From Bacteroidaceae bacterium (GTDB lineage: Bacteria; Bacteroidota; Bacteroidia; Bacteroidales; Bacteroidaceae), in contig JAFSPM010000024.1 of the NCBI GenBank assembly GCA_017442855.1, positions 145,685 through 209,684 on the forward strand: a stretch of 64,000 bases of DNA. The letters run 5' to 3'. Below the pieces are notes generated by a model that saw only the letters and a list, made by a program, of their open reading frames with translations, searched no databases and had not been told where the DNA came from. The position numbers and the translations under genes were made by a program. Shown here piece by piece: positions 1-64,000 of the stretch. Position 1 is the stretch's first letter. Every line of letters begins with the position of its first letter.

Positions 1-372
1 AGAAGAATACTCTATCATCACCAAAGGCGACTTGTCAGTTACTGGTTGGTAACCGAACAGTGGTTGCTGGTTAATGTCATTCAGCATACCTATCCATTCT
101 GATGATGCGATGGTAAGATTCAAGAAGCCCTTTATCACATTGAATGCAGCCACAGCTGGTTGGTGTGCCACTAAATACTCACCAATCTCCTGCGCTGTCT
201 GCTCGGGTTTCTTCTTTGAAATCTTTAGAAAAGGGAAAACCACCAATGTGAGGTGACCTTCAAACTCTTTCTTGGTTTTCTGCAACTGGATAAGGGCGGT
301 AGGTACTTCTTGCCCGTATAATGATTGGATTGCCTCTGTAATCGAGCCAGTCAGTTTCTCTTCTATCTTCAT
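1..372 (-). CDS. argS: arginyl-tRNA synthetase, N-terminal part
   Basis: This is the first 124 codons of arginyl-tRNA synthetase, which charges tRNA-Arg in the cytoplasm; the gene runs off the left edge, so no stop codon is visible. The protein starts MKIEEKLTGSI and contains the N-terminal tRNA-recognition (Arg_tRNA_synt_N) domain. The last residues, VMIEYSS, are the start of the conserved block that leads into the HIGH-like motif, which lies outside the window. The ATG at 372 fits the family start and is preceded by a good promoter. Identity is by recognition of the family sequence; the catalytic core cannot be checked here. Confidence 0.9.
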   Translation of the reverse strand, partial: MKIEEKLTGSITEAIQSLYGQEVPTALIQLQKTKKEFEGHLTLVVFPFLKISKKKPEQTAQEIGEYLVAHQPAVAAFNVIKGFLNLTIASSEWIGMLNDINQQPLFGYQPVTDKSPLVMIEYSS

Positions 373-390
373 GTTTTTAAAATTTGGGTG

Positions 391-421
391 CAAAGATAGT
401 GTAAAGGAGAAAACCAGCAAA
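391..421 (-). promoter_or_regulatory. argS promoter
   Basis: Read on the minus strand the sequence is TTTG, 19 bases, TATCTTTG. This matches the Bacteroidota housekeeping sigma pattern TTTG-N19 to N21-TAnnTTTG. It lies 18 bases upstream of the argS ATG. Confidence 0.7.
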
Positions 422-485
422 ATTAATTAAGTCTTTTTTTTAATAAGGTATATTCCTATCTTATAAAGATAGATTTTTTTAACGG

Positions 486-1406
486 TCACGCCTTGAAGTC
501 ACCTTTAAGGGTACGCTTGATGCGTCGCCATGCTTTTGCCCAAAAAGAGTTGGTGCGCCCATAATACAGCTCAAACTGTCGTCTTGCGAAAAGGTTTTCT
601 TCTATCACAGGTTCCTTCACTACAGGTATGGGTTGCATCCAGAGGTCGGCACTGTAGAGGTTGCCTCCTCCGCAGTTGGTGCCACTATTGTCAAAGCCCT
701 CGTTTTGTACCAATGAGCGCCCCACGTTCAGCGAGAGCATATCGTTCAGGAACAACGAGGCATTCCATCTGATGGCCCACGAGTTGTTCAAGCCGGCTAT
801 CTGACGTCGCAGCATACGGGTAAAGCCATATTTGCCGTTGAAATCGAATGTTTTTGTCAACTTTCTCTCCTCCAGTTGTTGTAACAGCTGCAGTCCGTTG
901 GCGTTATAATACTGCCATGCACGCTCCCAGGTGCCCCATCCCCAGCTACCTGTCCATTTAATGAGGAAAGTCATTGGCAGCTCCTTGCTGTTGGTGAAAT
1001 CGCAGGCCTGTATATGCCCTACACGAGGCTCATCCTTATAGATTTCCAGTGCATCGTTCATGAACTGCAGGAAGTAGGGAGCCAGTACCAAGTCGTCCTC
1101 CACCACAATCACCCTTCCGAAGTCTTTGGTAAAGCGAGTCACTGCCTCAACAATGTTGTCGGCCAATCCCCAATTGGCAGTCCGTTCTATGATGGTAACG
1201 CTTTTGAACACCGACTGCGAATCGTTAAGTGTTCTCAGGTAGGCACGCACCTCATCCACTCCTGCCTGTGCCTCCTTGTTTTTGGCATCGTCGGAGATAA
1301 CATAAAGATCGCTTTCTGCAGCGAGGGTGTTCTGTTGCAATGACTCAATGCAGCGTTTCAGGTGCGCCGGACGGTTATAAGCGAAGAGTAGGATGGGAGC
1401 GTACAT
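486..1406 (-). CDS. glycosyltransferase, GT2/GNT-I-like fold
   Basis: Likely transfers a sugar from a nucleotide-sugar donor to a surface glycan. The start chosen (306 residues, MYAPILLFAYNRP) is the first point where family sequence begins; the reading frame is open for 35 codons further upstream but those codons overlap the previous gene and look unrelated. The N-terminal LLFAYNRP strand and the acidic VVEDDLVLAP motif near residue 105 fit a GT-A fold with a metal-binding DxD-like site. It is last in a run metG, flippase, glycosyltransferase, glycosyltransferase, 22 bases after the preceding stop. The acceptor and donor cannot be deduced. Confidence 0.75.
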   Translation of the reverse strand: MYAPILLFAYNRPAHLKRCIESLQQNTLAAESDLYVISDDAKNKEAQAGVDEVRAYLRTLNDSQSVFKSVTIIERTANWGLADNIVEAVTRFTKDFGRVIVVEDDLVLAPYFLQFMNDALEIYKDEPRVGHIQACDFTNSKELPMTFLIKWTGSWGWGTWERAWQYYNANGLQLLQQLEERKLTKTFDFNGKYGFTRMLRRQIAGLNNSWAIRWNASLFLNDMLSLNVGRSLVQNEGFDNSGTNCGGGNLYSADLWMQPIPVVKEPVIEENLFARRQFELYYGRTNSFWAKAWRRIKRTLKGDFKA

Positions 1407-1428
1407 ATAATTGAGAATTAAGAATTGA

Positions 1429-2346
1429 CTACGTCCTATTCTGTCGCGACTCGGCCAAATTGATGTTAACATCTTTGGCGCTCGCTGCTCCAGAATGTGA
1501 TAATTGAACATTATACTTTTTTGTATGATTTCGGCTGTGAAGAACCTGGGGCGTTTGCATCATAAGTTGGAAGCTGATGCTGATAAAGGCGGCGTAGTTG
1601 CTCCACTGTCCTTTTGCCAAGGCTTGAAAGGCTTTCTTTACAGGTGCCAACACACCCATTGCAAATGCCTTGGTAAAGGAGTAGTTGATGTTGGCGTATT
1701 CAGAGAGGTGGTACACCCGCTCCGTACGCAGGAACAAAGAACGGTTAAAGGGCCGCTCTGCTCGGTCGTGGTAGCCTAAGGCAGTGGGTACATATCCTAT
1801 CTGATAGCCGTAGTAATGGATGCGGTTGACATAGTCCTTGTCCTCGCCATAGTGGTAGAACAGGGGGGCAAACATGCCCACCTTTCGGATGACAGACGTT
1901 GGAAGGTACCAAAGGGCTGCATTAATGAATGAGCCTCCATTTTCGATATAGGAAGCAAATCCAGGATCCATCTTCCTGCCATCCCCTGTCAGATGTTTGG
2001 GCGATATGATACCATATTCCGGATGTTGCAAGCTGACTTCTACCAACTGCTGCAGGGCATCGGGCGCTAACCAGGCATCCTGGTTAATCAGCAGTACACC
2101 ATCGTATCCCTCATCCAAAGCTGTCTGCATACCTATGTTATTGGCAGCACCGAAGCCTAGGTTGCGGTTGTTCCTTATCAGTCGCACTTGCGGATAATGC
2201 TCGCGCACATGGGCAACGGTCTCATCTTTTGAGTCGTTGTCAATCACCAAGATGTCTGTCGGTTGCGTGCCCTGCAACAGCGAGGGCAGACAGCGGTCTA
2301 TCCATGGCATGAAGTTATAAGATATGACGATGGCCAGCGTCTTCAT
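1429..2346 (-). CDS. family 2 glycosyltransferase, rhamnosyltransferase-like
   Basis: A 305-residue GT2 enzyme resembling bacterial rhamnosyltransferases of O-antigen and capsule pathways. Visible motifs are IVISYN at the N-terminus, VIDNDSKD near residue 35, RNLGFGAANNIG near 60 and LLINQDAWL near 88, where NQD replaces the usual DxD. A second acidic motif, HYGEDKDYV, lies near 168. The ATG overlaps the stop of the flippase as TGATG, implying translational coupling. I prefer this ATG to a GTG one codon upstream. The sugar transferred is not known. Confidence 0.8.
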   Translation of the reverse strand: MKTLAIVISYNFMPWIDRCLPSLLQGTQPTDILVIDNDSKDETVAHVREHYPQVRLIRNNRNLGFGAANNIGMQTALDEGYDGVLLINQDAWLAPDALQQLVEVSLQHPEYGIISPKHLTGDGRKMDPGFASYIENGGSFINAALWYLPTSVIRKVGMFAPLFYHYGEDKDYVNRIHYYGYQIGYVPTALGYHDRAERPFNRSLFLRTERVYHLSEYANINYSFTKAFAMGVLAPVKKAFQALAKGQWSNYAAFISISFQLMMQTPQVLHSRNHTKKYNVQLSHSGAASAKDVNINLAESRQNRT

Positions 2347-3791
2347 CACTCCTCCTTTCTGCCTTTACCTAACAGGAAGCCAACGCTCTCCTTCAAGATG
2401 ACAGAGCCTGCCATCCAAAGAATAGCCACATACAAGATGCCCACTATCAGTACTTTCAATAGCAGACTAAGATAGATATTATCCATTCCTGCTAACAGAT
2501 AGTGGCATCCTATGGTCAGAGCTGCCGATAGCAACAGATAAGGTGATAGGTCTCGCAGCAAATCCACGAAACGCAATCCTATCTCACGATGCACGAACCA
2601 CCACCATACCAGCAACCACCCAATGTTGATACCCACGAATGCCCATAGCATCCACTCAAAGCCAAAGGGATAAGCGCCTATCACGGCACCCAGGAGCAAG
2701 AGGCAAAGCGCGATAGTACTCCACATATAGACATTAGAATGCCCACGCGTAATGATGAGGTTGGCAAACAAATTGTTGATAGGTACGAAAGCGCCCCAGA
2801 TGCAGAGAACGCTCAGGATATGGGCGCTGGCCAACCACTTCTCTGTAATGGCGATGACAATAATCTCTTGCGATACCAAGCTCAAACCAAACATGGCAGG
2901 GAAGCTGACAAAAGCCGTAAAGCGCAACAATTTGCGGAATACACGCAACTGTCTTTCTCTGTCGTCATCCACCTTGGCAAATACGGGTTGTGCCACCCCA
3001 TTCAGCATACTGTTCACAAAGGTATGTCCCATCTGGTTCCATTTGTTGGCTTGCGAGAAGTTACCTACCTCTGTTACGCTGTAGAACTTACCAATCAGGT
3101 TGGCAAACAGGTTCTGGTTGATGATGGTAAAAACATTGGTAACCACCAGCTTACTACTGAAACCTATCATGTCACGGATAGGCTGAATGCTGACGCGCAG
3201 TGAGGGATGCCAACGGGTAAAGGCGTATGAGAGCACGGTCATCATGCTCACAAATACGATGCTCTGCGTGGCGATGCCCCAGTAAGCAAAGCCGTTGGCA
3301 GCCAAGGTCACACCCACGATGCCGGCGATAGTCAGAGCAATGAGGGTGATGAGGTTCATATCCTTGACCATGAGGTTGCGGAACATCATGGCGCGAGGTA
3401 CGATGTTAAGACTGGAAATGACAAAGCCCAGGAACAGATAGCGTGCCAGTGGGGTGAGTTGCGGTTCGTTGTAGAAGTCGGCCACAAGGGGTGCCGCCAG
3501 ATACAGCAGCAGGTAAATGGCCACGCTGCAAGAGGCATTGAACCAGAACACCGCGTTGTAATCCTCGTGACTCACCACTTTCTTCCGGTTCAGTGCAGAG
3601 ATAAAACCACCCTCCTGCAAGGCAGAAGCAATGCTGGAGAAGACCGTCAGCAGTCCCACCATGCCATAGTCGGCTTGTGTCAGCAGACGTGCCAAAAAGA
3701 TGCCGAAGGCGAGGTTCAGCAACTGCTGTATGCCGTTGCTTACCCCGCCCCAAAGCAGTCCCTTAGCGGTCTTATCTTTTAAAGTTTCCAT
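2346..3791 (-). CDS. polysaccharide flippase, Wzx/MOP family
   Basis: A 481-residue polytopic inner-membrane protein of the MOP exporter superfamily (Polysacc_synt and MATE-like). Such proteins move lipid-linked oligosaccharides across the inner membrane. It starts METLKDKTAKG and shows the typical first helix with GLLWGGVSNG, then about 12 to 14 hydrophobic segments. It begins two bases after the metG stop; an in-frame TTG at 3797 would overlap metG but is less likely. With two glycosyltransferases directly downstream it probably exports the glycan they build. The set is too small to be a whole capsule locus. Confidence 0.85.
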   Translation of the reverse strand: METLKDKTAKGLLWGGVSNGIQQLLNLAFGIFLARLLTQADYGMVGLLTVFSSIASALQEGGFISALNRKKVVSHEDYNAVFWFNASCSVAIYLLLYLAAPLVADFYNEPQLTPLARYLFLGFVISSLNIVPRAMMFRNLMVKDMNLITLIALTIAGIVGVTLAANGFAYWGIATQSIVFVSMMTVLSYAFTRWHPSLRVSIQPIRDMIGFSSKLVVTNVFTIINQNLFANLIGKFYSVTEVGNFSQANKWNQMGHTFVNSMLNGVAQPVFAKVDDDRERQLRVFRKLLRFTAFVSFPAMFGLSLVSQEIIVIAITEKWLASAHILSVLCIWGAFVPINNLFANLIITRGHSNVYMWSTIALCLLLLGAVIGAYPFGFEWMLWAFVGINIGWLLVWWWFVHREIGLRFVDLLRDLSPYLLLSAALTIGCHYLLAGMDNIYLSLLLKVLIVGILYVAILWMAGSVILKESVGFLLGKGRKEE

Positions 3792-3793
3792 TT

Positions 3794-5857
3794 TCAAGAA
3801 ACTTGACTTCCTGGCTTCACGTCTTTAGAGGTAGTCACTACGCTGAGGCTCTCGTCGCTGTCAACAGCTGAGAGGATCATGCCTTGACTGTCGATACCCA
3901 TCATCTTACGGGTAGCGAAGTTGGCCACGAAGAGGATGCGGCGTCCCACCAGTTCCTCTGGCTTCTCATAGAAAGCAGCGATGCCCGAGCAGATGGTACG
4001 GTCGGTACCTGTTCCATCGTCGATAGTAAATTGCAGCAACTTCTTTGACTTAGGTACTGGCTGACAAGCCTTCACCAACCCCACGCGGATATCGAGCTTC
4101 TGGAAATCCTCAAAGCTCACAGTATCCTTGATGGCAGCAGGCTTCCACTGTGCCTGTTCGTTGGCTTTTTTGGTGTCGAGCAACTTCTGTACCTGTGCTT
4201 CAATCACGCTGTCTTCAATCTTCTCGAACAGCAGTTCAGGCTCTGCCAACTGATGACCAGCTGCCAGCAGATCTGTACGACCTAATTGTTCCCACTCGAA
4301 GCTTTCCATGTTCAGCATCTTGCGCAGCTTTGCACTGCTGAATGGCAGGAACGGCTCGAAAGCAATGGCCAAGTTGGCTGTCAGCTGCAGGGAGATATTC
4401 AAGATGGTCTCCACACGCTTAGGATCCGTCTTCCATACCTTCCAAGGCTCACAGTCGGCGATGTACTTGTTGCCGATACGTGCCAGGTTCATGGCTTCCT
4501 TCTGTGCATCACGGAACTTGAAACCGTCCAGCAGTTCCTCCACCTTGGCCTTCACGTCAGCAAACTCTTGCAGGGTCTGCTTGTCGTAGTCGGTCATCTC
4601 GCCACAAGCTGGTACCACACCATTCCAGTATTTCTTCGTCAGTTGCAAGGCACGATTCACGAAGTTGCCATACACAGCCACCAGTTCATTGTTGTTACGC
4701 TCCTGATAGTCTTTCCATGTAAAGTTGTTATCCTTGGTCTCTGGAGCGTTGGCGGTCAGCACATAGCGCAGCACATCCTGCTTACCAGGGAACTCCTCCA
4801 AGTATTCGTTCAGCCACACCGCCCAGTTACGAGAGGTAGAAATCTTATCGTTCTCCAAATTCAGGAACTCGTTCGATGGCACATTGTCGGGCATGATATA
4901 CTTGCCGTGTGCCTTCATCATAATAGGGAAGATGATGCAGTGGAACACAATGTTGTCCTTGCCTATGAAGTGTACCAAGCGGGTATCTTCATCCTGCCAC
5001 CATTTCTCCCACGAACCCCATTTCTCAGGTTCCTTGTCGCACAGCTCCTTGGTGTTACTGATGTAGCCGATGGGGGCGTCAAACCATACGTAGAGCACCT
5101 TGCCCTCAGCACCCTCTACAGGCACAGGAATACCCCAGTCTAAGTCGCGTGTCATGGCACGAGGCTGCAGGTCCATCGAGAGCCAGCTCTTGCACTGTCC
5201 ATATACGTTACTGCGCCATTCCTTATGACCTTCCAGGATCCACTCCTTCAGCCAGTCTTGGTATTGGTTCAGTGGCAGATACCAGTTCTTGGTGTCTTTC
5301 AGCACAGGAGCCGAACCACTGATGGTACTCTTAGGGTTGATCAACTCAGTAGGCGAGAGGTCGCGTCCGCACTTCTCGCACTGGTCACCATAGGCACCCT
5401 GGTTATGGCAGTGAGGGCATTCGCCCGTGATATAGCGGTCGGCCAAGAACTGCTTTGCCTCCTCGTCGTAATATTGCTGAGTGGTCTTCTCAATCAGTTT
5501 GCCCTCTTCGTAGAGCTTACGGAAGAAGTCGGCAGCAAATTTATGATGAATGTCTGATGTCGTGCGACTATAGATGTCGAACGAGATACCGAAGTCCTCA
5601 AACGACTTCTTGATGAGGCTATGGTAGCGATCCACCACATCCTGTGGCGTTACCCCTTCCTTACGGGCACGAATGGTGATGGGCACTCCATGCTCGTCAG
5701 AGCCACCAATGAAGATAACCTCCTGCTTCTTCAGTCGCAGGTAGCGGGCATAAATATCGGCTGGCACATACACACCTGCCATGTGTCCAATATGAACAGG
5801 ACCATTGGCGTAGGGCAATGCTGCCGTTACGGTAGTTCTCTTGAATTTCTTTTCCAT
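3794..5857 (-). CDS. metG: methionyl-tRNA synthetase
   Basis: Charges tRNA-Met and initiator tRNA. The chosen start [12 protein letters not shown] gives 687 residues, the usual length for the long form; an upstream in-frame ATG adds twelve unlikely residues. HIGH is intact at residues 22-25. A CPHC...CEKC zinc knuckle lies near residues 147-165. The second signature reads KISTS (near 338-342) in place of KMSKS, a form I associate with this branch. The C-terminal hundred residues, beginning KLDIRVGLV, form the EMAP/Trbp111-type tRNA-binding domain. It heads a run into the flippase and glycosyltransferases, with a two-base gap to the next gene. Confidence 0.96.
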
Positions 5858-5960
5858 ATATGGTTTTAGTTTTATAGCTATTAATGGCTGCAAAAATAGT
5901 GAAAAACATTGAAATATAAAAAAGAACTCTCACTAAATGTAATTGAGAGTTTATTTAAAG

Positions 5961-5997
5961 CAGAAAGGGACGCTGCGTCACGCAGTGTCCCTTTCTG
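5961..5997. terminator. long hairpin, probable terminator
   Basis: An 18-bp stem with a one-base apex (CAGAAAGGGACGCTGCG against its complement) and one non-Watson-Crick position sits between the end of the anti-sigma gene and metG. The odd pair is G-T on the plus strand and A-C on the minus strand, so the RNA is slightly more stable in the plus direction. There is no long T run on either side, so termination is inferred from position. Confidence 0.5.
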
Positions 5998-6113
5998 TTA
6001 GTTAGTGTTATTAGGTTTTGAGAGAATGAAACTTCACAGCTTCGTAGGTCACTAACTATATAATGTTTAAAGCAAATGAAAATGTTATATTAATAAAGCA
6101 AATGAAAAAACTT

Positions 6114-6611
6114 CTATTTCTTGATGCTCTCTTGTTGCTCAATGGTCTTCAGCTGGCGTGACAGACTGTCTTTGACTTGCAGTTCGCCACCCTCGGCATC
6201 ATCACCCAGTGCCACAGAAGGCGAGGTGATTTGTTGACCGATGGTGTCGTTCACCGCCATCTGATGATAGTCTTGCAACAAGGTTCGTTCAGCGAGGTTT
6301 CCCAATGCCAGCAACATAGTCACCGCAGCTGCTGCTTTAGCGATAGGAGCCAAACGACTGAAGATGGACACGCTCTTGGCCTTTACCACAGGCATCTCAA
6401 CCTGCTTGAGCAAGCGCTCGTCGAAATCATCACCCAGATGGTCTTGCTGCATGAACTTCTCATAAACGAACAGGTCTTTGTAGCGCAGTAAGTGCTGAGG
6501 CACATGGTCACCGTTGAAGAACTGGCGCAACTGCCTTTCTTCATCGACGGTGGTTTCACCATCCCAATACCGTTGCAAAAGATGTTCAATTTGTTGGGCG
6601 TTCATAAGCAT
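6114..6611 (-). CDS. putative anti-sigma factor, single transmembrane segment
   Basis: A 165-residue protein I cannot assign to a named family. The N-terminal part (about residues 5-75) is polar and contains YWDGETTVDEERQLRQFF, similar to the cytoplasmic region of Bacteroidota FecR-like and other anti-sigma proteins. Residues about 85-110 (APIAKAAAAVTMLLALG) could span the membrane, and the rest is hydrophilic. It overlaps the end of the ECF sigma gene by 26 bases, so the two are co-translated. The location strongly suggests an anti-sigma role; a start at 6605 is equally possible. Confidence 0.6.
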   Translation of the reverse strand: MLMNAQQIEHLLQRYWDGETTVDEERQLRQFFNGDHVPQHLLRYKDLFVYEKFMQQDHLGDDFDERLLKQVEMPVVKAKSVSIFSRLAPIAKAAAAVTMLLALGNLAERTLLQDYHQMAVNDTIGQQITSPSVALGDDAEGGELQVKDSLSRQLKTIEQQESIKK

Positions 6612-7104
6612 CCAATCTTAATAAACCTTGCTTCACTTTTTGCCTGGCCCTGAACAGGTTAATCTTCACTTGTTCTTCAGTGATGTCCAGCGCTTGGGCA
6701 ATCTCCTTATAGCTTTTTTCCTCGATGTCGCGCATCTGCATGATTTTGCGTTGCTTGTCGGGCAACTCATCCATCAGCCTATGCACCCACATGAGGCGTT
6801 CTTTTTGCTCCAGCTCTTCATACGGATTGGCATCATCTTGTGTCCGGTCATGCTGTTCGGTCAGTTCCTCTGTTCTGGCATCCATCTTCTCGCGCAGGTC
6901 AATGGCGAGGTTCTTGGTCAGTGTGAGGCAATAAGCCTCGATAGATTCCAGCGAGTTCCATTCCTCCCTTTTGTTCCAGACCTTGATGAGCGTTTCCTGC
7001 ACGATATCCTCTGCTTCGGCCCTGTCGAATGTAATGCGCAGTGCCACTCGGAAGAGTTTGTCCTTCAGCGGAAGAATATCGTCACGAAAGCTGATCTCTT
7101 TCAT
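6586..7104 (-). CDS. ECF RNA polymerase sigma factor
   Basis: A 172-residue extracytoplasmic-function sigma-70 factor. Region 2 is visible at about residues 15-85 (FDRAEAEDIVQETLIKVW, the core-binding and -10 recognition helices). Region 4 is at about 110-165 with ELPDKQRKIMQMRDIEEKSYKEIAQAL, a helix-turn-helix for the -35 element. There is no region 1 or 3. Its end overlaps the membrane-bound partner gene. The pair is likely autoregulated and released by an envelope signal, though no target promoter can be read from the sequence. Confidence 0.9.
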   Translation of the reverse strand: MKEISFRDDILPLKDKLFRVALRITFDRAEAEDIVQETLIKVWNKREEWNSLESIEAYCLTLTKNLAIDLREKMDARTEELTEQHDRTQDDANPYEELEQKERLMWVHRLMDELPDKQRKIMQMRDIEEKSYKEIAQALDITEEQVKINLFRARQKVKQGLLRLDAYERPTN

Positions 7105-7161
7105 CTCTTCATTAATATAGACGGATGAAACCGTGAAAAGTTACACGTTCTCTCAAAAAAA

Positions 7162-7929
7162 TTATCTGATTATTGTTCCTTGATGGCCATCAAGGGCATT
7201 AGCAGCGGTGATAATCACCTCTTTCACGCCAGCATCGATGGCTTGAAAGGCGTTCTCCAGTTTGGGTATCATACCTCCTTGTATCACGCCTTGCTCTACC
7301 AATTCGGCAAACTGCTGGCGGTTGATGTTGGCTATCACACTGTCGTCATCAGCCTCATCGCGCAACACGCCTTTCTTCTCGAAGCAAAACACTAGGGTCA
7401 CATCGAAGAAGGAGGCTAATGCCTTGGCCGTTTCACCGGCAATGGTGTCGGCATTGGTGTTGAGGATGTTGCCCTTGCCGTCGTGGGTGAGGGGCGCCAT
7501 CACAGGCACGATGCTTGCGTTCAAAAGGCTGCTCAGTCGCTCACCATCCACCTGTTTCACATCTCCCACAAAGCCATAGTCGATGTCTTTGACAGGGCGC
7601 TTGTCGGAAAGGATGACGTTCATGTCGGCACCGGTAAGTCCTACGGCATTGATGCCTCGTGCTTGCAGTCCTGCCACAATGTTCTTGTTGACCAAGCCAC
7701 CATAAACCATCGTCACCACCTTCAGCATCTCGGCATCAGTGATACGACGGCCGTTCACCATCTGGGTCTCGATGCCCATGCTGGCAGCTAACTTAGTAGC
7801 AGAACGGCCACCACCGTGCACCAGCACTTTGGGACCTGGGATAGCGGCAAAGTCGCTGAACAGCTGTTGTAAACTTTCAGCTTCCTCAACAATCTTACCT
7901 CCGACTTTAATTACTGTTAGTTTATTCAT
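7162..7929 (-). CDS. argB: acetylglutamate kinase
   Basis: Phosphorylates N-acyl-glutamate, the second step of arginine synthesis. At 255 residues it has the usual length of the family. Visible are the N-terminal IKVGGKIVE strand with the phosphate-binding lysine, LVHGGGRSA near residue 38 that binds the substrate carboxylate, and the amino-acid kinase C-terminal part with QGGMIPKLENA. Its ATG overlaps the speA stop as TAATG, so it is translated after speA. Given the transcarbamylase at 61.7 kb, the natural substrate may be N-succinyl-glutamate; this is inference. Confidence 0.93.
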   Translation of the reverse strand: MNKLTVIKVGGKIVEEAESLQQLFSDFAAIPGPKVLVHGGGRSATKLAASMGIETQMVNGRRITDAEMLKVVTMVYGGLVNKNIVAGLQARGINAVGLTGADMNVILSDKRPVKDIDYGFVGDVKQVDGERLSSLLNASIVPVMAPLTHDGKGNILNTNADTIAGETAKALASFFDVTLVFCFEKKGVLRDEADDDSVIANINRQQFAELVEQGVIQGGMIPKLENAFQAIDAGVKEVIITAANALDGHQGTIIR

Positions 7930-9821
7930 TATTCAAGATATGTATAGCCATAGAGGCCAGAGCGGTAGTTGGACAGGAACTCCTTGCCCTCATCCACCGT
8001 AATCTTGCCTTCTTTTACTGACTTGCTGACCCATGTCTCCAGGGTGCGTACCAGCTTCTTGGCACTGAACTGCACATAGTCGAGCACCTCGGCCACCGTC
8101 TCACCATCTATCACTTGGTCGATGGTGTAGCCCTTCTCATCTACAGAGATATGTACGGCATTGGTGTCGCCAAACAGGTTGTGCATGTCGCCCAGGATTT
8201 CCTGATAGGCACCTACGAGGAACACGCCCAAGTAATAGTGCTCTTTCTGTTTCAGCGAATGCACGGGCAGGTAGTTGGATACACTGCGGGTGGTGATGAA
8301 ACTGGCAATCTTGCCATCAGAGTCGCAAGTGATATCCTGCAAGGTGGCTTCCTTATCAGGCTTCTCGTCCAAGCGTTGCAGCGGCATGATGGGGAATATC
8401 TGGTCGATAGACCAAGAGTCGGGCAGCGATTGGAACAATGAGAAATTGCAGAAATATTTATCTGCCAACAGCTTGGGCAAACCACGCAACTCATCGGGCG
8501 TGTGCTTTAAGTTCTGTGCAATATGGTTCACTTCGCGCATCACGCTCCAGTAAAGACATTCTATCTGTGCACGTGTTTGCAGGTCCACCAGTCCGTGACT
8601 GAACAGGTTCAATGACTCGTCGCGAATCTGCTCGGCATCGTGAAATGCCTCCAGCATGGTGTTCTGGTTTAGCTTGTCCCAGATAGAATACAACTCACGT
8701 ACCAGCTCGTGGTCCTCAGGCTTGATGTCAATATCATCATCCCATTCAGGCAGATGCGCCGTTTCCAGTACATCGAAAATCAACACAGAATGATAGGCTG
8801 ACAGGGCACGACCACTCTCGGTAATGATATTGGGATGCGGTATATTGTTCTTGTCGCTGATATCTACCAGTGTAGAGATGGCATCGTTCACATACTCCTG
8901 AATAGAATAATTCACGCTGCCTTCGTTGGTACCCGAACGGGTGCCGTCGTAGTCAACACCCAGACCACCGCCGATATCCACGAACTCAACGTTGAAGCCT
9001 AAGCGGTGCAGCTGCACATAGAACTGTGAGGACTCTACCAAGGCACGTTGGATATGGCGTATTTTCGTAACCTGACTACCGATATGGAAATGAATCAGTT
9101 TGAGGCAATCCTCCATCTTTTTCTCCTTCAGGTAGTCAAGGGCTTCAAGCAGCTCGCTGGATGTCAAACCAAACTTGCTGGCATCGCCACCGCTCTGCTC
9201 CCACTTGCCACTGCCAGAAGAAGCCAGCTTGATTCGGATACCGATGTTTGGGCGCAAGTTCAGGGTCTTGGCCACCTTGGTAATCAGTGGCAGCTCGTTC
9301 ATCTTCTCCACCACGAGGAAGATGCGCTTGCCCATCTTCTGTGCCAGCAGTGCCAGTTCGATATAGCTCTCGTCCTTATAACCGTTGCAGATAATCAGCG
9401 AATCTGAGTCCATGTTGGTGGCAATCACGGCATGCAACTCAGGTTTCGAACCAGCCTCCAGTCCGAGGTTATATTTCTTACCATGGCTTACCACCTCTTC
9501 CACTACGGGTCTCATCTGGTTTACCTTGATGGGGTAGATGATAAAGTTCTGAGCTTTATAATTGTATTCCTCAGATGCCCGCTTGAAGCAGTGTGAAATC
9601 TTCTCGATACGGTTGTCGAGGATATCAGGGAAACGCACCAGCATGGGAGCCGTTACGTCGCGCAAAGCCAGCTCGTCCACCAGCTCTCTCAGATCGACCT
9701 CTACACCGTCTTTCAACGGAGTAACCACCACATGACCTTTGTCATTGATACCAAAGTACGAAGCTCCCCACCCCTTAATGTTGTAGAGCTCTTCAGAATC
9801 TTCAATACGCCATTTTCTCAT
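7929..9821 (-). CDS. speA: biosynthetic arginine decarboxylase
   Basis: Converts arginine to agmatine, the first step of one polyamine route; PLP-dependent fold III enzyme of 630 residues, the expected size. The PLP-binding lysine is K99 in YPIKVNQ. HIGSQ near residue 247 and GGGLGVDYDG near 284 form the cofactor phosphate site. The conserved E-S-G-R motif (TESGRALSAYHS) follows near 338. It is coupled to argB, pairing an arginine-making with an arginine-using enzyme in one transcript. Confidence 0.95.
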   Translation of the reverse strand: MRKWRIEDSEELYNIKGWGASYFGINDKGHVVVTPLKDGVEVDLRELVDELALRDVTAPMLVRFPDILDNRIEKISHCFKRASEEYNYKAQNFIIYPIKVNQMRPVVEEVVSHGKKYNLGLEAGSKPELHAVIATNMDSDSLIICNGYKDESYIELALLAQKMGKRIFLVVEKMNELPLITKVAKTLNLRPNIGIRIKLASSGSGKWEQSGGDASKFGLTSSELLEALDYLKEKKMEDCLKLIHFHIGSQVTKIRHIQRALVESSQFYVQLHRLGFNVEFVDIGGGLGVDYDGTRSGTNEGSVNYSIQEYVNDAISTLVDISDKNNIPHPNIITESGRALSAYHSVLIFDVLETAHLPEWDDDIDIKPEDHELVRELYSIWDKLNQNTMLEAFHDAEQIRDESLNLFSHGLVDLQTRAQIECLYWSVMREVNHIAQNLKHTPDELRGLPKLLADKYFCNFSLFQSLPDSWSIDQIFPIMPLQRLDEKPDKEATLQDITCDSDGKIASFITTRSVSNYLPVHSLKQKEHYYLGVFLVGAYQEILGDMHNLFGDTNAVHISVDEKGYTIDQVIDGETVAEVLDYVQFSAKKLVRTLETWVSKSVKEGKITVDEGKEFLSNYRSGLYGYTYLE

Positions 9822-9893
9822 TTCACTGTTATCTCGCTAATAAATAATAATAGGTTTGGATGGCAAAAGTAATAAAAATAAGGATAAAACTAT

Positions 9894-9901
9894 TATATTT
9901 G
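9894..9901 (+). promoter_or_regulatory. -7 element upstream of cutC
   Basis: TATATTTG followed by GCAA, 17 bases before the cutC ATG. I see no TTTG at the expected distance upstream, so only the -7 half of the promoter is supported. Confidence 0.4.
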
Positions 9902-9918
9902 CAAGAAAAACAACAGAT

Positions 9919-10668
9919 ATGAAGAATTATAAGATTGAAATCTGTGCCAATTCGGCTGAAAGTGTTGTCATGGCACAACGTGGAGGAGCTAATAGGGTAG
10001 AACTTTGTGCGGGCATTCCCGAAGGAGGTACCACCCCGTCTTTTGGTGAAATAGCAGCAGCGAGAAGCCAACTGAAGAAGACCAAGCTGCATGTGATTAT
10101 CCGTCCTCGTGGGGGCGACTTTTGCTATTCTTCTCTTGAGAGGAAGATCATGCTTTCAGACATTACGAATAGCAAGCTCTTAGACGTTGACGGATTTGTA
10201 TTTGGATGCCTCACTCCTGAAGGAGATGTGGATATCAAGGTCATGAAGCAACTGATGAAAGCTGCCAAAGGGAAGAGTGTGACTTTCCATCGTGCTTTTG
10301 ATATGTGTCGCGATCCTTTCCAGGCATTGGAGGACATCATTGCCTTGGGATGCGACCGCATCCTTACCTCTGGGCAACGGGCTACTGCTGAAGAGGGTAT
10401 TCCTCTCATTAAGAAGTTGGTGGAGCGGGCTGCCGGGCGCATCATCATTATGCCTGGTGGGGGCGTCTCGTCACTGGATATCCGAAAGATAGCCGATGAA
10501 ACAGGTGCTACTGAGTTCCATTTCACAGCACGCAAATCGGTGGAGAGTCCTATGCAGTATCGCAACCCCTATGTATCGATGGGTGACGTGGTGAAAATAG
10601 AGGAATACAGTAAGTTAGTGACAGATCCTCACTTGGTGAAGGCAACTATTAGGGCGTTAAAAGATTGA
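9919..10668 (+). CDS. cutC: CutC family protein
   Basis: A 249-residue TIM-barrel protein of the CutC family, traditionally linked with copper tolerance although its biochemical role is unsettled. The start MKNYKIEICANS is where family sequence begins; codons upstream are poor. Family signatures are RGGANRVELCA near residue 24, IIRPRGGDFCYS near 65, VTFHRAFDMCRDP near 125 and IMPGGGVS near 178. It is followed after 37 bases by an exported esterase gene, probably on the same transcript. Confidence 0.9.
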   Translation: MKNYKIEICANSAESVVMAQRGGANRVELCAGIPEGGTTPSFGEIAAARSQLKKTKLHVIIRPRGGDFCYSSLERKIMLSDITNSKLLDVDGFVFGCLTPEGDVDIKVMKQLMKAAKGKSVTFHRAFDMCRDPFQALEDIIALGCDRILTSGQRATAEEGIPLIKKLVERAAGRIIIMPGGGVSSLDIRKIADETGATEFHFTARKSVESPMQYRNPYVSMGDVVKIEEYSKLVTDPHLVKATIRALKD

Positions 10669-10705
10669 AAAATGTTACGTAGGTAAATTGAGAATAAAAG
10701 ATACT

Positions 10706-12154
10706 ATGAAAAAGTTTTTTGGATTGTTGGCACTGGCTCTGATGATTGGAGCCAATGCAGAAGCAAAGGTGAGGTTGCCACACCTGTTGGGTGACAACAT
10801 GGTATTGCAACAACAGACTGATGCCCGCTTGTGGGGATGGGCAGATGCTGGCAAAACCGTGAAGGTAACGGTATCGTGGAACAACGATACTTATACTGCC
10901 AAGGCTGATGCACAAGGGAAGTGGAAACTCACTGTCAAGACTCCAGAGGCATCGTTTACTCCACTGAGCATCACATTTGATGATGGTGAGAAGACCACGC
11001 TGAACAATATCCTCAGTGGTGAGGTGTGGGTATGTGCAGGGCAGAGTAATATGGAGATGACTGTTAAAGGTTACAGCGATTGTCCTGTAGAGGATTATAA
11101 CCATGTGGTAGCCGATGCGGTTCATTCTTCTGGCGTTCGCCATGCCAAGATACCAAGTGTCATGCGTATGACACCGCAGGAGGATGCCAATACCGAGTGG
11201 ATAGACTGTAATCCTAATACCGTGGGCGACTTTAGCGCTACTGGTTATTTCTTTGCCCGTATGGTGAGCAGAACCTTGAGCATTCCTGTGGGACTGATTG
11301 AGGCCAATAAGGGCGGTAGCCGTGTGGAAGGATGGCTCACCAGGGAGAACCTGCAAAAATATACAGACGAGTCGTTGGATTCTTTGGAGATTGTCAAGAA
11401 ATGGCCGATTGACATGAACCGCCAGTTGGTATGGGGCAATGGTACTTTCAATCCTATATTGAATTATACCGTGAAGGGCATCTTGTTCTATCAGGGTTGC
11501 TCGAATGTAGGGGATCCCGGCGACCAGTATTCTAATCGTTTGGCACTGTTGGTTAAGCAATGGCGTGAGCAGTTTGCTTTAGGTGATATTCCTTTTTACT
11601 TTGTGGAGATTGCACCTTATATATATGGAGGAGTGAATGAAACTCCTGCAGCCTACTTGCGTGAGCAACAGTTTAAGGCACAGAGCCTGATACCTAATAG
11701 CGGTCTGGTTGGCACCAACGATGGGTCTTATCCATATGAGACAGAGAATATCCACCCGACTCAGAAACAGAAGGTGGGTGAGAGGTTGGCTTTCTTGGCC
11801 CTCAACGAGACCTATGGCATGGAAGGCATCCGTTGTAAGAATCCTTCGTTCAAGAGCATGACCATAAAGGATAACGAGGTGACCATGCAGTTTGATAATA
11901 CCTATGTTGGCTTTACCCGTCAGTATGGTTTTGAGGGCTTTGAGATAGCAGGCGAGGACAAGGTGTTCCACAAAGTAACCAAATCGCATTCCACCATGTC
12001 GTGGGCAACGGGCTCGGTGAGCATCACTATATCATCTGATGAAGTACCTCATCCTGTGGCTGTACGCTATTGCTTCCGCAATTTCCAGTTAGGCAACGTG
12101 GCCAATATGGCTGGCTTGCCACTTATTCCTTTCCGTACGGACGATTGGGATTAG
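10706..12154 (+). CDS. exported sialate O-acetylesterase-like esterase
   Basis: A 482-residue exported SGNH/SASA-family esterase that likely removes acetyl groups from host or plant glycans. A signal peptide (MKKFFGLLALALMIGANAEA) is followed by an N-terminal beta domain. GQSNMEM, holding the nucleophile serine, lies near residue 113. The oxyanion block appears as FYQGCSN near 258, where relatives usually have YQGESN. The C-terminal histidine block reads ENIHP, with Asn just before the isoleucine where I expect Asp. The substrate is therefore uncertain. The 3' end overlaps the convergent gene by 32 bases. Confidence 0.85.
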   Translation: MKKFFGLLALALMIGANAEAKVRLPHLLGDNMVLQQQTDARLWGWADAGKTVKVTVSWNNDTYTAKADAQGKWKLTVKTPEASFTPLSITFDDGEKTTLNNILSGEVWVCAGQSNMEMTVKGYSDCPVEDYNHVVADAVHSSGVRHAKIPSVMRMTPQEDANTEWIDCNPNTVGDFSATGYFFARMVSRTLSIPVGLIEANKGGSRVEGWLTRENLQKYTDESLDSLEIVKKWPIDMNRQLVWGNGTFNPILNYTVKGILFYQGCSNVGDPGDQYSNRLALLVKQWREQFALGDIPFYFVEIAPYIYGGVNETPAAYLREQQFKAQSLIPNSGLVGTNDGSYPYETENIHPTQKQKVGERLAFLALNETYGMEGIRCKNPSFKSMTIKDNEVTMQFDNTYVGFTRQYGFEGFEIAGEDKVFHKVTKSHSTMSWATGSVSITISSDEVPHPVAVRYCFRNFQLGNVANMAGLPLIPFRTDDWD

Positions 12155-14135
12155 TAAGTTCGGGATATTTCACATCAAAGTGTCCTGTGATGGCTGCTAA
12201 CAAGAAGTAGTAATTATCCGCCAAATAGTTATAACCAGAGGGAGCGCCTCCTTTCGTGCGCCAATCCACACTCTGTACATATCCTGGGAATACACCTGAA
12301 TGGGTGTATTCCCTTTCAAATGTAGCCAGCATCTTGAAGAGAATATCGTCTGCTTCTGCTCTCAAGTCCACGTGATAGAGGGCATTGAGGAAATGACAGG
12401 CAGCTTGTCCACAAAGTCCACCGTTCTCATAGCGTCCCCAGCGTGTCATCTCGTCCCAGGTTCCTTTATCTTCCTTCGCTACAGGCAACAAGGGGCCTGG
12501 AATCCCATATACTCCATCGTAGCCTTGCTCCTGCATCTTGGCAAGCATGATTCGCATCATTTTTTTACCCAACTCCTGAGGTACCAAGCCTTCGTTGATG
12601 GCCATCGAAGTGATGAAGGTAAACATATAGTCGTGCATCCTTCCATTCTGACTTACCCATCCTGCATAGACTCCCGTCTCTGGATTGTAAAATGTACGAT
12701 GAAAAGTCTGCTTAAACATTGCCAATGCCTGTTCGATAGTCCGTGTATTTTCCTGTAACTTATCAAATATCTTCTTTGTACTTTCCAGTGCCCTATAAGC
12801 CTGCAAGTTCAAGTAGGCGTCCTTGTGTCCAAAGGCAAAATCGTCCCACCAGTTGAAACTACTTCTGCCATCTTCTAACTTATTGCCATGAAAGGGAGCT
12901 TCAAAGATGCCGTCATGGTCAATATCCCTATCCAATACCCCCTTCACCAAACGCTTGATTTCTGGCAGATACTGTCGGATAAAAGCCCAATCGTGGGTAG
13001 TAATCAGATAGTCATAGATGGCGATAAGGGTTATCTCTGTACACTCGTAGCCAAAGTCGGCAATGCGGTTGGACTGTGGGTCTATTCGCTCTCGGAGCGC
13101 TATCTCAATAGAGTTCTTCAAGCCGTCAATCATGGAAAACGAGGCATCCAACGCAGGAGTAAAAGGCAACAAATCGGCACGGAAAGCTAAAGCCAGGTGA
13201 CCAATGCCAGAAAGCATGATGTTATCGCCCATTGTCATGGTCTCGGGATTTAAGGTAAAGGCATTTTGCCAACAACGGCGCAGACCATCGAACTTGGCGT
13301 CACTCAGGTCAACACCTGCCAGATGTGGATAGTTGTCTTCCAGAACGGTAAACTTGATAGTAGTTTCCTCAATGGGTTTACGTGCATGAAATGATAGTGC
13401 TACAGAACCTAAATGTACTGACTTCCGATAGGTATGCCCGCCTCTATTAAAAGGGCCCAAGGATAGTCCCGTATTATCATAGTCTGGTAGGAAATGTTCT
13501 TGTAAATAGACATCTGGTTCACTGGCCTCAATTTTTACCAGTCCATAGTCGGGGAAATGTAAAACGGCAGGCAATTGAAACGATGCTTTTACGATTCGAG
13601 GGGTATAAAAAGTTTCAGGGGTGTCATATCGTGACGTGGGTGGGTCGTCCGTCTTCTTTGACCACACCGATACAGGCGATACATCGGGGGCTGTATGGAT
13701 ACAGAATAGCTCACCTTTCATCTTGCCCTCAGCTGTGATATCCAACGCAAAAGTATGTGCACCTTGTGGATAGATGGAGCAATTGCGAATCTCTCCGTTC
13801 CCAAAATTCACCTGCTCATAACTGATAATCCCACCATGATAGGAAGCTTTGGCTTTTCTCTTATTAAAAGAATCCTGTTGGTTGCCTATCAGTACACCGC
13901 CCTTGCCTGGGCGTAACAACGAACGGTCGGTATAGCGCGTACTCCTGGCACCAGCCTCCACGCCCCAGTACGACATCATGGGAAATGCTTTAGCCCAAGC
14001 CACAGCATAATAGGGAGATACAAACGTGATGAATTCTCCACTTCGGTCAATCTTGACTTCAGTGGAATCTACTTGTGCCATGATGGCGTTGCAACTCAAC
14101 AAACTGCAAAGACAAAGTATGATTATTCTTCTCAT
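12123..14135 (-). CDS. exported six-hairpin glycosidase-like protein
   Basis: A 670-residue secreted protein with a signal peptide (RRIIILCLCSLLSCNAIMAQ). About residues 20-260 are predicted beta-rich and the rest is alpha-helical with repeated motifs such as SFNWWDDFAFGHKDAYLN and RWGRYENGGLCGQAA. This layout (beta-sandwich plus alpha/alpha toroid) is typical of several glycoside hydrolase families that include glycogen-debranching-like and rhamnosidase-like enzymes. I cannot name the family or substrate. The start overlaps the stop of the deacetylase gene as ATGA, so the two are coupled, and the 3' end overlaps the convergent esterase. Confidence 0.65.
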   Translation of the reverse strand: MRRIIILCLCSLLSCNAIMAQVDSTEVKIDRSGEFITFVSPYYAVAWAKAFPMMSYWGVEAGARSTRYTDRSLLRPGKGGVLIGNQQDSFNKRKAKASYHGGIISYEQVNFGNGEIRNCSIYPQGAHTFALDITAEGKMKGELFCIHTAPDVSPVSVWSKKTDDPPTSRYDTPETFYTPRIVKASFQLPAVLHFPDYGLVKIEASEPDVYLQEHFLPDYDNTGLSLGPFNRGGHTYRKSVHLGSVALSFHARKPIEETTIKFTVLEDNYPHLAGVDLSDAKFDGLRRCWQNAFTLNPETMTMGDNIMLSGIGHLALAFRADLLPFTPALDASFSMIDGLKNSIEIALRERIDPQSNRIADFGYECTEITLIAIYDYLITTHDWAFIRQYLPEIKRLVKGVLDRDIDHDGIFEAPFHGNKLEDGRSSFNWWDDFAFGHKDAYLNLQAYRALESTKKIFDKLQENTRTIEQALAMFKQTFHRTFYNPETGVYAGWVSQNGRMHDYMFTFITSMAINEGLVPQELGKKMMRIMLAKMQEQGYDGVYGIPGPLLPVAKEDKGTWDEMTRWGRYENGGLCGQAACHFLNALYHVDLRAEADDILFKMLATFEREYTHSGVFPGYVQSVDWRTKGGAPSGYNYLADNYYFLLAAITGHFDVKYPELTNPNRPYGKE

Positions 14136-14917
14136 TTTTGCTGTTGTATATATGACAATACATCAGAGAAAGTGCCTACCCATATTTCAGGATGGGATGC
14201 CAAGTATTCTATCATCTGCTGATGCTCAGCAGTATCTACTGTCACCCAGTCGCCCCCTATACCATGAAACAAAATTACACCTGCTCCACCATTAGCCAAT
14301 ACCTTTTCGATGAATGCTATCATTTGAGATGCCTTATAATTAGGAAAGGCGGTAAAGGCAGGTACGTTGGCAGGGTTTAGTTGAGAAGGCGATGTAATTA
14401 TATCTTCAGTGTCACTCATTCGGGCAAAGCTGCAGATACCTTGCTCAATCATGGGTGCGCCATAGTCCTTACCACCTGCCTTGGGCTGTCCGCAAGGATA
14501 GGCAAAGCTATGCTCTTGTTTCCCATCGATAGCACTAAGCATGCTATTCATAATCTTGATTTCTGTAAGCATTTCATCGATAGTATAGCATTCAAGCGAG
14601 CGACAATGCCCCGACAAAGTATCAGCTTTCGCATCATTGCACGCATGATAGATAGTATGATTACCCAACTCATGACCTTGTTGACTTACATTCCGCCAAC
14701 GGGGAATATCTTGTTCTGTCAAATAACAGCCCATCAGAAAGAAGGTGCCCTTGAATCCGTGTTTGTTTAGTGCTGGTACCACGTTTTCCCATTGTGTGTG
14801 GCATCCATCGTCGTAGGTAAGCATGATGGCAGCTTTCTTGCCTGTTGGCCATTGTATCTGCGCCATCGCCCACAATGGAAGGCAAATTAACAAACTATAT
14901 GTAATCAGTCTTTTCAT
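14132..14917 (-). CDS. exported polysaccharide deacetylase, NodB domain
   Basis: A carbohydrate esterase family 4 (NodB) enzyme of 261 residues that likely removes N- or O-acetyl groups from a polysaccharide. A signal peptide ends near WAMAQ. The catalytic and metal motif 1 is TYDDGCHTQW with the two aspartates. Motif 2, which binds metal, is HELGNHTIYHA. The later block FAYPCGQPKAG corresponds to motif 3. The start MKRLITYSLL is chosen to give a normal signal peptide over an ATG four codons upstream. It precedes and overlaps the glycosidase-like gene. Confidence 0.85.
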   Translation of the reverse strand: MKRLITYSLLICLPLWAMAQIQWPTGKKAAIMLTYDDGCHTQWENVVPALNKHGFKGTFFLMGCYLTEQDIPRWRNVSQQGHELGNHTIYHACNDAKADTLSGHCRSLECYTIDEMLTEIKIMNSMLSAIDGKQEHSFAYPCGQPKAGGKDYGAPMIEQGICSFARMSDTEDIITSPSQLNPANVPAFTAFPNYKASQMIAFIEKVLANGGAGVILFHGIGGDWVTVDTAEHQQMIEYLASHPEIWVGTFSDVLSYIQQQK

Positions 14918-14934
14918 GGTTAATGGCATATGGT

Positions 14935-15462
14935 TTATAACCCTAACAGCTGTCGGAGTTCTTCTATGGACTTGTCTATCTGATGACGGCTCTCTAATCT
15001 GTTACTGTCGAATACATAGGTGGCCTGACTATAGAACGGTTCCCGATGGGCCAGTTGTTCGGTGATATACTGCTTCATCTCCTCGTCGGTCTTGTTCATC
15101 AGCAGAGGGCGTTTGGCCTTACCTATCTGTAAGCGGCTGAAGAGGGTATCAACATCGGCTTTCATATATACCGTCTGCCCTTGCTGATTCATGTACTGCA
15201 CATTGTCGAAGAAACAGGCTGTTCCGCCACCGGTAGCTATCATTACGTTTTCAAAGTCACCCACTTCATGTAGCATCTTGCGCTCCATCTCACGAAAAGC
15301 TTCCTCGCCTAACTCGGCAAATATCTGCTTTACCGTCTTGTGGAATCGTCCTTCGATGTACCAGTCCATGTCAATGAACTGCAATCCCATCTTTAGAGCA
15401 AAAGCCCTTCCTAAGGTGGTCTTGCCCGAACACATATATCCTATTAGAAATATTCTTATCAT
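14935..15462 (-). CDS. aroK: shikimate kinase
   Basis: Phosphorylates shikimate in the pathway to chorismate. The 175 residues match the family. Walker A is GYMCSGKTTLGRA near residue 8, with Cys in place of the usual Gly or Ser. DMDWYIE near 32 binds shikimate, GGGTACFF near 79 is the Gly-rich substrate loop, and the lid region RPLL lies near 118. It ends 18 bases before the deacetylase start. A divergent start for the RNase H gene lies about 79 bases away. Confidence 0.92.
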   Translation of the reverse strand: MIRIFLIGYMCSGKTTLGRAFALKMGLQFIDMDWYIEGRFHKTVKQIFAELGEEAFREMERKMLHEVGDFENVMIATGGGTACFFDNVQYMNQQGQTVYMKADVDTLFSRLQIGKAKRPLLMNKTDEEMKQYITEQLAHREPFYSQATYVFDSNRLESRHQIDKSIEELRQLLGL

Positions 15463-15540
15463 AATTTGGGTGTAAAGTTAGCGATATAATTTTGTTTTGT
15501 GTATCTTCGCAGTGAAAAGTTATTACTTTGGATAAAAAAG

Positions 15541-16221
15541 ATGGCGAAACGACAGAAATATTATGTGGTGTGGCGCGGTATTCAGCCTGGCATCTACCTC
15601 ACTTGGGAAGAGTGCGAACACCAAGTAAAGGGATTCCCCAACCCTAAGTATAAGGCGTTCGATACCGAGGCAGAAGCAATGGCTGCTTTTGCCGACCCTG
15701 ATTATCCCCTGGAAAACCATACGGATGAGCCTTCTCGCCACAACGAGTCGAAGATAGAAGTGATAAAGGCTGTGAAGGATGGGAACGATACGTTAATCAA
15801 TAAGGCAGTCTCTGGCGGTTTGCAACTGAATGCCTTAGCTGTAGATGCAGCTTGCAGTGGCAATCCTGGTATGATGGAGTATCAGGGAGTGTATGTGGGA
15901 ACTGGCCAGCGCATCTTCCACTTCGGTCCTGTGTTTGGTACCAATAACATCGGCGAGTTCCTGGCTATTGTACACGCTCTTGCCTATATGAAGAAGAACA
16001 ATATCAGTATGCCTATTTATAGCGACAGTCGCAATGCCATGAGTTGGGTGAAGCAGAAGAAATGTCGCACCAAGCTGGAGCGTAATGCCAAGACCGAACA
16101 GCTGTTTCAACTGATTGAACGGGCTGAAAAATGGTTACAAGATAATCCGTTATCCGTTCCCATTATTAAGTGGGATAAGAACTTATGGGGTGAAACACCT
16201 GCTGATTTCGGACGAAAGTAA
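15541..16221 (+). CDS. ribonuclease H with viroplasmin domain
   Basis: Degrades RNA in RNA-DNA hybrids. The 226-residue protein has an N-terminal caulimovirus viroplasmin hybrid-binding domain (residues about 5-50, YYVVWRGIQPGIY and the FPNPKYKAF strand). A linker leads to an RNase H domain from about 75. The four acidic residues appear as AVDAACSGNPG, NNIGEFLAI, YSDSRNA and the C-terminal ADFGRK. The start MAKRQKYY is the family start; upstream in-frame codons are discarded. A TATCTTCG element at 15502-15509 may drive it. Confidence 0.9.
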   Translation: MAKRQKYYVVWRGIQPGIYLTWEECEHQVKGFPNPKYKAFDTEAEAMAAFADPDYPLENHTDEPSRHNESKIEVIKAVKDGNDTLINKAVSGGLQLNALAVDAACSGNPGMMEYQGVYVGTGQRIFHFGPVFGTNNIGEFLAIVHALAYMKKNNISMPIYSDSRNAMSWVKQKKCRTKLERNAKTEQLFQLIERAEKWLQDNPLSVPIIKWDKNLWGETPADFGRK

Positions 16222-16284
16222 CTTATCCTTCTTTTTTTTCGTCAAAAATTATACTTTCGTTATATTTGGTTCTCTTTTATTCTT

Positions 16285-16292
16285 TATATTTG
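16285..16292 (+). promoter_or_regulatory. -7 element of the first plug-protein gene
   Basis: TATATTTG followed by CAAC, 28 bases before the ATG. A TTTG at 16265-16268 lies upstream with a spacer of 16, short for this promoter class, so the -33 assignment is weak. Confidence 0.45.
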
Positions 16293-16320
16293 CAACAACA
16301 GGACATAAAACACAAAGACC

Positions 16321-17019
16321 ATGAAGAAAATATTAGAAATTTTAGGGATATTTGCACTGCTATTGTGTCAAGCCGTTCAGGCGCAGGAACTGACGGGCAC
16401 CATCCTGAAGGATGGGAAGCCACAGAAGAATATCAGGGTGTGGCTGAAACATAATAAGGGTGTTGCCAAGACAGACAAACAGGGGCAGTTCACTTTGTTC
16501 AATGTGTTGCCTACTGATACATTGGTAATGGGTGTAAGCAACAAGTATGACGCTCAACTGGCTATAGGTTCGCAAAGTAATATCACTATTCATCTAGAAG
16601 ATGATGGTTTTACTGTGGAGGCAGGGTTGGATGAGGTAACGGTGACTGCACCTACCAAGATGAGGAAAGAATATACTTCTGTCATTACTTTGAAGAAAAT
16701 GCGCGTCTTAAATCATGATGCCATCATGCGCGAATCTATTAGAAGCGTTTCTGCAGCTATTAAGAGATTTGTGCCTGGGGCGATGCAGATAGGTAGCAGT
16801 TCGGAATTGAGCATTATACGTGGTCGTAACTCCATGCGATTACCAGAGCCTCCTTTGTATGTCATCGATGGGGTGCCATATGATGTTACAGAAGTTGACA
16901 GCTTCCTTGCTATAGAAGATGTGGCGGAAATTACCGTAGATCGTGATGGCAGTGGCTATGGCGCACGTGGCGCCAATGGCGTGGTAATTATCCGGACATT
17001 GAGAGGAAGTGACAGATAA
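16321..17019 (+). CDS. TonB plug-domain protein without a barrel (copy 1)
   Basis: A 232-residue exported protein. The signal peptide ends near AVQAQ. Residues about 24-95 form a carboxypeptidase-regulatory-like domain (LTGTILKDGKPQKNI, then KTDKQGQFTLFNVLPTDTL), as found at the N-terminus of SusC receptors. From about 105 a TonB-dependent plug domain follows, with PPLYVIDGVPYD and YGARGANGVVII as in SusC. There is no TonB box and no beta-barrel: the gene simply stops where the barrel would start. A close paralog lies at 19229, with a two-component system between them on the other strand. Function unknown. Confidence 0.75.
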   Translation: MKKILEILGIFALLLCQAVQAQELTGTILKDGKPQKNIRVWLKHNKGVAKTDKQGQFTLFNVLPTDTLVMGVSNKYDAQLAIGSQSNITIHLEDDGFTVEAGLDEVTVTAPTKMRKEYTSVITLKKMRVLNHDAIMRESIRSVSAAIKRFVPGAMQIGSSSELSIIRGRNSMRLPEPPLYVIDGVPYDVTEVDSFLAIEDVAEITVDRDGSGYGARGANGVVIIRTLRGSDR

Positions 17020-17027
17020 TATTTCCC

Positions 17028-18407
17028 TTATGTTTGGGGCAATGAAAAGCTAAAGGTACTGCCTTTGCCCAGTTCACTTTGCACCCATATTTTACCATTA
17101 TGTGCATGAACTAAGTGAAGGGAATTCGTGAGTCCCATTCCGTGTCCATTACGATGACGACCTACTGGTTGTTCAATTCGATAATAAGGCTTGAAAATTT
17201 TCTTGATGTGTTGCGGGGCAATACCCCAACCATTATCCTGTACCATTACCACAGGTACATTGTTTTGTAAAGCAAGGCATATCTGTACCTCTACCCCAGC
17301 ATCAGCATATTTTACGGCATTTTCCACCAGGTTGCGGAGAATGCGTTCCACCTTATCGGCATCTACCTCTGGCTTTAAGTTCTGAGGCAACTGGTTATCA
17401 ATGCTGATGGTATGTCGTTTGGCCTGATATACCATATCTACTTCCTGCTTTACCGTTTCTGCCAAAAAGGCTATATCTGTAGGCTTCCGGTTGACGATGA
17501 TGTGCATTCGTTCCTCACGAATGGTATTACCCAGTGTCTCAATCTCATGTTGCACATGTCTAAGCATTATTGCATTATGGTTTTCGATATCTTTCATGTC
17601 CCCATCTTTCTCTGCATCTTTTAGGTTCTCCATAATTGAAATAGCGGTAGTGACAGGCCCTTTCAGATCGTGAATAATGCCACCTGTTGCAGCTTCCCTG
17701 TGCGTCAATGCTTGCTCTTTCCTGCGGATGACAGTGAGTTGTATCAGAACGCATCCCAAAGCCAGCAACATCAGCGAGAAGCTTAATAACAAGGGTAATA
17801 CCTCAGCTTTCACAAAGTTCTTTATGGGTATGGATGCTTGCAAAAAAAGAGTCTGCTTTTCTTTTAGTCCAACTCGCTTCATTTCCGAGTAGTTACCCTT
17901 TTTGATGCTAGCATCTCCATAACTTTTCAATTGAATGGTATCTTGATCAAGTAAGGTAAACCGATGAGGAATGTCTGTTTGAAGCCAATAGCAGAAAATA
18001 CTGTCAAGCACAGGCATGTCTATATATATGTTGTGTCTGATGTACCTATCTTGATTATGCATCCTGGTAATCTCTAATTCTGGAACACCTTCCGCACGTT
18101 CTTTTCTACCGTCAACAATATCAACCCGATAAGTACCATCCTTGACTTGAGGCAAGTTCATAATGCTATCAACAACGTCTTGGGTAGTAAGGTGTAGTCT
18201 GATTCCAAACATTGGACCTTCCAAATCTTTGAAATGAATCTTTTTTTGCCTGATACCCAATTCTTCTTCCATAGCTATATCCAAAGATTTGTCTATTTGC
18301 TTTGACATCTCCTGAATATAACCATTATATTTATTCTGTATACCTACAATAAGTAACACCACTATAGCCGTCATGGCCACCAATGCTATGATATAATACT
18401 TTTTCAT
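17028..18407 (-). CDS. sensor histidine kinase
   Basis: A 459-residue inner-membrane histidine kinase. TM1 spans about residues 5-23 and TM2 about 208-230, enclosing a periplasmic sensor of about 180 residues that I do not recognise. The phospho-acceptor H246 lies in IIHDLKGPVTT. The ATPase domain has the N box NLVENAVKYA, the G1 box VQDNGWGIAP and the G2 box GHGMGLTNS. Its ATG overlaps the end of the DNA-binding half of the response regulator as ATGA. It ends 8 bases from the convergent first plug-protein gene. Confidence 0.93.
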   Translation of the reverse strand: MKKYYIIALVAMTAIVVLLIVGIQNKYNGYIQEMSKQIDKSLDIAMEEELGIRQKKIHFKDLEGPMFGIRLHLTTQDVVDSIMNLPQVKDGTYRVDIVDGRKERAEGVPELEITRMHNQDRYIRHNIYIDMPVLDSIFCYWLQTDIPHRFTLLDQDTIQLKSYGDASIKKGNYSEMKRVGLKEKQTLFLQASIPIKNFVKAEVLPLLLSFSLMLLALGCVLIQLTVIRRKEQALTHREAATGGIIHDLKGPVTTAISIMENLKDAEKDGDMKDIENHNAIMLRHVQHEIETLGNTIREERMHIIVNRKPTDIAFLAETVKQEVDMVYQAKRHTISIDNQLPQNLKPEVDADKVERILRNLVENAVKYADAGVEVQICLALQNNVPVVMVQDNGWGIAPQHIKKIFKPYYRIEQPVGRHRNGHGMGLTNSLHLVHAHNGKIWVQSELGKGSTFSFSLPQT

Positions 18408-18652
18408 TCTTTTACCATCAGTTTATATCCTATACCCCAAATAGTCTCAATCTCCACACCGCTGTCAGGTGTAAAGAACTCCCTTAGATGACAAACCAAG
18501 TTGTTTAGGCTCGCAGCTGTGCTATCATCACCTCTCCATAGGTGTTGATATATCTCTGCTCTCGTCACCGCATTACCTCGGTTCATAGCCAATAGATTTA
18601 GCAATCGACTCTCAAGGGCAGTAAGTTGAAACGTCTGCTTACCATCGCTCAA
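18404..18652 (-). CDS. DNA-binding half of a split response regulator
   Basis: This segment codes for a winged-helix output domain of the OmpR/PhoB class (about 80 residues: LTALESRLLNLLAMN, then EIYQHLW, SLNNLVCHLREFF and IWGIGYKLM). It is in the same frame as the receiver gene upstream and separated from it only by one TAA at 18662-18664 and three codons. Only a TTG at 18652 is available as a start near the junction. It may be the rear half of a broken gene, a separately initiated protein, or the product of read-through. The domain itself is intact. Confidence 0.7.
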   Translation of the reverse strand: MSDGKQTFQLTALESRLLNLLAMNRGNAVTRAEIYQHLWRGDDSTAASLNNLVCHLREFFTPDSGVEIETIWGIGYKLMVKE

Positions 18653-18661
18653 TGTCTGGTT

Positions 18662-19069
18662 TTACGTTTTAAAGTCGAAGGTGCCTATTTTGATAGCAGG
18701 ATTACCAGCAATTAAATTGCGTTTTTGACTGTTGATGATAGCAGTCAGTTCATCCATCTGCAAGGGCTTTTTTATATAATAGTTGCCACCTGCTTTGAGT
18801 GCTCTCACCATTTCAGCGCTCTCGGTATGGGAGGTAATAAAAATGATGGAGGCAAATGGAGCAGCATTTTCGATGGTTGGCAGTGACCAAACACCATCAG
18901 CACCTTCAAAACCGATGTCTAATAGAATAATATCGGGCTGAGTTTCTTTGACACTTGCACTGACATTCTCCAAATCATATAGGCAATCACAGTCGTCACC
19001 GTTTTTCTCTAAATGCCTCTTCACGAGAGCACACAAGGCAATATCGTCATCTATTATCAGAATCTTCAT
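18662..19069 (-). CDS. receiver half of a split response regulator
   Basis: A 135-residue CheY-like receiver domain. The acidic pocket (IIDDD, residues 5-9), the phospho-acceptor D51 in ILLDIGF, the threonine in FITSHTE and the lysine in YYIKKPL are all present, so the receiver should be active. It ends with IGTFDFKT and then TAA, exactly where an OmpR-type regulator continues into its linker. The next codons in the same frame (NQTLSDGKQTF) continue the linker into the winged helix. It is likely the partner of the downstream histidine kinase. Confidence 0.8.
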   Translation of the reverse strand: MKILIIDDDIALCALVKRHLEKNGDDCDCLYDLENVSASVKETQPDIILLDIGFEGADGVWSLPTIENAAPFASIIFITSHTESAEMVRALKAGGNYYIKKPLQMDELTAIINSQKRNLIAGNPAIKIGTFDFKT

Positions 19070-19228
19070 ATTTTATCTTCTATGTTACGAAGGTAAGCAA
19101 TTCAAGTCATAATCGTTTGCTCTTTGAAGTTAAAAAAGCATTAATGCTGAACAAATATTACAATTAGATTATATTTTTTATGTTACCATACTATACTTTT
19201 GTTTTGCTTAATATAAAACACTAAGGCT

Positions 19229-19942
19229 ATGAAAAAAGTGATTGGACTTTTAGGACTATTAGCACTGATATTATGCCAAGCCATTCGAGCACAAGAACTG
19301 ACGGGAACTATCTTGAAAGATGGGAAGCCACAGAAAAATATCAGGGTGTGGCTGAAACATAATAAGGGTGTTGCCAAGACAGACAAACAGGGGCAGTTCA
19401 CTTTGTTCAATGTGTTGCCTACTGACACATTAGTAATGGGTGTAAGCAACAAGTATGATGCTCAGTTGGCCATAGGGTCGCAGAGCAACATCACTATTCA
19501 TCTAGAAGATGATGGCTTTACTGTTGAGGCAGGGTTGGATGAAATAACAATAACTGCGCCCACTAAAATGAGGACAGAATATACCTCTGTAATTACTTTG
19601 AAGAAGATGCAGGTGGTTAATCATGATGTGATAATACGGGAGAATATTAAGTCAGTTTATGATGCGGTAAGACGTATTATACCTGGAGCGCAATTACAAG
19701 TTGATCCCTTAACTTTTGAAAAACATTTTAATATTATTCGAGGTCGTAATTCTATGCGTAATCCTGAGCCTCCTTTGTTTGTCATCGACGGGATTCCATA
19801 TGAGTCAGGTGTTGATGTTGATCACTTCCTGTCAATGGAGGATGTGGCAGAACTGTCCGTTGACCGTGATGGCAGTGGCTATGGTGCACGTGGTGCCAAT
19901 GGGGTGGTGATAATTCGTACACTTAATGGTAGTGACAAATAA
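19229..19942 (+). CDS. TonB plug-domain protein without a barrel (copy 2)
   Basis: A 237-residue paralog of the protein at 16321, with the same order: signal peptide, carboxypeptidase-regulatory-like domain, plug domain, then stop. Residues about 22-100 are nearly identical to copy 1, at DNA level too, whereas the part after the plug start (VNHDVIIRENIKSVYDAV onward) differs more and has a five-residue insertion. PPLFVIDGIPYE and YGARGANGVVII are kept. A TACTTTTG element at 19194-19201 could be its -7 box. Function unknown. Confidence 0.75.
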   Translation: MKKVIGLLGLLALILCQAIRAQELTGTILKDGKPQKNIRVWLKHNKGVAKTDKQGQFTLFNVLPTDTLVMGVSNKYDAQLAIGSQSNITIHLEDDGFTVEAGLDEITITAPTKMRTEYTSVITLKKMQVVNHDVIIRENIKSVYDAVRRIIPGAQLQVDPLTFEKHFNIIRGRNSMRNPEPPLFVIDGIPYESGVDVDHFLSMEDVAELSVDRDGSGYGARGANGVVIIRTLNGSDK

Positions 19943-19974
19943 CCTCACATTTGTATTATGATGACAAAAATAGT

Positions 19975-20005
19975 AAGAGGGTGCCGAAGCACCCTCTTTT
20001 CTTTT
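19975..20005. terminator. bidirectional terminator
   Basis: Perfect 10-bp stem (AAGAGGGTGC, loop CGAA, GCACCCTCTT) followed by TTTTCTTTT on the plus strand. It sits between the converging second plug-protein gene and the esterase operon, so it can serve both. Confidence 0.85.
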
Positions 20006-21364
20006 ATTCGATATCGAATACGTATGTGAAGTCGTTTTCGGGATCGTAAGGTTTCCAATCGTCGGTATCTGGCGCATTGGGATTGCCATACTTGGCGAAG
20101 TTTGTCCAAGCATCAGTCATCTTGTCGGCTAACGCATAGTCAGCTTCCGTGAATGGACGCCATGCACGGTCGAGGGTGTGGAACATAAACCACAATTCTG
20201 ACGAGTGGAAAGAGCCTGCATTGTCGCCTGGTAACGGACGAGCAAATAAGTAAGTATATACTGGCTTGGTATGCTGCTTCTTACGCTCAGTGGCGAAACG
20301 CTGGATGCCTGCTCCCATAGTGGGGTTGTCGTTGGCGCAATAACCGATCATATATGGTATGTTGGCAATGGTGCCATCAAACGTAGCAGTGGTAAAGCCA
20401 TAACGTTGTACCACACCGTCGCTATGTGGGCGAAAACGTAGACTGGCTGGTTTGCTGTTGAATATCTTCAGCAATTCGTCGGCACTGGCTGCTCTCATTT
20501 TCTGGAGGTCGGTAAGACCATTCTCATCCATCAGCTGCTTGCACAAACCGGCAAACTCTTCTAATGACTGCTCAGGCATGACCTGCTCGTCGATACCGCC
20601 ACCACTTTGGATGATGGCGTGACTGATAAGGTTTCTTGACAAAGGTGAGCTCACCAGATTCTTGATGCTGGCAGCTCCTGCACTCTGTCCGAGGATAGTG
20701 ACGTTCGTAGGGTCGCCACCAAACTGATCGATGTTGTTCTTAATCCACTTCAGGGCTGCTATCTGGTCTTGTGTACCATAGTTGCCTGATGAATGCTGAG
20801 TGTCTTCGGCTATCAGTTCTGGATGAGCCAGGAAGCCAAAGATACCTACACGGTAGTTGATGGTGACAAGGATGACACCACGCTTAGCCCAAGCATCGCC
20901 ATCCATCGTAATCTCGTAGCCATAGCCATGATCGTAGGCACCACCATGAATCCACATCGCTACAGGCAGTTTCTTATCGGCATTTCCCACAGCATCGGCA
21001 GGTGTCCAGATGTTCAGAAAGAGACAATCTTCGCTAAACTCAGGGTCGCCATCAGCATAAAACTCCTTGTAGTAAAAATCGCCCGTGGCCTTACCGCTGT
21101 TCTGCATAGCGGCAGCTCCCCATTTGTCGGCCACTTTCACGCCCTCCCAAGGGGTAACGGGTTGGGGTGCTTTCCAACGCAGGTCGCCCACAGGAGCCGC
21201 TGCATAGGGTACCCCTTTATATACCATCACGTCAGGGTCGTTGGAGATCACACCCTGAATCTGTCCGCCCTCGATGTTGAGAACAGGGTTATTAACAGAC
21301 TGCTGGCTTGAGCAAGAAGCCAAAGCCAGCAGTGTTATTGCAAATAAGTGAAGTTTCATGTTCA

Positions 21365-21365
<1 letters not shown>
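20004..21365 (-). CDS. exported type B carboxylesterase lipoprotein
   Basis: A 453-residue alpha/beta-hydrolase of the carboxylesterase type B family. The signal ends in a lipobox, LALASC, so it is probably a lipoprotein. The N-terminal YKGVPYAAAPVG and EDCLFLNIWTP blocks are diagnostic. The nucleophile serine lies in LGQSAGAAS near residue 223 and the oxyanion motif is HGGAYDHG near 148. It is somewhat shorter than typical members, with a reduced C-terminal region; the histidine may be in GSFHSSEL near 405. Its ATG overlaps the upstream esterase stop as TAATG. It is third in a three-esterase operon. Confidence 0.88.
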
Positions 21366-22573
<1,208 letters not shown>

Positions 22574-22576
22574 TTA

Positions 22577-23695
22577 TTATTTGAATATTCTCGGAGCGAG
22601 GTCACGCAGGTTGTGCCTCCATACATGCCAGCTATGACCACCAGGCATTTCGCTGAACTCGTACTTGATACCCGCCTCGTCAAATAACTTGAGTGTTTCC
22701 TTGCAGTTGTTGTAAGCGATGTCCTCAGGGCCACCCTGGGTAAACACCAACTGCTTTACGTTGGCATTGATCTTGGCAGCATCCTTCTTCAAGTGGATGC
22801 GCTCTGCCTCATATTTATCTTTGTTGCCTGGGGCGAAAGAAGAACTGAGCACCCAAACATAGCTGAACATCTCAGGATGATAAAGTGCTGTCTCCATCGT
22901 CTCCATGCCACCCATTGACAAGCCTGCCATAGCACGATGGTCCTTGTCGGTCAGTACGCGGTAGTTGCTCTCGATAAAAGGAATGATGCTCTCCATCATG
23001 TCCTCAGCAAACACAGGTACTTCACCCTGGATATTGCCATCAGGCATGTCGATGCTGCCATTAGGCATCACTACAACCATAGGCACCATCTTACCCTCGG
23101 CGAGCAGGTTGTCGAGGATGAAGCCTGCATGACCAACACCTGGCCAAGAAGTGTCGTTGTCACCACCACCATGTACCAAATACAATACTGGTAGCTTATC
23201 GGCACTCTTCTCATAACCAGCAGGTGTCCATACATGCATTCTGCGCATCTCTTTCAAGGTCTTTGAATAATACCAGCGTTGAGCTACGGCACCGTGAGGT
23301 ACATCTTTGTTAACAAAGAATGCGTTAGGATCGGTGGCTACCACCGCCAAAGCACGAGCATTAGCTACACCAGAATCTTTAGCATCTTGTACGGTAACAC
23401 CATCCACCACGAAGTTATAACGATACACACCGTCTTTCATACCAGGGATGGTGGCTGACCAAACGCCTACATCGTTCTTCACCACATTCACGGGTTGACC
23501 GTAAGGAGCGCATTCAGCACTGATTCTTACTTCCTTGGCATTTGGTGCGTAAATACTAAAGGTAACATCTCCTTTTGGAGAAACTCTGACAGACTGCAAT
23601 GTGTCATTAGGAGTAGGAGTGCGGCGGAACTGTGCCGCAACAGGCAATGTGACTGCTACAGTCACTGCCATCAAGAAAATTTTTGTAAATTTCAT
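22577..23695 (-). CDS. exported esterase, CE1-like, with N-terminal E-set domain
   Basis: First gene of the esterase operon; 372 residues with the same layout as its downstream paralog. A signal peptide ends near PVAAQ. The E-set domain shows TFSIYAPNAKEVRI. The hydrolase domain has LVHGGGDNDTSW, the nucleophile motif AGLSMGG near residue 263, and the histidine in GGHSWHVWR. The two paralogs are clearly related along their full length yet diverged, so their acyl or sugar specificity may differ. No glycan-binding susD-like gene is next to them. Confidence 0.85.
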   Translation of the reverse strand: MKFTKIFLMAVTVAVTLPVAAQFRRTPTPNDTLQSVRVSPKGDVTFSIYAPNAKEVRISAECAPYGQPVNVVKNDVGVWSATIPGMKDGVYRYNFVVDGVTVQDAKDSGVANARALAVVATDPNAFFVNKDVPHGAVAQRWYYSKTLKEMRRMHVWTPAGYEKSADKLPVLYLVHGGGDNDTSWPGVGHAGFILDNLLAEGKMVPMVVVMPNGSIDMPDGNIQGEVPVFAEDMMESIIPFIESNYRVLTDKDHRAMAGLSMGGMETMETALYHPEMFSYVWVLSSSFAPGNKDKYEAERIHLKKDAAKINANVKQLVFTQGGPEDIAYNNCKETLKLFDEAGIKYEFSEMPGGHSWHVWRHNLRDLAPRIFK

Positions 23696-23727
23696 TATAA
23701 TAGGTATTAAATTTATATCCTAAAATG

Positions 23728-23735
23728 CAAATGTA
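23728..23735 (-). promoter_or_regulatory. -7 element of the esterase operon
   Basis: On the minus strand TACATTTG followed by CATTT, 32 bases upstream of the first esterase ATG. The region 20 bases further up reads TTTC rather than TTTG. Confidence 0.45.
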
Positions 23736-23767
23736 CTACTTTGCTTTGAAATGTGAAAGTATTCAGC

Positions 23768-24373
23768 TTAAAAATTAAAATCAAACGAGAGTTGTCCGTC
23801 GCCCAGTAAGTTATAGCTCATGCGATGGAAAGGTGTCACACCCATTTTCTTAATGGCCTCTCGGTGTGCCTTGGTGGGGTAGCCCTTGTTATGGCACCAA
23901 TTGTATCCCGGGTATTGGGCATCGAGCTTGTTCATGTAGTCGTCGCGGTATGTCTTTGCCAGAATGGAGGCAGCGGCAATGCTCAGGTATTTACCGTCGC
24001 CTTTTACCACGGTTTGGTAGGGAATGTTACTATATGGTTTAAAGCGATTGCCATCGACAATGATGTGCAAGGGTTGAAGCTTGAGCTGTTCCAAAGCTCG
24101 ATGCATGGCCAGTATCGAAGCATTGAGAATGTTTATCTTGTCAATCTCCTGAGGGGTGACTATGCCTACAGCCCAAGCCAGTGCGTCCCTTTCAATAATG
24201 GGACGCAACAAGTAGCGTTGGTGCTCGGTGAGTTGCTTGGAGTCATTCAACAGGTTATTTTGATAATCATTGGGCAAGATAACGGCGGCAGCATAGACAG
24301 AACCTGCCAAGCAACCCCTGCCTGCTTCGTCACAGCCTGCTTCTATGGTGTTTTTTAAATATGGTAATAACAT
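23768..24373 (-). CDS. rnhB: ribonuclease HII
   Basis: Removes ribonucleotides and RNA from hybrids with DNA. The 201 residues are typical. The N-terminal motif [13 protein letters not shown] carries the catalytic Asp-Glu pair with the GRG motif. The third acidic residue is in IIVDGN near 108 and the fourth region is [13 protein letters not shown] near 140. It is monocistronic and divergent from the sugar isomerase cluster. The window therefore encodes both an RNase HI-type and an RNase HII enzyme. Confidence 0.95.
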
Positions 24374-24485
24374 AAAACTATAGCATATTCAAATAATGGG
24401 AATAGTAAATTACTTTTTTTTCTCCAAAATTAGGGAATATTGCTGAATTACAAAAGCCTGTTGATAAGTTTTTCTTCTTATTTGT

Positions 24486-24516
24486 TTTGATTTCTCATAT
24501 TATTGTCGTAACTTTG
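24486..24516 (+). promoter_or_regulatory. promoter of the sugar isomerase cluster
   Basis: TTTG at 24486-24489, 19 bases, TAACTTTG at 24509-24516. The match is good. It leaves a leader of about 40 bases before the first ATG. Confidence 0.65.
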
Positions 24517-24563
24517 AACCCAAATAGTGATTTTTAAATTCTTATTTATACACTTTATTATTT

Positions 24564-25595
24564 ATGGCAAACAGAAGAGAATTTCTGAAGAGTGCGTCTT
24601 TCATGACGCTGGGTGCTTTGGCAGCTTCTAAAATGAGCGCTGCTAACGGCATGAATGGTGTTGACGGCATTTCTGCTGCTACAGCACAGGCTCCTATGGC
24701 TGGCACCAACCTTGGTTTCCAGGCTTATTCTCTCGGCGGTGAGTTGCTGAACAATCCAGCTGACGCACTGAAGAAGATGAAGGGCTATGGTTATGACCAG
24801 GTGGAGTTGGCTTTCTACGGCTTTGATGACAAAGCTGGTCATGGTCAGTTTACCAGTTGGGGTGGCGGTAGCAATCCTACATCAGCTGCTGACTTCAAGA
24901 AAATGGCTGATGACGCTGGTATCAAGATTGTCAGTTCACACATGACTCCAACCTTGGATCGTGGTGCAAAGTACGACAAGAGTACAGAGACTAAGATTCT
25001 GGATTTCTGGAAGAAGATTATTCCAGATCACAAGATGTTCGGTGTTGAGTACATTGTTCAGCCAAGTCTGCCTACTATCAACAACCTGGAAGACGCACAG
25101 AATGTAGCTGACATCTTCAATAAGGTGGGTGCTTTGCTGAAGGAGAATGGTATCAAGTTCGGTTACCACAACCACAGTAATGAGTTCAACAAGGTGGTTC
25201 CTGGTGGCGAGGCTGTAACTCCTTATTATCAGCGTGCTTTCCGTCGTCCTGGTGATACTTCTCCAGAACCAAAGACCATCGAGGAAGTATTCATCGAGGG
25301 TACTGAAAAGCAGAATGTGCTGTTCGAGCTCGACTGCTATTGGACTGTAATGGGTCAGCAGGATCCTCTCGTTTGGATCAACAAGTACAAAGATCGTATC
25401 CAGCTGTTGCACATCAAGGACTTCATCGTTATCGGTGCTTCTGGTGCTATGAACTTTGAGAATATCTTCCACGATTTCTATGCAAACGGTCATCGCAACT
25501 GGTTCGTAGAGATTGAAGATATCAATAGTGGCAAACAGCTTGAGCGTGCTGAGGCCAGTGCAAAATGGCTGAAGAGCAAAGGCTTTGTAAAATAA
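24564..25595 (+). CDS. exported sugar phosphate isomerase/epimerase-like protein (copy 1)
   Basis: A 343-residue protein of the xylose-isomerase-like TIM-barrel family (AP endonuclease 2 fold). It starts MANRREFLKSASF, a twin-arginine signal, and unlike its two neighbours has Ser where they have the lipobox Cys (GALAASK). Putative metal-site segments are VSSHMTP near 113, KFGYHNHSNEF near 197, [15 protein letters not shown] near 253 and HIKDF near 282. Export and lack of neighbours for a known pathway make the substrate unclear. It heads three tandem paralogs and ends in a terminator. Confidence 0.8.
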   Translation: MANRREFLKSASFMTLGALAASKMSAANGMNGVDGISAATAQAPMAGTNLGFQAYSLGGELLNNPADALKKMKGYGYDQVELAFYGFDDKAGHGQFTSWGGGSNPTSAADFKKMADDAGIKIVSSHMTPTLDRGAKYDKSTETKILDFWKKIIPDHKMFGVEYIVQPSLPTINNLEDAQNVADIFNKVGALLKENGIKFGYHNHSNEFNKVVPGGEAVTPYYQRAFRRPGDTSPEPKTIEEVFIEGTEKQNVLFELDCYWTVMGQQDPLVWINKYKDRIQLLHIKDFIVIGASGAMNFENIFHDFYANGHRNWFVEIEDINSGKQLERAEASAKWLKSKGFVK

Positions 25596-25625
25596 GAATT
25601 ATACATTGGGTTAAAAACTATAAGT

Positions 25626-25659
25626 CAGAGCTGGCTGTGAAGCCGGCTCTGTTCTTTTT
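25626..25659 (+). terminator. terminator after isomerase copy 1
   Basis: An 11-bp stem with one T-G wobble (CAGAGCTGGCT, loop GTGA, AGCCGGCTCTG) followed by TTCTTTTT. It lies 31 bases past the stop. Confidence 0.8.
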
Positions 25660-25773
25660 ATGCTCTTTTTGAGGCAAAATCTATGATTTTTAGAAAATTT
25701 AATCGGACAAATGGATATAATCTCATTGAAAAACACTAATTTTACAGCCAAATACACTAAATTTTATAAAATT

Positions 25774-26775
25774 ATGGTAAATAGAAGAGATTTTCTGAAG
25801 AGCGCTTCAATGTTGTCATTGGGTGCTTTGGCTGCTTGCAACGCTAAGGGTGCTGAGGCAGCAGGGGCTGTTGAGGCAAACAACCCAAACAAGTACTTTG
25901 GTTTGCAAATCTACACTTTAGGCAACGAGTTGTATGCTGGTAATCTGGCAGACAACCTCAAGAAGCTGCAGAGCTTCGGTATCAAGTATCTGGAGCTGGC
26001 TGGTTACGATGTTAATACCAACAAGGTGGGTGGCGTTGACTTCAGCGAGTTCAAGAAGATGGCTAACGATGCTGGTTTGGAGATCCCAAGTTCACACGTT
26101 AATGCTCCTGGTTTGTTCTCTGGTGTTGCTGGTCGTGAGAGTCGCGATGGTAGCGATGGTCAGTTCAACCGTTCTTTGATTGACAAAGTTGCTGAGTCAT
26201 TCAAGAAGGTAGCTGATGATCATGCTGCTCAGGGTATCGAATATGTTGTTCACCCAATGATGGCTTACTTGAACACTGAGGATGACGTGAAGGCTTTTGC
26301 AGAGATGCTGAATAAGAGTGGTGAGATATTCAAGGCAGCTGGTATCAAGTTTGGTTACCACCACCACAACATGGAGTTCGCTCGCATGGTTCCTGGTGTA
26401 GCTGGTTTCCGTTTGCCTACCGTTTTGACTCCGCTGACAGCTGCTGATGGTCCTATGATCATGGATCTGCTGATGGACAACACCGATCCTTCAAACGTTA
26501 TCTATGAGATGGATACTTATTGGACCGTTATGGGCCAGCAGGATCCTGTGGTTTGGTTGAAGAAGCGTGCTGACCGCATCAAGTTGATGCACGTGAAGGA
26601 CTTCGTGGTACTGGGTGATTCTGGTGCTATGAACTTCAAGAACATCTTCGAGCAGTTCTATGCTAACGGCAACAAGTATCTGTTCTGCGAGATCGAGGAT
26701 ATCGATAGCGGTAAGCAGATGGAGCGTGTTGAGGCTTCAATGAAGTTCATCAATGCTCAGCCTTGGGTGAAATAA
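25774..26775 (+). CDS. exported sugar phosphate isomerase/epimerase-like lipoprotein (copy 2)
   Basis: A 333-residue TIM-barrel paralog. The chosen start [12 protein letters not shown] gives a twin-arginine signal with lipobox LGALAAC, so it should be a Tat-exported lipoprotein; an upstream in-frame ATG would add 21 unlikely residues. Conserved blocks are KFGYHHHNMEF near 215, [15 protein letters not shown] near 245 and HVKDF near 275. Codon choice is strongly biased to a small set of codons (GGT, GCT, AAG), as in highly expressed genes. Confidence 0.82.
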   Translation: MVNRRDFLKSASMLSLGALAACNAKGAEAAGAVEANNPNKYFGLQIYTLGNELYAGNLADNLKKLQSFGIKYLELAGYDVNTNKVGGVDFSEFKKMANDAGLEIPSSHVNAPGLFSGVAGRESRDGSDGQFNRSLIDKVAESFKKVADDHAAQGIEYVVHPMMAYLNTEDDVKAFAEMLNKSGEIFKAAGIKFGYHHHNMEFARMVPGVAGFRLPTVLTPLTAADGPMIMDLLMDNTDPSNVIYEMDTYWTVMGQQDPVVWLKKRADRIKLMHVKDFVVLGDSGAMNFKNIFEQFYANGNKYLFCEIEDIDSGKQMERVEASMKFINAQPWVK

Positions 26776-26790
26776 TTTTAGACAATCTTT

Positions 26791-26822
26791 GAAGGCATGA
26801 CCTCAAGGCCATGCCTTCTTTA
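26791..26822 (+). terminator. hairpin between isomerase copies 2 and 3
   Basis: Perfect 9-bp stem (GAAGGCATG against CATGCCTTC) with a 10-base loop, followed only by TTTATATTTATA. It could attenuate rather than stop transcription into copy 3. Confidence 0.6.
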
Positions 26823-26851
26823 TATTTATACCTTATATAATTATTACAAAA

Positions 26852-27853
26852 ATGATCAATAGAAGAGATTTCTTAAAAAGCGCTTCTCTCCTGTCATTAG
26901 GCGCTTTGGCAGCATGTAACGCAAAGGAAGCTACACCAGCTGCTCCAGTAGAGAACAAGAACAAGGGTTTGGGTCTGCAGATTTACACACTGGGTCCGGA
27001 GCTGACTCAGGGCGACTTGGCAGCTAATTTGAAGCGCATCCGTGAGATGGGCATCAAGAACCTCGAGTTGGCAGGTTACAGCGCAGATCAGCACAACATC
27101 AGTGGCGTTGCATTGGAAGACTTCAAGAAGGCTTGCGATGACAATGACCTGAAGATTGTGAGCTCTCATGTTACTCCTGGTGTGCTGATGGGTGGCATGT
27201 TCCAGCGTCCTGGCGCTCCTGCACAGAAGCCTAAGACCTTGAAGGAGATGGTAAACGACGTAAAGGAGTTCTGGAAACCAGTAGTAGAAGACCACGCTAA
27301 GTTGGGTTGCGAGTACCTGGTACAGCCAATGATGCCTCCTAGAACTGTTAACAATATTGAGGATGCAAAGGACTTTGCTAACTTGCTGAACGTATCAGGT
27401 GAGGTAGTAAAGGCTGGTGGTATCCAGTTCGGTTATCACAACCACAACATGGAGATGGCTAAGGTAACTGTTGACAGTCAGGCTGCTGTGCTGGGCGACT
27501 TGTTCTCTGGCATGGGTATGCAGGGTGCACAGATCATCGAAGATGTTTACATGGACAACACCGATCCTGCAAACGTGATCTTCGAGCTGGATGTATACTG
27601 GACCGTTATGGGCCAGCAGGATCCTGTGGCTTGGTTGACCAGACGTGCCGACCGCATCAAGATGTTGCACATCAAGGACTTCATGGTACTGGGTGAGTCT
27701 GGTGCTATGAACTTTAAGAACATCTTCGAGAAGTTCTATGCTAATGGCAACAAGTACTTCTTCATTGAGATTGAGGATACCAACAGCGGCAAGCAGTTCG
27801 AGCGTCTGGAAGCTTCTGCTAAGTTCTTGAACATGTCTGACTTTGTGAAGTAA
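26852..27853 (+). CDS. exported sugar phosphate isomerase/epimerase-like lipoprotein (copy 3)
   Basis: Third paralog, 333 residues. The twin-arginine signal [12 protein letters not shown] and lipobox LGALAAC are as in copy 2. The barrel motifs are [11 protein letters not shown] near 198, [15 protein letters not shown] near 245, [16 protein letters not shown] near 275 and [10 protein letters not shown] near 308, all shared with the other copies. Its TAA overlaps the ATG of gpmI (TAATG), so a Tat-exported protein is translationally linked to a cytoplasmic glycolytic enzyme. Confidence 0.82.
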
Positions 27854-29370
27854 TGGCAAAGAAAGCTCTCTTAATGATTTTGGATGGGTGGGGTATTGGC
27901 GATCGTCAGAAAGACGACGTGATTTCTTGTACCCCAACCCCTTATTGGGACTCTCTGTTAGCTAACTACCCTAACTCCCAGCTCCAGGCATCTGGCGAGA
28001 ATGTGGGTCTGCCTGACGGACAGATGGGTAACTCAGAGGTAGGTCACCTGAATATCGGTGCTGGTCGCATTGTTTATCAGGACTTGGTAAAGATCAACCG
28101 TGCCTGCAAGGATGGCAGCATCATGAAGAACAAGGAAATCATCGCTGCTTACAGCTATGCTAAGGAAAAAGGCGTTGGTCTGCATATCATGGGTCTGACC
28201 AGCAACGGTGGTGTACATAGTTCTTTGGATCATCTGTTCAAGCTATGCGACATTGCTAAGGAATATGGCTTGGAAGGCCGTACCTTCATTCACTGTCTCA
28301 TGGATGGTCGTGATACCGATCCTCGTAGTGGTAAGGGCTTCATCGAAGAAGTTGAGGCTCACTGTAAGCAGAGTGCCGGAGTGGTGGCATCTATCATTGG
28401 CCGCTTCTATACGATGGATCGCGACAAGCGTTGGGAACGTGTGAAGGTGGGTTATGACCAGCTGGTACACGGCGAAGGCAAACAGAGCGATAATATGGTT
28501 CGCGCTATGCAGGAGTCATACGACGAGGGTGTAACTGACGAGTTCATCAAGCCTATCGTCAATAGCACCGTGGATGGTCGCGTGAAGGAAGGTGATGTGT
28601 TCATCTTCTTCAACTACCGTAATGACCGTGCTAAGGAAATCACTACCGTATTGACACAACAAGATATGCCTGAGCAGGGCATGCACACCATTAAGGACTT
28701 ACAGTTTTACTGCATGACTCCTTATGATGCATCCTTCAAGGGTGTTCATATCTTGTTCGACAAGGAGAATGTGGAGAATACGCTGGGCGAATATCTGTCA
28801 AACAACGGCAAGAAGCAGTTGCACATTGCCGAAACAGAGAAGTATGCTCACGTTACCTTCTTCTTCAACGGTGGTCGTGAGGCTCCTTATCCTAACGAAG
28901 ATCGCATCCTGGTACCTTCTCCTAAGGTGGCTACCTACGATTTGAAGCCTGAGATGAGTGCTTACGAGGTGAAAGATAAGCTGGTAGCAGCAATCAACAC
29001 CCAGCAGTACGACTTCATCGTGGTGAACTATGCCAATGGTGATATGGTAGGCCATACAGGTATCTATCCTGCTATTGAGAAAGCTGTTGTGGCTATCGAT
29101 AATTGTGTAAAGGAAACTGTTGAGGCTGCTAAGTCCAATGACTATGAGGTAATTATCATTGCCGATCATGGTAATGCCGACCATGCCCTCAATGAAGATG
29201 GTACGCCTAATACGGCTCACTCTTTGAATCCTGTGCCTTTTGTTTATGTTACTGCTAACAAGAACGCAAAGGTGGAGAATGGAGTGCTGGCCGATGTGGC
29301 TCCTTCTATCTTGCATATCATGGGTATGCCTCAGCCAGCTGAGATGACTGGTAACGACCTGATTAAATAA
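27853..29370 (+). CDS. gpmI: 2,3-bisphosphoglycerate-independent phosphoglycerate mutase
   Basis: Interconverts 3- and 2-phosphoglycerate in glycolysis; 505 residues, the standard length of the two-domain metalloenzyme. The N-terminal metal site is LMILDGWG. The phosphoserine motif is [15 protein letters not shown] near 55-70. Further metal ligands sit in [12 protein letters not shown] near 400, [11 protein letters not shown] near 435 and [11 protein letters not shown] near 455. Its start overlaps the stop of the third isomerase paralog. Confidence 0.96.
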
Positions 29371-29375
29371 TTTTG

Positions 29376-29418
29376 CTCCTCCCCTGTTTAGGGGAGGTGC
29401 CCATTTGGGCAGAGGGGT
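29376..29418. repeat. REP-like double hairpin
   Basis: Two adjacent hairpins: CCTCCCC, loop TGTTTA, GGGGAGG; then TGCCC, loop ATTT, GGGCA. The unit ends in GAGGGGT directly before the next ATG, so the tail of the repeat can serve as ribosome binding site. It resembles the small palindromic repeats found between genes in many Bacteroidota. It may also act as a terminator for gpmI, but no T run follows. Confidence 0.65.
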
Positions 29419-30003
29419 ATGTATCAGATAGGTGATGTACTGATAAGCGACGAAGTGCTGACTGAGCGCTTTGTCTGCGACTTGGAAAAATGTATGGGTG
29501 CCTGCTGCATTGAAGGTGATGCAGGGGCACCTGTTGATTTGGATGAGATCATGCAAATCGAAGAGGTGTTGCCCGTCATCTGGGACCAACTCTCTATCCC
29601 CGCGCGCAAGGTCATCAACAAACAAGGTGTGGCTTATACCGACCCAGAAGGTCAGTTGGTCACCTCTATCGTAAATAATAAAGACTGCGTCTTTACCTGT
29701 TACGACGAGAAGGGTTGTTGCTTTTGCGCTTTGGAGAAAGCCTATCGTGAGGGCAAGACGAAGTTTTACAAACCGCTTTCGTGTCACCTCTATCCCATTC
29801 GCCACAAGAGGGTAGGCGATTTGGATGCTTTAAACTATCATCAGTGGGAGGTGTGCAAGGCAGCTGTTCTCTTAGGACAAAAGAATGATGTACGAGTCTA
29901 TGAGTTTCTAAAAGAGCCGCTCATCCGAAAATTCGGCGAGGCCTGGTATCAAGAACTGACGGAGGCCGTTGAGGAACTGAAGAGGCGAAAGTACATCGAA
30001 TAA
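29419..30003 (+). CDS. DUF3109 family cysteine-rich protein
   Basis: A 194-residue cytoplasmic protein of a family with no known role. Cysteines cluster in FVCDLEKCMGACC, KDCVFTCYDEKGCCFCAL and SCHLYPI, a layout suggesting a metal or iron-sulphur site related to the YkgJ zinc/iron-chelating group. The N-terminus MYQIGDVLISDEV is typical of the family. The only ATG start follows GAGGGGT with no spacer. It ends before a strong hairpin. Confidence 0.85.
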   Translation: MYQIGDVLISDEVLTERFVCDLEKCMGACCIEGDAGAPVDLDEIMQIEEVLPVIWDQLSIPARKVINKQGVAYTDPEGQLVTSIVNNKDCVFTCYDEKGCCFCALEKAYREGKTKFYKPLSCHLYPIRHKRVGDLDALNYHQWEVCKAAVLLGQKNDVRVYEFLKEPLIRKFGEAWYQELTEAVEELKRRKYIE

Positions 30004-30008
30004 AAAAG

Positions 30009-30056
30009 AAACGCTCTGGTAAACGAGAAATAACGTTTTAACCAGAGCGTTTTGCT
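30009..30056. terminator. bidirectional terminator
   Basis: A 12-bp perfect stem (AAACGCTCTGGT against ACCAGAGCGTTT) with an inner AAACG/CGTTT stem. T-rich sequence follows on the plus strand (TTTTGCTTTTCTTTT) and on the minus strand (TTCTTTTTTA). It lies between the converging DUF3109 and gyrB genes. Confidence 0.8.
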
Positions 30057-30084
30057 TTTCTTTTATATAAGGTGTGGAAAACCT

Positions 30085-32160
<2,076 letters not shown>

Positions 32161-32170
32161 TTACATTTAG

Positions 32171-32210
32171 ACAATAAAAATACAGGCTGAGTCTTAACAA
32201 CTCAACCTGT
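32171..32210 (-). terminator. rpsT terminator
   Basis: On the minus strand an 11-bp stem with one T-G wobble (ACAGGTTGAGT, loop TGTTAAG, ACTCAGCCTGT) followed by ATTTTTATTGT. It lies 40 bases past the rpsT stop. Confidence 0.75.
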
Positions 32211-32249
32211 TTATAAGGTATGCAAGCAAAGCTTTAAACAAAGCCTTTC

Positions 32250-32504
32250 TTACGCCAGCTTGTTGATGTATTTAGCCAGCTTTGACTTCAGGTTACTAGC
32301 CTTGTTCTTGTGGATTACATTGGTCTTTGCCAACTTGTCCAGCAACTTGGTTACGCCTGGCAACATGGCAGCTGCCTCTTCCTTGTTAGTGGTTGCACGA
32401 AGCTTGCGAACAGCGTTTCTCATGGTCTTGCCATAATACCTGTTGTGCAGTCTTCTTTTCTCTGCTTGTCTGATTCTTTTCAGTGCTGATTTATGATTTG
32501 CCAT
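32250..32504 (-). CDS. rpsT: 30S ribosomal protein S20
   Basis: An 84-residue, highly basic protein that binds 16S rRNA. It starts [21 protein letters not shown], the classic S20 beginning, and ends in a lysine-rich helix ([17 protein letters not shown]). It lies 48 bases downstream of tRNA-Glu on the same strand with no separate promoter seen, so the tRNA and rpsT are probably on one transcript. A terminator follows. Confidence 0.96.
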
Positions 32505-32552
32505 CTCGACTAATCTTTTAAATTGTTATTTTACTATTTTTCTTATTTTTTG

Positions 32553-32624
32553 TAGCCCATAGCAGAGTCGAACTGCTCTTTAGAGAATGAAAATCTCTCG
32601 TCCTAGCCGATAGACGAATGGGCC
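32553..32624 (-). tRNA. tRNA-Glu (anticodon TTC)
   Basis: A 72-base cloverleaf. The acceptor is GGCCCAT against ATGGGCT (G-T at the first pair). The anticodon stem AGAGA/TCTCT encloses loop TTTTCAT with anticodon TTC, and the T arm has the loop TTCGACT. CCA is not encoded. A strong promoter lies 28 bases upstream. Confidence 0.95.
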
Positions 32625-32652
32625 TCCGTCAATTTTTGCCGTTAAGCGGATG

Positions 32653-32683
32653 CAAAGGTAGGTACTATTTTTGAATTGACAAA
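32653..32683 (-). promoter_or_regulatory. tRNA-Glu promoter
   Basis: On the minus strand TTTG, 19 bases, TACCTTTG followed by CATCCGCTT. The TACCTTTGCATCCGCTT stretch is identical to that at the rRNA-like promoter at 63860, which supports a shared stable-RNA promoter type. Confidence 0.75.
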
Positions 32684-32736
32684 ACATTCTATGAAAAAAA
32701 ATCTCTTTTTTTGCTTTTCTTTGGATTTAGATGTAG

Positions 32737-32744
32737 TATCTTTG
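32737..32744 (+). promoter_or_regulatory. -7 element of recO
   Basis: TATCTTTG followed by CAAC, 21 bases before the recO ATG. The nearest TTTG (32710-32713) has a 23-base spacer, slightly long. Confidence 0.55.
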
Positions 32745-32765
32745 CAACTAAAGAGTTATTTCAAT

Positions 32766-33497
32766 ATGTTACAGCGCACTAAAGGCATTGTTATCCATAC
32801 CTTCAAGATAAAGGACAACCAACTCATTGCGGTGCTTTACACCCAGCAATGGGGCAGGGTTTCTTACATCACTTCCATCCCCAAGACGCATAAGTCAGGT
32901 GCCAAACACTTGCTCTTGCAGCCTTTGGCCGAGGTGGAGGTGGAGGCTGATATGAAACCTACTGTGCAGCTCTTCAGGGTGAAGTCGGTGCAGACAGTGC
33001 AACCATTGACCAGCATCCCTTATCATCCCATCAAGTCTGTCATTGCCCTCTTTTTGCAGGAGTTTCTTTATCGTGCCATTCGTGAGGAAGGGCAACCAAA
33101 CGAGTCGCTTTATGCCTATCTCTCGCATTCGGTGCGTTGGCTTGATACGGCCGATCGCAATTATGCCAACTTCCACTTGGTGTTCCTCATGCGAGTATCT
33201 CGTTTCTTGGGATTGCAACCCAATATTGAAAACTATTATGATGGGTGCTGGTTCGATATGCTCAACGCCTCGTTTGTGCCCACCAAGCCGCAATCACATG
33301 CCTATTCCGTAGCTCCAGAGGAATGCTGTCATCTGGTCAACCTCATGCGCCTCAACTTCGCCACCATGCATCTTTTCAAGATGAACCGCCAAGAGCGTTT
33401 GCGCCTTCTTACCCTCATCAACGACTACTATCGTCTGCACTTGCCCGACTTTCCTGAGCTCAATTCCCTACAGGTCTTGAAGGAAGTCTTCGACTAA
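32766..33497 (+). CDS. recO: DNA repair protein RecO
   Basis: Mediator that loads RecA on SSB-coated DNA together with RecR. The chosen start MLQRTKGIVIHT gives 243 residues with an N-terminal OB fold (about 1-80: GIVIHTFKIKDNQLIAVLYT) and the helical C-terminal part. The zinc-finger cysteines of enteric RecO are not evident, as in other Bacteroidota members. An in-frame ATG 30 codons upstream precedes the promoter and is rejected. Its stop overlaps the convergent DjlA-like gene by 4 bases. Confidence 0.88.
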   Translation: MLQRTKGIVIHTFKIKDNQLIAVLYTQQWGRVSYITSIPKTHKSGAKHLLLQPLAEVEVEADMKPTVQLFRVKSVQTVQPLTSIPYHPIKSVIALFLQEFLYRAIREEGQPNESLYAYLSHSVRWLDTADRNYANFHLVFLMRVSRFLGLQPNIENYYDGCWFDMLNASFVPTKPQSHAYSVAPEECCHLVNLMRLNFATMHLFKMNRQERLRLLTLINDYYRLHLPDFPELNSLQVLKEVFD

Positions 33498-34306
33498 TTC
33501 ATCCCCCTTGCTTGGTAAATCATTTCCTTCGCCTTGTTGATTTCCTGCAACTTCTTTGTTGCAGCTTCTTTCACATCTTCTCCCAAGTTTGAAACCTTGT
33601 CGGGATGATGTTGAATCACCATCTTGCGGTAAGCCTTGCGTACCTCCTCGTCTGTGGCATCAGAACTAACACCCAGCACTTTGTAGGCATCCTCCAATGT
33701 CGAGCCACCCAATGACAGCATCTGGTCGACGAGCGAAGTGTTTAGCTTTAGGTGGAGGGTGATTTCTCGCAATGCCTCCACCTCTTTTTGGTGTATTTTG
33801 CCATCTGCCTTTGCTATTTGAGCTAAGAATGCCACCAGTTGTATACGTTGCTCTTCCGGCATGGCAAAGGCCATTTCCGAACAAGCTTGACGAATCTGTT
33901 GTTGCCAAGCCGTCTCGCCCTGTTGTTTCTTATAGTCAAACAGCTTAAGCAGTATGTTGTTACCCTCGGTAGCTGCTGTTGCTCCGAACGAGTCGCGCAA
34001 CCACTTGCGCACCATCTCCATTTCCGAGTGCATAATCTTGCCATCGGCATGAATCATTTGAGCCGCCAGCACCATCAGCGAAAAGAGGAAATCATTTCTG
34101 GCACCTGCGTTTACTTGTTGTCCGTAACCACCATTGTGAGTGCCATATCCACCTTCACCATCCATATCCTCCTCCACATAACGTTGTTGTGCCTTGTCGG
34201 TAAAGGCATCAAACACCGAGCCAAGCACAAACCCAGCTATTGCCCCCAATATGCTACCCGTATTGATGAAGCCAAACAAGCCTCCTATCCATTTTCCAAA
34301 TGCCAT
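33494..34306 (-). CDS. DjlA-like protein with TerB and J domains
   Basis: A 270-residue putative co-chaperone. The N-terminal 35 residues (GKWIGGLFGFINTGSILGAIAGFVLGSVF) are glycine-rich and hydrophobic, as in the membrane-anchoring segment of DjlA. A TerB domain follows (about 80-185, LMVLAAQMIHADGKIMHSE). The C-terminal J domain (about 205-270, YKVLGVSSDATDEEV) has an intact HPD in IQHHPDKV, so it should stimulate DnaK. The start MAFGKWIG is preferred over one 13 codons upstream. Confidence 0.85.
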   Translation of the reverse strand: MAFGKWIGGLFGFINTGSILGAIAGFVLGSVFDAFTDKAQQRYVEEDMDGEGGYGTHNGGYGQQVNAGARNDFLFSLMVLAAQMIHADGKIMHSEMEMVRKWLRDSFGATAATEGNNILLKLFDYKKQQGETAWQQQIRQACSEMAFAMPEEQRIQLVAFLAQIAKADGKIHQKEVEALREITLHLKLNTSLVDQMLSLGGSTLEDAYKVLGVSSDATDEEVRKAYRKMVIQHHPDKVSNLGEDVKEAATKKLQEINKAKEMIYQARGMN

Positions 34307-34342
34307 AACGTCAAATAAAATGATCAATTTTATGTTATGGTG

Positions 34343-34374
34343 CAAAGATACTACTTTATTTTAAATTCTGACAA
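34343..34374 (-). promoter_or_regulatory. promoter of the DjlA-like gene
   Basis: On the minus strand TTG, 21 bases, TATCTTTG, 36 bases upstream of the ATG. Confidence 0.55.
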
Positions 34375-34379
34375 GATAA

Positions 34380-34410
34380 TTTGTTCTCCACTTGTTTTTC
34401 TCTATCTTTG
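34380..34410 (+). promoter_or_regulatory. promoter of the MPG-like gene
   Basis: TTTG, 19 bases, TATCTTTG followed by CAAT. It leaves a leader of about 73 bases before the ATG at 34490. It lies back to back with the promoter of the DjlA-like gene. Confidence 0.65.
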
Positions 34411-34489
34411 CAATTAGTTAAGTGGACAATGAAACAGGAGAATAAGGACGAAAACGGGAACCCTCAATTAATAATCTACCCCTCGAGAT

Positions 34490-35170
34490 ATGAAAATAGA
34501 TGAATTTAGAAATAAAATGTGTATCCCTGCCGATGCGAGCAAGGATTACATTATGAAGACTTTTGAGGAAATAGCAGACGTACTTAAGAATGAATGTGTG
34601 ATTAAATATGGGAAAGAGGAATACCGTATTCTTGATTTTGAGTTCTATTTCTTTAATAAAAATCATCAAGATATTTCAGTTCATCCAAGAAACTCAAAAG
34701 CTTTAAGTTGGTACATCAATGAATTCGGCGGTATAGATTTGAACTTTGAGAGTAACATTGAAAAGGAGATGGTAGAAAAAGGCAAGATATGGTCTTTCAA
34801 ATACAATCTTACTAATAATTCATACTATGGTGGAATACTTATCCGTCAGATACAGAAACTGTCTGGTGATAAAAAAATATTTGATGGTCCACTCAAAGTT
34901 GCCGAACTATTCCGTATTCTTGATGCTACTAATCAATGCCAGGACAACCCAGTTTTAGAGATGAAATCTTTAGATAAAAAGGCCTTCATTAAAGGGAAAA
35001 GGCATAACCTGTTAGGTAGCTATAAAAATAAGGAGGACAAATATAAAGCAAAAGCTGATTATAACATTAAAGAATGGTTCATTAAAGTATCCGAATCCCA
35101 AAAACGGGAAATAGAGGATAGCTTTGCGTCTTTCGTTGAAAGTGAAGAATACCATTTTTGCTGTAAATGA
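34490..35170 (+). CDS. uncharacterised protein, possible methylpurine-DNA-glycosylase fold
   Basis: A 226-residue soluble protein I do not firmly recognise. By eye it follows the order of the MPG/AAG glycosylase core. ILDFEFYFF resembles the strand carrying the catalytic Glu (E-x-Y), VHPRNSKALSW the arginine-rich block, YYGGILIRQIQKL the strand A-V-L-I-R-A, and DGPLKVAELFRIL the GPGKLCQAL helix. The C-terminal 70 residues are lysine-rich (KKAFIKGKRHN) and could bind nucleic acid. The gene is richer in A and T than its neighbours and ends 5 bases from the convergent deiminase-like gene, suggesting recent acquisition. Function is a hypothesis only. Confidence 0.45.
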   Translation: MKIDEFRNKMCIPADASKDYIMKTFEEIADVLKNECVIKYGKEEYRILDFEFYFFNKNHQDISVHPRNSKALSWYINEFGGIDLNFESNIEKEMVEKGKIWSFKYNLTNNSYYGGILIRQIQKLSGDKKIFDGPLKVAELFRILDATNQCQDNPVLEMKSLDKKAFIKGKRHNLLGSYKNKEDKYKAKADYNIKEWFIKVSESQKREIEDSFASFVESEEYHFCCK

Positions 35171-35175
35171 TGGAG

Positions 35176-36006
35176 TTACCTGTCTGCTTGAATGTTCCAA
35201 GTACAGCAATTCAACGCTCCACCTTCTCGAACAATATTGTCGCAATCCCATATCGGATGACATTCACATTTAGGAAATGCCTCTGCTATCTGCTTGAATG
35301 CAATCTCTGCGAGTTTGTCTTCCAGCATAGGGATAAAGAGATGCTGGCCTACATGTAAGAAGTTGATATAAGCCCAACTTTTATCTGTGTTAGTGTCATA
35401 ATGAAGTTCGGAAATATCGAAATGAGGTTTTAGTGCAGAAATGAGTTTCTTTCGTAAGGCTTTGTCAAAATCACAATAATTATTGAGCAACACACAACCA
35501 TCACCCATGTATCTCACCATCCCATCTGCATGACCATACTCATCATAGTAATCTTCTGGTATTAGAATGATTTCTGTCTCCAATAATTTACTTAGCTTGT
35601 CAATGAGTATGTTATGATTATAATTTGAATTCTCCCTATAAATCTTGTCTGTCATAATCACCTTGTCACCACAACTAATGACATTACCTCCATCAATAAT
35701 GATGTCGGAATTGATGACATGTATACCAAGTTCTTGGAGGATGGAGGATTTGTCAGGCTTGTATTCAGGGTTGTCTTTTAGATAGTTAGGACTGTAGTTG
35801 AATCTGACAAACTTCTCTTTGTTTACTTGAACGGGCATATAGTCGCGAGCCCAAATATGGTATGGGGATGAGGCGTTAGGTAGATAGCTCCATTCAATTC
35901 CTTTGCTATGCATGATGTCTAAAAGATGCCTTGTTGCATTTACATAAGCATGAAAAGTCATTCCTTTTGCAAGTAAAACTTTATTAGTTTCAAAATTAGT
36001 AATCAT
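35176..36006 (-). CDS. agmatine deiminase / peptidyl-arginine deiminase-like protein
   Basis: A 276-residue member of the guanidino-group-modifying superfamily (PAD_porph). Motifs in order are WARDYMPV near 52, IDGGNV near 103, DEYGHADGMVRY near 155 and the active-site cysteine C267 in GGALNCCTW. AguA-type enzymes are usually about 350 residues with GIHC at the active site, so this is a shortened variant with Asn in place of His before the Cys. It may act on agmatine or another guanidine compound. No signal peptide is seen. No putrescine-pathway partner (aguB) is adjacent. Confidence 0.75.
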   Translation of the reverse strand: MITNFETNKVLLAKGMTFHAYVNATRHLLDIMHSKGIEWSYLPNASSPYHIWARDYMPVQVNKEKFVRFNYSPNYLKDNPEYKPDKSSILQELGIHVINSDIIIDGGNVISCGDKVIMTDKIYRENSNYNHNILIDKLSKLLETEIILIPEDYYDEYGHADGMVRYMGDGCVLLNNYCDFDKALRKKLISALKPHFDISELHYDTNTDKSWAYINFLHVGQHLFIPMLEDKLAEIAFKQIAEAFPKCECHPIWDCDNIVREGGALNCCTWNIQADR

Positions 36007-36046
36007 AATATTTTATTTATTGATATTTAAATGTTTACGTTTTATG

Positions 36047-36078
36047 CAAAGGTATGAAGAGATGCTCGTTCCTTCAAA
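36047..36078 (-). promoter_or_regulatory. promoter of the deiminase-like gene
   Basis: On the minus strand TTTG, 20 bases, TACCTTTG followed by CATAA. It is 41 bases upstream of the ATG. Confidence 0.65.
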
Positions 36079-36176
36079 CTTTTTATGTTAAAAGGCGGTT
36101 AAAGTTTTCGAAGGAGTTATTATAATTATATCATGGGAAAACTATCAAAAATAAACCATTACTTGTTTCTAAATCG

Positions 36177-36242
36177 TTTAGCGGTAGCTGGCAGGCCGTT
36201 TAACGGTAGTAAACGGGTGGCTTAACGGTACTAAGCTCTGAA
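36177..36242. repeat. three-copy repeat, 22-bp period (array A)
   Basis: TTTAGCGGTA at 36177, TTTAACGGTA at 36199 and CTTAACGGTA at 36221: three near-identical 10-mers exactly 22 bases apart, or about two turns of the helix. The right halves of the units are diverged. The middle unit lies within an inverted repeat, CCGTTTA (36196-36202) to TAAACGG (36210-36216). A related element, CCGTTTACTAGTAGTAAAGG, lies at 36261-36280. Confidence 0.8.
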
Positions 36243-36322
36243 ATTCTCTAGAAAATTTTGCCGTTTACTAGTAGTAAAGGAATCGCGAGCCCGTAGCGAG
36301 CCATTAAATTCTCTAGAGAATT
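36242..36322. repeat. two copies of a 16-bp palindrome
   Basis: AATTCTCTAGAGAATT at 36307-36322 is a perfect 16-bp palindrome. A copy with one change, AATTCTCTAGAAAATT, lies at 36242-36257, start to start 65 bases apart. Between them GCGAGCC occurs twice (36285 and 36295). Confidence 0.75.
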
Positions 36323-36340
36323 ATAGAGCGTGCTACGTTC

Positions 36341-36393
36341 TCGCAAAGGACGAGAACCGTTCTCGTTTGCGACGAGATACGTCCTCGTTTTTT
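36341..36393. repeat. long hairpin followed by a terminator-like stem
   Basis: TCGCAA and ACGAGAA on the left (36341-36356) pair with TTCTCGT and TTGCGA on the right (36360-36372), with only a three-base bulge and a CCG apex. Immediately after it, CGAG (36373) and CTCG (36384) pair across seven bases and are followed by TTTTTT (36388-36393), which could stop plus-strand transcription. Confidence 0.65.
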
Positions 36394-36396
36394 CTC

Positions 36397-36462
36397 CCTA
36401 GTTACAAAAAAAGATTTTCCTAGTTACTAAAAAAGTTTTTCCTAACGTTGCAACAGATCAAG
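36397..36462. repeat. three-copy repeat, 22-bp period (array B)
   Basis: CCTAGTTAC at 36397 and at 36419, then CCTAACGTTG at 36441. The first two 22-base units match at almost every position (CCTAGTTAC, a run of A, GA or GT, a run of T), and the third keeps only its left end. The period equals that of array A although the sequence is different. Confidence 0.8.
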
Positions 36463-36508
36463 AGAAATATAGGACACTAAAAAGTAAAGAAAAAGTTTTT
36501 GCAAAAAA

Positions 36509-36852
36509 CTCTTCACTCTTCACTTTTAGAGTATAATCTACTGGTATTTATACAATTAAAGGAGTGAAGAGTCTTTCCAACTCTTCACTAACTCTACACC
36601 ACCCTACACATATATAAATATTTGGCGCTTATAAAAGGCGATTTGAAAGGCTAATAAAGGGAATAAGACTTCAGCAAAAGTGAAAAGAGTGAAGAGTTAG
36701 TGAAGAGTGAGAGGCACTATTCACCAACATAACACATTATATAACAAAGTTTTACAACCAAATAGTGAAGAGTGAAGGGTGAAATCAAAATTCATTTTAT
36801 TTTTATTATAAAATGTAGTTGTCAAATCTCAGCATGGAAGATTAGTGAAGAA
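36509..36852. repeat. dispersed AGTGAAGAG motifs on both strands
   Basis: On the minus strand: 36509-36517, 36516-36524 and 36581-36589. On the plus strand: 36563-36571, 36688-36696, 36699-36707 and 36764-36772, with one-base variants at 36679, 36771 and 36844. Tandem copies are spaced by 7 bases where they abut. The 36563 and 36581 copies form an inverted repeat with a 9-base gap. Confidence 0.8.
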
Positions 36853-36869
36853 ATAAATATGGAAGGTTA

Positions 36870-36901
36870 TTTGGCTTGGGTAAAGAAAAAGTGTATCTTT
36901 G
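36870..36901 (+). promoter_or_regulatory. metK promoter and leader
   Basis: TTTG, 20 bases, TATCTTTG followed by CAGA. The leader of about 72 bases contains a small stem, GTGG (36931) with CCAC (36956) enclosing TTGC/GCAA. It does not match any SAM riboswitch consensus that I can recall in detail. Confidence 0.7.
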
Positions 36902-36980
36902 CAGACGAATTACTATTATATATTAACAAGGTGGATGGATTTGCATTGCTTGCAACCACACTAAAAAATGCTAAAATATT

Positions 36981-38273
36981 ATGGGATACTTATTTACATC
37001 TGAATCGGTGTCGGAAGGACACCCAGACAAAGTGGCGGATCAGATATCTGACGCCATCCTTGACAAACTTCTTGCTTACGACCCTCAATCAAAAGTGGCT
37101 TGCGAAACGTTGGTGACTACCGGACAGGTAGTGCTGGCTGGTGAGGTAAAGACCAAGGCGTATATCGATATGCCATTGGTGGCTCGCCAAGTGATCAAGC
37201 GCATTGGATATACCAAAGGGGAGTATATGTTTGAAAGCAACTCATGCGGTGTGCTGAGTGCCATTCATGAACAGAGTCCTGATATTAATCGTGGTGTGGA
37301 GCGTGAAGACCCTATGAATCAGGGCGCTGGCGACCAAGGCATGATGTTTGGCTATGCCACCAACGAGACAGAAAACTTTATGCCGTTGTCACTGGATCTG
37401 GCTCATCGCATACTGAGAGTGCTGGCCGAGATACGTCGCGAAGGCAAGGTAATGACCTACCTCAGACCTGATGCCAAAAGTCAGGTGACCATTGAGTACG
37501 ACGACAATGGACAACCAGCACGCATAGACACTATCGTAGTTTCGACCCAGCACGATGATTTTATACAACCTGTTGACGATAGCAAAGAGTCTGAGGAGAA
37601 GGCCGACGAGGAGATGCTGACCATCATCCGCAATGATGTGAAGCAAGTGCTGATGCCTCGTGTGTTGGCTACCATCAAGGCCGAGCATGTAAGAAAGCTC
37701 TTTAATGATGATATTACTTTCCACGTGAATCCTACGGGCAAGTTTGTGATTGGTGGTCCGCATGGGGATACGGGTCTCACTGGACGAAAGATTATTGTTG
37801 ATACCTATGGCGGCAAGGGTGCTCATGGTGGTGGTGCTTTCTCTGGCAAAGACCCCAGCAAGGTGGACAGAAGTGCGGCTTATGCGGCACGACACATTGC
37901 CAAGAACTTGGTGGCCGCTGGTGTGAGTGACGAGGTGTTGGTTCAGGTATCTTATGCCATCGGTGTGGCAGAGCCAGTGAGCATCTATGTGAATACCTAC
38001 GGACGCAGTCATGTGAAGATGAGCGATGGTGAGATAGCCAAGGTGGTGGGGCGCTTGTTCGACCTCAGGCCCAAGGCAATAGAAGACCGACTGAAGTTGC
38101 GTAACCCCATCTATGAGGAGACAGCTGCTTATGGACACATGGGACGCGAGCCACAGACGGTGGTGAAGCATTTCCGTTCAATTTATGAGGGCGACAAAGA
38201 TGTGGAGGTAGAGCTGTTTACATGGGAGAAGCTGGATTATGTTGAAAAGGTAAAGCATGCCTTCGGTATTTAA
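36981..38273 (+). CDS. metK: S-adenosylmethionine synthase
   Basis: Makes SAM from methionine and ATP. The 430 residues are longer than E. coli MetK (about 384) because of an insertion of charged residues after the first third ([13 protein letters not shown]). The N-terminal [15 protein letters not shown] holds the catalytic His and metal Asp, [10 protein letters not shown] near 113 binds ATP, and [14 protein letters not shown] near 258 with [19 protein letters not shown] near 283 complete the active site. Its last 17 bases overlap the next gene. It has its own promoter after the repeat region. Confidence 0.97.
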
Positions 38274-38994
38274 TTTCACGCATGTGTATGAGGCCTATGC
38301 CTTCATGCAGGACGAGGCTTTCAGTTGGGTGGATTGTGCCCAGGTGGAGGGTACCGACTGCTATTGCGATACTGAGGCCGAGAAACAACTGAAGGAGCTG
38401 ATGGCTCAACAACCATTGAAGGATGTTCATTGGATAGATTCTGGCGACTATCACTATTTGAGCAAGTTGTGGACAGATTGTATAGAGGTGCCGTTTACCT
38501 TGGTGGTGCTCGACCATCATCCTGATATGCAACGTCCTATGTTTGGTGAACTGCTTTCGTGTGGCAGTTGGGTAAGGGTAGCACTCGAACAGAACCCAAT
38601 GCTGAAACAGGTATGGCTCATTGGGGTGGATGACAAGCTGATAGAGGAGACATCGGGCTTTGGTGACAAGGTAAAGGTGGTGAGCGAAAGCAACTTGCTG
38701 CACAAGCCGTTGGATGAGATCATTAGGGAAATTCAGATTGACTATCCTGTATATCTATCCATAGACAAGGATGTGATGAGTCCTAATGAATGTACCACCA
38801 ACTGGGATCAAGGCTCCATGAGTTGGCGACAACTGGAAATCTTACTGAAGCAGTTGGCGAAGTACGAAGTGCTGGGCATTGACATTTGTGGGGAGGAGCC
38901 TAAGATACTCACTGAGTGTTGCTATGGGCAGGATGCCAAGTTCAATGCCAAATTTAACGAAGGTCTTTATAATCTAATAAAGGAGATATTTTAA
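38257..38994 (+). CDS. arginase-fold (ureohydrolase family) protein
   Basis: A 245-residue protein with the metal-binding pattern of arginases and agmatinases in reduced form. GDYHYL near residue 67 stands for the GGDHS block, VLDHHPDM near 87 for DAHxD, and SIDKDVMSP near 166 for SxDxDxxDP. It starts inside metK and overlaps the next gene by one base, so it is tightly coupled to both. It is shorter than true arginases (about 300). The substrate is unknown; a ureohydrolase role is possible. Confidence 0.75.
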
Positions 38995-39584
38995 TGTTCA
39001 ATCAGATTAAGGCGGTGGCTGTTTATTGTGCCTCCAGCACACAAGTGAAACAAGCCTATATAGAGGATGCTGCTAAGTTGGGTGAGTTATTCGCTAAGCA
39101 CGGTGTAACCTTGGTGTATGGTGGTGGTGCCGTAGGTTTGATGGGTGCCATTTGTGATGCCGTGAAAGCACATGGAGGCAAGGCCATCGGTGTGATACCC
39201 CGTTTTATGGTGGAAAAAGGATGGTTGCGTCCAGGACTTGACGAAGTGATTGAGGTGGAGACGATGGCTGAACGCAAGCGCATCATGGCAGAGATAACAG
39301 ATGCTGCTGTTGCCCTTCCAGGTGGGGTAGGTACTTTCGACGAACTGATGGACATTGTGGCGCTCAAGAAGTTGGGCCTTTATCTCAAGCCAGTGGTGAT
39401 TGTCAATACCCAGGACTATTACCGACCATTGGCAACTTTGCTGGAACGATCAGTTACTGAGCATTTCCAGGACGAGAAGTTCCGCCATGTTTGGAGAATG
39501 GCCAATACACCAGAAGAGGCCATGGACTTCGTTTTCTCTGAACCTTACTGGACAGAAGATGTGATTGTGAATGCTGCTTTATGA
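38994..39584 (+). CDS. LOG-family nucleotide 5'-monophosphate phosphoribohydrolase (TIGR00730)
   Basis: A 196-residue Rossmann-fold protein similar to cytokinin-activating LOG enzymes and PpnN-type nucleosidases that release a base from a nucleoside monophosphate. The N-terminus shows VAVYCASS, then VYGGGAVGLMGA near 42, and the signature PGGVGTFDELMD near 108. Its ATG overlaps the preceding stop as TAATG and its own stop overlaps the next start as ATGA. The bacterial substrate is not established here. Confidence 0.88.
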   Translation: MFNQIKAVAVYCASSTQVKQAYIEDAAKLGELFAKHGVTLVYGGGAVGLMGAICDAVKAHGGKAIGVIPRFMVEKGWLRPGLDEVIEVETMAERKRIMAEITDAAVALPGGVGTFDELMDIVALKKLGLYLKPVVIVNTQDYYRPLATLLERSVTEHFQDEKFRHVWRMANTPEEAMDFVFSEPYWTEDVIVNAAL

Positions 39585-40282
39585 TAGGGGAACCGATAAC
39601 ATATCAGTTGAAGTCGGATGATGTCGTGACAATCACTTTGATTATCTGTGCATTTCTGGTGACAGCTGCATTGGTGATGATAGGCAAGCCTTGGCTGCGA
39701 AAGATAGGACAGTTTCCCTTGTTTAACTTCCGTCAGAACGACTTGATGGTGACAGAAACACCTGGTGGCATTCAGTCTTTCTTGGTGTTGCAGATGGGGC
39801 TGGCTATAAGTATCCTGCTACTTGATATTTCCTTTCGCATGATTCCAAATGTGTCCGAACTGCCTTTGCCATCGTTGGTTATACTGGTCTATTTTTTTAT
39901 TCTTGCAGCTATTTTTTTAGCGTTCCGCTGGTTGCTTTATAAGTTTGTGCTTTGGATGTTTGTTCAGCCAGCTCAGATACCACTTATCATGGAGGCATGG
40001 ACCAACTCTGTTTGCTTGGAGGGGGTGTTGTTATTGCCATTCCTAATGATTGATATATATTACAACATTCCCTTTGTTTTGTTCGTTATAGGCTTGTCTG
40101 TAGTATCGTTTTTTCCAAGATTTTGGTACTTTTATTGGCTAAAAAAACTTTTTTGCCTGAATTTGTATGGCAGTTTGCTAATATTTTTGTACTTTTGTGC
40201 GCTCGAATTCGTTCCTCTGCTTTTTATAATCTTTGGAACGAGTAATTTGAACCGATATTTACTATTTAATTTTTATTATTAG
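39581..40282 (+). CDS. DUF4271 inner-membrane protein
   Basis: A 233-residue integral membrane protein with about six to seven hydrophobic segments (for example TITLIICAFLVTAALVM and LLPFLMIDIYYNIPFVLFVI). It lies directly before hemD, an arrangement I recall as common in Bacteroidota. The function is unknown. The first segment follows a short cytoplasmic stretch of about 20 residues. It is coupled to the LOG-like gene by a 4-base overlap and ends 19 bases before hemD. Confidence 0.8.
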   Translation: MIGEPITYQLKSDDVVTITLIICAFLVTAALVMIGKPWLRKIGQFPLFNFRQNDLMVTETPGGIQSFLVLQMGLAISILLLDISFRMIPNVSELPLPSLVILVYFFILAAIFLAFRWLLYKFVLWMFVQPAQIPLIMEAWTNSVCLEGVLLLPFLMIDIYYNIPFVLFVIGLSVVSFFPRFWYFYWLKKLFCLNLYGSLLIFLYFCALEFVPLLFIIFGTSNLNRYLLFNFYY

Positions 40283-40301
40283 TTTTTAAGTCGCTTTGGA
40301 A

Positions 40302-41039
40302 ATGAAGAAGTTATTAGTTTCTCAACCCAAGCCAGCTACGGATAAGTCACCGTATTACGATATCGCGGCAAAATATGGTATTGAGATTGAATTTAAACCA
40401 TTCATCAAGGTAGAAAGATTGTCTGCTAAGGATTTCCGTGCACAGAAGATTAACATCTTAGATCACACTGCCATCATCTTTACCTCCCGTCATGGTATCG
40501 ACCATTTCTTTCATTTGTGTGAAGACATGCGCATTGTCATTCCTGAGACAATGAAGTATTTCTGTGTAGCTGAGAAGATTGCTCTCTATATACAGAAGTA
40601 CGTGCAGTATCGCAAGCGTAAGGTGTTCTATGGTGCTACCGGCAAGTTTGAGGATCTGCTTCCTGCTATCGTGAAGCATAAGAACGAGAAATATTTCATT
40701 CCAATGTCTGATGTGCACAACGATGACATCAAGAACATGCTTGATGCTGTAAAGATTCAGCATACTGAGGGTGTGATGTATCGTACCATCAGCAATGACT
40801 TTACGCCAGAAGAAATTGCACAGTATGACGGATTTATCTTCTTCAGTCCGGCAGGAATAGCCTCTTTGAAAAAGAACGATCCTAACTTTGTGCAGGGTAA
40901 GGTGAAGATTGGCGCATTGGGCGCCACTACTGCTCAGGCAGTGAAGGATGCAGGTTTGCGACTTGATTTCCAGGCTCCAACGCCAGAAGCACCATCAATG
41001 ACCGCTGCCCTTGAGAATTTTTTGAAGGATCATTCCTAA
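40302..41039 (+). CDS. hemD: uroporphyrinogen-III synthase
   Basis: Closes hydroxymethylbilane to uroporphyrinogen III in haem and corrin synthesis. The 245 residues and low sequence conservation are normal for the family. The start MKKLLVSQPKP is an ATG; an in-frame TTG two codons upstream is less likely. Conserved points are TSRHGIDHFF near 62, PMSDVHNDDI near 140, DGFIFFSPAGIASL near 178 and IGALGATTAQAVKDAG near 206. It is followed 12 bases later by rnpA. Confidence 0.85.
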   Translation: MKKLLVSQPKPATDKSPYYDIAAKYGIEIEFKPFIKVERLSAKDFRAQKINILDHTAIIFTSRHGIDHFFHLCEDMRIVIPETMKYFCVAEKIALYIQKYVQYRKRKVFYGATGKFEDLLPAIVKHKNEKYFIPMSDVHNDDIKNMLDAVKIQHTEGVMYRTISNDFTPEEIAQYDGFIFFSPAGIASLKKNDPNFVQGKVKIGALGATTAQAVKDAGLRLDFQAPTPEAPSMTAALENFLKDHS

Positions 41040-41051
41040 AACATAATATGT

Positions 41052-41480
41052 ATGCCCAACACACTGAAGAAAGCCGAAAGGCTTGACCGGAAAAAGGTGA
41101 TTGGGAAGATGTTCACAGGAGGGGCAGGTGCCCATTCGTTCACCGTCTTCCCTCTTCGTGTGGTGTACCTTACGGAGCCTGAGCTGAAGTCTCAGGCTTC
41201 TGTGCTTATTTCTGTGTCCAAGCGATACTTCAAACATGCTGTTGATCGCAACAGGGTGAAAAGACAGATACGTGAGGCTTACAGGCTGAACAAACATAGC
41301 CTGTTGGAGATGTTGGCTATCCGTAATGAGAAGATGGCTGTGTCGTTCATTTACCTTACTGATGAGTTGATGCCTACTGACTTTATAGAGAAACGCATGA
41401 AGATGGCTTTGGAAAAGATGGTGGAGAAGCTGACAATAGAGCATCCTAACACTGTAGCTCATGAGAAAAGTGTTGTCTGA
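41052..41480 (+). CDS. rnpA: ribonuclease P protein component
   Basis: Protein subunit of RNase P, which matures tRNA 5' ends. The 142 residues include the signature [13 protein letters not shown] near 75-87 and the N-terminal [17 protein letters not shown]. It is a little longer than E. coli RnpA (119). It overlaps yidD by 20 bases, the classical rnpA-yidD pairing, though here it is without rpmH. Confidence 0.93.
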
Positions 41481-41682
41481 GATATTGCTGTTGCCCATCT
41501 ATTTCTATCAAAGGTTCATCTCACCCATGATAGGTCCTTCGTGTAGGTTTACTCCCACCTGCTCGCAATATGCGGTGGAGGCTATCAAGAAACATGGTCC
41601 GTTGAAAGGGTTATATTTAGCTGTTAAAAGAATACTCAGATGTCATCCGTGGGGTGGCTCTGGTTATGACCCTGTCCCATGA
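41461..41682 (+). CDS. yidD: membrane protein insertion efficiency factor
   Basis: A 73-residue protein that helps YidC-dependent membrane insertion. It has an amphipathic N-terminal helix and the conserved core [13 protein letters not shown] with two cysteines, followed by [18 protein letters not shown]. The length is normal. The start ATG lies inside rnpA and its stop overlaps the next ATG by 4 bases. Confidence 0.95.
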
Positions 41683-42344
41683 ATCAGCATGTATTAGACA
41701 TTCATACCCATCATGAAGATGGGAAACCTGGAGAGGCCATTATTTGCAAGATGCCTCACGATTTTGTTCCTACACCTGGCTATTGGTATTCTGTGGGCAT
41801 ACATCCTTGGGAAGTGTTGAATATCCATGGTAAAGAGCTGCTTGATCTGCATTCTTTAGCTCAGCACCATCAAGTGGTGGCCATTGGCGAGACGGGTTTC
41901 GACAGGATTAGACCGTTAAGTCAGTTTACGCAGACTTTATTGTTTGGTAACCATTCAAATATCGCAGACGAAGTGGGTAAGCCCTTAATTATTCATATGG
42001 TGAAGGCTGCCGATTTGCTATTGGCCGAGAAGAAGAAGTTAAATCCTCAGGTGCCCTGGGTCATTCATGGTTTTCGTGGGAAACCTCAGGAAGCTGAGCA
42101 ATTGCTAAATGCTGGTCTGTATCTATCGTTTGGCGAACATTATAATGTGGATACTTTGCGGGCAACCCCGCTTGATCGTCTTTTCTTGGAAACTGATGAG
42201 GCTACTTGTGGCATAGGTTTCATATACGATAAGGTGGCGGCAGACCTTGGAATGGAGGTGGAAAGACTGAAAGAGGTGGTGAAAAAGAACATCGATTGCA
42301 TCTTTTTTAATGGAGATAGTAGAATGTTCGGACAAAAGCAGTAA
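41679..42344 (+). CDS. TatD-family metal-dependent hydrolase
   Basis: A 221-residue TIM-barrel hydrolase of the TatD family (putative 3'-5' nuclease). The metal motif is DIHTHH at residues 7-12. Further ligands lie in AIGETGFD near 70, LIIHMVK near 105, WVIHGFRG near 127 and FLETDEA near 170. It is about 40 residues shorter than E. coli TatD, with a compact first third. It is coupled to yidD by a 4-base overlap and followed by tyrS after 39 bases. Confidence 0.85.
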
Positions 42345-42383
42345 TTTTGCAAACTGAAAATTAAGAAAAACAATATTCATCTG

Positions 42384-43688
42384 ATGAAAAAGAACTTTGT
42401 TGAAGAATTGAAATGGCGTGGTATGTTGGCACAGATCATGCCAGGAACTGAAGAGCTGCTTCAGAAAGAGATGGTGACAGCTTACTTGGGTACTGACCCA
42501 ACAGCGGATTCATTGCACATTGGTCACTTGTGTGGTATCATGATGCTCAGGCATTTCCAGCGTTGTGGCCACAAACCTATCATTTTGGTGGGTGGTGCTA
42601 CAGGTATGATTGGCGATCCTTCGGGTAAAAGTCAGGAGAGAAACCTACTGGATGCAGAGACGTTGTATCATAACCAAGAGTGCATCAAGAAGCAAGTGGC
42701 TAAGTTCCTTGACTTCGAGAGCAAAGAACCTAATGCTGCCGAGATGGTGAACAACTACGACTGGATGAAGGATTTCACCTTCCTGGATTTCGCTCGTGAG
42801 GTAGGCAAGCATATCACGGTCAACTATATGATGGCGAAAGATTCTGTGCAGAAACGTCTGAATGGTGAGGCTCGCGACGGATTGTCTTTTACAGAGTTTA
42901 CCTATCAGCTGTTGCAGGGCTATGATTTCCTCTATCTGTATCAGACAAAGCATTGTAAGTTGCAGCTGGGTGGCAACGACCAGTGGGGTAACATTACCAC
43001 AGGTACAGAGCTGATTCGCCGTACACTGGGTATAGAAAACGAGGCTTATGCACTGACTTGTCCGCTGATCACCAAGGCTGATGGCAAGAAGTTTGGCAAG
43101 ACGGAAAGTGGTAACATCTGGCTTGACCCCAAGCGCACCACTCCTTATAAGTTCTATCAGTTCTGGCTGAACGTAAGTGATGAGGATGCTGAAAAGTATA
43201 TCAAGATATTCACCAGCTTGGAGAAGGAAACCATTGATGCTTTGGTAGCTGAACACCAGCAAGATCCTGGACAGCGTGTGTTGCAGAAACGTTTGGCTAA
43301 GGAGGTGACCATCATGGTACACTCTGAGGAGGACTATAACGCAGCAGTGGAGGCTTCAGGCATTTTGTTTGGCAACAATACGCATGATGCCTTGTTGAAG
43401 TTGGATGAAGACACTTTGTTGGCTGTATTTGAGGGCGTTCCTCAGTTTGAAGTAGATCGTAATTTGTTTGCCGAAGGCGTGAAAGCAGTAGATCTGTTTG
43501 CTGAACACAGCAAGGTGTTTGCCTCAAAAGGCGAGATGCGCAAACTGGTACAGGGTGGTGGTGTGTCGATGAACAAGGAGAAACTTACTGCCTTTGATCA
43601 GTTGGTTACTGAGCAAGACTTGTTAAACGGCAAATACTTGCTTGTGCAAAGAGGAAAGAAAAATTATTTCCTTTTGTTGGCAAAATAA
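42384..43688 (+). CDS. tyrS: tyrosyl-tRNA synthetase
   Basis: Charges tRNA-Tyr. The 434 residues match the bacterial TyrRS1 type. The class I motif is HIGHLCG near residue 46, the tyrosine-binding block [11 protein letters not shown] and GGNDQWGN follow, and the second signature is KFGKT near 236, standing for KMSKS. The C-terminal S4 RNA-binding domain appears at about 360-434 ([16 protein letters not shown]). A TAATTTTG at 42342-42349, over the tatD stop, could be its own promoter. Confidence 0.97.
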
Positions 43689-43742
43689 GTGTACTTGATA
43701 CATTAAAAATAGTTAAAACGCCAAGAATTTAAGACCTTAGTA

Positions 43743-43773
43743 TTGTATAGGTGTTTTTTTTACCCTATATTTG
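43743..43773 (+). promoter_or_regulatory. orphan promoter downstream of tyrS
   Basis: TTG at 43743-43745, 20 bases, TATATTTG at 43766-43773 followed by CATTAG. There is no reading frame of any quality downstream on this strand before the terminator. Confidence 0.55.
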
Positions 43774-43779
43774 CATTAG

Positions 43780-43876
43780 AAAAGTGTATGACAGACTAGG
43801 TAAATATTTGGGTCTTTATTCTTTGTGAAAAGCGTAAAGAAAGAGGGTTACGAATCCGTAACCCTCTTTAGTTTTA
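43780..43876 (+). ncRNA. candidate small RNA
   Basis: The stretch from a few bases after the orphan promoter to the end of a perfect 13-bp hairpin (AAAGAGGGTTACG, loop AATC, CGTAACCCTCTTT, 43840-43869) and the following AGTTTTA would give an RNA of about 95 bases. The only ATG in it (43788) is followed by a stop after three codons. The TATGACAGA near its start recalls the leader at 63903, so it might be a remnant or relative of a stable-RNA leader. No known family is recognised. Confidence 0.4.
43840..43876. terminator. terminator downstream of the orphan promoter
   Basis: Perfect 13-bp stem with a 4-base loop, followed on the plus strand by AGTTTTA. It can also serve the S41 peptidase transcript from the other side. 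Confidence 0.65.
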
Positions 43877-43896
43877 TGGTAAACCATGAAAATGTT

Positions 43897-43914
43897 CCCC
43901 CGCATTTGCGGGGG
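43897..43914. repeat. GC-rich palindrome
   Basis: CCCCCGC, loop ATTT, GCGGGGG, a perfect 7-bp stem 10 bases past the end of the S41 peptidase gene. It resembles the REP-like element at 29376 in having the ATTT loop and a GGGGAGATG tail. Confidence 0.6.
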
Positions 43915-43923
43915 AGATGTTTT

Positions 43924-46900
43924 TCACTTCTTACTGTCTATATCTTTCAGCAATTCATCTACAGCAGCTTTGAGCTGGGTATCCATACCTTTTACAATGG
44001 TATCAGGAGCGTTGGCCACCAGGATGTCGGGCTCTAACTGAGTATTCTCCAACCAAGTACCTTCTTCTGTGCGGTAACCGATGACAGGAACGCCAAATAC
44101 CAGAGTGGGGTCTTGTAGCGTTTCCCACATCACACTACTCATGGTTCCAGGAACGGGCATTCCCACCAGCTTGCCAATGTTCTCGTGTTTATATACCCAT
44201 GGGGTGCCGTGGGCATTACTATAGTTGGCTTCGCACTGGATCATGATGCTGGGCTTGTTCCAACGGCGACTTGGCATGTCGCAAGCTTCCTCTCCGCGAA
44301 TCACTTGGGTCAGGTACTGCTTGCCGCTGAACAGAATCTGGATGTCCTCATGCAAACGTCCTCCACCATTGAAGCGAGTATCAATAACAATACCTTCTTT
44401 CTGATTGAATTTACCCAAGATGTCGGAGTAAATGGTGCGGTAGCTACCGTCGTTCATTGACTCGATATGCACATAACCCAAGCGGCCGTTAGACCATTTT
44501 TCCACATCGGCAGCACGGTTCTTCACCCAGCGTTTGTAGAGTAGTGCTGTTAAGGCTGACTGCTGAATAGGTAGTACCACTTCTTCCCAACGCTCGTTGC
44601 TCTGTGGGTTGTATAGTGAAACCAATGTTTTCTTGCGAGCCTTGCCATTAAGCAGATTATTATAATTGGTGTTTTCGTCAATCACGATGCCATCAATCTT
44701 CTCGACAATAATGCCTGCCTTAACTTTTGAGTTGGCGTGGTCGAAAGGACCATTCTCCACCACCTCATCTACTTTGAGACCTTTGCCCGTGAAGGTCCAG
44801 TCGTAGAGCAAGCCAAGGGTAGCTGTTTGGTCGCCATTCAGATTGGGTGAATACCTGCCACCACTGTGAGAAACATTCAGCTCTCCTAACCACTCGCTCA
44901 GCAACTCTTGGAAGTCGTAGTTGTTGCTGATATGTGGCAAGAACTTACGATAGACAGTGGTCATCTTCTCCCAATCAGCAAATGCAATTTTGGGGTCGAA
45001 GAGCCTTACCTTTACCTGCTGATAAACACGGTTAAACATATACTCACGCTCAGCAGCTAAGTCAAGTTTCATCTCTGCATTAAAGGTGATAGGTGTTAGC
45101 TTGTCACCCTTTGGGTCCAGCTTCTGCAACTTGCTACCTAAAATAAAGATGTTTTTGCCATCCTTGTCCACCATCATCGAGCCAGGACCAGCGCCTTTGC
45201 TCACCAGCTTGGTTTCCTTCTTCCTCATATCCATCTTCCATAGGTCGTATCCACCTTCAAACGATGCAAAGTAATACAAGTTCTCTCCTTCTTTGTCAAT
45301 CATCATTCCACTCATGTTCGAAGAGTTAGGGGTGACACGCACAATGCGGTCTTCTATACCAGCCAGCTCTACGTTGATAGGCTTTACCTCATCCTTCTTC
45401 TCATCTTTCTTATCGCCTTCTTTCTTGTCTTTTGACTCGTCTTTGCCTTCAGCTTTCTTCTGCTCTTTTTCTAATTCCTTCTGCAATTCATAGTCCTCCT
45501 TGCTGAGGCGATACTTGTCGTAGGCATCTTGGTTCACGAACACCATCATGGCATCGTTCTGAGAGCCCCATGAAGCATGGCTGCGCATTCCGTAACGGTT
45601 GCTTTCATAAAGAATGGCATTGCCATCCATCACCCACATTGGGCTGCCATCAATATAGCCGCTGTTGGTGAGGTTTGTGATGGTTCCACCATTAGCACTA
45701 ACCAAGCCTATATCGGTATATGGATCACGCTTGTTGCCAATGAATTCGATAGCGAACCATTTACCATCGGGTGACCAGTCGTAGCTGAAACCGCCAGAGG
45801 TCTCTGGCCATTTCGAACCATCGGTAACGGTGCGCACTTTTTTGCTTTCCAGATTCATCACCTTCAGCTGCTTGCGGTTTTCAATAAAGGCCAATTCTTT
45901 TCCATCGGGAGAGAAGGTGGGATAGGTGCGCTCAATGCCATCGTTACCAGGGAACAACGCTTTCTCGTTGATGACAGTAGCATTAGCAAAGTTAGGGTCT
46001 TCCTTGCGGGCAATCTTGGCCTCATAGAGGTTCCAGTGACCATCACGTTCGCTCACATAAACCAATGTCCGGTTGTCGCTACCAAAAACAGGACTTGTCT
46101 CATTTGCAGCAGTATGGGTAATCTGCTTGGTGGTGTTGTACTCTACTGAAGTTACGAAAATCTCGCCTCTTACCGCAAATACCACTTCCTTGCCATCAGG
46201 AGATACTGAAGCTGAACGTGCCCCATTGCTAAACTTTAGGTCGGCTGGCAGATTCTCGTCATCACGTGTCAGCGTGATAGCAACCTTCTGTGCTTTACCA
46301 GTAGCTTGTTGGATATAAATCTCACCGTCATAAGCATAGCAGAGGGTTCCGTTGGTGGCAACAGACAAAAACCTTACAGGATGATCCTTGAAAGAGGTAA
46401 TCTGTTGGACGTTCTGTGCATTGCCCAGGGTAAAAGAATAGACATTGAAAGAACCACGATTACGCTCGCTCAGGAAAAAAACAGTTTTGCCATCAGGACC
46501 GATAATGGGATTACGGTCCTCGCCAGCACGGTTGGTCAAATTGGTGTGTTTGCCCGTCTTTACATCATATTGCCAGATGTCTCTTGAAATGGAAGAAATC
46601 TGGTGTTTGCGCCACTGATCCTCAAGGCCTTTCTGGTCTTGGTAGAGGAACATACTGCCATCTTTGGCAAAATTCACCATCTCAGCTGGGGTGCCTAATA
46701 CCTGGGTAGTCCTACCTCCAGCAGCTGGAACCTGGTATAACTCTGTCATCTGAGCGCGAGGGAACATGGCACTGGATGCTGGGTCTTGGATGGTAGCAGA
46801 AAACAGTACGTACTTGCCATCAGGACTGAAAGCCCAGGGGGTCTCAGCAGCCGAGTTGGTAGTTAGGCACTTGGCAGAACCTCCTTCAGCTGGCATAACG

Positions 46901-47172
46901 AAGATATCGAAGTTGCCATTTCGGTCACTGGCAAAAGCAATCTGTTTCCCACTTGGTGACCAAATAGGGTTGCACTCGTAAGAATCCTGAGTGGTGAGTT
47001 GAATGGCCATTCCACCCTGTGAGCTAACTTTATATATGTCACCTTTATAGCAGAATAAAATCTGTTGACCGTCAGGTGAAATTTGAACATCACGCAGCCA
47101 CAAAGGTGTAACAGCCATGCTGCTCATCGAGAGGATGGCCATAGCCATCAAAGATAATAGTTTCTTTTTCAT
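43924..47172 (-). CDS. exported tricorn-like S41 peptidase
   Basis: A 1082-residue exported serine protease related to the tricorn core protease. The signal peptide ends near SSMAVT. Residues about 20-560 hold TolB/WD40-like propeller repeats (LWLRDVQISPDGQQILF, then IWSPSGKQIAF and many SPDGK repeats). A charged Lys/Glu linker lies at about 565-600. A second beta region, a PDZ domain (about 790-860) and the S41 core follow. The likely nucleophile Ser is in CEANYSNAHGT, with the conserved IDTRFNGGG shortly before it. Such proteins probably degrade peptides in the periplasm. It stands alone. Confidence 0.88.
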   Translation of the reverse strand: MKKKLLSLMAMAILSMSSMAVTPLWLRDVQISPDGQQILFCYKGDIYKVSSQGGMAIQLTTQDSYECNPIWSPSGKQIAFASDRNGNFDIFVMPAEGGSAKCLTTNSAAETPWAFSPDGKYVLFSATIQDPASSAMFPRAQMTELYQVPAAGGRTTQVLGTPAEMVNFAKDGSMFLYQDQKGLEDQWRKHQISSISRDIWQYDVKTGKHTNLTNRAGEDRNPIIGPDGKTVFFLSERNRGSFNVYSFTLGNAQNVQQITSFKDHPVRFLSVATNGTLCYAYDGEIYIQQATGKAQKVAITLTRDDENLPADLKFSNGARSASVSPDGKEVVFAVRGEIFVTSVEYNTTKQITHTAANETSPVFGSDNRTLVYVSERDGHWNLYEAKIARKEDPNFANATVINEKALFPGNDGIERTYPTFSPDGKELAFIENRKQLKVMNLESKKVRTVTDGSKWPETSGGFSYDWSPDGKWFAIEFIGNKRDPYTDIGLVSANGGTITNLTNSGYIDGSPMWVMDGNAILYESNRYGMRSHASWGSQNDAMMVFVNQDAYDKYRLSKEDYELQKELEKEQKKAEGKDESKDKKEGDKKDEKKDEVKPINVELAGIEDRIVRVTPNSSNMSGMMIDKEGENLYYFASFEGGYDLWKMDMRKKETKLVSKGAGPGSMMVDKDGKNIFILGSKLQKLDPKGDKLTPITFNAEMKLDLAAEREYMFNRVYQQVKVRLFDPKIAFADWEKMTTVYRKFLPHISNNYDFQELLSEWLGELNVSHSGGRYSPNLNGDQTATLGLLYDWTFTGKGLKVDEVVENGPFDHANSKVKAGIIVEKIDGIVIDENTNYNNLLNGKARKKTLVSLYNPQSNERWEEVVLPIQQSALTALLYKRWVKNRAADVEKWSNGRLGYVHIESMNDGSYRTIYSDILGKFNQKEGIVIDTRFNGGGRLHEDIQILFSGKQYLTQVIRGEEACDMPSRRWNKPSIMIQCEANYSNAHGTPWVYKHENIGKLVGMPVPGTMSSVMWETLQDPTLVFGVPVIGYRTEEGTWLENTQLEPDILVANAPDTIVKGMDTQLKAAVDELLKDIDSKK

Positions 47173-47246
47173 AAAAATTGAGTTGAATAATTTAGTTGTG
47201 TAAAGTTAGTGTATTTTGGTGGTTTTTGAAAAATATTTCGAAAATA

Positions 47247-47278
47247 TTGGTATAAATCGAGAGAAAAGTGTATCTTTG
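47247..47278 (+). promoter_or_regulatory. tRNA-Gln promoter
   Basis: TTG, 21 bases, TATCTTTG followed by CACCCGC. It lies 30 bases before the tRNA. The region also carries the 5' side of the divergent S41 peptidase gene. Confidence 0.6.
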
Positions 47279-47308
47279 CACCCGCATTCTTATGATATGC
47301 AAATCGTT

Positions 47309-47379
47309 TGGACTATGGTGTAATGGTAGCACAACAGGTTTTGGTTCTGTTTGACTGAGTTCGAATCTCGGTAGTCCAA
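47309..47379 (+). tRNA. tRNA-Gln (anticodon TTG)
   Basis: A 71-base cloverleaf. The acceptor is TGGACTA against TAGTCCA. The anticodon stem ACAGG/TCTGT (one G-T pair) encloses loop TTTTGGT with anticodon TTG, and the T loop is TTCGAAT. CCA is not encoded. Confidence 0.95.
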
Positions 47380-47389
47380 CAAAAAAGTA

Positions 47390-47428
47390 AACGCTGATAA
47401 TCTCAAGATTACCAGCGTTATTGTTTTT
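47390..47428. terminator. shared terminator between two tRNA genes
   Basis: A 14-bp stem with one odd pair and a two-base gap. The odd pair is G-T in the minus-strand RNA and A-C in the plus-strand RNA. The minus strand is followed by TTTACTTTTTT (best for tRNA-Leu), and the plus strand by ATTGTTTTT (tRNA-Gln). Confidence 0.75.
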
Positions 47429-47434
47429 AATGGG

Positions 47435-47519
47435 TACCCGGAGTGGGACTTGAACCCACACAGCTGCAATAGCCAAGGGATTTTAAGTCCCTCGTGTCTA
47501 CCGATTCCACCATCCGGGC
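47435..47519 (-). tRNA. tRNA-Leu (anticodon TAA)
   Basis: An 85-base class II tRNA. The acceptor is GCCCGGA against TCCGGGT. The anticodon stem AGGGA/TCCCT encloses loop CTTAAAA with anticodon TAA, a long variable arm follows (TGGCTATTGCAGCTGTG region), and the T loop is TTCAAGT. It faces tRNA-Gln. Confidence 0.95.
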
Positions 47520-47542
47520 ATCAGCAGTGTTATTTTGCGGTG

Positions 47543-47573
47543 CAAAGATAATTGCTATTTTTTATTCTGCAAA
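47543..47573 (-). promoter_or_regulatory. tRNA-Leu promoter
   Basis: On the minus strand TTTG, 19 bases, TATCTTTG followed by CACCG, 23 bases upstream of the tRNA. Confidence 0.7.
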
Positions 47574-47589
47574 AAATATCAGCAACTTT

Positions 47590-48924
47590 TTATACCTGTA
47601 GCAGTTGTTGAACGGCTTTCTCCACTTTATCAAAGCCAAATTTTGCAAGTTCTTGATGCATTAAAATGCCAATCTCTGTATTACATAGATTGCCTATGCT
47701 GCCTTCATGGGTGTGGTGTACCTCTTGAGTATGATGAAACTTGCCTGCTTCGAACTCCAAACCCACTTGTTTGTAGGCATCACGGAAGGGTACGCCCTGC
47801 AGCACCAGTTCGTTAACTCGCTCAACTGTAAAGATTGGCTGGTAGCGAGGGTCATCGAGAATATGCGTATTAACCGTCAAACGACTGATGATGTAGGTAG
47901 TCATCTTCAGACAGTCTTTCAGCTCCTCGAATGCAGGGAGGAATACTTCCTTCAGTATTTGATAGTCGCGGAAATAGCCACTTGGCAGATTATTGCTGAT
48001 AAGCATGATTTGCTGAGGTAAAGCTTGCATTTTGTTGCACTTGGCACGAGTCAACTCAAACACATCTGGATTCTTCTTGTGGGGCATGATGCTGGAACCT
48101 GTTGTGCACTCATCTGGCAGTTTCACAAAGCCAAAGTTCTGGCTGTTGAACATGCAGGCATCGAAAGCTAACTTGGCAATGGTGCCTGCGATGCTGGCCA
48201 TAGCAAAAGATACATTTCGTTCCATCTTGCCACGTCCCATCTGGGCATATACCACGTTGTAGTCCATTGAGTCAAAGCCCAACAGCTCGGTGGTCATGGT
48301 GCGATTTAATGGGAATGATGAGCCATAACCAGCAGCGGAGCCTAAAGGGTTGCGGTTCACCATGCGATAGGCTGCTTGAAGCATAGTCATGTCATCAACC
48401 AGACTTTCGGCATAGGCACCCAGCCACAGACCGAAAGACGAAGGCATCGCAATCTGTAAGTGGGTATAGCCTGGCATCAGTACATCTTTATAACGCTCAC
48501 TTTGCTCTATCAAAGTGTCGAACAATTGCTTAGATAGTTCTGCTATTTCCTGCAACTGAGCACGGGTAAATAGTTTAAGGTCAACCAGTACTTGGTCATT
48601 ACGAGAGCGACCGCTGTGTATCTTCTTACCGATGTCTCCCCAAGTGCGGGTGAGCATCAGTTCCACTTGTGAATGTACATCTTCTATCCCTTCTTCAATT
48701 ATGAAGTCGCCTTTTACGGCTACTTCGTATATCTTCTTCAGTTCCTTGAGCAACACTTTCAGTTCGTCGGAGGTAAGAAGCCCTATGCTTTCAAGCATGA
48801 TAATGTGCGCCATACTGCCCAGCACGTCGTAAGGAGCTAAGTAGAGGTCCATCTCACGGTCTCTGCCAATGGTGAAACGCTCTATCTCTTTATCTATCTG
48901 TGTAGATTTTTCCCAAAGCTTCAT
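47590..48924 (-). CDS. argH: argininosuccinate lyase
   Basis: Last step of arginine synthesis: splits argininosuccinate into arginine and fumarate. The start MKLWEKSTQ gives 444 residues; nine upstream codons are not conserved. The superfamily signature GSSIMPHKKNPD, which holds the catalytic serine loop, lies near 270. HSGRSRNDQV near 103 and the TGYTHLQ-type block (MPGYTHLQIAMP) near 147 complete the site. It follows a terminator, so it may have its own promoter. Confidence 0.96.
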   Translation of the reverse strand: MKLWEKSTQIDKEIERFTIGRDREMDLYLAPYDVLGSMAHIIMLESIGLLTSDELKVLLKELKKIYEVAVKGDFIIEEGIEDVHSQVELMLTRTWGDIGKKIHSGRSRNDQVLVDLKLFTRAQLQEIAELSKQLFDTLIEQSERYKDVLMPGYTHLQIAMPSSFGLWLGAYAESLVDDMTMLQAAYRMVNRNPLGSAAGYGSSFPLNRTMTTELLGFDSMDYNVVYAQMGRGKMERNVSFAMASIAGTIAKLAFDACMFNSQNFGFVKLPDECTTGSSIMPHKKNPDVFELTRAKCNKMQALPQQIMLISNNLPSGYFRDYQILKEVFLPAFEELKDCLKMTTYIISRLTVNTHILDDPRYQPIFTVERVNELVLQGVPFRDAYKQVGLEFEAGKFHHTQEVHHTHEGSIGNLCNTEIGILMHQELAKFGFDKVEKAVQQLLQV

Positions 48925-48932
48925 AAGTAAAT

Positions 48933-48961
48933 GAAAATTGAGACGGAGCATGCCCCGTCTC
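48933..48961 (-). terminator. terminator upstream of argH
   Basis: On the minus strand a stem GAGACGGGGC / GCTCCGTCTC with one G-T pair, followed by AATTTTCATTT. The wobble is possible only in the minus-strand RNA, which suits the end of the pyrE and SRPBCC transcript. Confidence 0.55.
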
Positions 48962-48983
48962 TGTTTGTAACTCTGTATTTGTT

Positions 48984-49397
48984 TTAGTACGGAACTTGTG
49001 CTAAGGCTTCCACGATGCGGTTCAAACCATCTTTAATAGGTTTCTGCACCATGCCTAACATGAAAGGGTTGAGCTGCAAACCAGCTATCAGTTTCATCTC
49101 ACATGCTTCAGCACCTTTAGGTATCAGTTCCATACGGATGTCGAATGGGATGGGTGACTGAACAGTGCCATAGGTCACACTATGGAAGGGTTCAGTGTCC
49201 TTAATCTGCATTGATACGGCACCCATTGGTGTCTTGAAAGTGAGCATACCGTTGTCGAGGCTGATATTGTCTAACTTGTCAGCAGGGATGCGCTCTTTCA
49301 GTTTTTCCAGGTTGTCTGCATTTGACAACTTCTCAAATACACTGCGCTGAGGTGCCTCAATACGTTTGGTATCGCTCTCAAAACTCGTAGTACTCAT
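48984..49397 (-). CDS. SRPBCC-fold (START/CoxG-like) protein
   Basis: A 137-residue protein of the Bet v1-like hydrophobic-ligand-binding fold. It starts MSTTSFESDTKRIEAP and has the typical beta strand plus helix order, with FEKLSNADNLEKLKERIP near 24-41 and FDIRMELIPKG near 85. No catalytic residues are known for such proteins. It lies 46 bases past pyrE on the same strand, so it may share that transcript. I see no clue to its ligand. Confidence 0.7.
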   Translation of the reverse strand: MSTTSFESDTKRIEAPQRSVFEKLSNADNLEKLKERIPADKLDNISLDNGMLTFKTPMGAVSMQIKDTEPFHSVTYGTVQSPIPFDIRMELIPKGAEACEMKLIAGLQLNPFMLGMVQKPIKDGLNRIVEALAQVPY

Positions 49398-49443
49398 AGT
49401 TTGTTTATTTAACAAAATGGGAATGACCCCATTACTGTGTTGA

Positions 49444-50085
49444 TTATTTTAAGTCGTCACCCCAATGAGCTGGGTCCTTGCGCCATTCGTTCAGCGTTGG
49501 GATATCTTTCTCTTCGATATAGCCAGTCTTAAGGGCTGTTTCAATAACGGCATCATAGTTGGTGAGGGTTACCAAAGGCACTTTCGCTTCTTTGAAAGCT
49601 TTCTCTGCAACAGGGAAGCCGTAAGTATAGCTGGCCACCATGCCAATTACCTCGCAACCGTCTCTGCGGATAGCTTCCACAGCTTTTAAGCTACTGCCAC
49701 CTGTTGAGATAAGGTCTTCCACTACCACAACTTTCATGCCTGGGCGCAATTCTCCTTCAATCAGATTTTCCAAACCATGATCTTTTGGTTTGGAGCGAAC
49801 ATATACGAAAGGTAAGTTCAGGGCATCAGCTACCAATGCTCCTTGAGGAATGGCACCTGTGGCAACTCCTGCCACTGCATCAACCTGTGGAAAGTGTTCT
49901 AAGATGATACGAGTGATTTCATATTTTACAAAACTGCGCAAGGAGGGATATGAAAGGGTCTTGCGGTTGTCACAATAGAATGGTGATTTCCAGCCTGAAG
50001 CCCAAGTGAAAGGGTTGGCTGGCTGTAATTTAATGGCTTTAATTTTTAAAAGCTTTTCAGCAAACAGTCTCTCTAACGTTTTCAT
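49444..50085 (-). CDS. pyrE: orotate phosphoribosyltransferase
   Basis: Adds ribose phosphate to orotate in pyrimidine synthesis. The start MKTLERLFAEKL gives 213 residues, a standard length; an upstream ATG in the same frame adds 26 hydrophobic residues without family similarity. The PRPP loop is VVVVEDLISTGGSS near 117-130, and the catalytic loop RSKPKDHGLEN lies near 93. It is 74 bases downstream of recX. Confidence 0.94.
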   Translation of the reverse strand: MKTLERLFAEKLLKIKAIKLQPANPFTWASGWKSPFYCDNRKTLSYPSLRSFVKYEITRIILEHFPQVDAVAGVATGAIPQGALVADALNLPFVYVRSKPKDHGLENLIEGELRPGMKVVVVEDLISTGGSSLKAVEAIRRDGCEVIGMVASYTYGFPVAEKAFKEAKVPLVTLTNYDAVIETALKTGYIEEKDIPTLNEWRKDPAHWGDDLK

Positions 50086-50159
50086 AGCACTATCATTTTT
50101 CAAAAAACAATGCAAAAGTAAATAAAAGAATGGTAATCCCGAAATGATTGCCTCTTTTT

Positions 50160-50618
50160 TCAATCATCTATGTTGCATAACACTTCTTCATAGGTGAATC
50201 CTCGTTGCAAGGCAAAACGAATGAGTTTACCTTTTATAGTATAGTCGTCGCGCTCTTTCAGCATTTTACGCTTTTGTTGTAACAAATCTCGTAATATCTG
50301 CGTATACTCCTCCATATCAATTATTTTATCCATCAAAGGACGAAACATTGATGTGGGTATCTGTTTCTGTCGAAGTCCTTGCTCTATCTTGATGCGTCCC
50401 CATTTGGCAAAGCGGTATTTGTCGTTAATATAGGCTTTAGTATATCGACCCTCATCAATGAAACCCTGTTGGCAGAGGTGTTTGACGATTTCTTGAGATT
50501 CTTGACCTTCAATGCCCCATTGACGCAGTTTTTCGTTGACATCAGCAATGCAATGTTCTCCTTTAGAACAAAAACTGGCTGCTTTAGCGAGAGCTTCTGT
50601 AGGTGATAATGGTTTCAT
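50160..50618 (-). CDS. recX: regulatory protein RecX
   Basis: A 152-residue helical protein that modulates RecA filaments. It shows three-helix repeats, with GEHCIADVNEKLRQWG near 18-33 and QGFIDEGRYTKAYINDKY near 50-67. RecA is not in the window. The start ATG overlaps the prmC stop by one base (TAATG-type), so they are co-translated. Confidence 0.85.
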   Translation of the reverse strand: MKPLSPTEALAKAASFCSKGEHCIADVNEKLRQWGIEGQESQEIVKHLCQQGFIDEGRYTKAYINDKYRFAKWGRIKIEQGLRQKQIPTSMFRPLMDKIIDMEEYTQILRDLLQQKRKMLKERDDYTIKGKLIRFALQRGFTYEEVLCNIDD

Positions 50619-51472
50619 TATTTGATAGTTTTTATTTTTGCAAACACAAAACGGTCGTTGTGACTGAGGTCTTGCATCAATTGGATATCTTGATAACCTT
50701 GGCCCACCAATAACTCTTTGACAACTTGGCCATAAGCACGGTTGATTTCGAAAGCAAGTAGTCCGTTTGGCTTCAGCAAGGTAAGTCCCAACAATCCTAT
50801 CTTACGATAGAAGAGCATAGGGTCATCATTAGGTACGAACAAAGCCTCATGTGGTTCATAGTGTAAAACGTTTGGAGCCATACTGTCTGCTTCTTTGATA
50901 GTTATGTAAGGAGGGTTGCTGACTATAGCATCATACAGGCCTATTTCAGCCGTTGTTGGTTGGTATGAAAGGATATCGGTTTGGAAAAAAGACACTTTCC
51001 CCTGTAATTTCTCGTTATTGATTTTGGCAATAGTCAGTGCCTTTTCTGAAATATCGCAAGCGGCTATATTGGCAAAAGGTAAAGCCAATGACAATGATAT
51101 AGCGATACATCCGCTACCTGTACCAATATCCAGTAGAAACGCATCAGGAGAGACCTGTTTAATCAAATGTTGCACCAATTCCTCTGTTTCAGGGCGTGGA
51201 ATCAAAACGCCAGGAGCTACAAAAAACCTTTTACCACAAAACGGTGCTTGCTGTTGGATATACTGTATAGGTTCAAAATCATGCAATCTTTCAAGTATAG
51301 ATTGTAGAAAAGTTTTTTGATTTGAAGATAAAGCTATATCTTTGCCTAGGAAAAAGTCAATAGATGATTGTCCCAGCATTTCACAACATATAATGCGGGT
51401 GAGAGCAATTGCTTCTTCCTTGCCGTAGAGTGGCAGCAGTGTTTCACGTATGTTTGCGATGACATTTGACAT
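50618..51472 (-). CDS. prmC: protein-(glutamine-N5) methyltransferase, release factor-specific
   Basis: Methylates the GGQ glutamine of peptide chain release factors. The start MSNVIANIRETL gives 284 residues, the normal length; the frame is open 75 codons further back but over the divergent ribD gene. The N-terminal helical domain is followed by PRPETEELV near 117, SAM motif I DIGTGSGCIA near 138, and the catalytic NPPYIT near 210. Only 33 bases separate its start from the divergent ribD start. Confidence 0.94.
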   Translation of the reverse strand: MSNVIANIRETLLPLYGKEEAIALTRIICCEMLGQSSIDFFLGKDIALSSNQKTFLQSILERLHDFEPIQYIQQQAPFCGKRFFVAPGVLIPRPETEELVQHLIKQVSPDAFLLDIGTGSGCIAISLSLALPFANIAACDISEKALTIAKINNEKLQGKVSFFQTDILSYQPTTAEIGLYDAIVSNPPYITIKEADSMAPNVLHYEPHEALFVPNDDPMLFYRKIGLLGLTLLKPNGLLAFEINRAYGQVVKELLVGQGYQDIQLMQDLSHNDRFVFAKIKTIK

Positions 51473-51505
51473 ATTCTTGCCAAAAGTACGAAAAATAAAG
51501 AAACA

Positions 51506-52549
51506 ATGATGACGAATGATGAAAAATATATGAAACGATGTATCCAGCTGGCCAAAAATGGACAGCTGGAAGCTCCTCCTAATCCTATGGTGGGTGCTGT
51601 TGTTGTATATAATGAAAAGATCATTGGTGAGGGATATCATGCCAAATTCGGAGAGGCCCATGCTGAGGTTAATGCCATTGCCAGCGTGGAAGATCAAAAA
51701 TTATTGAAAAATAGTACCATTTATGTGAGCTTGGAACCTTGTTCGCATTATGGAAAGACGCCTCCTTGTGCTAATTTGATTGTTGAAAAAGGCATTCCCA
51801 GGGTTGTGATAGGTTGTAAAGACCCTTTCAGTAAGGTGGCTGGTAGGGGTATTGAGGTGTTACGTAAAGCTGGCTGTGAGGTGAAGGTAGGTGTGTTGGG
51901 AAAAGAATGTATGGAACTTAACAAGGCTTTCTTTACAGTCCAGTTGAAGCATCGTCCTTTTATCACTTTAAAGTGGGCTCAGTCGGCAGATGGATATATG
52001 GATGTGATAAGAGAGAACGGAGAGCCTGTTGTTCTTTCGTCGTCTTATACACAAATGATAGCTCATAAACGCAGGGCTGAGCACCAAGCAATTATGATAG
52101 GAACTCGTACGGCGTTGCTGGACAATCCTTCGCTGAGTGTCAGGTCATGGTGTGGCCCTCAACCTTTGCGTGTCGTGATAGATCGACAATTGAAGTTGCC
52201 ACGACATTTGAATTTGTTTGATGGAACTCAACCCACAATGGTGGTGACAGAAAAAAAAGAGGACATAACTGGTTGCTCAATTTTTCAGGCTAATTTCAGC
52301 CATAGTATTTTGCCACAAATAATGGAGGAATTATTGAGGAGAAATATTCAATCGTTGTTGGTGGAAGGCGGTGCCACATTATTGCAGTCATTCTTGGATG
52401 AGGATATTTGGGATGAGGCTTATGTTGAACATTGTCCACAAGTGTTAGGACGTGGAATTATGTCACCAACTCTTATTATTCCTAAAAAAACATCCAAAAA
52501 AAAGCTAATTATGGGCCGAAACTACCATATATTTGATAATTTTGTATAA
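51506..52549 (+). CDS. ribD: bifunctional riboflavin biosynthesis deaminase/reductase
   Basis: Two steps of riboflavin synthesis: deaminates the pyrimidine intermediate, then reduces its ribose. The N-terminal deaminase (about 1-145) has the zinc motif HAEVNAI near 52 and PCSHYGKTPPCANLI near 77. The C-terminal reductase has RPFITLKWAQSADGY near 152 and LLVEGGATL near 288. The 347 residues are typical. The promoter must lie within or next to the 33-base divergent gap or inside prmC. Confidence 0.94.
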   Translation: MMTNDEKYMKRCIQLAKNGQLEAPPNPMVGAVVVYNEKIIGEGYHAKFGEAHAEVNAIASVEDQKLLKNSTIYVSLEPCSHYGKTPPCANLIVEKGIPRVVIGCKDPFSKVAGRGIEVLRKAGCEVKVGVLGKECMELNKAFFTVQLKHRPFITLKWAQSADGYMDVIRENGEPVVLSSSYTQMIAHKRRAEHQAIMIGTRTALLDNPSLSVRSWCGPQPLRVVIDRQLKLPRHLNLFDGTQPTMVVTEKKEDITGCSIFQANFSHSILPQIMEELLRRNIQSLLVEGGATLLQSFLDEDIWDEAYVEHCPQVLGRGIMSPTLIIPKKTSKKKLIMGRNYHIFDNFV

Positions 52550-52587
52550 AACTTCGTCAGAAATCTGCACATAAGAAAATTGTTTTT

Positions 52588-52595
52588 TAATTTTG
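52588..52595 (+). promoter_or_regulatory. -7 element of the DUF6242 gene
   Basis: TAATTTTG followed by CAGG, 29 bases before the ATG. No -33 TTTG at a proper distance. Confidence 0.4.
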
Positions 52596-52624
52596 CAGGT
52601 TGTAAATAAGAATAGAAGACTTTA

Positions 52625-53920
52625 ATGAGAACAAAACTATTAATGGCCATAGCCTGTTTGTTGGGTTTGTGCATCGGATTTGGTGCTTGCATGAAAGGTG
52701 ATGAGGATGCCGAAGTGAACATCAGCACATACGTGACAGCTTTTGGTCTTGATACAATATATGGAAAATACTATAAGTTCAGCATTGATCAGGTAAACCA
52801 CGTGATCTTTAATGCCGATTCTTTGCCTTTAGGGTCTGATACGCTTTTAAACAATATTGTTATAGACACCTTTTCTGCTTCCGGGTATATCACTTCTGGT
52901 TTGCTGGATTCTTTGTTTGTTGCGGGTGATTCGGCTGATCTTACGCCAGCTATTAACAAGCCTGGTATTTCTTTTAAGATTATCTCCAACGATGCTAGTA
53001 GGTCGCAGAATTATAACTTGCAGGTAAATGTACACAAAGTTGACCCCGATGTTGCTGCCTGGAAAAATATTTCGAACTTGCCTGCCGATTTCTTGTCAGC
53101 TAAAAGTACCGACCAAAAGATTCTCATGAAGGGTGAGGAGCTAATGGTGTTCTTACGCGAGAATTTGCTATTAAAATCAGATGTGAGCAGCGAGACGGCA
53201 TATTCATGGAAAACATACACCATGACGGGTTTACCAGTAAATGCCATGTTGCATTCTACGCTCTGCTACAACGATACTCTTTATATGATTTCGGCTGCTG
53301 GTGACGTGTATAATAGTGTTGAGGGTACTGCTTGGCAAAAGAATGAAACTTTGAGTGGAGGAGTTAGAACATTACTGGCTTCTTTCAGTGACAAGTTGAC
53401 AGCCATTAAGGAGGTGGCTGGCGAGCTGCGATTTTGCCTCACAAAAGCATCTACCGAAGCATGGGTAATGGGTGAACGGGTGCATAATGGTTTCCCTACC
53501 GAGAAAGTGAGCTCTGATGTTTATTTTTCAAGCACTGGTGTGGAGAGAGCCATTTTAGTGGGCATGCCGTTGCCTGTGGAAAACAAGACGATTCCATGGA
53601 TGACGATTGACGGTGATGATTGGGGGGCCATGACAACAGACACTGAATATTTTTGCCCACCAATGGACAATCCTTCTGTGATGTTTTACAATAAGTTCTT
53701 CTATATCGTAGAAAGCGGACTGGAGGAGATGTATGAATCGATGGGTGGTTTAGTGTGGGGCTTGTCAGTTGGTAAATTCCATTTTCCAGAGGTTGTGGAA
53801 GGTCATAAGCAATATGCACTTACAGTGGATGATGCCAACTATATATGGCTACTTATTATAGGGAATGGTGAGGAGAATACACAATTATGGCGTGGTCGCC
53901 TCAATGAATTGAACAAATAA
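52625..53920 (+). CDS. DUF6242-type lipoprotein
   Basis: A 431-residue probable lipoprotein: the hydrophobic leader ends in GFGAC with the lipid-carrying Cys22. The rest has regular short beta strands. Residues about 30-140 form a first domain (with [14 protein letters not shown] at its end), and about 145-430 look like a beta-propeller ([15 protein letters not shown], then repeated SLYMIS-like strands). I recognise it as a DUF6242-like protein of unknown role. It ends 13 bases before uppS and is probably co-transcribed with the bamA cluster. Confidence 0.75.
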
Positions 53921-53933
53921 CGATTGCTGGTGT

Positions 53934-54683
53934 ATGGAAAAAGAAATACAGTTGGATATGAATTGCATACCATCTCATGTGGCGATTATCATGGATGGCA
54001 ATGGACGATGGGCCAAGCAGCGCGGTATGGAACGCACGTATGGCCATCAAGCAGGGGCAGAAACAGTGCACCAGATCGCAGAGGAAGCTGCCAGATTGGG
54101 TATTAAATATCTTACTTTATATACTTTCTCAACAGAGAACTGGAATCGTCCACCGCAGGAAGTGTCTGCATTGATGGACTTACTCTTCAATCATATCGAG
54201 GAGGAAACATTTATGAAGAATAATATTAGCTTCAAGGTGATTGGCGATATAGATAAGTTGCCTGATTTCGTGCAGGGGAGATTGAGGAATTGTATAGAAC
54301 ATACTTCTCGAAATACAGGTATGTCGTTGGTGCTTGCATTGAGCTATTCTTCTAAATGGGAACTTGCAGAGGCGGCTCGACAAATTGCGGCAGAAGTAAA
54401 AGAAGGAAAAATAAGGCTGTCGGATATTGATAGCGATACGATACAACAACATTTGGCAACCAAAGATATGCCGGATGTGGACTTGTTAATTCGTACAGGT
54501 GAAGAACAACGTTTAAGCAATTTCTTATTGTGGCAGTGTGCATACGCAGAACTATATTTCTGTGATACATATTGGCCCGATTTTAAGGAAAAGGAATTGC
54601 GAAAAGCGATTGCCGATTATCAGAATCGCGAAAGACGATACGGAAAGACAAGCGAACAATTACAAACGAATGAAGAGGGTTGA
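53934..54683 (+). CDS. uppS: isoprenyl transferase (undecaprenyl diphosphate synthase)
   Basis: Makes the C55 lipid carrier for peptidoglycan and surface glycans. The 249 residues match the family. The diphosphate motif is [13 protein letters not shown] near 18, with the catalytic Asp. Further blocks are YTFSTENW near 65, ALSYSSKWE near 143, and [18 protein letters not shown] near 185-202, the Arg-rich binding site of the second substrate. Just upstream of bamA, the common order in many bacteria. Confidence 0.96.
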
Positions 54684-54708
54684 GAGTTTAAAGTTGAAGG
54701 TTAAGAAG

Positions 54709-57372
54709 ATGCATAATCGTTTATACTACATATGGTTATTAGTCGCAGCATTTGCAATGGCTAACTGCCAGTGGACAATGGCTCAGGAAGAGGTAGCTGT
54801 GGATGCTTTGAATGATGGCACACCAGTTATCTTATATTCTGGAGAGGCCAAAAAATATGTTATAGCTGACATTGCTGTAGAGGGAGCTGAAAATTATGAA
54901 GATAATATAATTATCAATATCTCTGGTTTGCAAGTGGGCGAAACGATTGAGGTGCCAGGAGAAGATATTACAGACGCAGCTAAACGATATTGGAAACACG
55001 GATTGTTTTCAGATGTCAGCATACGGGCCGATAAGATAATAGGCGACCGTATTTGGCTGAGAATAAAAGTAAGTATGCGTCCTCGTGTGAGCGAAGTAAA
55101 CTATCATGGCCTTAAAAAATCTGAACAAGAAGATTTGCAGGCACGTATAGGTATGATTAAAGGTAGCCAGATTACACCGAATGCTGTGAATCGTGCTGAA
55201 ACCATCATAAAGAGATATTTGGATGGCAAAGGTTTTAAGAATGCAGATGTGAAGTTTGTGCAACGTGATGACCCCTCCAGAAACAATGAGATTATTGTGG
55301 ATGTGAATGTGGATAAGAAAGAAAAGGTAAAGGTACATCAGATTACTATTGAAGGTAATCAAGCACTTAAAGCCAGCAAGATAAAGCGTGTAATGAAAAA
55401 GACCAACGAGAAAAACAAGTTGGTTAATATCTTCCGTGCTAAGAAGTTCGTCCCTGAAAAATATGAAGAGGATAAGCAACTGATTATTGATAAATATAAT
55501 GAGTTGGGCTATCGTGATGCTGTAATTCTGGCAGATAGTGTAACTAACTTTGATGACAATACTGTGGATGTTTATATCAAAGTTGAAGAGGGAGAGAAAT
55601 ATTATATACGTAATATTTCCTGGGTAGGTAACACAGTGTATCCTTCTGATGTACTGGCCAATGTGTTGCAAATGAAGCCTGGTGATGTGTATAATCAGAA
55701 GAAGCTAGAAGAGCGTACGATAACTGATGATGAATCAGTAGGTAACCTTTACTACAATAACGGTTATCTATTCTATAGCCTCGACCCCGTTGAAGTGAAT
55801 ATCGTAGGTGACTCCGTCGACCTGGAAATGCGTATTTATGAGGGGCAACAAGCTACTGTAAACAAAGTAACGATCACTGGTAACGACCGCCTTTATGAAG
55901 AAGTAGTGCGCCGTGAGTTATATGTGAAGCCTGGTAAATTATTCAGTAAGGATGATATCATGACATCCATGCGAGAGATTCAACAGATGGGCCACTTCGA
56001 TCCAGAACAGTTGAAACCAGATATCCAACCTCGTCCAGAAGATGGTACGGTAGATATTGGCTTCCCCTTGGTATCTAAACCAAATGATCAGGTAGAACTA
56101 TCTGCAGGCTGGGGACAGACAGGTGTCATTGGTAAATTGAGTTTGAAGTTTACCAACTTCTCCATGAAGAACTTGTTACATCCAAGTCGAAAACATCGTG
56201 GATTGCTCCCGCAAGGTGAAGGACAGACTTTGACGTTGAGCGGACAGACCAATGGTAGCTACTATCAGAGTTATAGTATTTCGTTCTTGGATCCTTGGTT
56301 TGGTGGAAAGCGCCCAAATGCATTCCAGGTTTCTGCTTATTACTACGTTCAGACGGATATTAGTAGCCGTTATTATAATACTGCCATGATGAACATGTAT
56401 AACTATGGTTATGGCATGGGAAGTATGTATGGCGGTTATGGTGGCTATGGCTATGGTGGTTATGGATACGCCAACTATGAGAACTACTATGATCCAGACA
56501 AATATATGAAGATGATAGGCGCTTCAGTGATGTTTGGTAAACGTTTGAACTGGCCTGACAATTATTTCCAAGTATCAGCGGAATTGTCGTTCAACCGTTA
56601 TATGTTGAGTCAGTGGGTATATTTCCCTGTGACTGATGGTAGCTCAAACGAGGTGGCTTTAAATCTTACATTGGCACGTAGGTCAACGGATAATCCCATT
56701 TATACAAGGCAAGGCTCTGAATTCAGTTTCTCATTGCAAATTACTCCTCCTTGGAGTGCTATCGATGGCAAGGACTATAGCAAGTATGATTTAACCAATC
56801 AGGATGACTATAACAAGATGTATCGTTGGATTGAATATCATAAGTGGAAATTTAAATCTAAGGTGTTCATTCCATTGGCAGATCCATACACTGTAAAACG
56901 TACACCTGTGTTAATGGTTCGTGCTGAGTTCGGCTTGTTAGGACATTTTAATAAATATAAAAAGTCTCCGTTCCAGACTTTTGATGTTGGTGGCGATGGT
57001 ATGACCGGTTATACTACTTATGCTACTGAGAGTGTGGCTCTTAGGGGTTATGAGAATAGTTCTCTTACTATGTCAAGAAGTCAGGCTGGATATGCTTATA
57101 CACGTTTTGGATTAGAATTAAGATATCCTTTGATGCTTGAGACAAGCAGTACTATCTATGCTATTGCGTTTTTAGAAGGAGGAAACGCTTGGCATGACGT
57201 TTCTGATTTCAATCCATTTGACATGAAACGCTCTGCTGGTTTAGGCGTGCGTATCTATCTGCCAATGATTGGTATGATGGGTATTGACTGGGCTTATGGA
57301 TTTGATAAGATTAATGGCTCTAAAGCCTATAGTGGAAGTAATTTCCACTTTGTGCTGGGTCAGGAGTTTTAA
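54709..57372 (+). CDS. bamA: outer-membrane assembly factor BamA
   Basis: Inserts beta-barrel proteins into the outer membrane. The start MHNRLYYIWLLVAAF is chosen for a signal peptide (cleavage after TMAQ), giving 887 residues; ATG at 54670 would overlap uppS by 14 bases and is possible. About residues 45-440 hold five POTRA domains (QVGETIEVPGEDI, SMRPRVSEVNYHGLKK and similar). The C-terminal part is the Bac_surface_Ag barrel, with a Tyr/Gly-rich insert at about 561-596. The last residues, HFVLGQEF, give the terminal aromatic of outer-membrane barrels. Confidence 0.95.
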   Translation: MHNRLYYIWLLVAAFAMANCQWTMAQEEVAVDALNDGTPVILYSGEAKKYVIADIAVEGAENYEDNIIINISGLQVGETIEVPGEDITDAAKRYWKHGLFSDVSIRADKIIGDRIWLRIKVSMRPRVSEVNYHGLKKSEQEDLQARIGMIKGSQITPNAVNRAETIIKRYLDGKGFKNADVKFVQRDDPSRNNEIIVDVNVDKKEKVKVHQITIEGNQALKASKIKRVMKKTNEKNKLVNIFRAKKFVPEKYEEDKQLIIDKYNELGYRDAVILADSVTNFDDNTVDVYIKVEEGEKYYIRNISWVGNTVYPSDVLANVLQMKPGDVYNQKKLEERTITDDESVGNLYYNNGYLFYSLDPVEVNIVGDSVDLEMRIYEGQQATVNKVTITGNDRLYEEVVRRELYVKPGKLFSKDDIMTSMREIQQMGHFDPEQLKPDIQPRPEDGTVDIGFPLVSKPNDQVELSAGWGQTGVIGKLSLKFTNFSMKNLLHPSRKHRGLLPQGEGQTLTLSGQTNGSYYQSYSISFLDPWFGGKRPNAFQVSAYYYVQTDISSRYYNTAMMNMYNYGYGMGSMYGGYGGYGYGGYGYANYENYYDPDKYMKMIGASVMFGKRLNWPDNYFQVSAELSFNRYMLSQWVYFPVTDGSSNEVALNLTLARRSTDNPIYTRQGSEFSFSLQITPPWSAIDGKDYSKYDLTNQDDYNKMYRWIEYHKWKFKSKVFIPLADPYTVKRTPVLMVRAEFGLLGHFNKYKKSPFQTFDVGGDGMTGYTTYATESVALRGYENSSLTMSRSQAGYAYTRFGLELRYPLMLETSSTIYAIAFLEGGNAWHDVSDFNPFDMKRSAGLGVRIYLPMIGMMGIDWAYGFDKINGSKAYSGSNFHFVLGQEF

Positions 57373-57402
57373 CTGATTGTATCACTTAAAAGAAACGGGA
57401 TT

Positions 57403-57909
57403 ATGAAAAAGTTTGTGTTATTGATGTTAGCTTTGTGTGCCATGGGCATTGGTGCCAGTGCACAGCGTTTTGCATTGATTGACATGGAGTACATTTTAGA
57501 GAATGTTCCTGCATATGAGAGTGCAAACAGCGAAATAGAACAGTTGTCAAAACAATGGCAGGCTGAAGTTCAGAAAGTCTCTGATGAGGCTAAATCTTTA
57601 TATGAAAGCTATCAATCTGCAAAGAACCTGACTGAAGCTCAACGCACGGAGCGTGAGAATGCTATTGTGGAGAAAGAGAAATCGGCAGCTGAATTACGCC
57701 GTAAGTATTTCGGTCAGGAAGGTGAGCTGGCAAAGAAACAGCAAGAGTTGATGCAGCCTATTATGGACGATATCTATGAGGTGGTAAAAGCAATTGCTCA
57801 AAACAAAGGTTATAGTATGGTAATCGACCGAGCTTCAGCCTCAAGTATTATCTTTGCATCACCAAATATAGACATAAGTGATGATGTATTGGCAGAATTA
57901 GGTGAATAA
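57403..57909 (+). CDS. OmpH/Skp-like periplasmic chaperone (copy 1)
   Basis: A 168-residue exported chaperone. The signal peptide ends near GASAQ. Residues about 40-120 are a coiled coil (EIEQLSKQWQAEVQKVSDEAK onward) that forms the tentacles of Skp, between two beta segments (FALIDMEYILENVP and ASSIIFASPNID). Skp escorts unfolded outer-membrane proteins to BamA. It lies 30 bases after bamA. Confidence 0.9.
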   Translation: MKKFVLLMLALCAMGIGASAQRFALIDMEYILENVPAYESANSEIEQLSKQWQAEVQKVSDEAKSLYESYQSAKNLTEAQRTERENAIVEKEKSAAELRRKYFGQEGELAKKQQELMQPIMDDIYEVVKAIAQNKGYSMVIDRASASSIIFASPNIDISDDVLAELGE

Positions 57910-57924
57910 TTCAAAAAAAAATCC

Positions 57925-57932
57925 TACATTTG
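57925..57932 (+). promoter_or_regulatory. -7 element between the two OmpH genes
   Basis: TACATTTG followed by CAGCC, 51 bases before the second OmpH ATG. No good TTTG upstream. A separate start for the second gene is possible. Confidence 0.45.
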
Positions 57933-57983
57933 CAGCCGATATTATAATGAAAATAAATATAAACAATAAAAACAGGATTTAAA

Positions 57984-58493
57984 ATGTTAAAGAAAATTGT
58001 ATTGGCCGTTGCTTTGATTGCCCTGCCAGTGTTGGGTGCAATGGCTCAGCAGAAATTTGCTCACTTGACCGCACAGGCTGTTATCGTTGAGATGGCTGAA
58101 TATAAGAAGGCTGTGTCTGATCTGGAGGCAATGCAGAAGAACTATCAGGATGAATTGCAGCGTACACAAGAAGAGTTTAATAAGAAGTACCAGGAGTATG
58201 TGGCTCAGGCTGATTCTCTGCCTCGCAATATTGCAGAACGCCGTCAGAAGGAACTTCAGGATATGGCTCAGCGCCAGGAACAGTTCCAGCAGGAGGCTAG
58301 CCAGTCTCTGCAGCAGGCTCAGCAAGAAGCTATGAACCCTATTATTGAAAAGGTACAGAAGGCTGTGGAGGAGATAGGAAAAGCTGAAGGTTATATTTAT
58401 ATCTTCGACCTTTCAAGTACCAGCATTCCTTTCGTGGGCGCTCAGAGCGTGGATATCACTGACAAGGTAAAGGCTAAGGTGGGCGTAAAATAA
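57984..58493 (+). CDS. OmpH/Skp-like periplasmic chaperone (copy 2)
   Basis: A 169-residue paralog. The signal peptide ends near GAMAQ. The coiled coil (about 38-125) is rich in glutamine (QRTQEEFNKKYQEYVAQ, then QRQEQFQQEAS). The C-terminal strands VDITDKVKAKVGVK correspond to those of copy 1. Two diverged OmpH proteins in tandem after bamA are typical of this phylum. It ends four bases before murI. Confidence 0.92.
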   Translation: MLKKIVLAVALIALPVLGAMAQQKFAHLTAQAVIVEMAEYKKAVSDLEAMQKNYQDELQRTQEEFNKKYQEYVAQADSLPRNIAERRQKELQDMAQRQEQFQQEASQSLQQAQQEAMNPIIEKVQKAVEEIGKAEGYIYIFDLSSTSIPFVGAQSVDITDKVKAKVGVK

Positions 58494-58497
58494 AGTT

Positions 58498-59337
58498 ATG
58501 AACCATCGGTTGTCAAGCATACCTGGCCCTATCGGGGTGTTTGATTCAGGTTACGGAGGCCTCACGATCTTAAGTAAGATCCGTGAGGCTTTGCCTGCTT
58601 ATGATTACATCTATCTGGGTGATAATGCCCGTAATCCTTACGGAACTCGCTCTTTCCAGATTGTATATGAGTTTACTTTGCAGGCAGTGACTAAGCTTTT
58701 CGAATTAGGTTGCCATCTGGTAATTCTGGGTTGTAACACGGCCTCTGCAAAGGCGTTGCGTAGCATTCAGATGAATGATTTGCATCTGTTAGATGCTAAT
58801 CGTAGAGTGTTGGGCGTAATACGTCCTACTGTTGAGTGTATCGGTGCTCTTACCAATACAAGGCATATTGGTTTACTTGCTACCCCAGGAACAGTGAAGA
58901 GTGAGTCATATCCGCTTGAAATCAAGAAACTATTTCCAGATGTACAGGTGAGTAGTCAGGCTTGTCCAATGTGGGTGCCTTTGGTAGAGAATAATGAAGC
59001 CAATGATGAGGGGGCAGACTATTTCGTACAGAAATATCTAAATGAGTTACTGACACAAGATGAGAAGATTGATACCATCATATTGGGCTGTACTCACTAT
59101 CCTCTGTTGTTGAACAAAATCAAACTATATACACCTCATCATGTTAATATTGTCACACAAGGAGAGTTGGTGGCAGAGAGTTTGAAAGATTATCTGCAAC
59201 GCCATCCTGAGATGGATGCTAAATGCACCCGTGGCAATACATGTACATACTATACAACTGAATCAGAAGAAAAATTTACGGAATCAGCTTCCATATTCTT
59301 AAATGAAGCGGTGAACGTAAAGCACATTGAATTATGA
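58498..59337 (+). CDS. murI: glutamate racemase
   Basis: Makes D-glutamate for peptidoglycan. The 279 residues contain the N-terminal VFDSGYGGLT, the first catalytic cysteine in LGCNTASAKAL near 76 and the second in LGCTHYPLL near 200. The block YLGDNARNPYG near 40 is typical. It starts four bases after the ompH gene and its stop overlaps proB by four bases (ATGA), linking cell-wall and proline synthesis. Confidence 0.95.
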   Translation: MNHRLSSIPGPIGVFDSGYGGLTILSKIREALPAYDYIYLGDNARNPYGTRSFQIVYEFTLQAVTKLFELGCHLVILGCNTASAKALRSIQMNDLHLLDANRRVLGVIRPTVECIGALTNTRHIGLLATPGTVKSESYPLEIKKLFPDVQVSSQACPMWVPLVENNEANDEGADYFVQKYLNELLTQDEKIDTIILGCTHYPLLLNKIKLYTPHHVNIVTQGELVAESLKDYLQRHPEMDAKCTRGNTCTYYTTESEEKFTESASIFLNEAVNVKHIEL

Positions 59338-60404
59338 AAAGAATCGTTATCAAGGTGGGTAGCAATGTGCTGACGAGAACAGATGGCACACTGGATGTCA
59401 CTCGTATGTCGGCATTAGTTGACCAGATTGCTCAATTGCGACAGAAAGGCATAGAGGTAATACTGGTGTCTTCAGGAGCAGTAGCTTCTGGACGAAGTGA
59501 GTTAAAATTGTCAGAACACCGCCTTGACACTACCTCACAACGCCAATTGTTTTCCGCTGTTGGACAGGCAAAACTCATTAACCGCTATTATGAACTATTC
59601 CGTGACCATGGAATAGCGGTAGGTCAAGTTCTCACCATGAAAGAGAACTTTGGTACACGAAGGCATTATCTTAATCAGAAGAACTGCATGACGGTAATGC
59701 TTGAGCATGGGGTCATTCCAGTTGTCAATGAAAACGACACCATTAGTGTGACAGAGTTGATGTTTACTGATAACGATGAGCTGAGTGGTCTTATAGCCTC
59801 TATGATGGATGTAGATGCTCTCATCATACTTAGCAATATTGATGGCATTTATAATGGATCCCCAGCCGAGCCTAATTCACAAGTGATTCGTGAGATCGGA
59901 CAGAAGATGGACTTGACGAATTATATTCAAACGAATAAGTCGAGTTTCGGACGTGGTGGCATGCTGACTAAAACCAATATTGCACGTAAAGTGGCTGATG
60001 AAGGCATTGAGGTGATAATTGCAAACGGCAAGCGCGATGACATCCTGCTTCATTTATTGCTTGAGAAAGATGCGGTTTGTACTCGTTTTATTCCTAAGTC
60101 AAAACCAATCAGTGGGGTTAAAAAGTGGATAGCCCATAGTGAAGGATTTGCTAAAGGTGAGATCACCATCAATGCGAAAGCATTAGAAGCATTGCGAGGC
60201 GATAAAGCTGTAAGCATTTTACCTGTAGGTATCATAGAAGTAACAGGAGAATTTGAGAAGGACGACATTATCCGTATTATGGATGCCGACGGCAATCAGA
60301 TTGGGGTAGGTAAAGCTAATTGTACATCCGTGCAAGCAAGGGCTGCTATGGGTAAACATGCTGGTCGCCCAGTAGTACATTACGATTATTTATATTTGGA
60401 ATAG
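59334..60404 (+). CDS. proB: glutamate 5-kinase
   Basis: First step of proline synthesis. The 356 residues carry an N-terminal amino-acid kinase domain ([24 protein letters not shown] near 42, [10 protein letters not shown] near 132, [13 protein letters not shown] near 205). A C-terminal PUA domain (about 265-345) includes IDGIYNGSP-type spacing and [17 protein letters not shown]. It is coupled to murI by a 4-base overlap and is followed by proA after five bases. Confidence 0.95.
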
Positions 60405-60409
60405 AGCGT

Positions 60410-61657
60410 ATGGATGTTAGAGGTCAATTACAAGAAGTACATCATGCAGCCAAGTCGTTGTTACGACTAAGCGATGAAAAAATTGCAGATGTATTGTGTG
60501 CTGTCGCTAATGAGATTATTGCACAGGCTGATACTATTTTGAAAGCCAATGAGCTAGATTTGTCTCGTATGGATCCTGCAAATCCAAAGTATGATCGTCT
60601 GAAGCTGACGCATGAAAGATTGCAAGGTATTGCTGCTGATATGCATAATGTGGCGAAATTACCTTCACCTGTAGGGAAGGTGTTAAGAGAGACTATTCGC
60701 CCCAATGGTTTAAAGATAAAGCAGGTAAGTGTACCTTTTGGTGTAATTGGTATTATCTATGAAGCCCGCCCCAACGTTAGCTTTGACGTCTTTTCGCTCT
60801 GTTTACGCAGCCATAATGCTTGCGTTTTGAAGGGTGGAAGTGATGCCCAAGAAACGAATGAGGCAGCAGTTGGCATAATCCACAACGTTTTGAAGCATTT
60901 TGATATAGATACGCATGTGGTAAAATTGATGCCAGCTGACCGTGAGGCAACAGCTGAGTTATTGCATGCACGTGGTTTGGTAGATTTGATTATACCTCGT
61001 GGAAGCAGTGGTTTGATTCGCTTTGTCCGTGATAATGCTACTGTACCTGTTATCGAGACTGGCGCAGGTATTTGTCATACTTATTTCGATGCAGCAGGGG
61101 ATGTGGCAAAGGGAGCGCCTCTCATTCATAATGCTAAAACCCGCAGGGTATCTGTTTGTAATGCTCTGGATTGTGTGCTTTTGCATCGCAGTCGGTTAGC
61201 CGATTTACCTGCGTTGTGCATTCCATTAGCAGATAATCATGTAGTAATTTATGCGGATACCGAGTCGTATGATGCTTTACAAGGACATTATCCTGCAGAT
61301 TTGTTGCAACATGCTACACCAGAAAGCTTTGGAACGGAGTTCTTGGATTATAAAATGGCTATTAAGACAGTGTCATCATTGGATGAGGCTATAGTATGGA
61401 TTAATAAGGTGGCTTCGGGTCATAGCGAATGTATCGTGACTGAGGACAAAGTTGCTGCTGAAAAATTCTGCAGTGAGGTGGATGCGGCTTGTGTGTATTG
61501 GAATGCACCTACCTCTTTTAGTGATGGTGCACAATTTGGGTTGGGGGCTGAGATAGGAATCAGTACGCAGAAATTGCATGCCCGTGGCCCAATGGCTTTA
61601 GAAGCGATTACCACATATAAATGGATGATTGAAGGAGAAGGACAGATTAGAAAATAA
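60410..61657 (+). CDS. proA: glutamate-5-semialdehyde dehydrogenase
   Basis: Second step of proline synthesis: reduces glutamyl phosphate with NADPH. The 415 residues match the family. [17 protein letters not shown] near 106 binds the cofactor, [13 protein letters not shown] near 141 follows, and the catalytic cysteine lies in [12 protein letters not shown] near 223. It is directly after proB in a two-gene module and is followed 7 bases later by the transcarbamylase gene. Confidence 0.95.
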
Positions 61658-61664
61658 GTCAATA

Positions 61665-62630
61665 ATGAGATATTTTAGTAAAGTAACAGATTTGGGCGAC
61701 TTGCAGTCAGCATTGCAGGAAGCTTTGGAGATAAAGAACAATAGGTTCAAGTATGTGGAATTAGGTAAGAACAAAACCTTGCTGATGGTATTCTTCAATT
61801 CCAGTTTGCGAACTCGATTGAGTACCCAGAAAGCAGCCATGAACTTGGGTATGAATGTGATAGTGTTGGATGTAAACCAAGGTGCTTGGAAACTGGAAAC
61901 AGAGCGTGGTGTAATAATGGATGGCGATAAGAGCGAACATTTGTTGGAGGCTATCCCTGTGATGGGATGCTATTGCGACGTTATAGGTGTACGTTCTTTT
62001 GCAAGATTGAAAGATCGTGATTATGACTATGCGGAAACTGTTTTTAATCAGTTCGTCAAGTATAGTGGTCGCCCTGTTTTTGCTATGGAAACTGCGACAG
62101 TTCACCCTTTGCAGGCTTTTGCCGATTTGATTACTATTGAAGAATATAAAGAGGCAAAACGGCCTAAGGTGGTCCTTACTTGGGCACCTCATCCAAAAGC
62201 TTTGCCACAAGCTGTGCCAAACTCGTTTGCTGAATGGATGAATGCTGCTGATGTGGATTTTGTGATTACACATCCAGAGGGCTACGAGCTGGATCCTGCT
62301 TTTGTGGGTGATGCCGTGGTGGAATACGACCAAAGAAAAGCTTTAGAAGGTGCTGATTTCGTTTATGCCAAGAATTGGAGTTGTCCAGGTGTCACTAATC
62401 TGGCTGATTATGGACAAGTGTTGAGTAAAGACATGAAATGGACTATCGATGAAGAGCACATGAGTTGGACAAACGATGCACATTTTATGCATTGCTTACC
62501 TGTTCGTCGTAATATGATTGTTACTGACGATGTCATTGAAGGTCCACGCTCACTGGTGATACCCGAGGCTGCTAACCGAGAGATTTCTGCTACGGTAGTG
62601 TTAAAACGAATACTGGAAGATTTGAAGTAA
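61665..62630 (+). CDS. N-succinylornithine carbamoyltransferase
   Basis: Bacteroidota type of transcarbamylase that acts on acylated ornithine, distinct from ordinary ArgF. The 321 residues start MRYFSKVTDL; an ATG 12 codons upstream overlaps proA and is rejected. The carbamoyl-phosphate loop is FFNSSLRTR near 43-51 and the C-terminal motif is HCLPVRR. The loop around position 90, which decides between succinyl and acetyl substrates, reads DGDKSEHL, with Ser at 90. As I recall, Pro, Ser, Ala or Val there fits the succinyl enzyme and Glu the acetyl one. Confidence 0.9.
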   Translation: MRYFSKVTDLGDLQSALQEALEIKNNRFKYVELGKNKTLLMVFFNSSLRTRLSTQKAAMNLGMNVIVLDVNQGAWKLETERGVIMDGDKSEHLLEAIPVMGCYCDVIGVRSFARLKDRDYDYAETVFNQFVKYSGRPVFAMETATVHPLQAFADLITIEEYKEAKRPKVVLTWAPHPKALPQAVPNSFAEWMNAADVDFVITHPEGYELDPAFVGDAVVEYDQRKALEGADFVYAKNWSCPGVTNLADYGQVLSKDMKWTIDEEHMSWTNDAHFMHCLPVRRNMIVTDDVIEGPRSLVIPEAANREISATVVLKRILEDLK

Positions 62631-62638
62631 TTCAAGAG

Positions 62639-63703
62639 ATGAAGAGATTTCCACTTTTTCTGTTGTTGCTTTGCATTACTTCGTTCGCTTCTGCTCAGAG
62701 ATTGGAGTGGAAGCTCGGAGCAGAGGGCTTTTTTGACAACAGTGAGGGGGATGGTACATATCGAACGACGATGACCTATAGCGGTATTCGAGCTACTCCT
62801 GAGCTTGGCGTAAGCTGGGATGAGGGTAAACATCGTTTGATGGGAGGTTATAGCGGACTGTTGGAATTTGGCAAGAAGCATGGTTATACAGATGGCTCGC
62901 CAATATTGTATTATCAATATAGTACTAAACCCTTGACATTCACTTTTGGAAGCTTTCACCGTGACCAGTTGTTAGGTGATTATCCTTCGTTTCTATTTAG
63001 CGATACCATTCGCTATTATCGCCCCACCATGCAAGGATTCTCTTTCCAACATCAGTATGCGCGAGGCCACTTTGAGGCATTCTTGGATTGGACAGGTTTC
63101 CGTACAAATAAAGATCGCGAACAGTTCATGGTTTTTTTGAGTTTCAAGCATACCATTGGAAAAATAAATGATGAGCCGTTCGGTAAGTTTAGCAAACATT
63201 TCTATGTGGGATTAGAAGGGTATTACTATCACTATGCTCTTACATGGCATGCTGATGAAGCACAGCATATCCATGATAATTTGGTGGCTCATCCCTTTGT
63301 GGGTTATCAGTTGGAGAGTCGTGTTACTGATGCTGGTATTGATGTCAGGGCTGGCGCATTGGCAAGTTTCGATCGTGAAAGAGGTATGGAAGGAGGCAAA
63401 CGTACTCCCATTGGCTTTTTGGGAGAGGTCAATGCTCATTACAAGCGCTTTTTTGTAGAGGATATTTTCTATGCAGGTGGTCATCAGCAACCCTTTGGCA
63501 AGCAATTTTACGGAGCCTATTATTGGGGAGATACTTATTTTCATGCTTCTGCATACAACCGAACCGACATCAAGTATCAGTTTGTTGTGAATAAGTACGT
63601 CTCTGCTTATGCAGGTGCCATATTCAACATTACCAAAGCTGGACTGAATTGGCATCAAGTTCTCACCCTGCGTGTTAATCTGAACGGCAGCATTGGGAAA
63701 TAA
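62639..63703 (+). CDS. exported outer-membrane-type protein of unknown function
   Basis: A 354-residue protein with a signal peptide (MKRFPLFLLLLCITSFASAQ). The rest is made of alternating strands with aromatic ends (for example FSFQHQYARGHFEAFLDWTGF, HFYVGLEGYYYHYALTW), the pattern of an outer-membrane beta-barrel of about 14 to 16 strands. It ends LRVNLNGSIGK rather than in an aromatic residue. No family is recognised. It starts 8 bases after the transcarbamylase and is last in the operon. Confidence 0.7.
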   Translation: MKRFPLFLLLLCITSFASAQRLEWKLGAEGFFDNSEGDGTYRTTMTYSGIRATPELGVSWDEGKHRLMGGYSGLLEFGKKHGYTDGSPILYYQYSTKPLTFTFGSFHRDQLLGDYPSFLFSDTIRYYRPTMQGFSFQHQYARGHFEAFLDWTGFRTNKDREQFMVFLSFKHTIGKINDEPFGKFSKHFYVGLEGYYYHYALTWHADEAQHIHDNLVAHPFVGYQLESRVTDAGIDVRAGALASFDRERGMEGGKRTPIGFLGEVNAHYKRFFVEDIFYAGGHQQPFGKQFYGAYYWGDTYFHASAYNRTDIKYQFVVNKYVSAYAGAIFNITKAGLNWHQVLTLRVNLNGSIGK

Positions 63704-63835
63704 GACACTTTGTTTTTAAACTTTTTTGGCAATGCTTTCTACGGGTTGTCGCAGGCTCTCAGCCCTCCCCCTTATATATAAATATGGTGTAATAAGGCCA
63801 AGGCACATTTTTTTTCAAAAAAACATTGTAAAATA

Positions 63836-63867
63836 TTTGCCAGTATCGTAAAATGTGTGTACCTTTG
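63836..63867 (+). promoter_or_regulatory. probable rRNA operon promoter
   Basis: TTTG, 20 bases, TACCTTTG followed by CATCCGCTT. The same -7 context occurs at the tRNA-Glu promoter. No coding frame follows. Confidence 0.65.
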
Positions 63868-63874
63868 CATCCGC

Positions 63875-64000
63875 TTTCCGCAAGGGAGGTTGTTTTTTGA
63901 GTTCTATGACAGATTGATGGACAGAGGACAGGCAGCGTCCGGTGCATGTTTTTTTTTGATGTGTATCGGAGGTCTGATGAAGGTGTGATTTATACATGAA
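63875..64000 (+). ncRNA. probable rRNA leader, 16S start at window edge
   Basis: The transcribed region after the promoter has no reading frame. It contains GTTCTATGACA at 63901-63911, close to the GTTCTTTGACA antitermination-type box found before 16S rRNA in this phylum. The last bases, ACATGAA, fit the beginning of 16S (ATGAAGAGTTTGATC). That cannot be proved because the window ends there. Confidence 0.5.

Follow-up and report, generated by a model that had tools for sequence, protein, structure and literature searches.

A gene-free region of a Bacteroidaceae genome, between a deiminase-like gene and metK, carries repeats that recur every 22 bp. The locus raises the question of what these repeats are: binding sites of a replication protein, a regulatory element of a neighboring gene, or DNA without function. 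They lie in a stretch of 64 kb that was analyzed as a whole (here, the window). A first-pass annotation had described two unrelated arrays, A and B, with this exact period, and had proposed iterons of a relic origin, a regulatory platform for metK or the deiminase-like gene, or an unknown protein-binding site.

A 22-bp-pitch array in one register

The six sites of arrays A and B are where they had been placed: TTTAGCGGTA at 36177, TTTAACGGTA at 36199 and CTTAACGGTA at 36221, then CCTAGTTAC at 36397 and 36419 and CCTAACGTT at 36441. The unit at 36221 begins with C and so matches TTTARCGGTA in 9 of 10 positions. The period is real as well. Lag 22 ranked above all other lags from 8 to 59 when 300-bp windows were moved in 10-bp steps over the whole 64 kb (score 0.44), and in the gap at 36007-36880 it scored 0.450, compared with a maximum of 0.417 over all these lags in 500 dinucleotide shuffles. 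The two arrays are not unrelated, being the ends of a single array: they share one register (36397-36177 = 10 x 22), and the rows between them (36243-36396) are in phase, with a AATTCTCTAGA-type unit, TTACTAGTAGTAA, AATTCTCTAGAGAATT and the CGAGAACCGTTCTCG type. With the DNA laid out in 22-base rows, four unit classes were distinguished, T (TTACTASTAGTAA), X (AATTCTCTAGAGAATT), G (CGAGAACCGTTCTCG) and C (CCTAGTTAGG), and most units of the window array are dyad-symmetric.

~36177..36462, no strand: 22-bp-pitch array of ~13 rows, four unit classes in one register
36177..36286, no strand: T-class units, with TTTARCGGTA relics at 36177/36199/36221, clean TTACTAGTAGTAA at 36265-36277 and one X-like unit at 36243
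36307..36323, no strand: X-class palindrome AATTCTCTAGAGAATT
36335..36391, no strand: G-class units of the CGAGAACCGTTCTCG type (TRF: period 22 over 36349-36390)
36397..36444, no strand: C-class units, CCTAGTTAC being a degenerate CCTAGTTAGG (TRF: period 22, 92% match)

The window copy is degenerate, and a stricter survey (40/66) detected no lag-22 region in the window. Better-kept copies elsewhere have a stronger lag 22 (0.51-0.62 over 200 bp; L002-L008).

Distribution of the arrays

A search of the window's own genome with this region gave 19 matches, itself included, and a cleaner copy gave 41 at E<=1. Lag 22 was the strongest in 7/7 other own-genome loci that were read, and several of these keep the class order T-X-G-C. 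Clean T pairs in this genome, with gaps of 4-16 allowed, had a step of exactly 22 bp in 8/8 cases, and the control gave 0 matches. In the genus, C pairs matched in 7 of 157 genomes (reversed control, 1 match); the matches listed measure 30 nt, which corresponds to the 22-bp step, except for a few of 29 or 31 nt. Exact C pairs were found in 92 stretches of named genomes. The 80 listed all have Bacteroidales labels (once only Bacteroidetes) and come mostly from rumen, omasum and horse-gut MAGs; they include Prevotella ruminicola KHT3 and P. communis E15-14.

The pitch is shared more widely than the sequence of the units. A survey of lags 5-60 in seven genus members (980 kb, window excluded) gave 28 regions at lag 22, seven at 23, seven at 7, six at 11 and three at 21, with at most three at every other lag. 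Other genera of the same order had two regions each at 22, 23 and 21 in 694 kb, and E. coli K-12 had none at lags 21, 22 or 23 in 150 kb. The unit sequences of the surveyed arrays are mostly unrelated to one another. Dyad symmetry exceeded column permutation (p<=0.05) in 8/30 22-bp, 5/9 23-bp, 1/5 21-bp and 0/6 11-bp arrays, a few of which come from outside the genus.

At the DNA level, a plasmid or phage source of the array was rejected: a query with L003:1470-1720 found no match in 72,556 plasmid records and none in phages, and the exact T-pair and C-pair patterns were absent from viral contigs. A single gene family beside the arrays was also rejected, since no family occurred more than three times among the 54 of 67 flanking proteins that were scanned (Sulfatase 3, Bac_DNA_binding 2); among the other 13 are the L225 and L244 vapE genes, and part of the remainder was scanned separately. 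With two array-flanking proteins matching Bac_DNA_binding, the HU family is a candidate array binder. An HU-family gene also lies divergent from a BT4734/VapE gene (L392:1020-1643).

Several further observations concern this repeat-rich DNA. CTARYTAG sites 22 bp apart occur in the same gaps of two MAGs of ~87% DNA identity (L102/L161, L111/L133, L116/L134 and five more), and some of these pairs are better kept than their flanks. Two single-contig genus genomes have 23-bp-pitch arrays of CACCCGGGTG-type palindromes (L263:19120, L266:1561, L268:5911). A 44-bp repeat array, CTCCTGTTTAGGGGAGGAGTT..., is located at C15:46146-46380 of the own genome (L223:6104-6424). Adjoining lepA, a short reading frame that ends where a T-class array begins (L233:9601-9765) is presumably a truncated DUF1294 gene.

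VapE genes and a probable orphan leader

The genes directly 3' of three compound arrays of the own genome (C15, C6 and C47) encode VapE-like/DUF5906/DUF3874 proteins. A PF05272 search of seven genomes identified 26 such genes in six of them. A 22- or 11-bp array (at least 40/66, within 800 bp) was present upstream of 11 of 23 vapE genes compared with 8 of 314 other genes from own C15, G053 and G099 (Fisher p 6e-10); the 23 each have at least 130 bp of upstream DNA, three of the 26 being left out, and they include orthologues, so that the counts are not independent and do not represent 23 separate events. In the genus sample, only 3/28 lag-22 and 2/6 lag-11 regions have a vapE gene within ~1 kb, and four single-contig genus genomes have arrays and no vapE hit in the 400 kb sampled. 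P. communis vapE has no array upstream, and three distant VapE records, two virome scaffolds and one from Bacteroides, lack clear iterons. A 22- or 11-bp array stands just before the start codon in six long VapE members, and is absent from that position in the members of 672-677 aa and 830-841 aa that were read; one long member, when scanned, had a BT4734-like N-terminal domain. VapE matches PDB 7pds, which we take to be SaPI Rep, with the description 'similar to D. nodosus vapE' (E 3.4e-5). Among the plasmid records, 73 encode VapE-like proteins (<60% identity), as do 438 phage records, and PADLOC linked 0/3 proteins to defence.

The window contains DNA of the kind that precedes these genes, together with a second repeat module.

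36388..36801, + strand: block homologous to VapE gene leaders (89% to own C15, 80% over 434 bp to G097:C226)
36507..36780, no strand: iteron-like module, 7 exact AGTGAAGAG in both orientations around AT-rich DNA

The match to the own-genome C15 leader extends over 418 bp and ends ~210 bp before the vapE start codon; G097:C226 is the VapE leader of a relative. The copies of AGTGAAGAG are at 36509-, 36516-, 36563+, 36581-, 36688+, 36699+ and 36764+ (sign, strand), seven in the window compared with a shuffle mean of 0.003, and 0/290 random 400-bp stretches had more than four copies of any 9-mer. DNA between the sets of AGTGAAGAG is 66-76% AT, compared with 55% in the window. One feature of SaPI/PICI-type Rep origins, clustered short repeats in both orientations around AT-rich DNA, is thus found in the window. 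Another, an adjacent gene for an initiator helicase of the VapE/SF3 type, is found beside the parent copies in C15, C6 and C47 and not here, as no VapE ORF was detected in the 64 kb; the earlier remark that no replication gene is near is accordingly true of the window copy and wrong for its parents. The window copy has the shared leader and no second terminal module.

Downstream of the repeats is metK, with the following signals on its strand.

36894..36901, + strand: TATCTTTG, which we take to fit the Bacteroidetes -7 box consensus; candidate metK promoter
36925..36984, + strand: SAM-II riboswitch of metK

If TATCTTTG is the metK promoter, the repeats would lie upstream of the metK transcript. 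The riboswitch directly precedes metK; similar DNA precedes metK in close relatives, and DNA further upstream differs. The deiminase-like gene (35176-36006) belongs to the Porphyromonas-type peptidyl-arginine deiminase family (PF04371). It and a hypothetical gene separate TerB-DnaJ from metK in the window and are not found there in G053 or G099, where the TerB-DnaJ gene, recognized by eye, is directly upstream of metK. Among the five closest metK loci read, the array is missing in G053, G099, G063 and G097, and G065 alone carries an array in front of metK, of the T type. The more distant loci G032 and G125 have no array there; in G062 and G070 the DNA compared was metK itself, outside the leader. 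Given this absence from most metK loci of relatives, the sequence comparison identifies the window stretch as a lineage-specific addition and no conserved metK element. Absence of the 22-base phase from orthologous regions had been named in advance as evidence against a meaningful period; it is indeed absent at the metK locus, but the repeat family recurs at other loci. Because the block is homologous to VapE leaders, no vapE is present in the window and the array is missing at four of the five closest metK loci, the region looks like an orphan copy, MITE-like or relic, of a VapE-unit leader, and may be a leftover or parasitic replication origin.

Comparison of complete loci bears on whether such units move. 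Own C15 and G097:C226 have in common one block (plus strand, E<=1e-5), which starts inside the T array, extends 3 bp beyond the stop codon of vapE and contains only the leader and vapE, with no recombinase. The own array extends further left, and nothing else matched in the 12-13 kb compared. The own C6 match ends at the stop codon in comparison with G053:C3 and G071:C89, and earlier with G099:C1 and G053:C1. In the C47 subfamily, inverted repeat modules are located at both ends (106/136 in own C47, 93/120 in G099). Own C44, between genes for a Na/Ala symporter and thiamin pyrophosphokinase, has both inverted terminal modules (80/107) and the array, and no vapE; the vapE of MAG RGIG2785 has one word on both sides. 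The common blocks ending at the vapE stop codon, the two-ended inverted modules and the gene-less C44 support the idea that the units are mobile and have derivatives that lack the gene.

Neither a clean empty site nor a target duplication was found for the own C15 and G099 C1 units among relatives: the right flank of the former had only short, weak matches in 3/8 relatives, and at the G053 locus that corresponds to the latter there is an array that mixes repeat words and lacks vapE. A ~12-kb island beside the G099 vapE unit (C1, ~145100-156700; L388, L363) is absent at the G053 locus.

Short VapE loci carry different clustered words, assigned by hand as AGTGAAGAG, AGTGGAGTG, ATGTCGGTA, AGGTGAAGG, AGGTTGTAA or GTCTTCAC. 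Among 13 of the 14 loci (L344, with coding-like upstream DNA, was left to the unassisted count), C-terminal identity was 73-99% in 10 same-word pairs and 22-59% in 68 different-word pairs, although in L349 and L356 a word other than the assigned one is the commonest 9-mer, and L355 has a tie. At helicase identities of 80-92%, the C-terminus was 73-91% identical in 5 same-word pairs versus 41-59% in 18 different-word pairs; G099 C1 and own C47, for example, differ in their words and have 92% identical helicases and 57% identical C-termini. With both flanks counted, the top 7-mers agree with the assigned words. In an unassisted 7-mer count of all 14 loci, 6/6 pairs with helicases 74-93% and C-termini at least 70% identical share at least four 7-mers that are present at least 4 times. 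Over the 43 pairs with helicases 74-93% identical, word sharing correlated with C-terminal identity at rho 0.33/0.31 and with helicase identity at 0.65/0.56, and four pairs (L335 and L346 with L353 and L356) have GTGAAGA-type words in common at a C-terminal identity of just 39-42%. Since the unassisted count agrees only in part with the assigned words, the apparent tendency of repeat word and C-terminal DUF3874 domain to vary together is no more than suggestive. SaPI Rep and Cch2 read origin repeats (iterons) via their C-terminal domain, according to passages of PMC7581432.

The T-X-G-C array recurs across short-VapE subfamilies. As evidence that the 22-bp array is the iteron of long VapE, the pair L348 and L357, with different units and C-termini 49% identical (helicase 93%), was rejected, being confounded by differing short downstream repeats.

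Competing explanations and known systems

The arrays could be intergenic repeats of the REP/BIME or BrickBuilt type, i.e., helically phased palindromes that are bound by a host nucleoid protein or other factor and spread without VapE, with VapE units merely residing in the same repeat-rich DNA. This would fit the 25/28 lag-22 regions that are not beside vapE, the many different unit sequences and the location of the C-pair sites, 0/82 of which are inside predicted ORFs. C pairs also occupy the same gap in 8 aligned pairs of loci from two MAGs, all chosen for both having one, with an offset in L102/L161. Of the 44 arrays of 21-23 bp, 14 occupy convergent, 15 tandem and five divergent gaps, six are in ORFs and four at edges; among background gaps of 80 bp or more, 98 are convergent, 274 tandem and 169 divergent. 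The excess of convergent (14 of 34 classified non-edge arrays) over divergent gaps resembles that of REPs. We nevertheless regard this explanation as unlikely, in view of the enrichment of arrays upstream of vapE, the common blocks of array, repeats and vapE at different loci, and the lack of a Y1/RAYT transposase. An origin from RAYT/REP elements was rejected on the last ground: Y1_Tnp (PF01797) had 0 hits in the own genome (80% complete assembly), whereas controls matched in 5/14.

Local 22-bp duplications by slippage followed by drift, leaving a minisatellite without function, would account for the degenerate window copy and for neighboring units that, by eye, are often more alike than distant ones. 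It is an improbable explanation of arrays in which a pitch of 22 leads all lags over 980 kb with unrelated units, dyad symmetry exceeds column permutation as above, and several own-genome copies repeat the unit classes in the same order and register. A role as operator of metK or of the deiminase-like gene, as had been suggested, agrees with the position between the two genes and with the T-type array of G065, and is very improbable given the four relatives that lack the array at metK, the SAM-II riboswitch of metK and the many unrelated genes that related arrays adjoin.

We therefore return to the VapE leaders. The region is probably, with modest confidence, an orphan, copied from the cis-acting leader that precedes vapE in chromosomal Bacteroidaceae units and has repeats that are read by VapE. 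A complete unit would consist of a 22-bp-pitch array, short iteron-like repeats and vapE; in some subfamilies, inverted copies of the repeat module stand at the two ends. VapE would bind the short repeats via DUF3874 and open them as a self-loading initiator helicase, like SaPI Rep, and the C15-type VapE would bind AGTGAAGAG and not the words of other leaders, AGTGGAGTG or CTTACAACC. Having the same word as the own C15 unit, the window copy could be a relic or a non-autonomous site served in trans by C15 VapE. The 22-bp array may be a second set of sites, bound cooperatively, in which each unit spans about two helical turns and the sequence is free to change as long as the pitch is kept. The first guess of iterons or a relic origin was thus right in kind, as the closest copies are directly 5' of VapE-like helicase genes with clustered short repeats, while the role assigned to the 22-bp array itself is our conjecture.

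A broader reading is offered only tentatively and is more doubtful. Bacteroidaceae chromosomes might carry nearly single-gene mobile units, composed of a VapE+DUF3874 initiator helicase and terminal iterons with no recombinase of their own, and the scattered 22/23-bp-pitch arrays might serve as their origins or be parasitic copies of these without the gene, each paired with a helicase of its own. A literature search of titles and abstract openings found no description of these units. With the VapE explanation, an unexplained intergenic repeat becomes a testable initiator-origin pairing, and the natural VapE series, in which the C-terminal domain and the adjoining word appear to vary together, predicts DUF3874 as the reading head. 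It is also a candidate explanation for some 22/23-bp arrays of Bacteroidales and for orphan origins within chromosomes.

Among known systems, REP/BIME elements with RAYT are clustered intergenic palindromes with species dialects and are few in divergent gaps. The arrays resemble them in all three respects, and differ in their strict 22-bp pitch and in the lack of a Y1_Tnp hit in the own genome. Plasmid iteron origins have direct repeats near the helical pitch beside an initiator, as here; the units described here are chromosomal, and their array DNA is without a match in plasmid records, though VapE-like proteins occur in some of these.

The BrickBuilt/PgRS MITEs of Porphyromonas gingivalis (PMC4596501) are likewise intergenic, multicopy and built of 23-nt tandem units in a Bacteroidales genome, and 22-nt repeats are mentioned too. 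They have one 23-nt unit and IS5-type terminal repeats, compared with the 22-bp unit of the window, and a word search of the paper text found no occurrence of helicase, iteron or palindrome. Closest to the proposed units are SaPI/PICI Rep with its iteron origin and SCCmec Cch2 with its direct-repeat origin (PMC7581432), which are alike in the related helicase, the short repeats beside the gene and the C-terminal domain as the likely reader. Compared with these, the Bacteroidaceae units are chromosomal and comprise little more than one gene, have repeats upstream or at both ends, and add a 22-bp-pitch array and gene-less copies.
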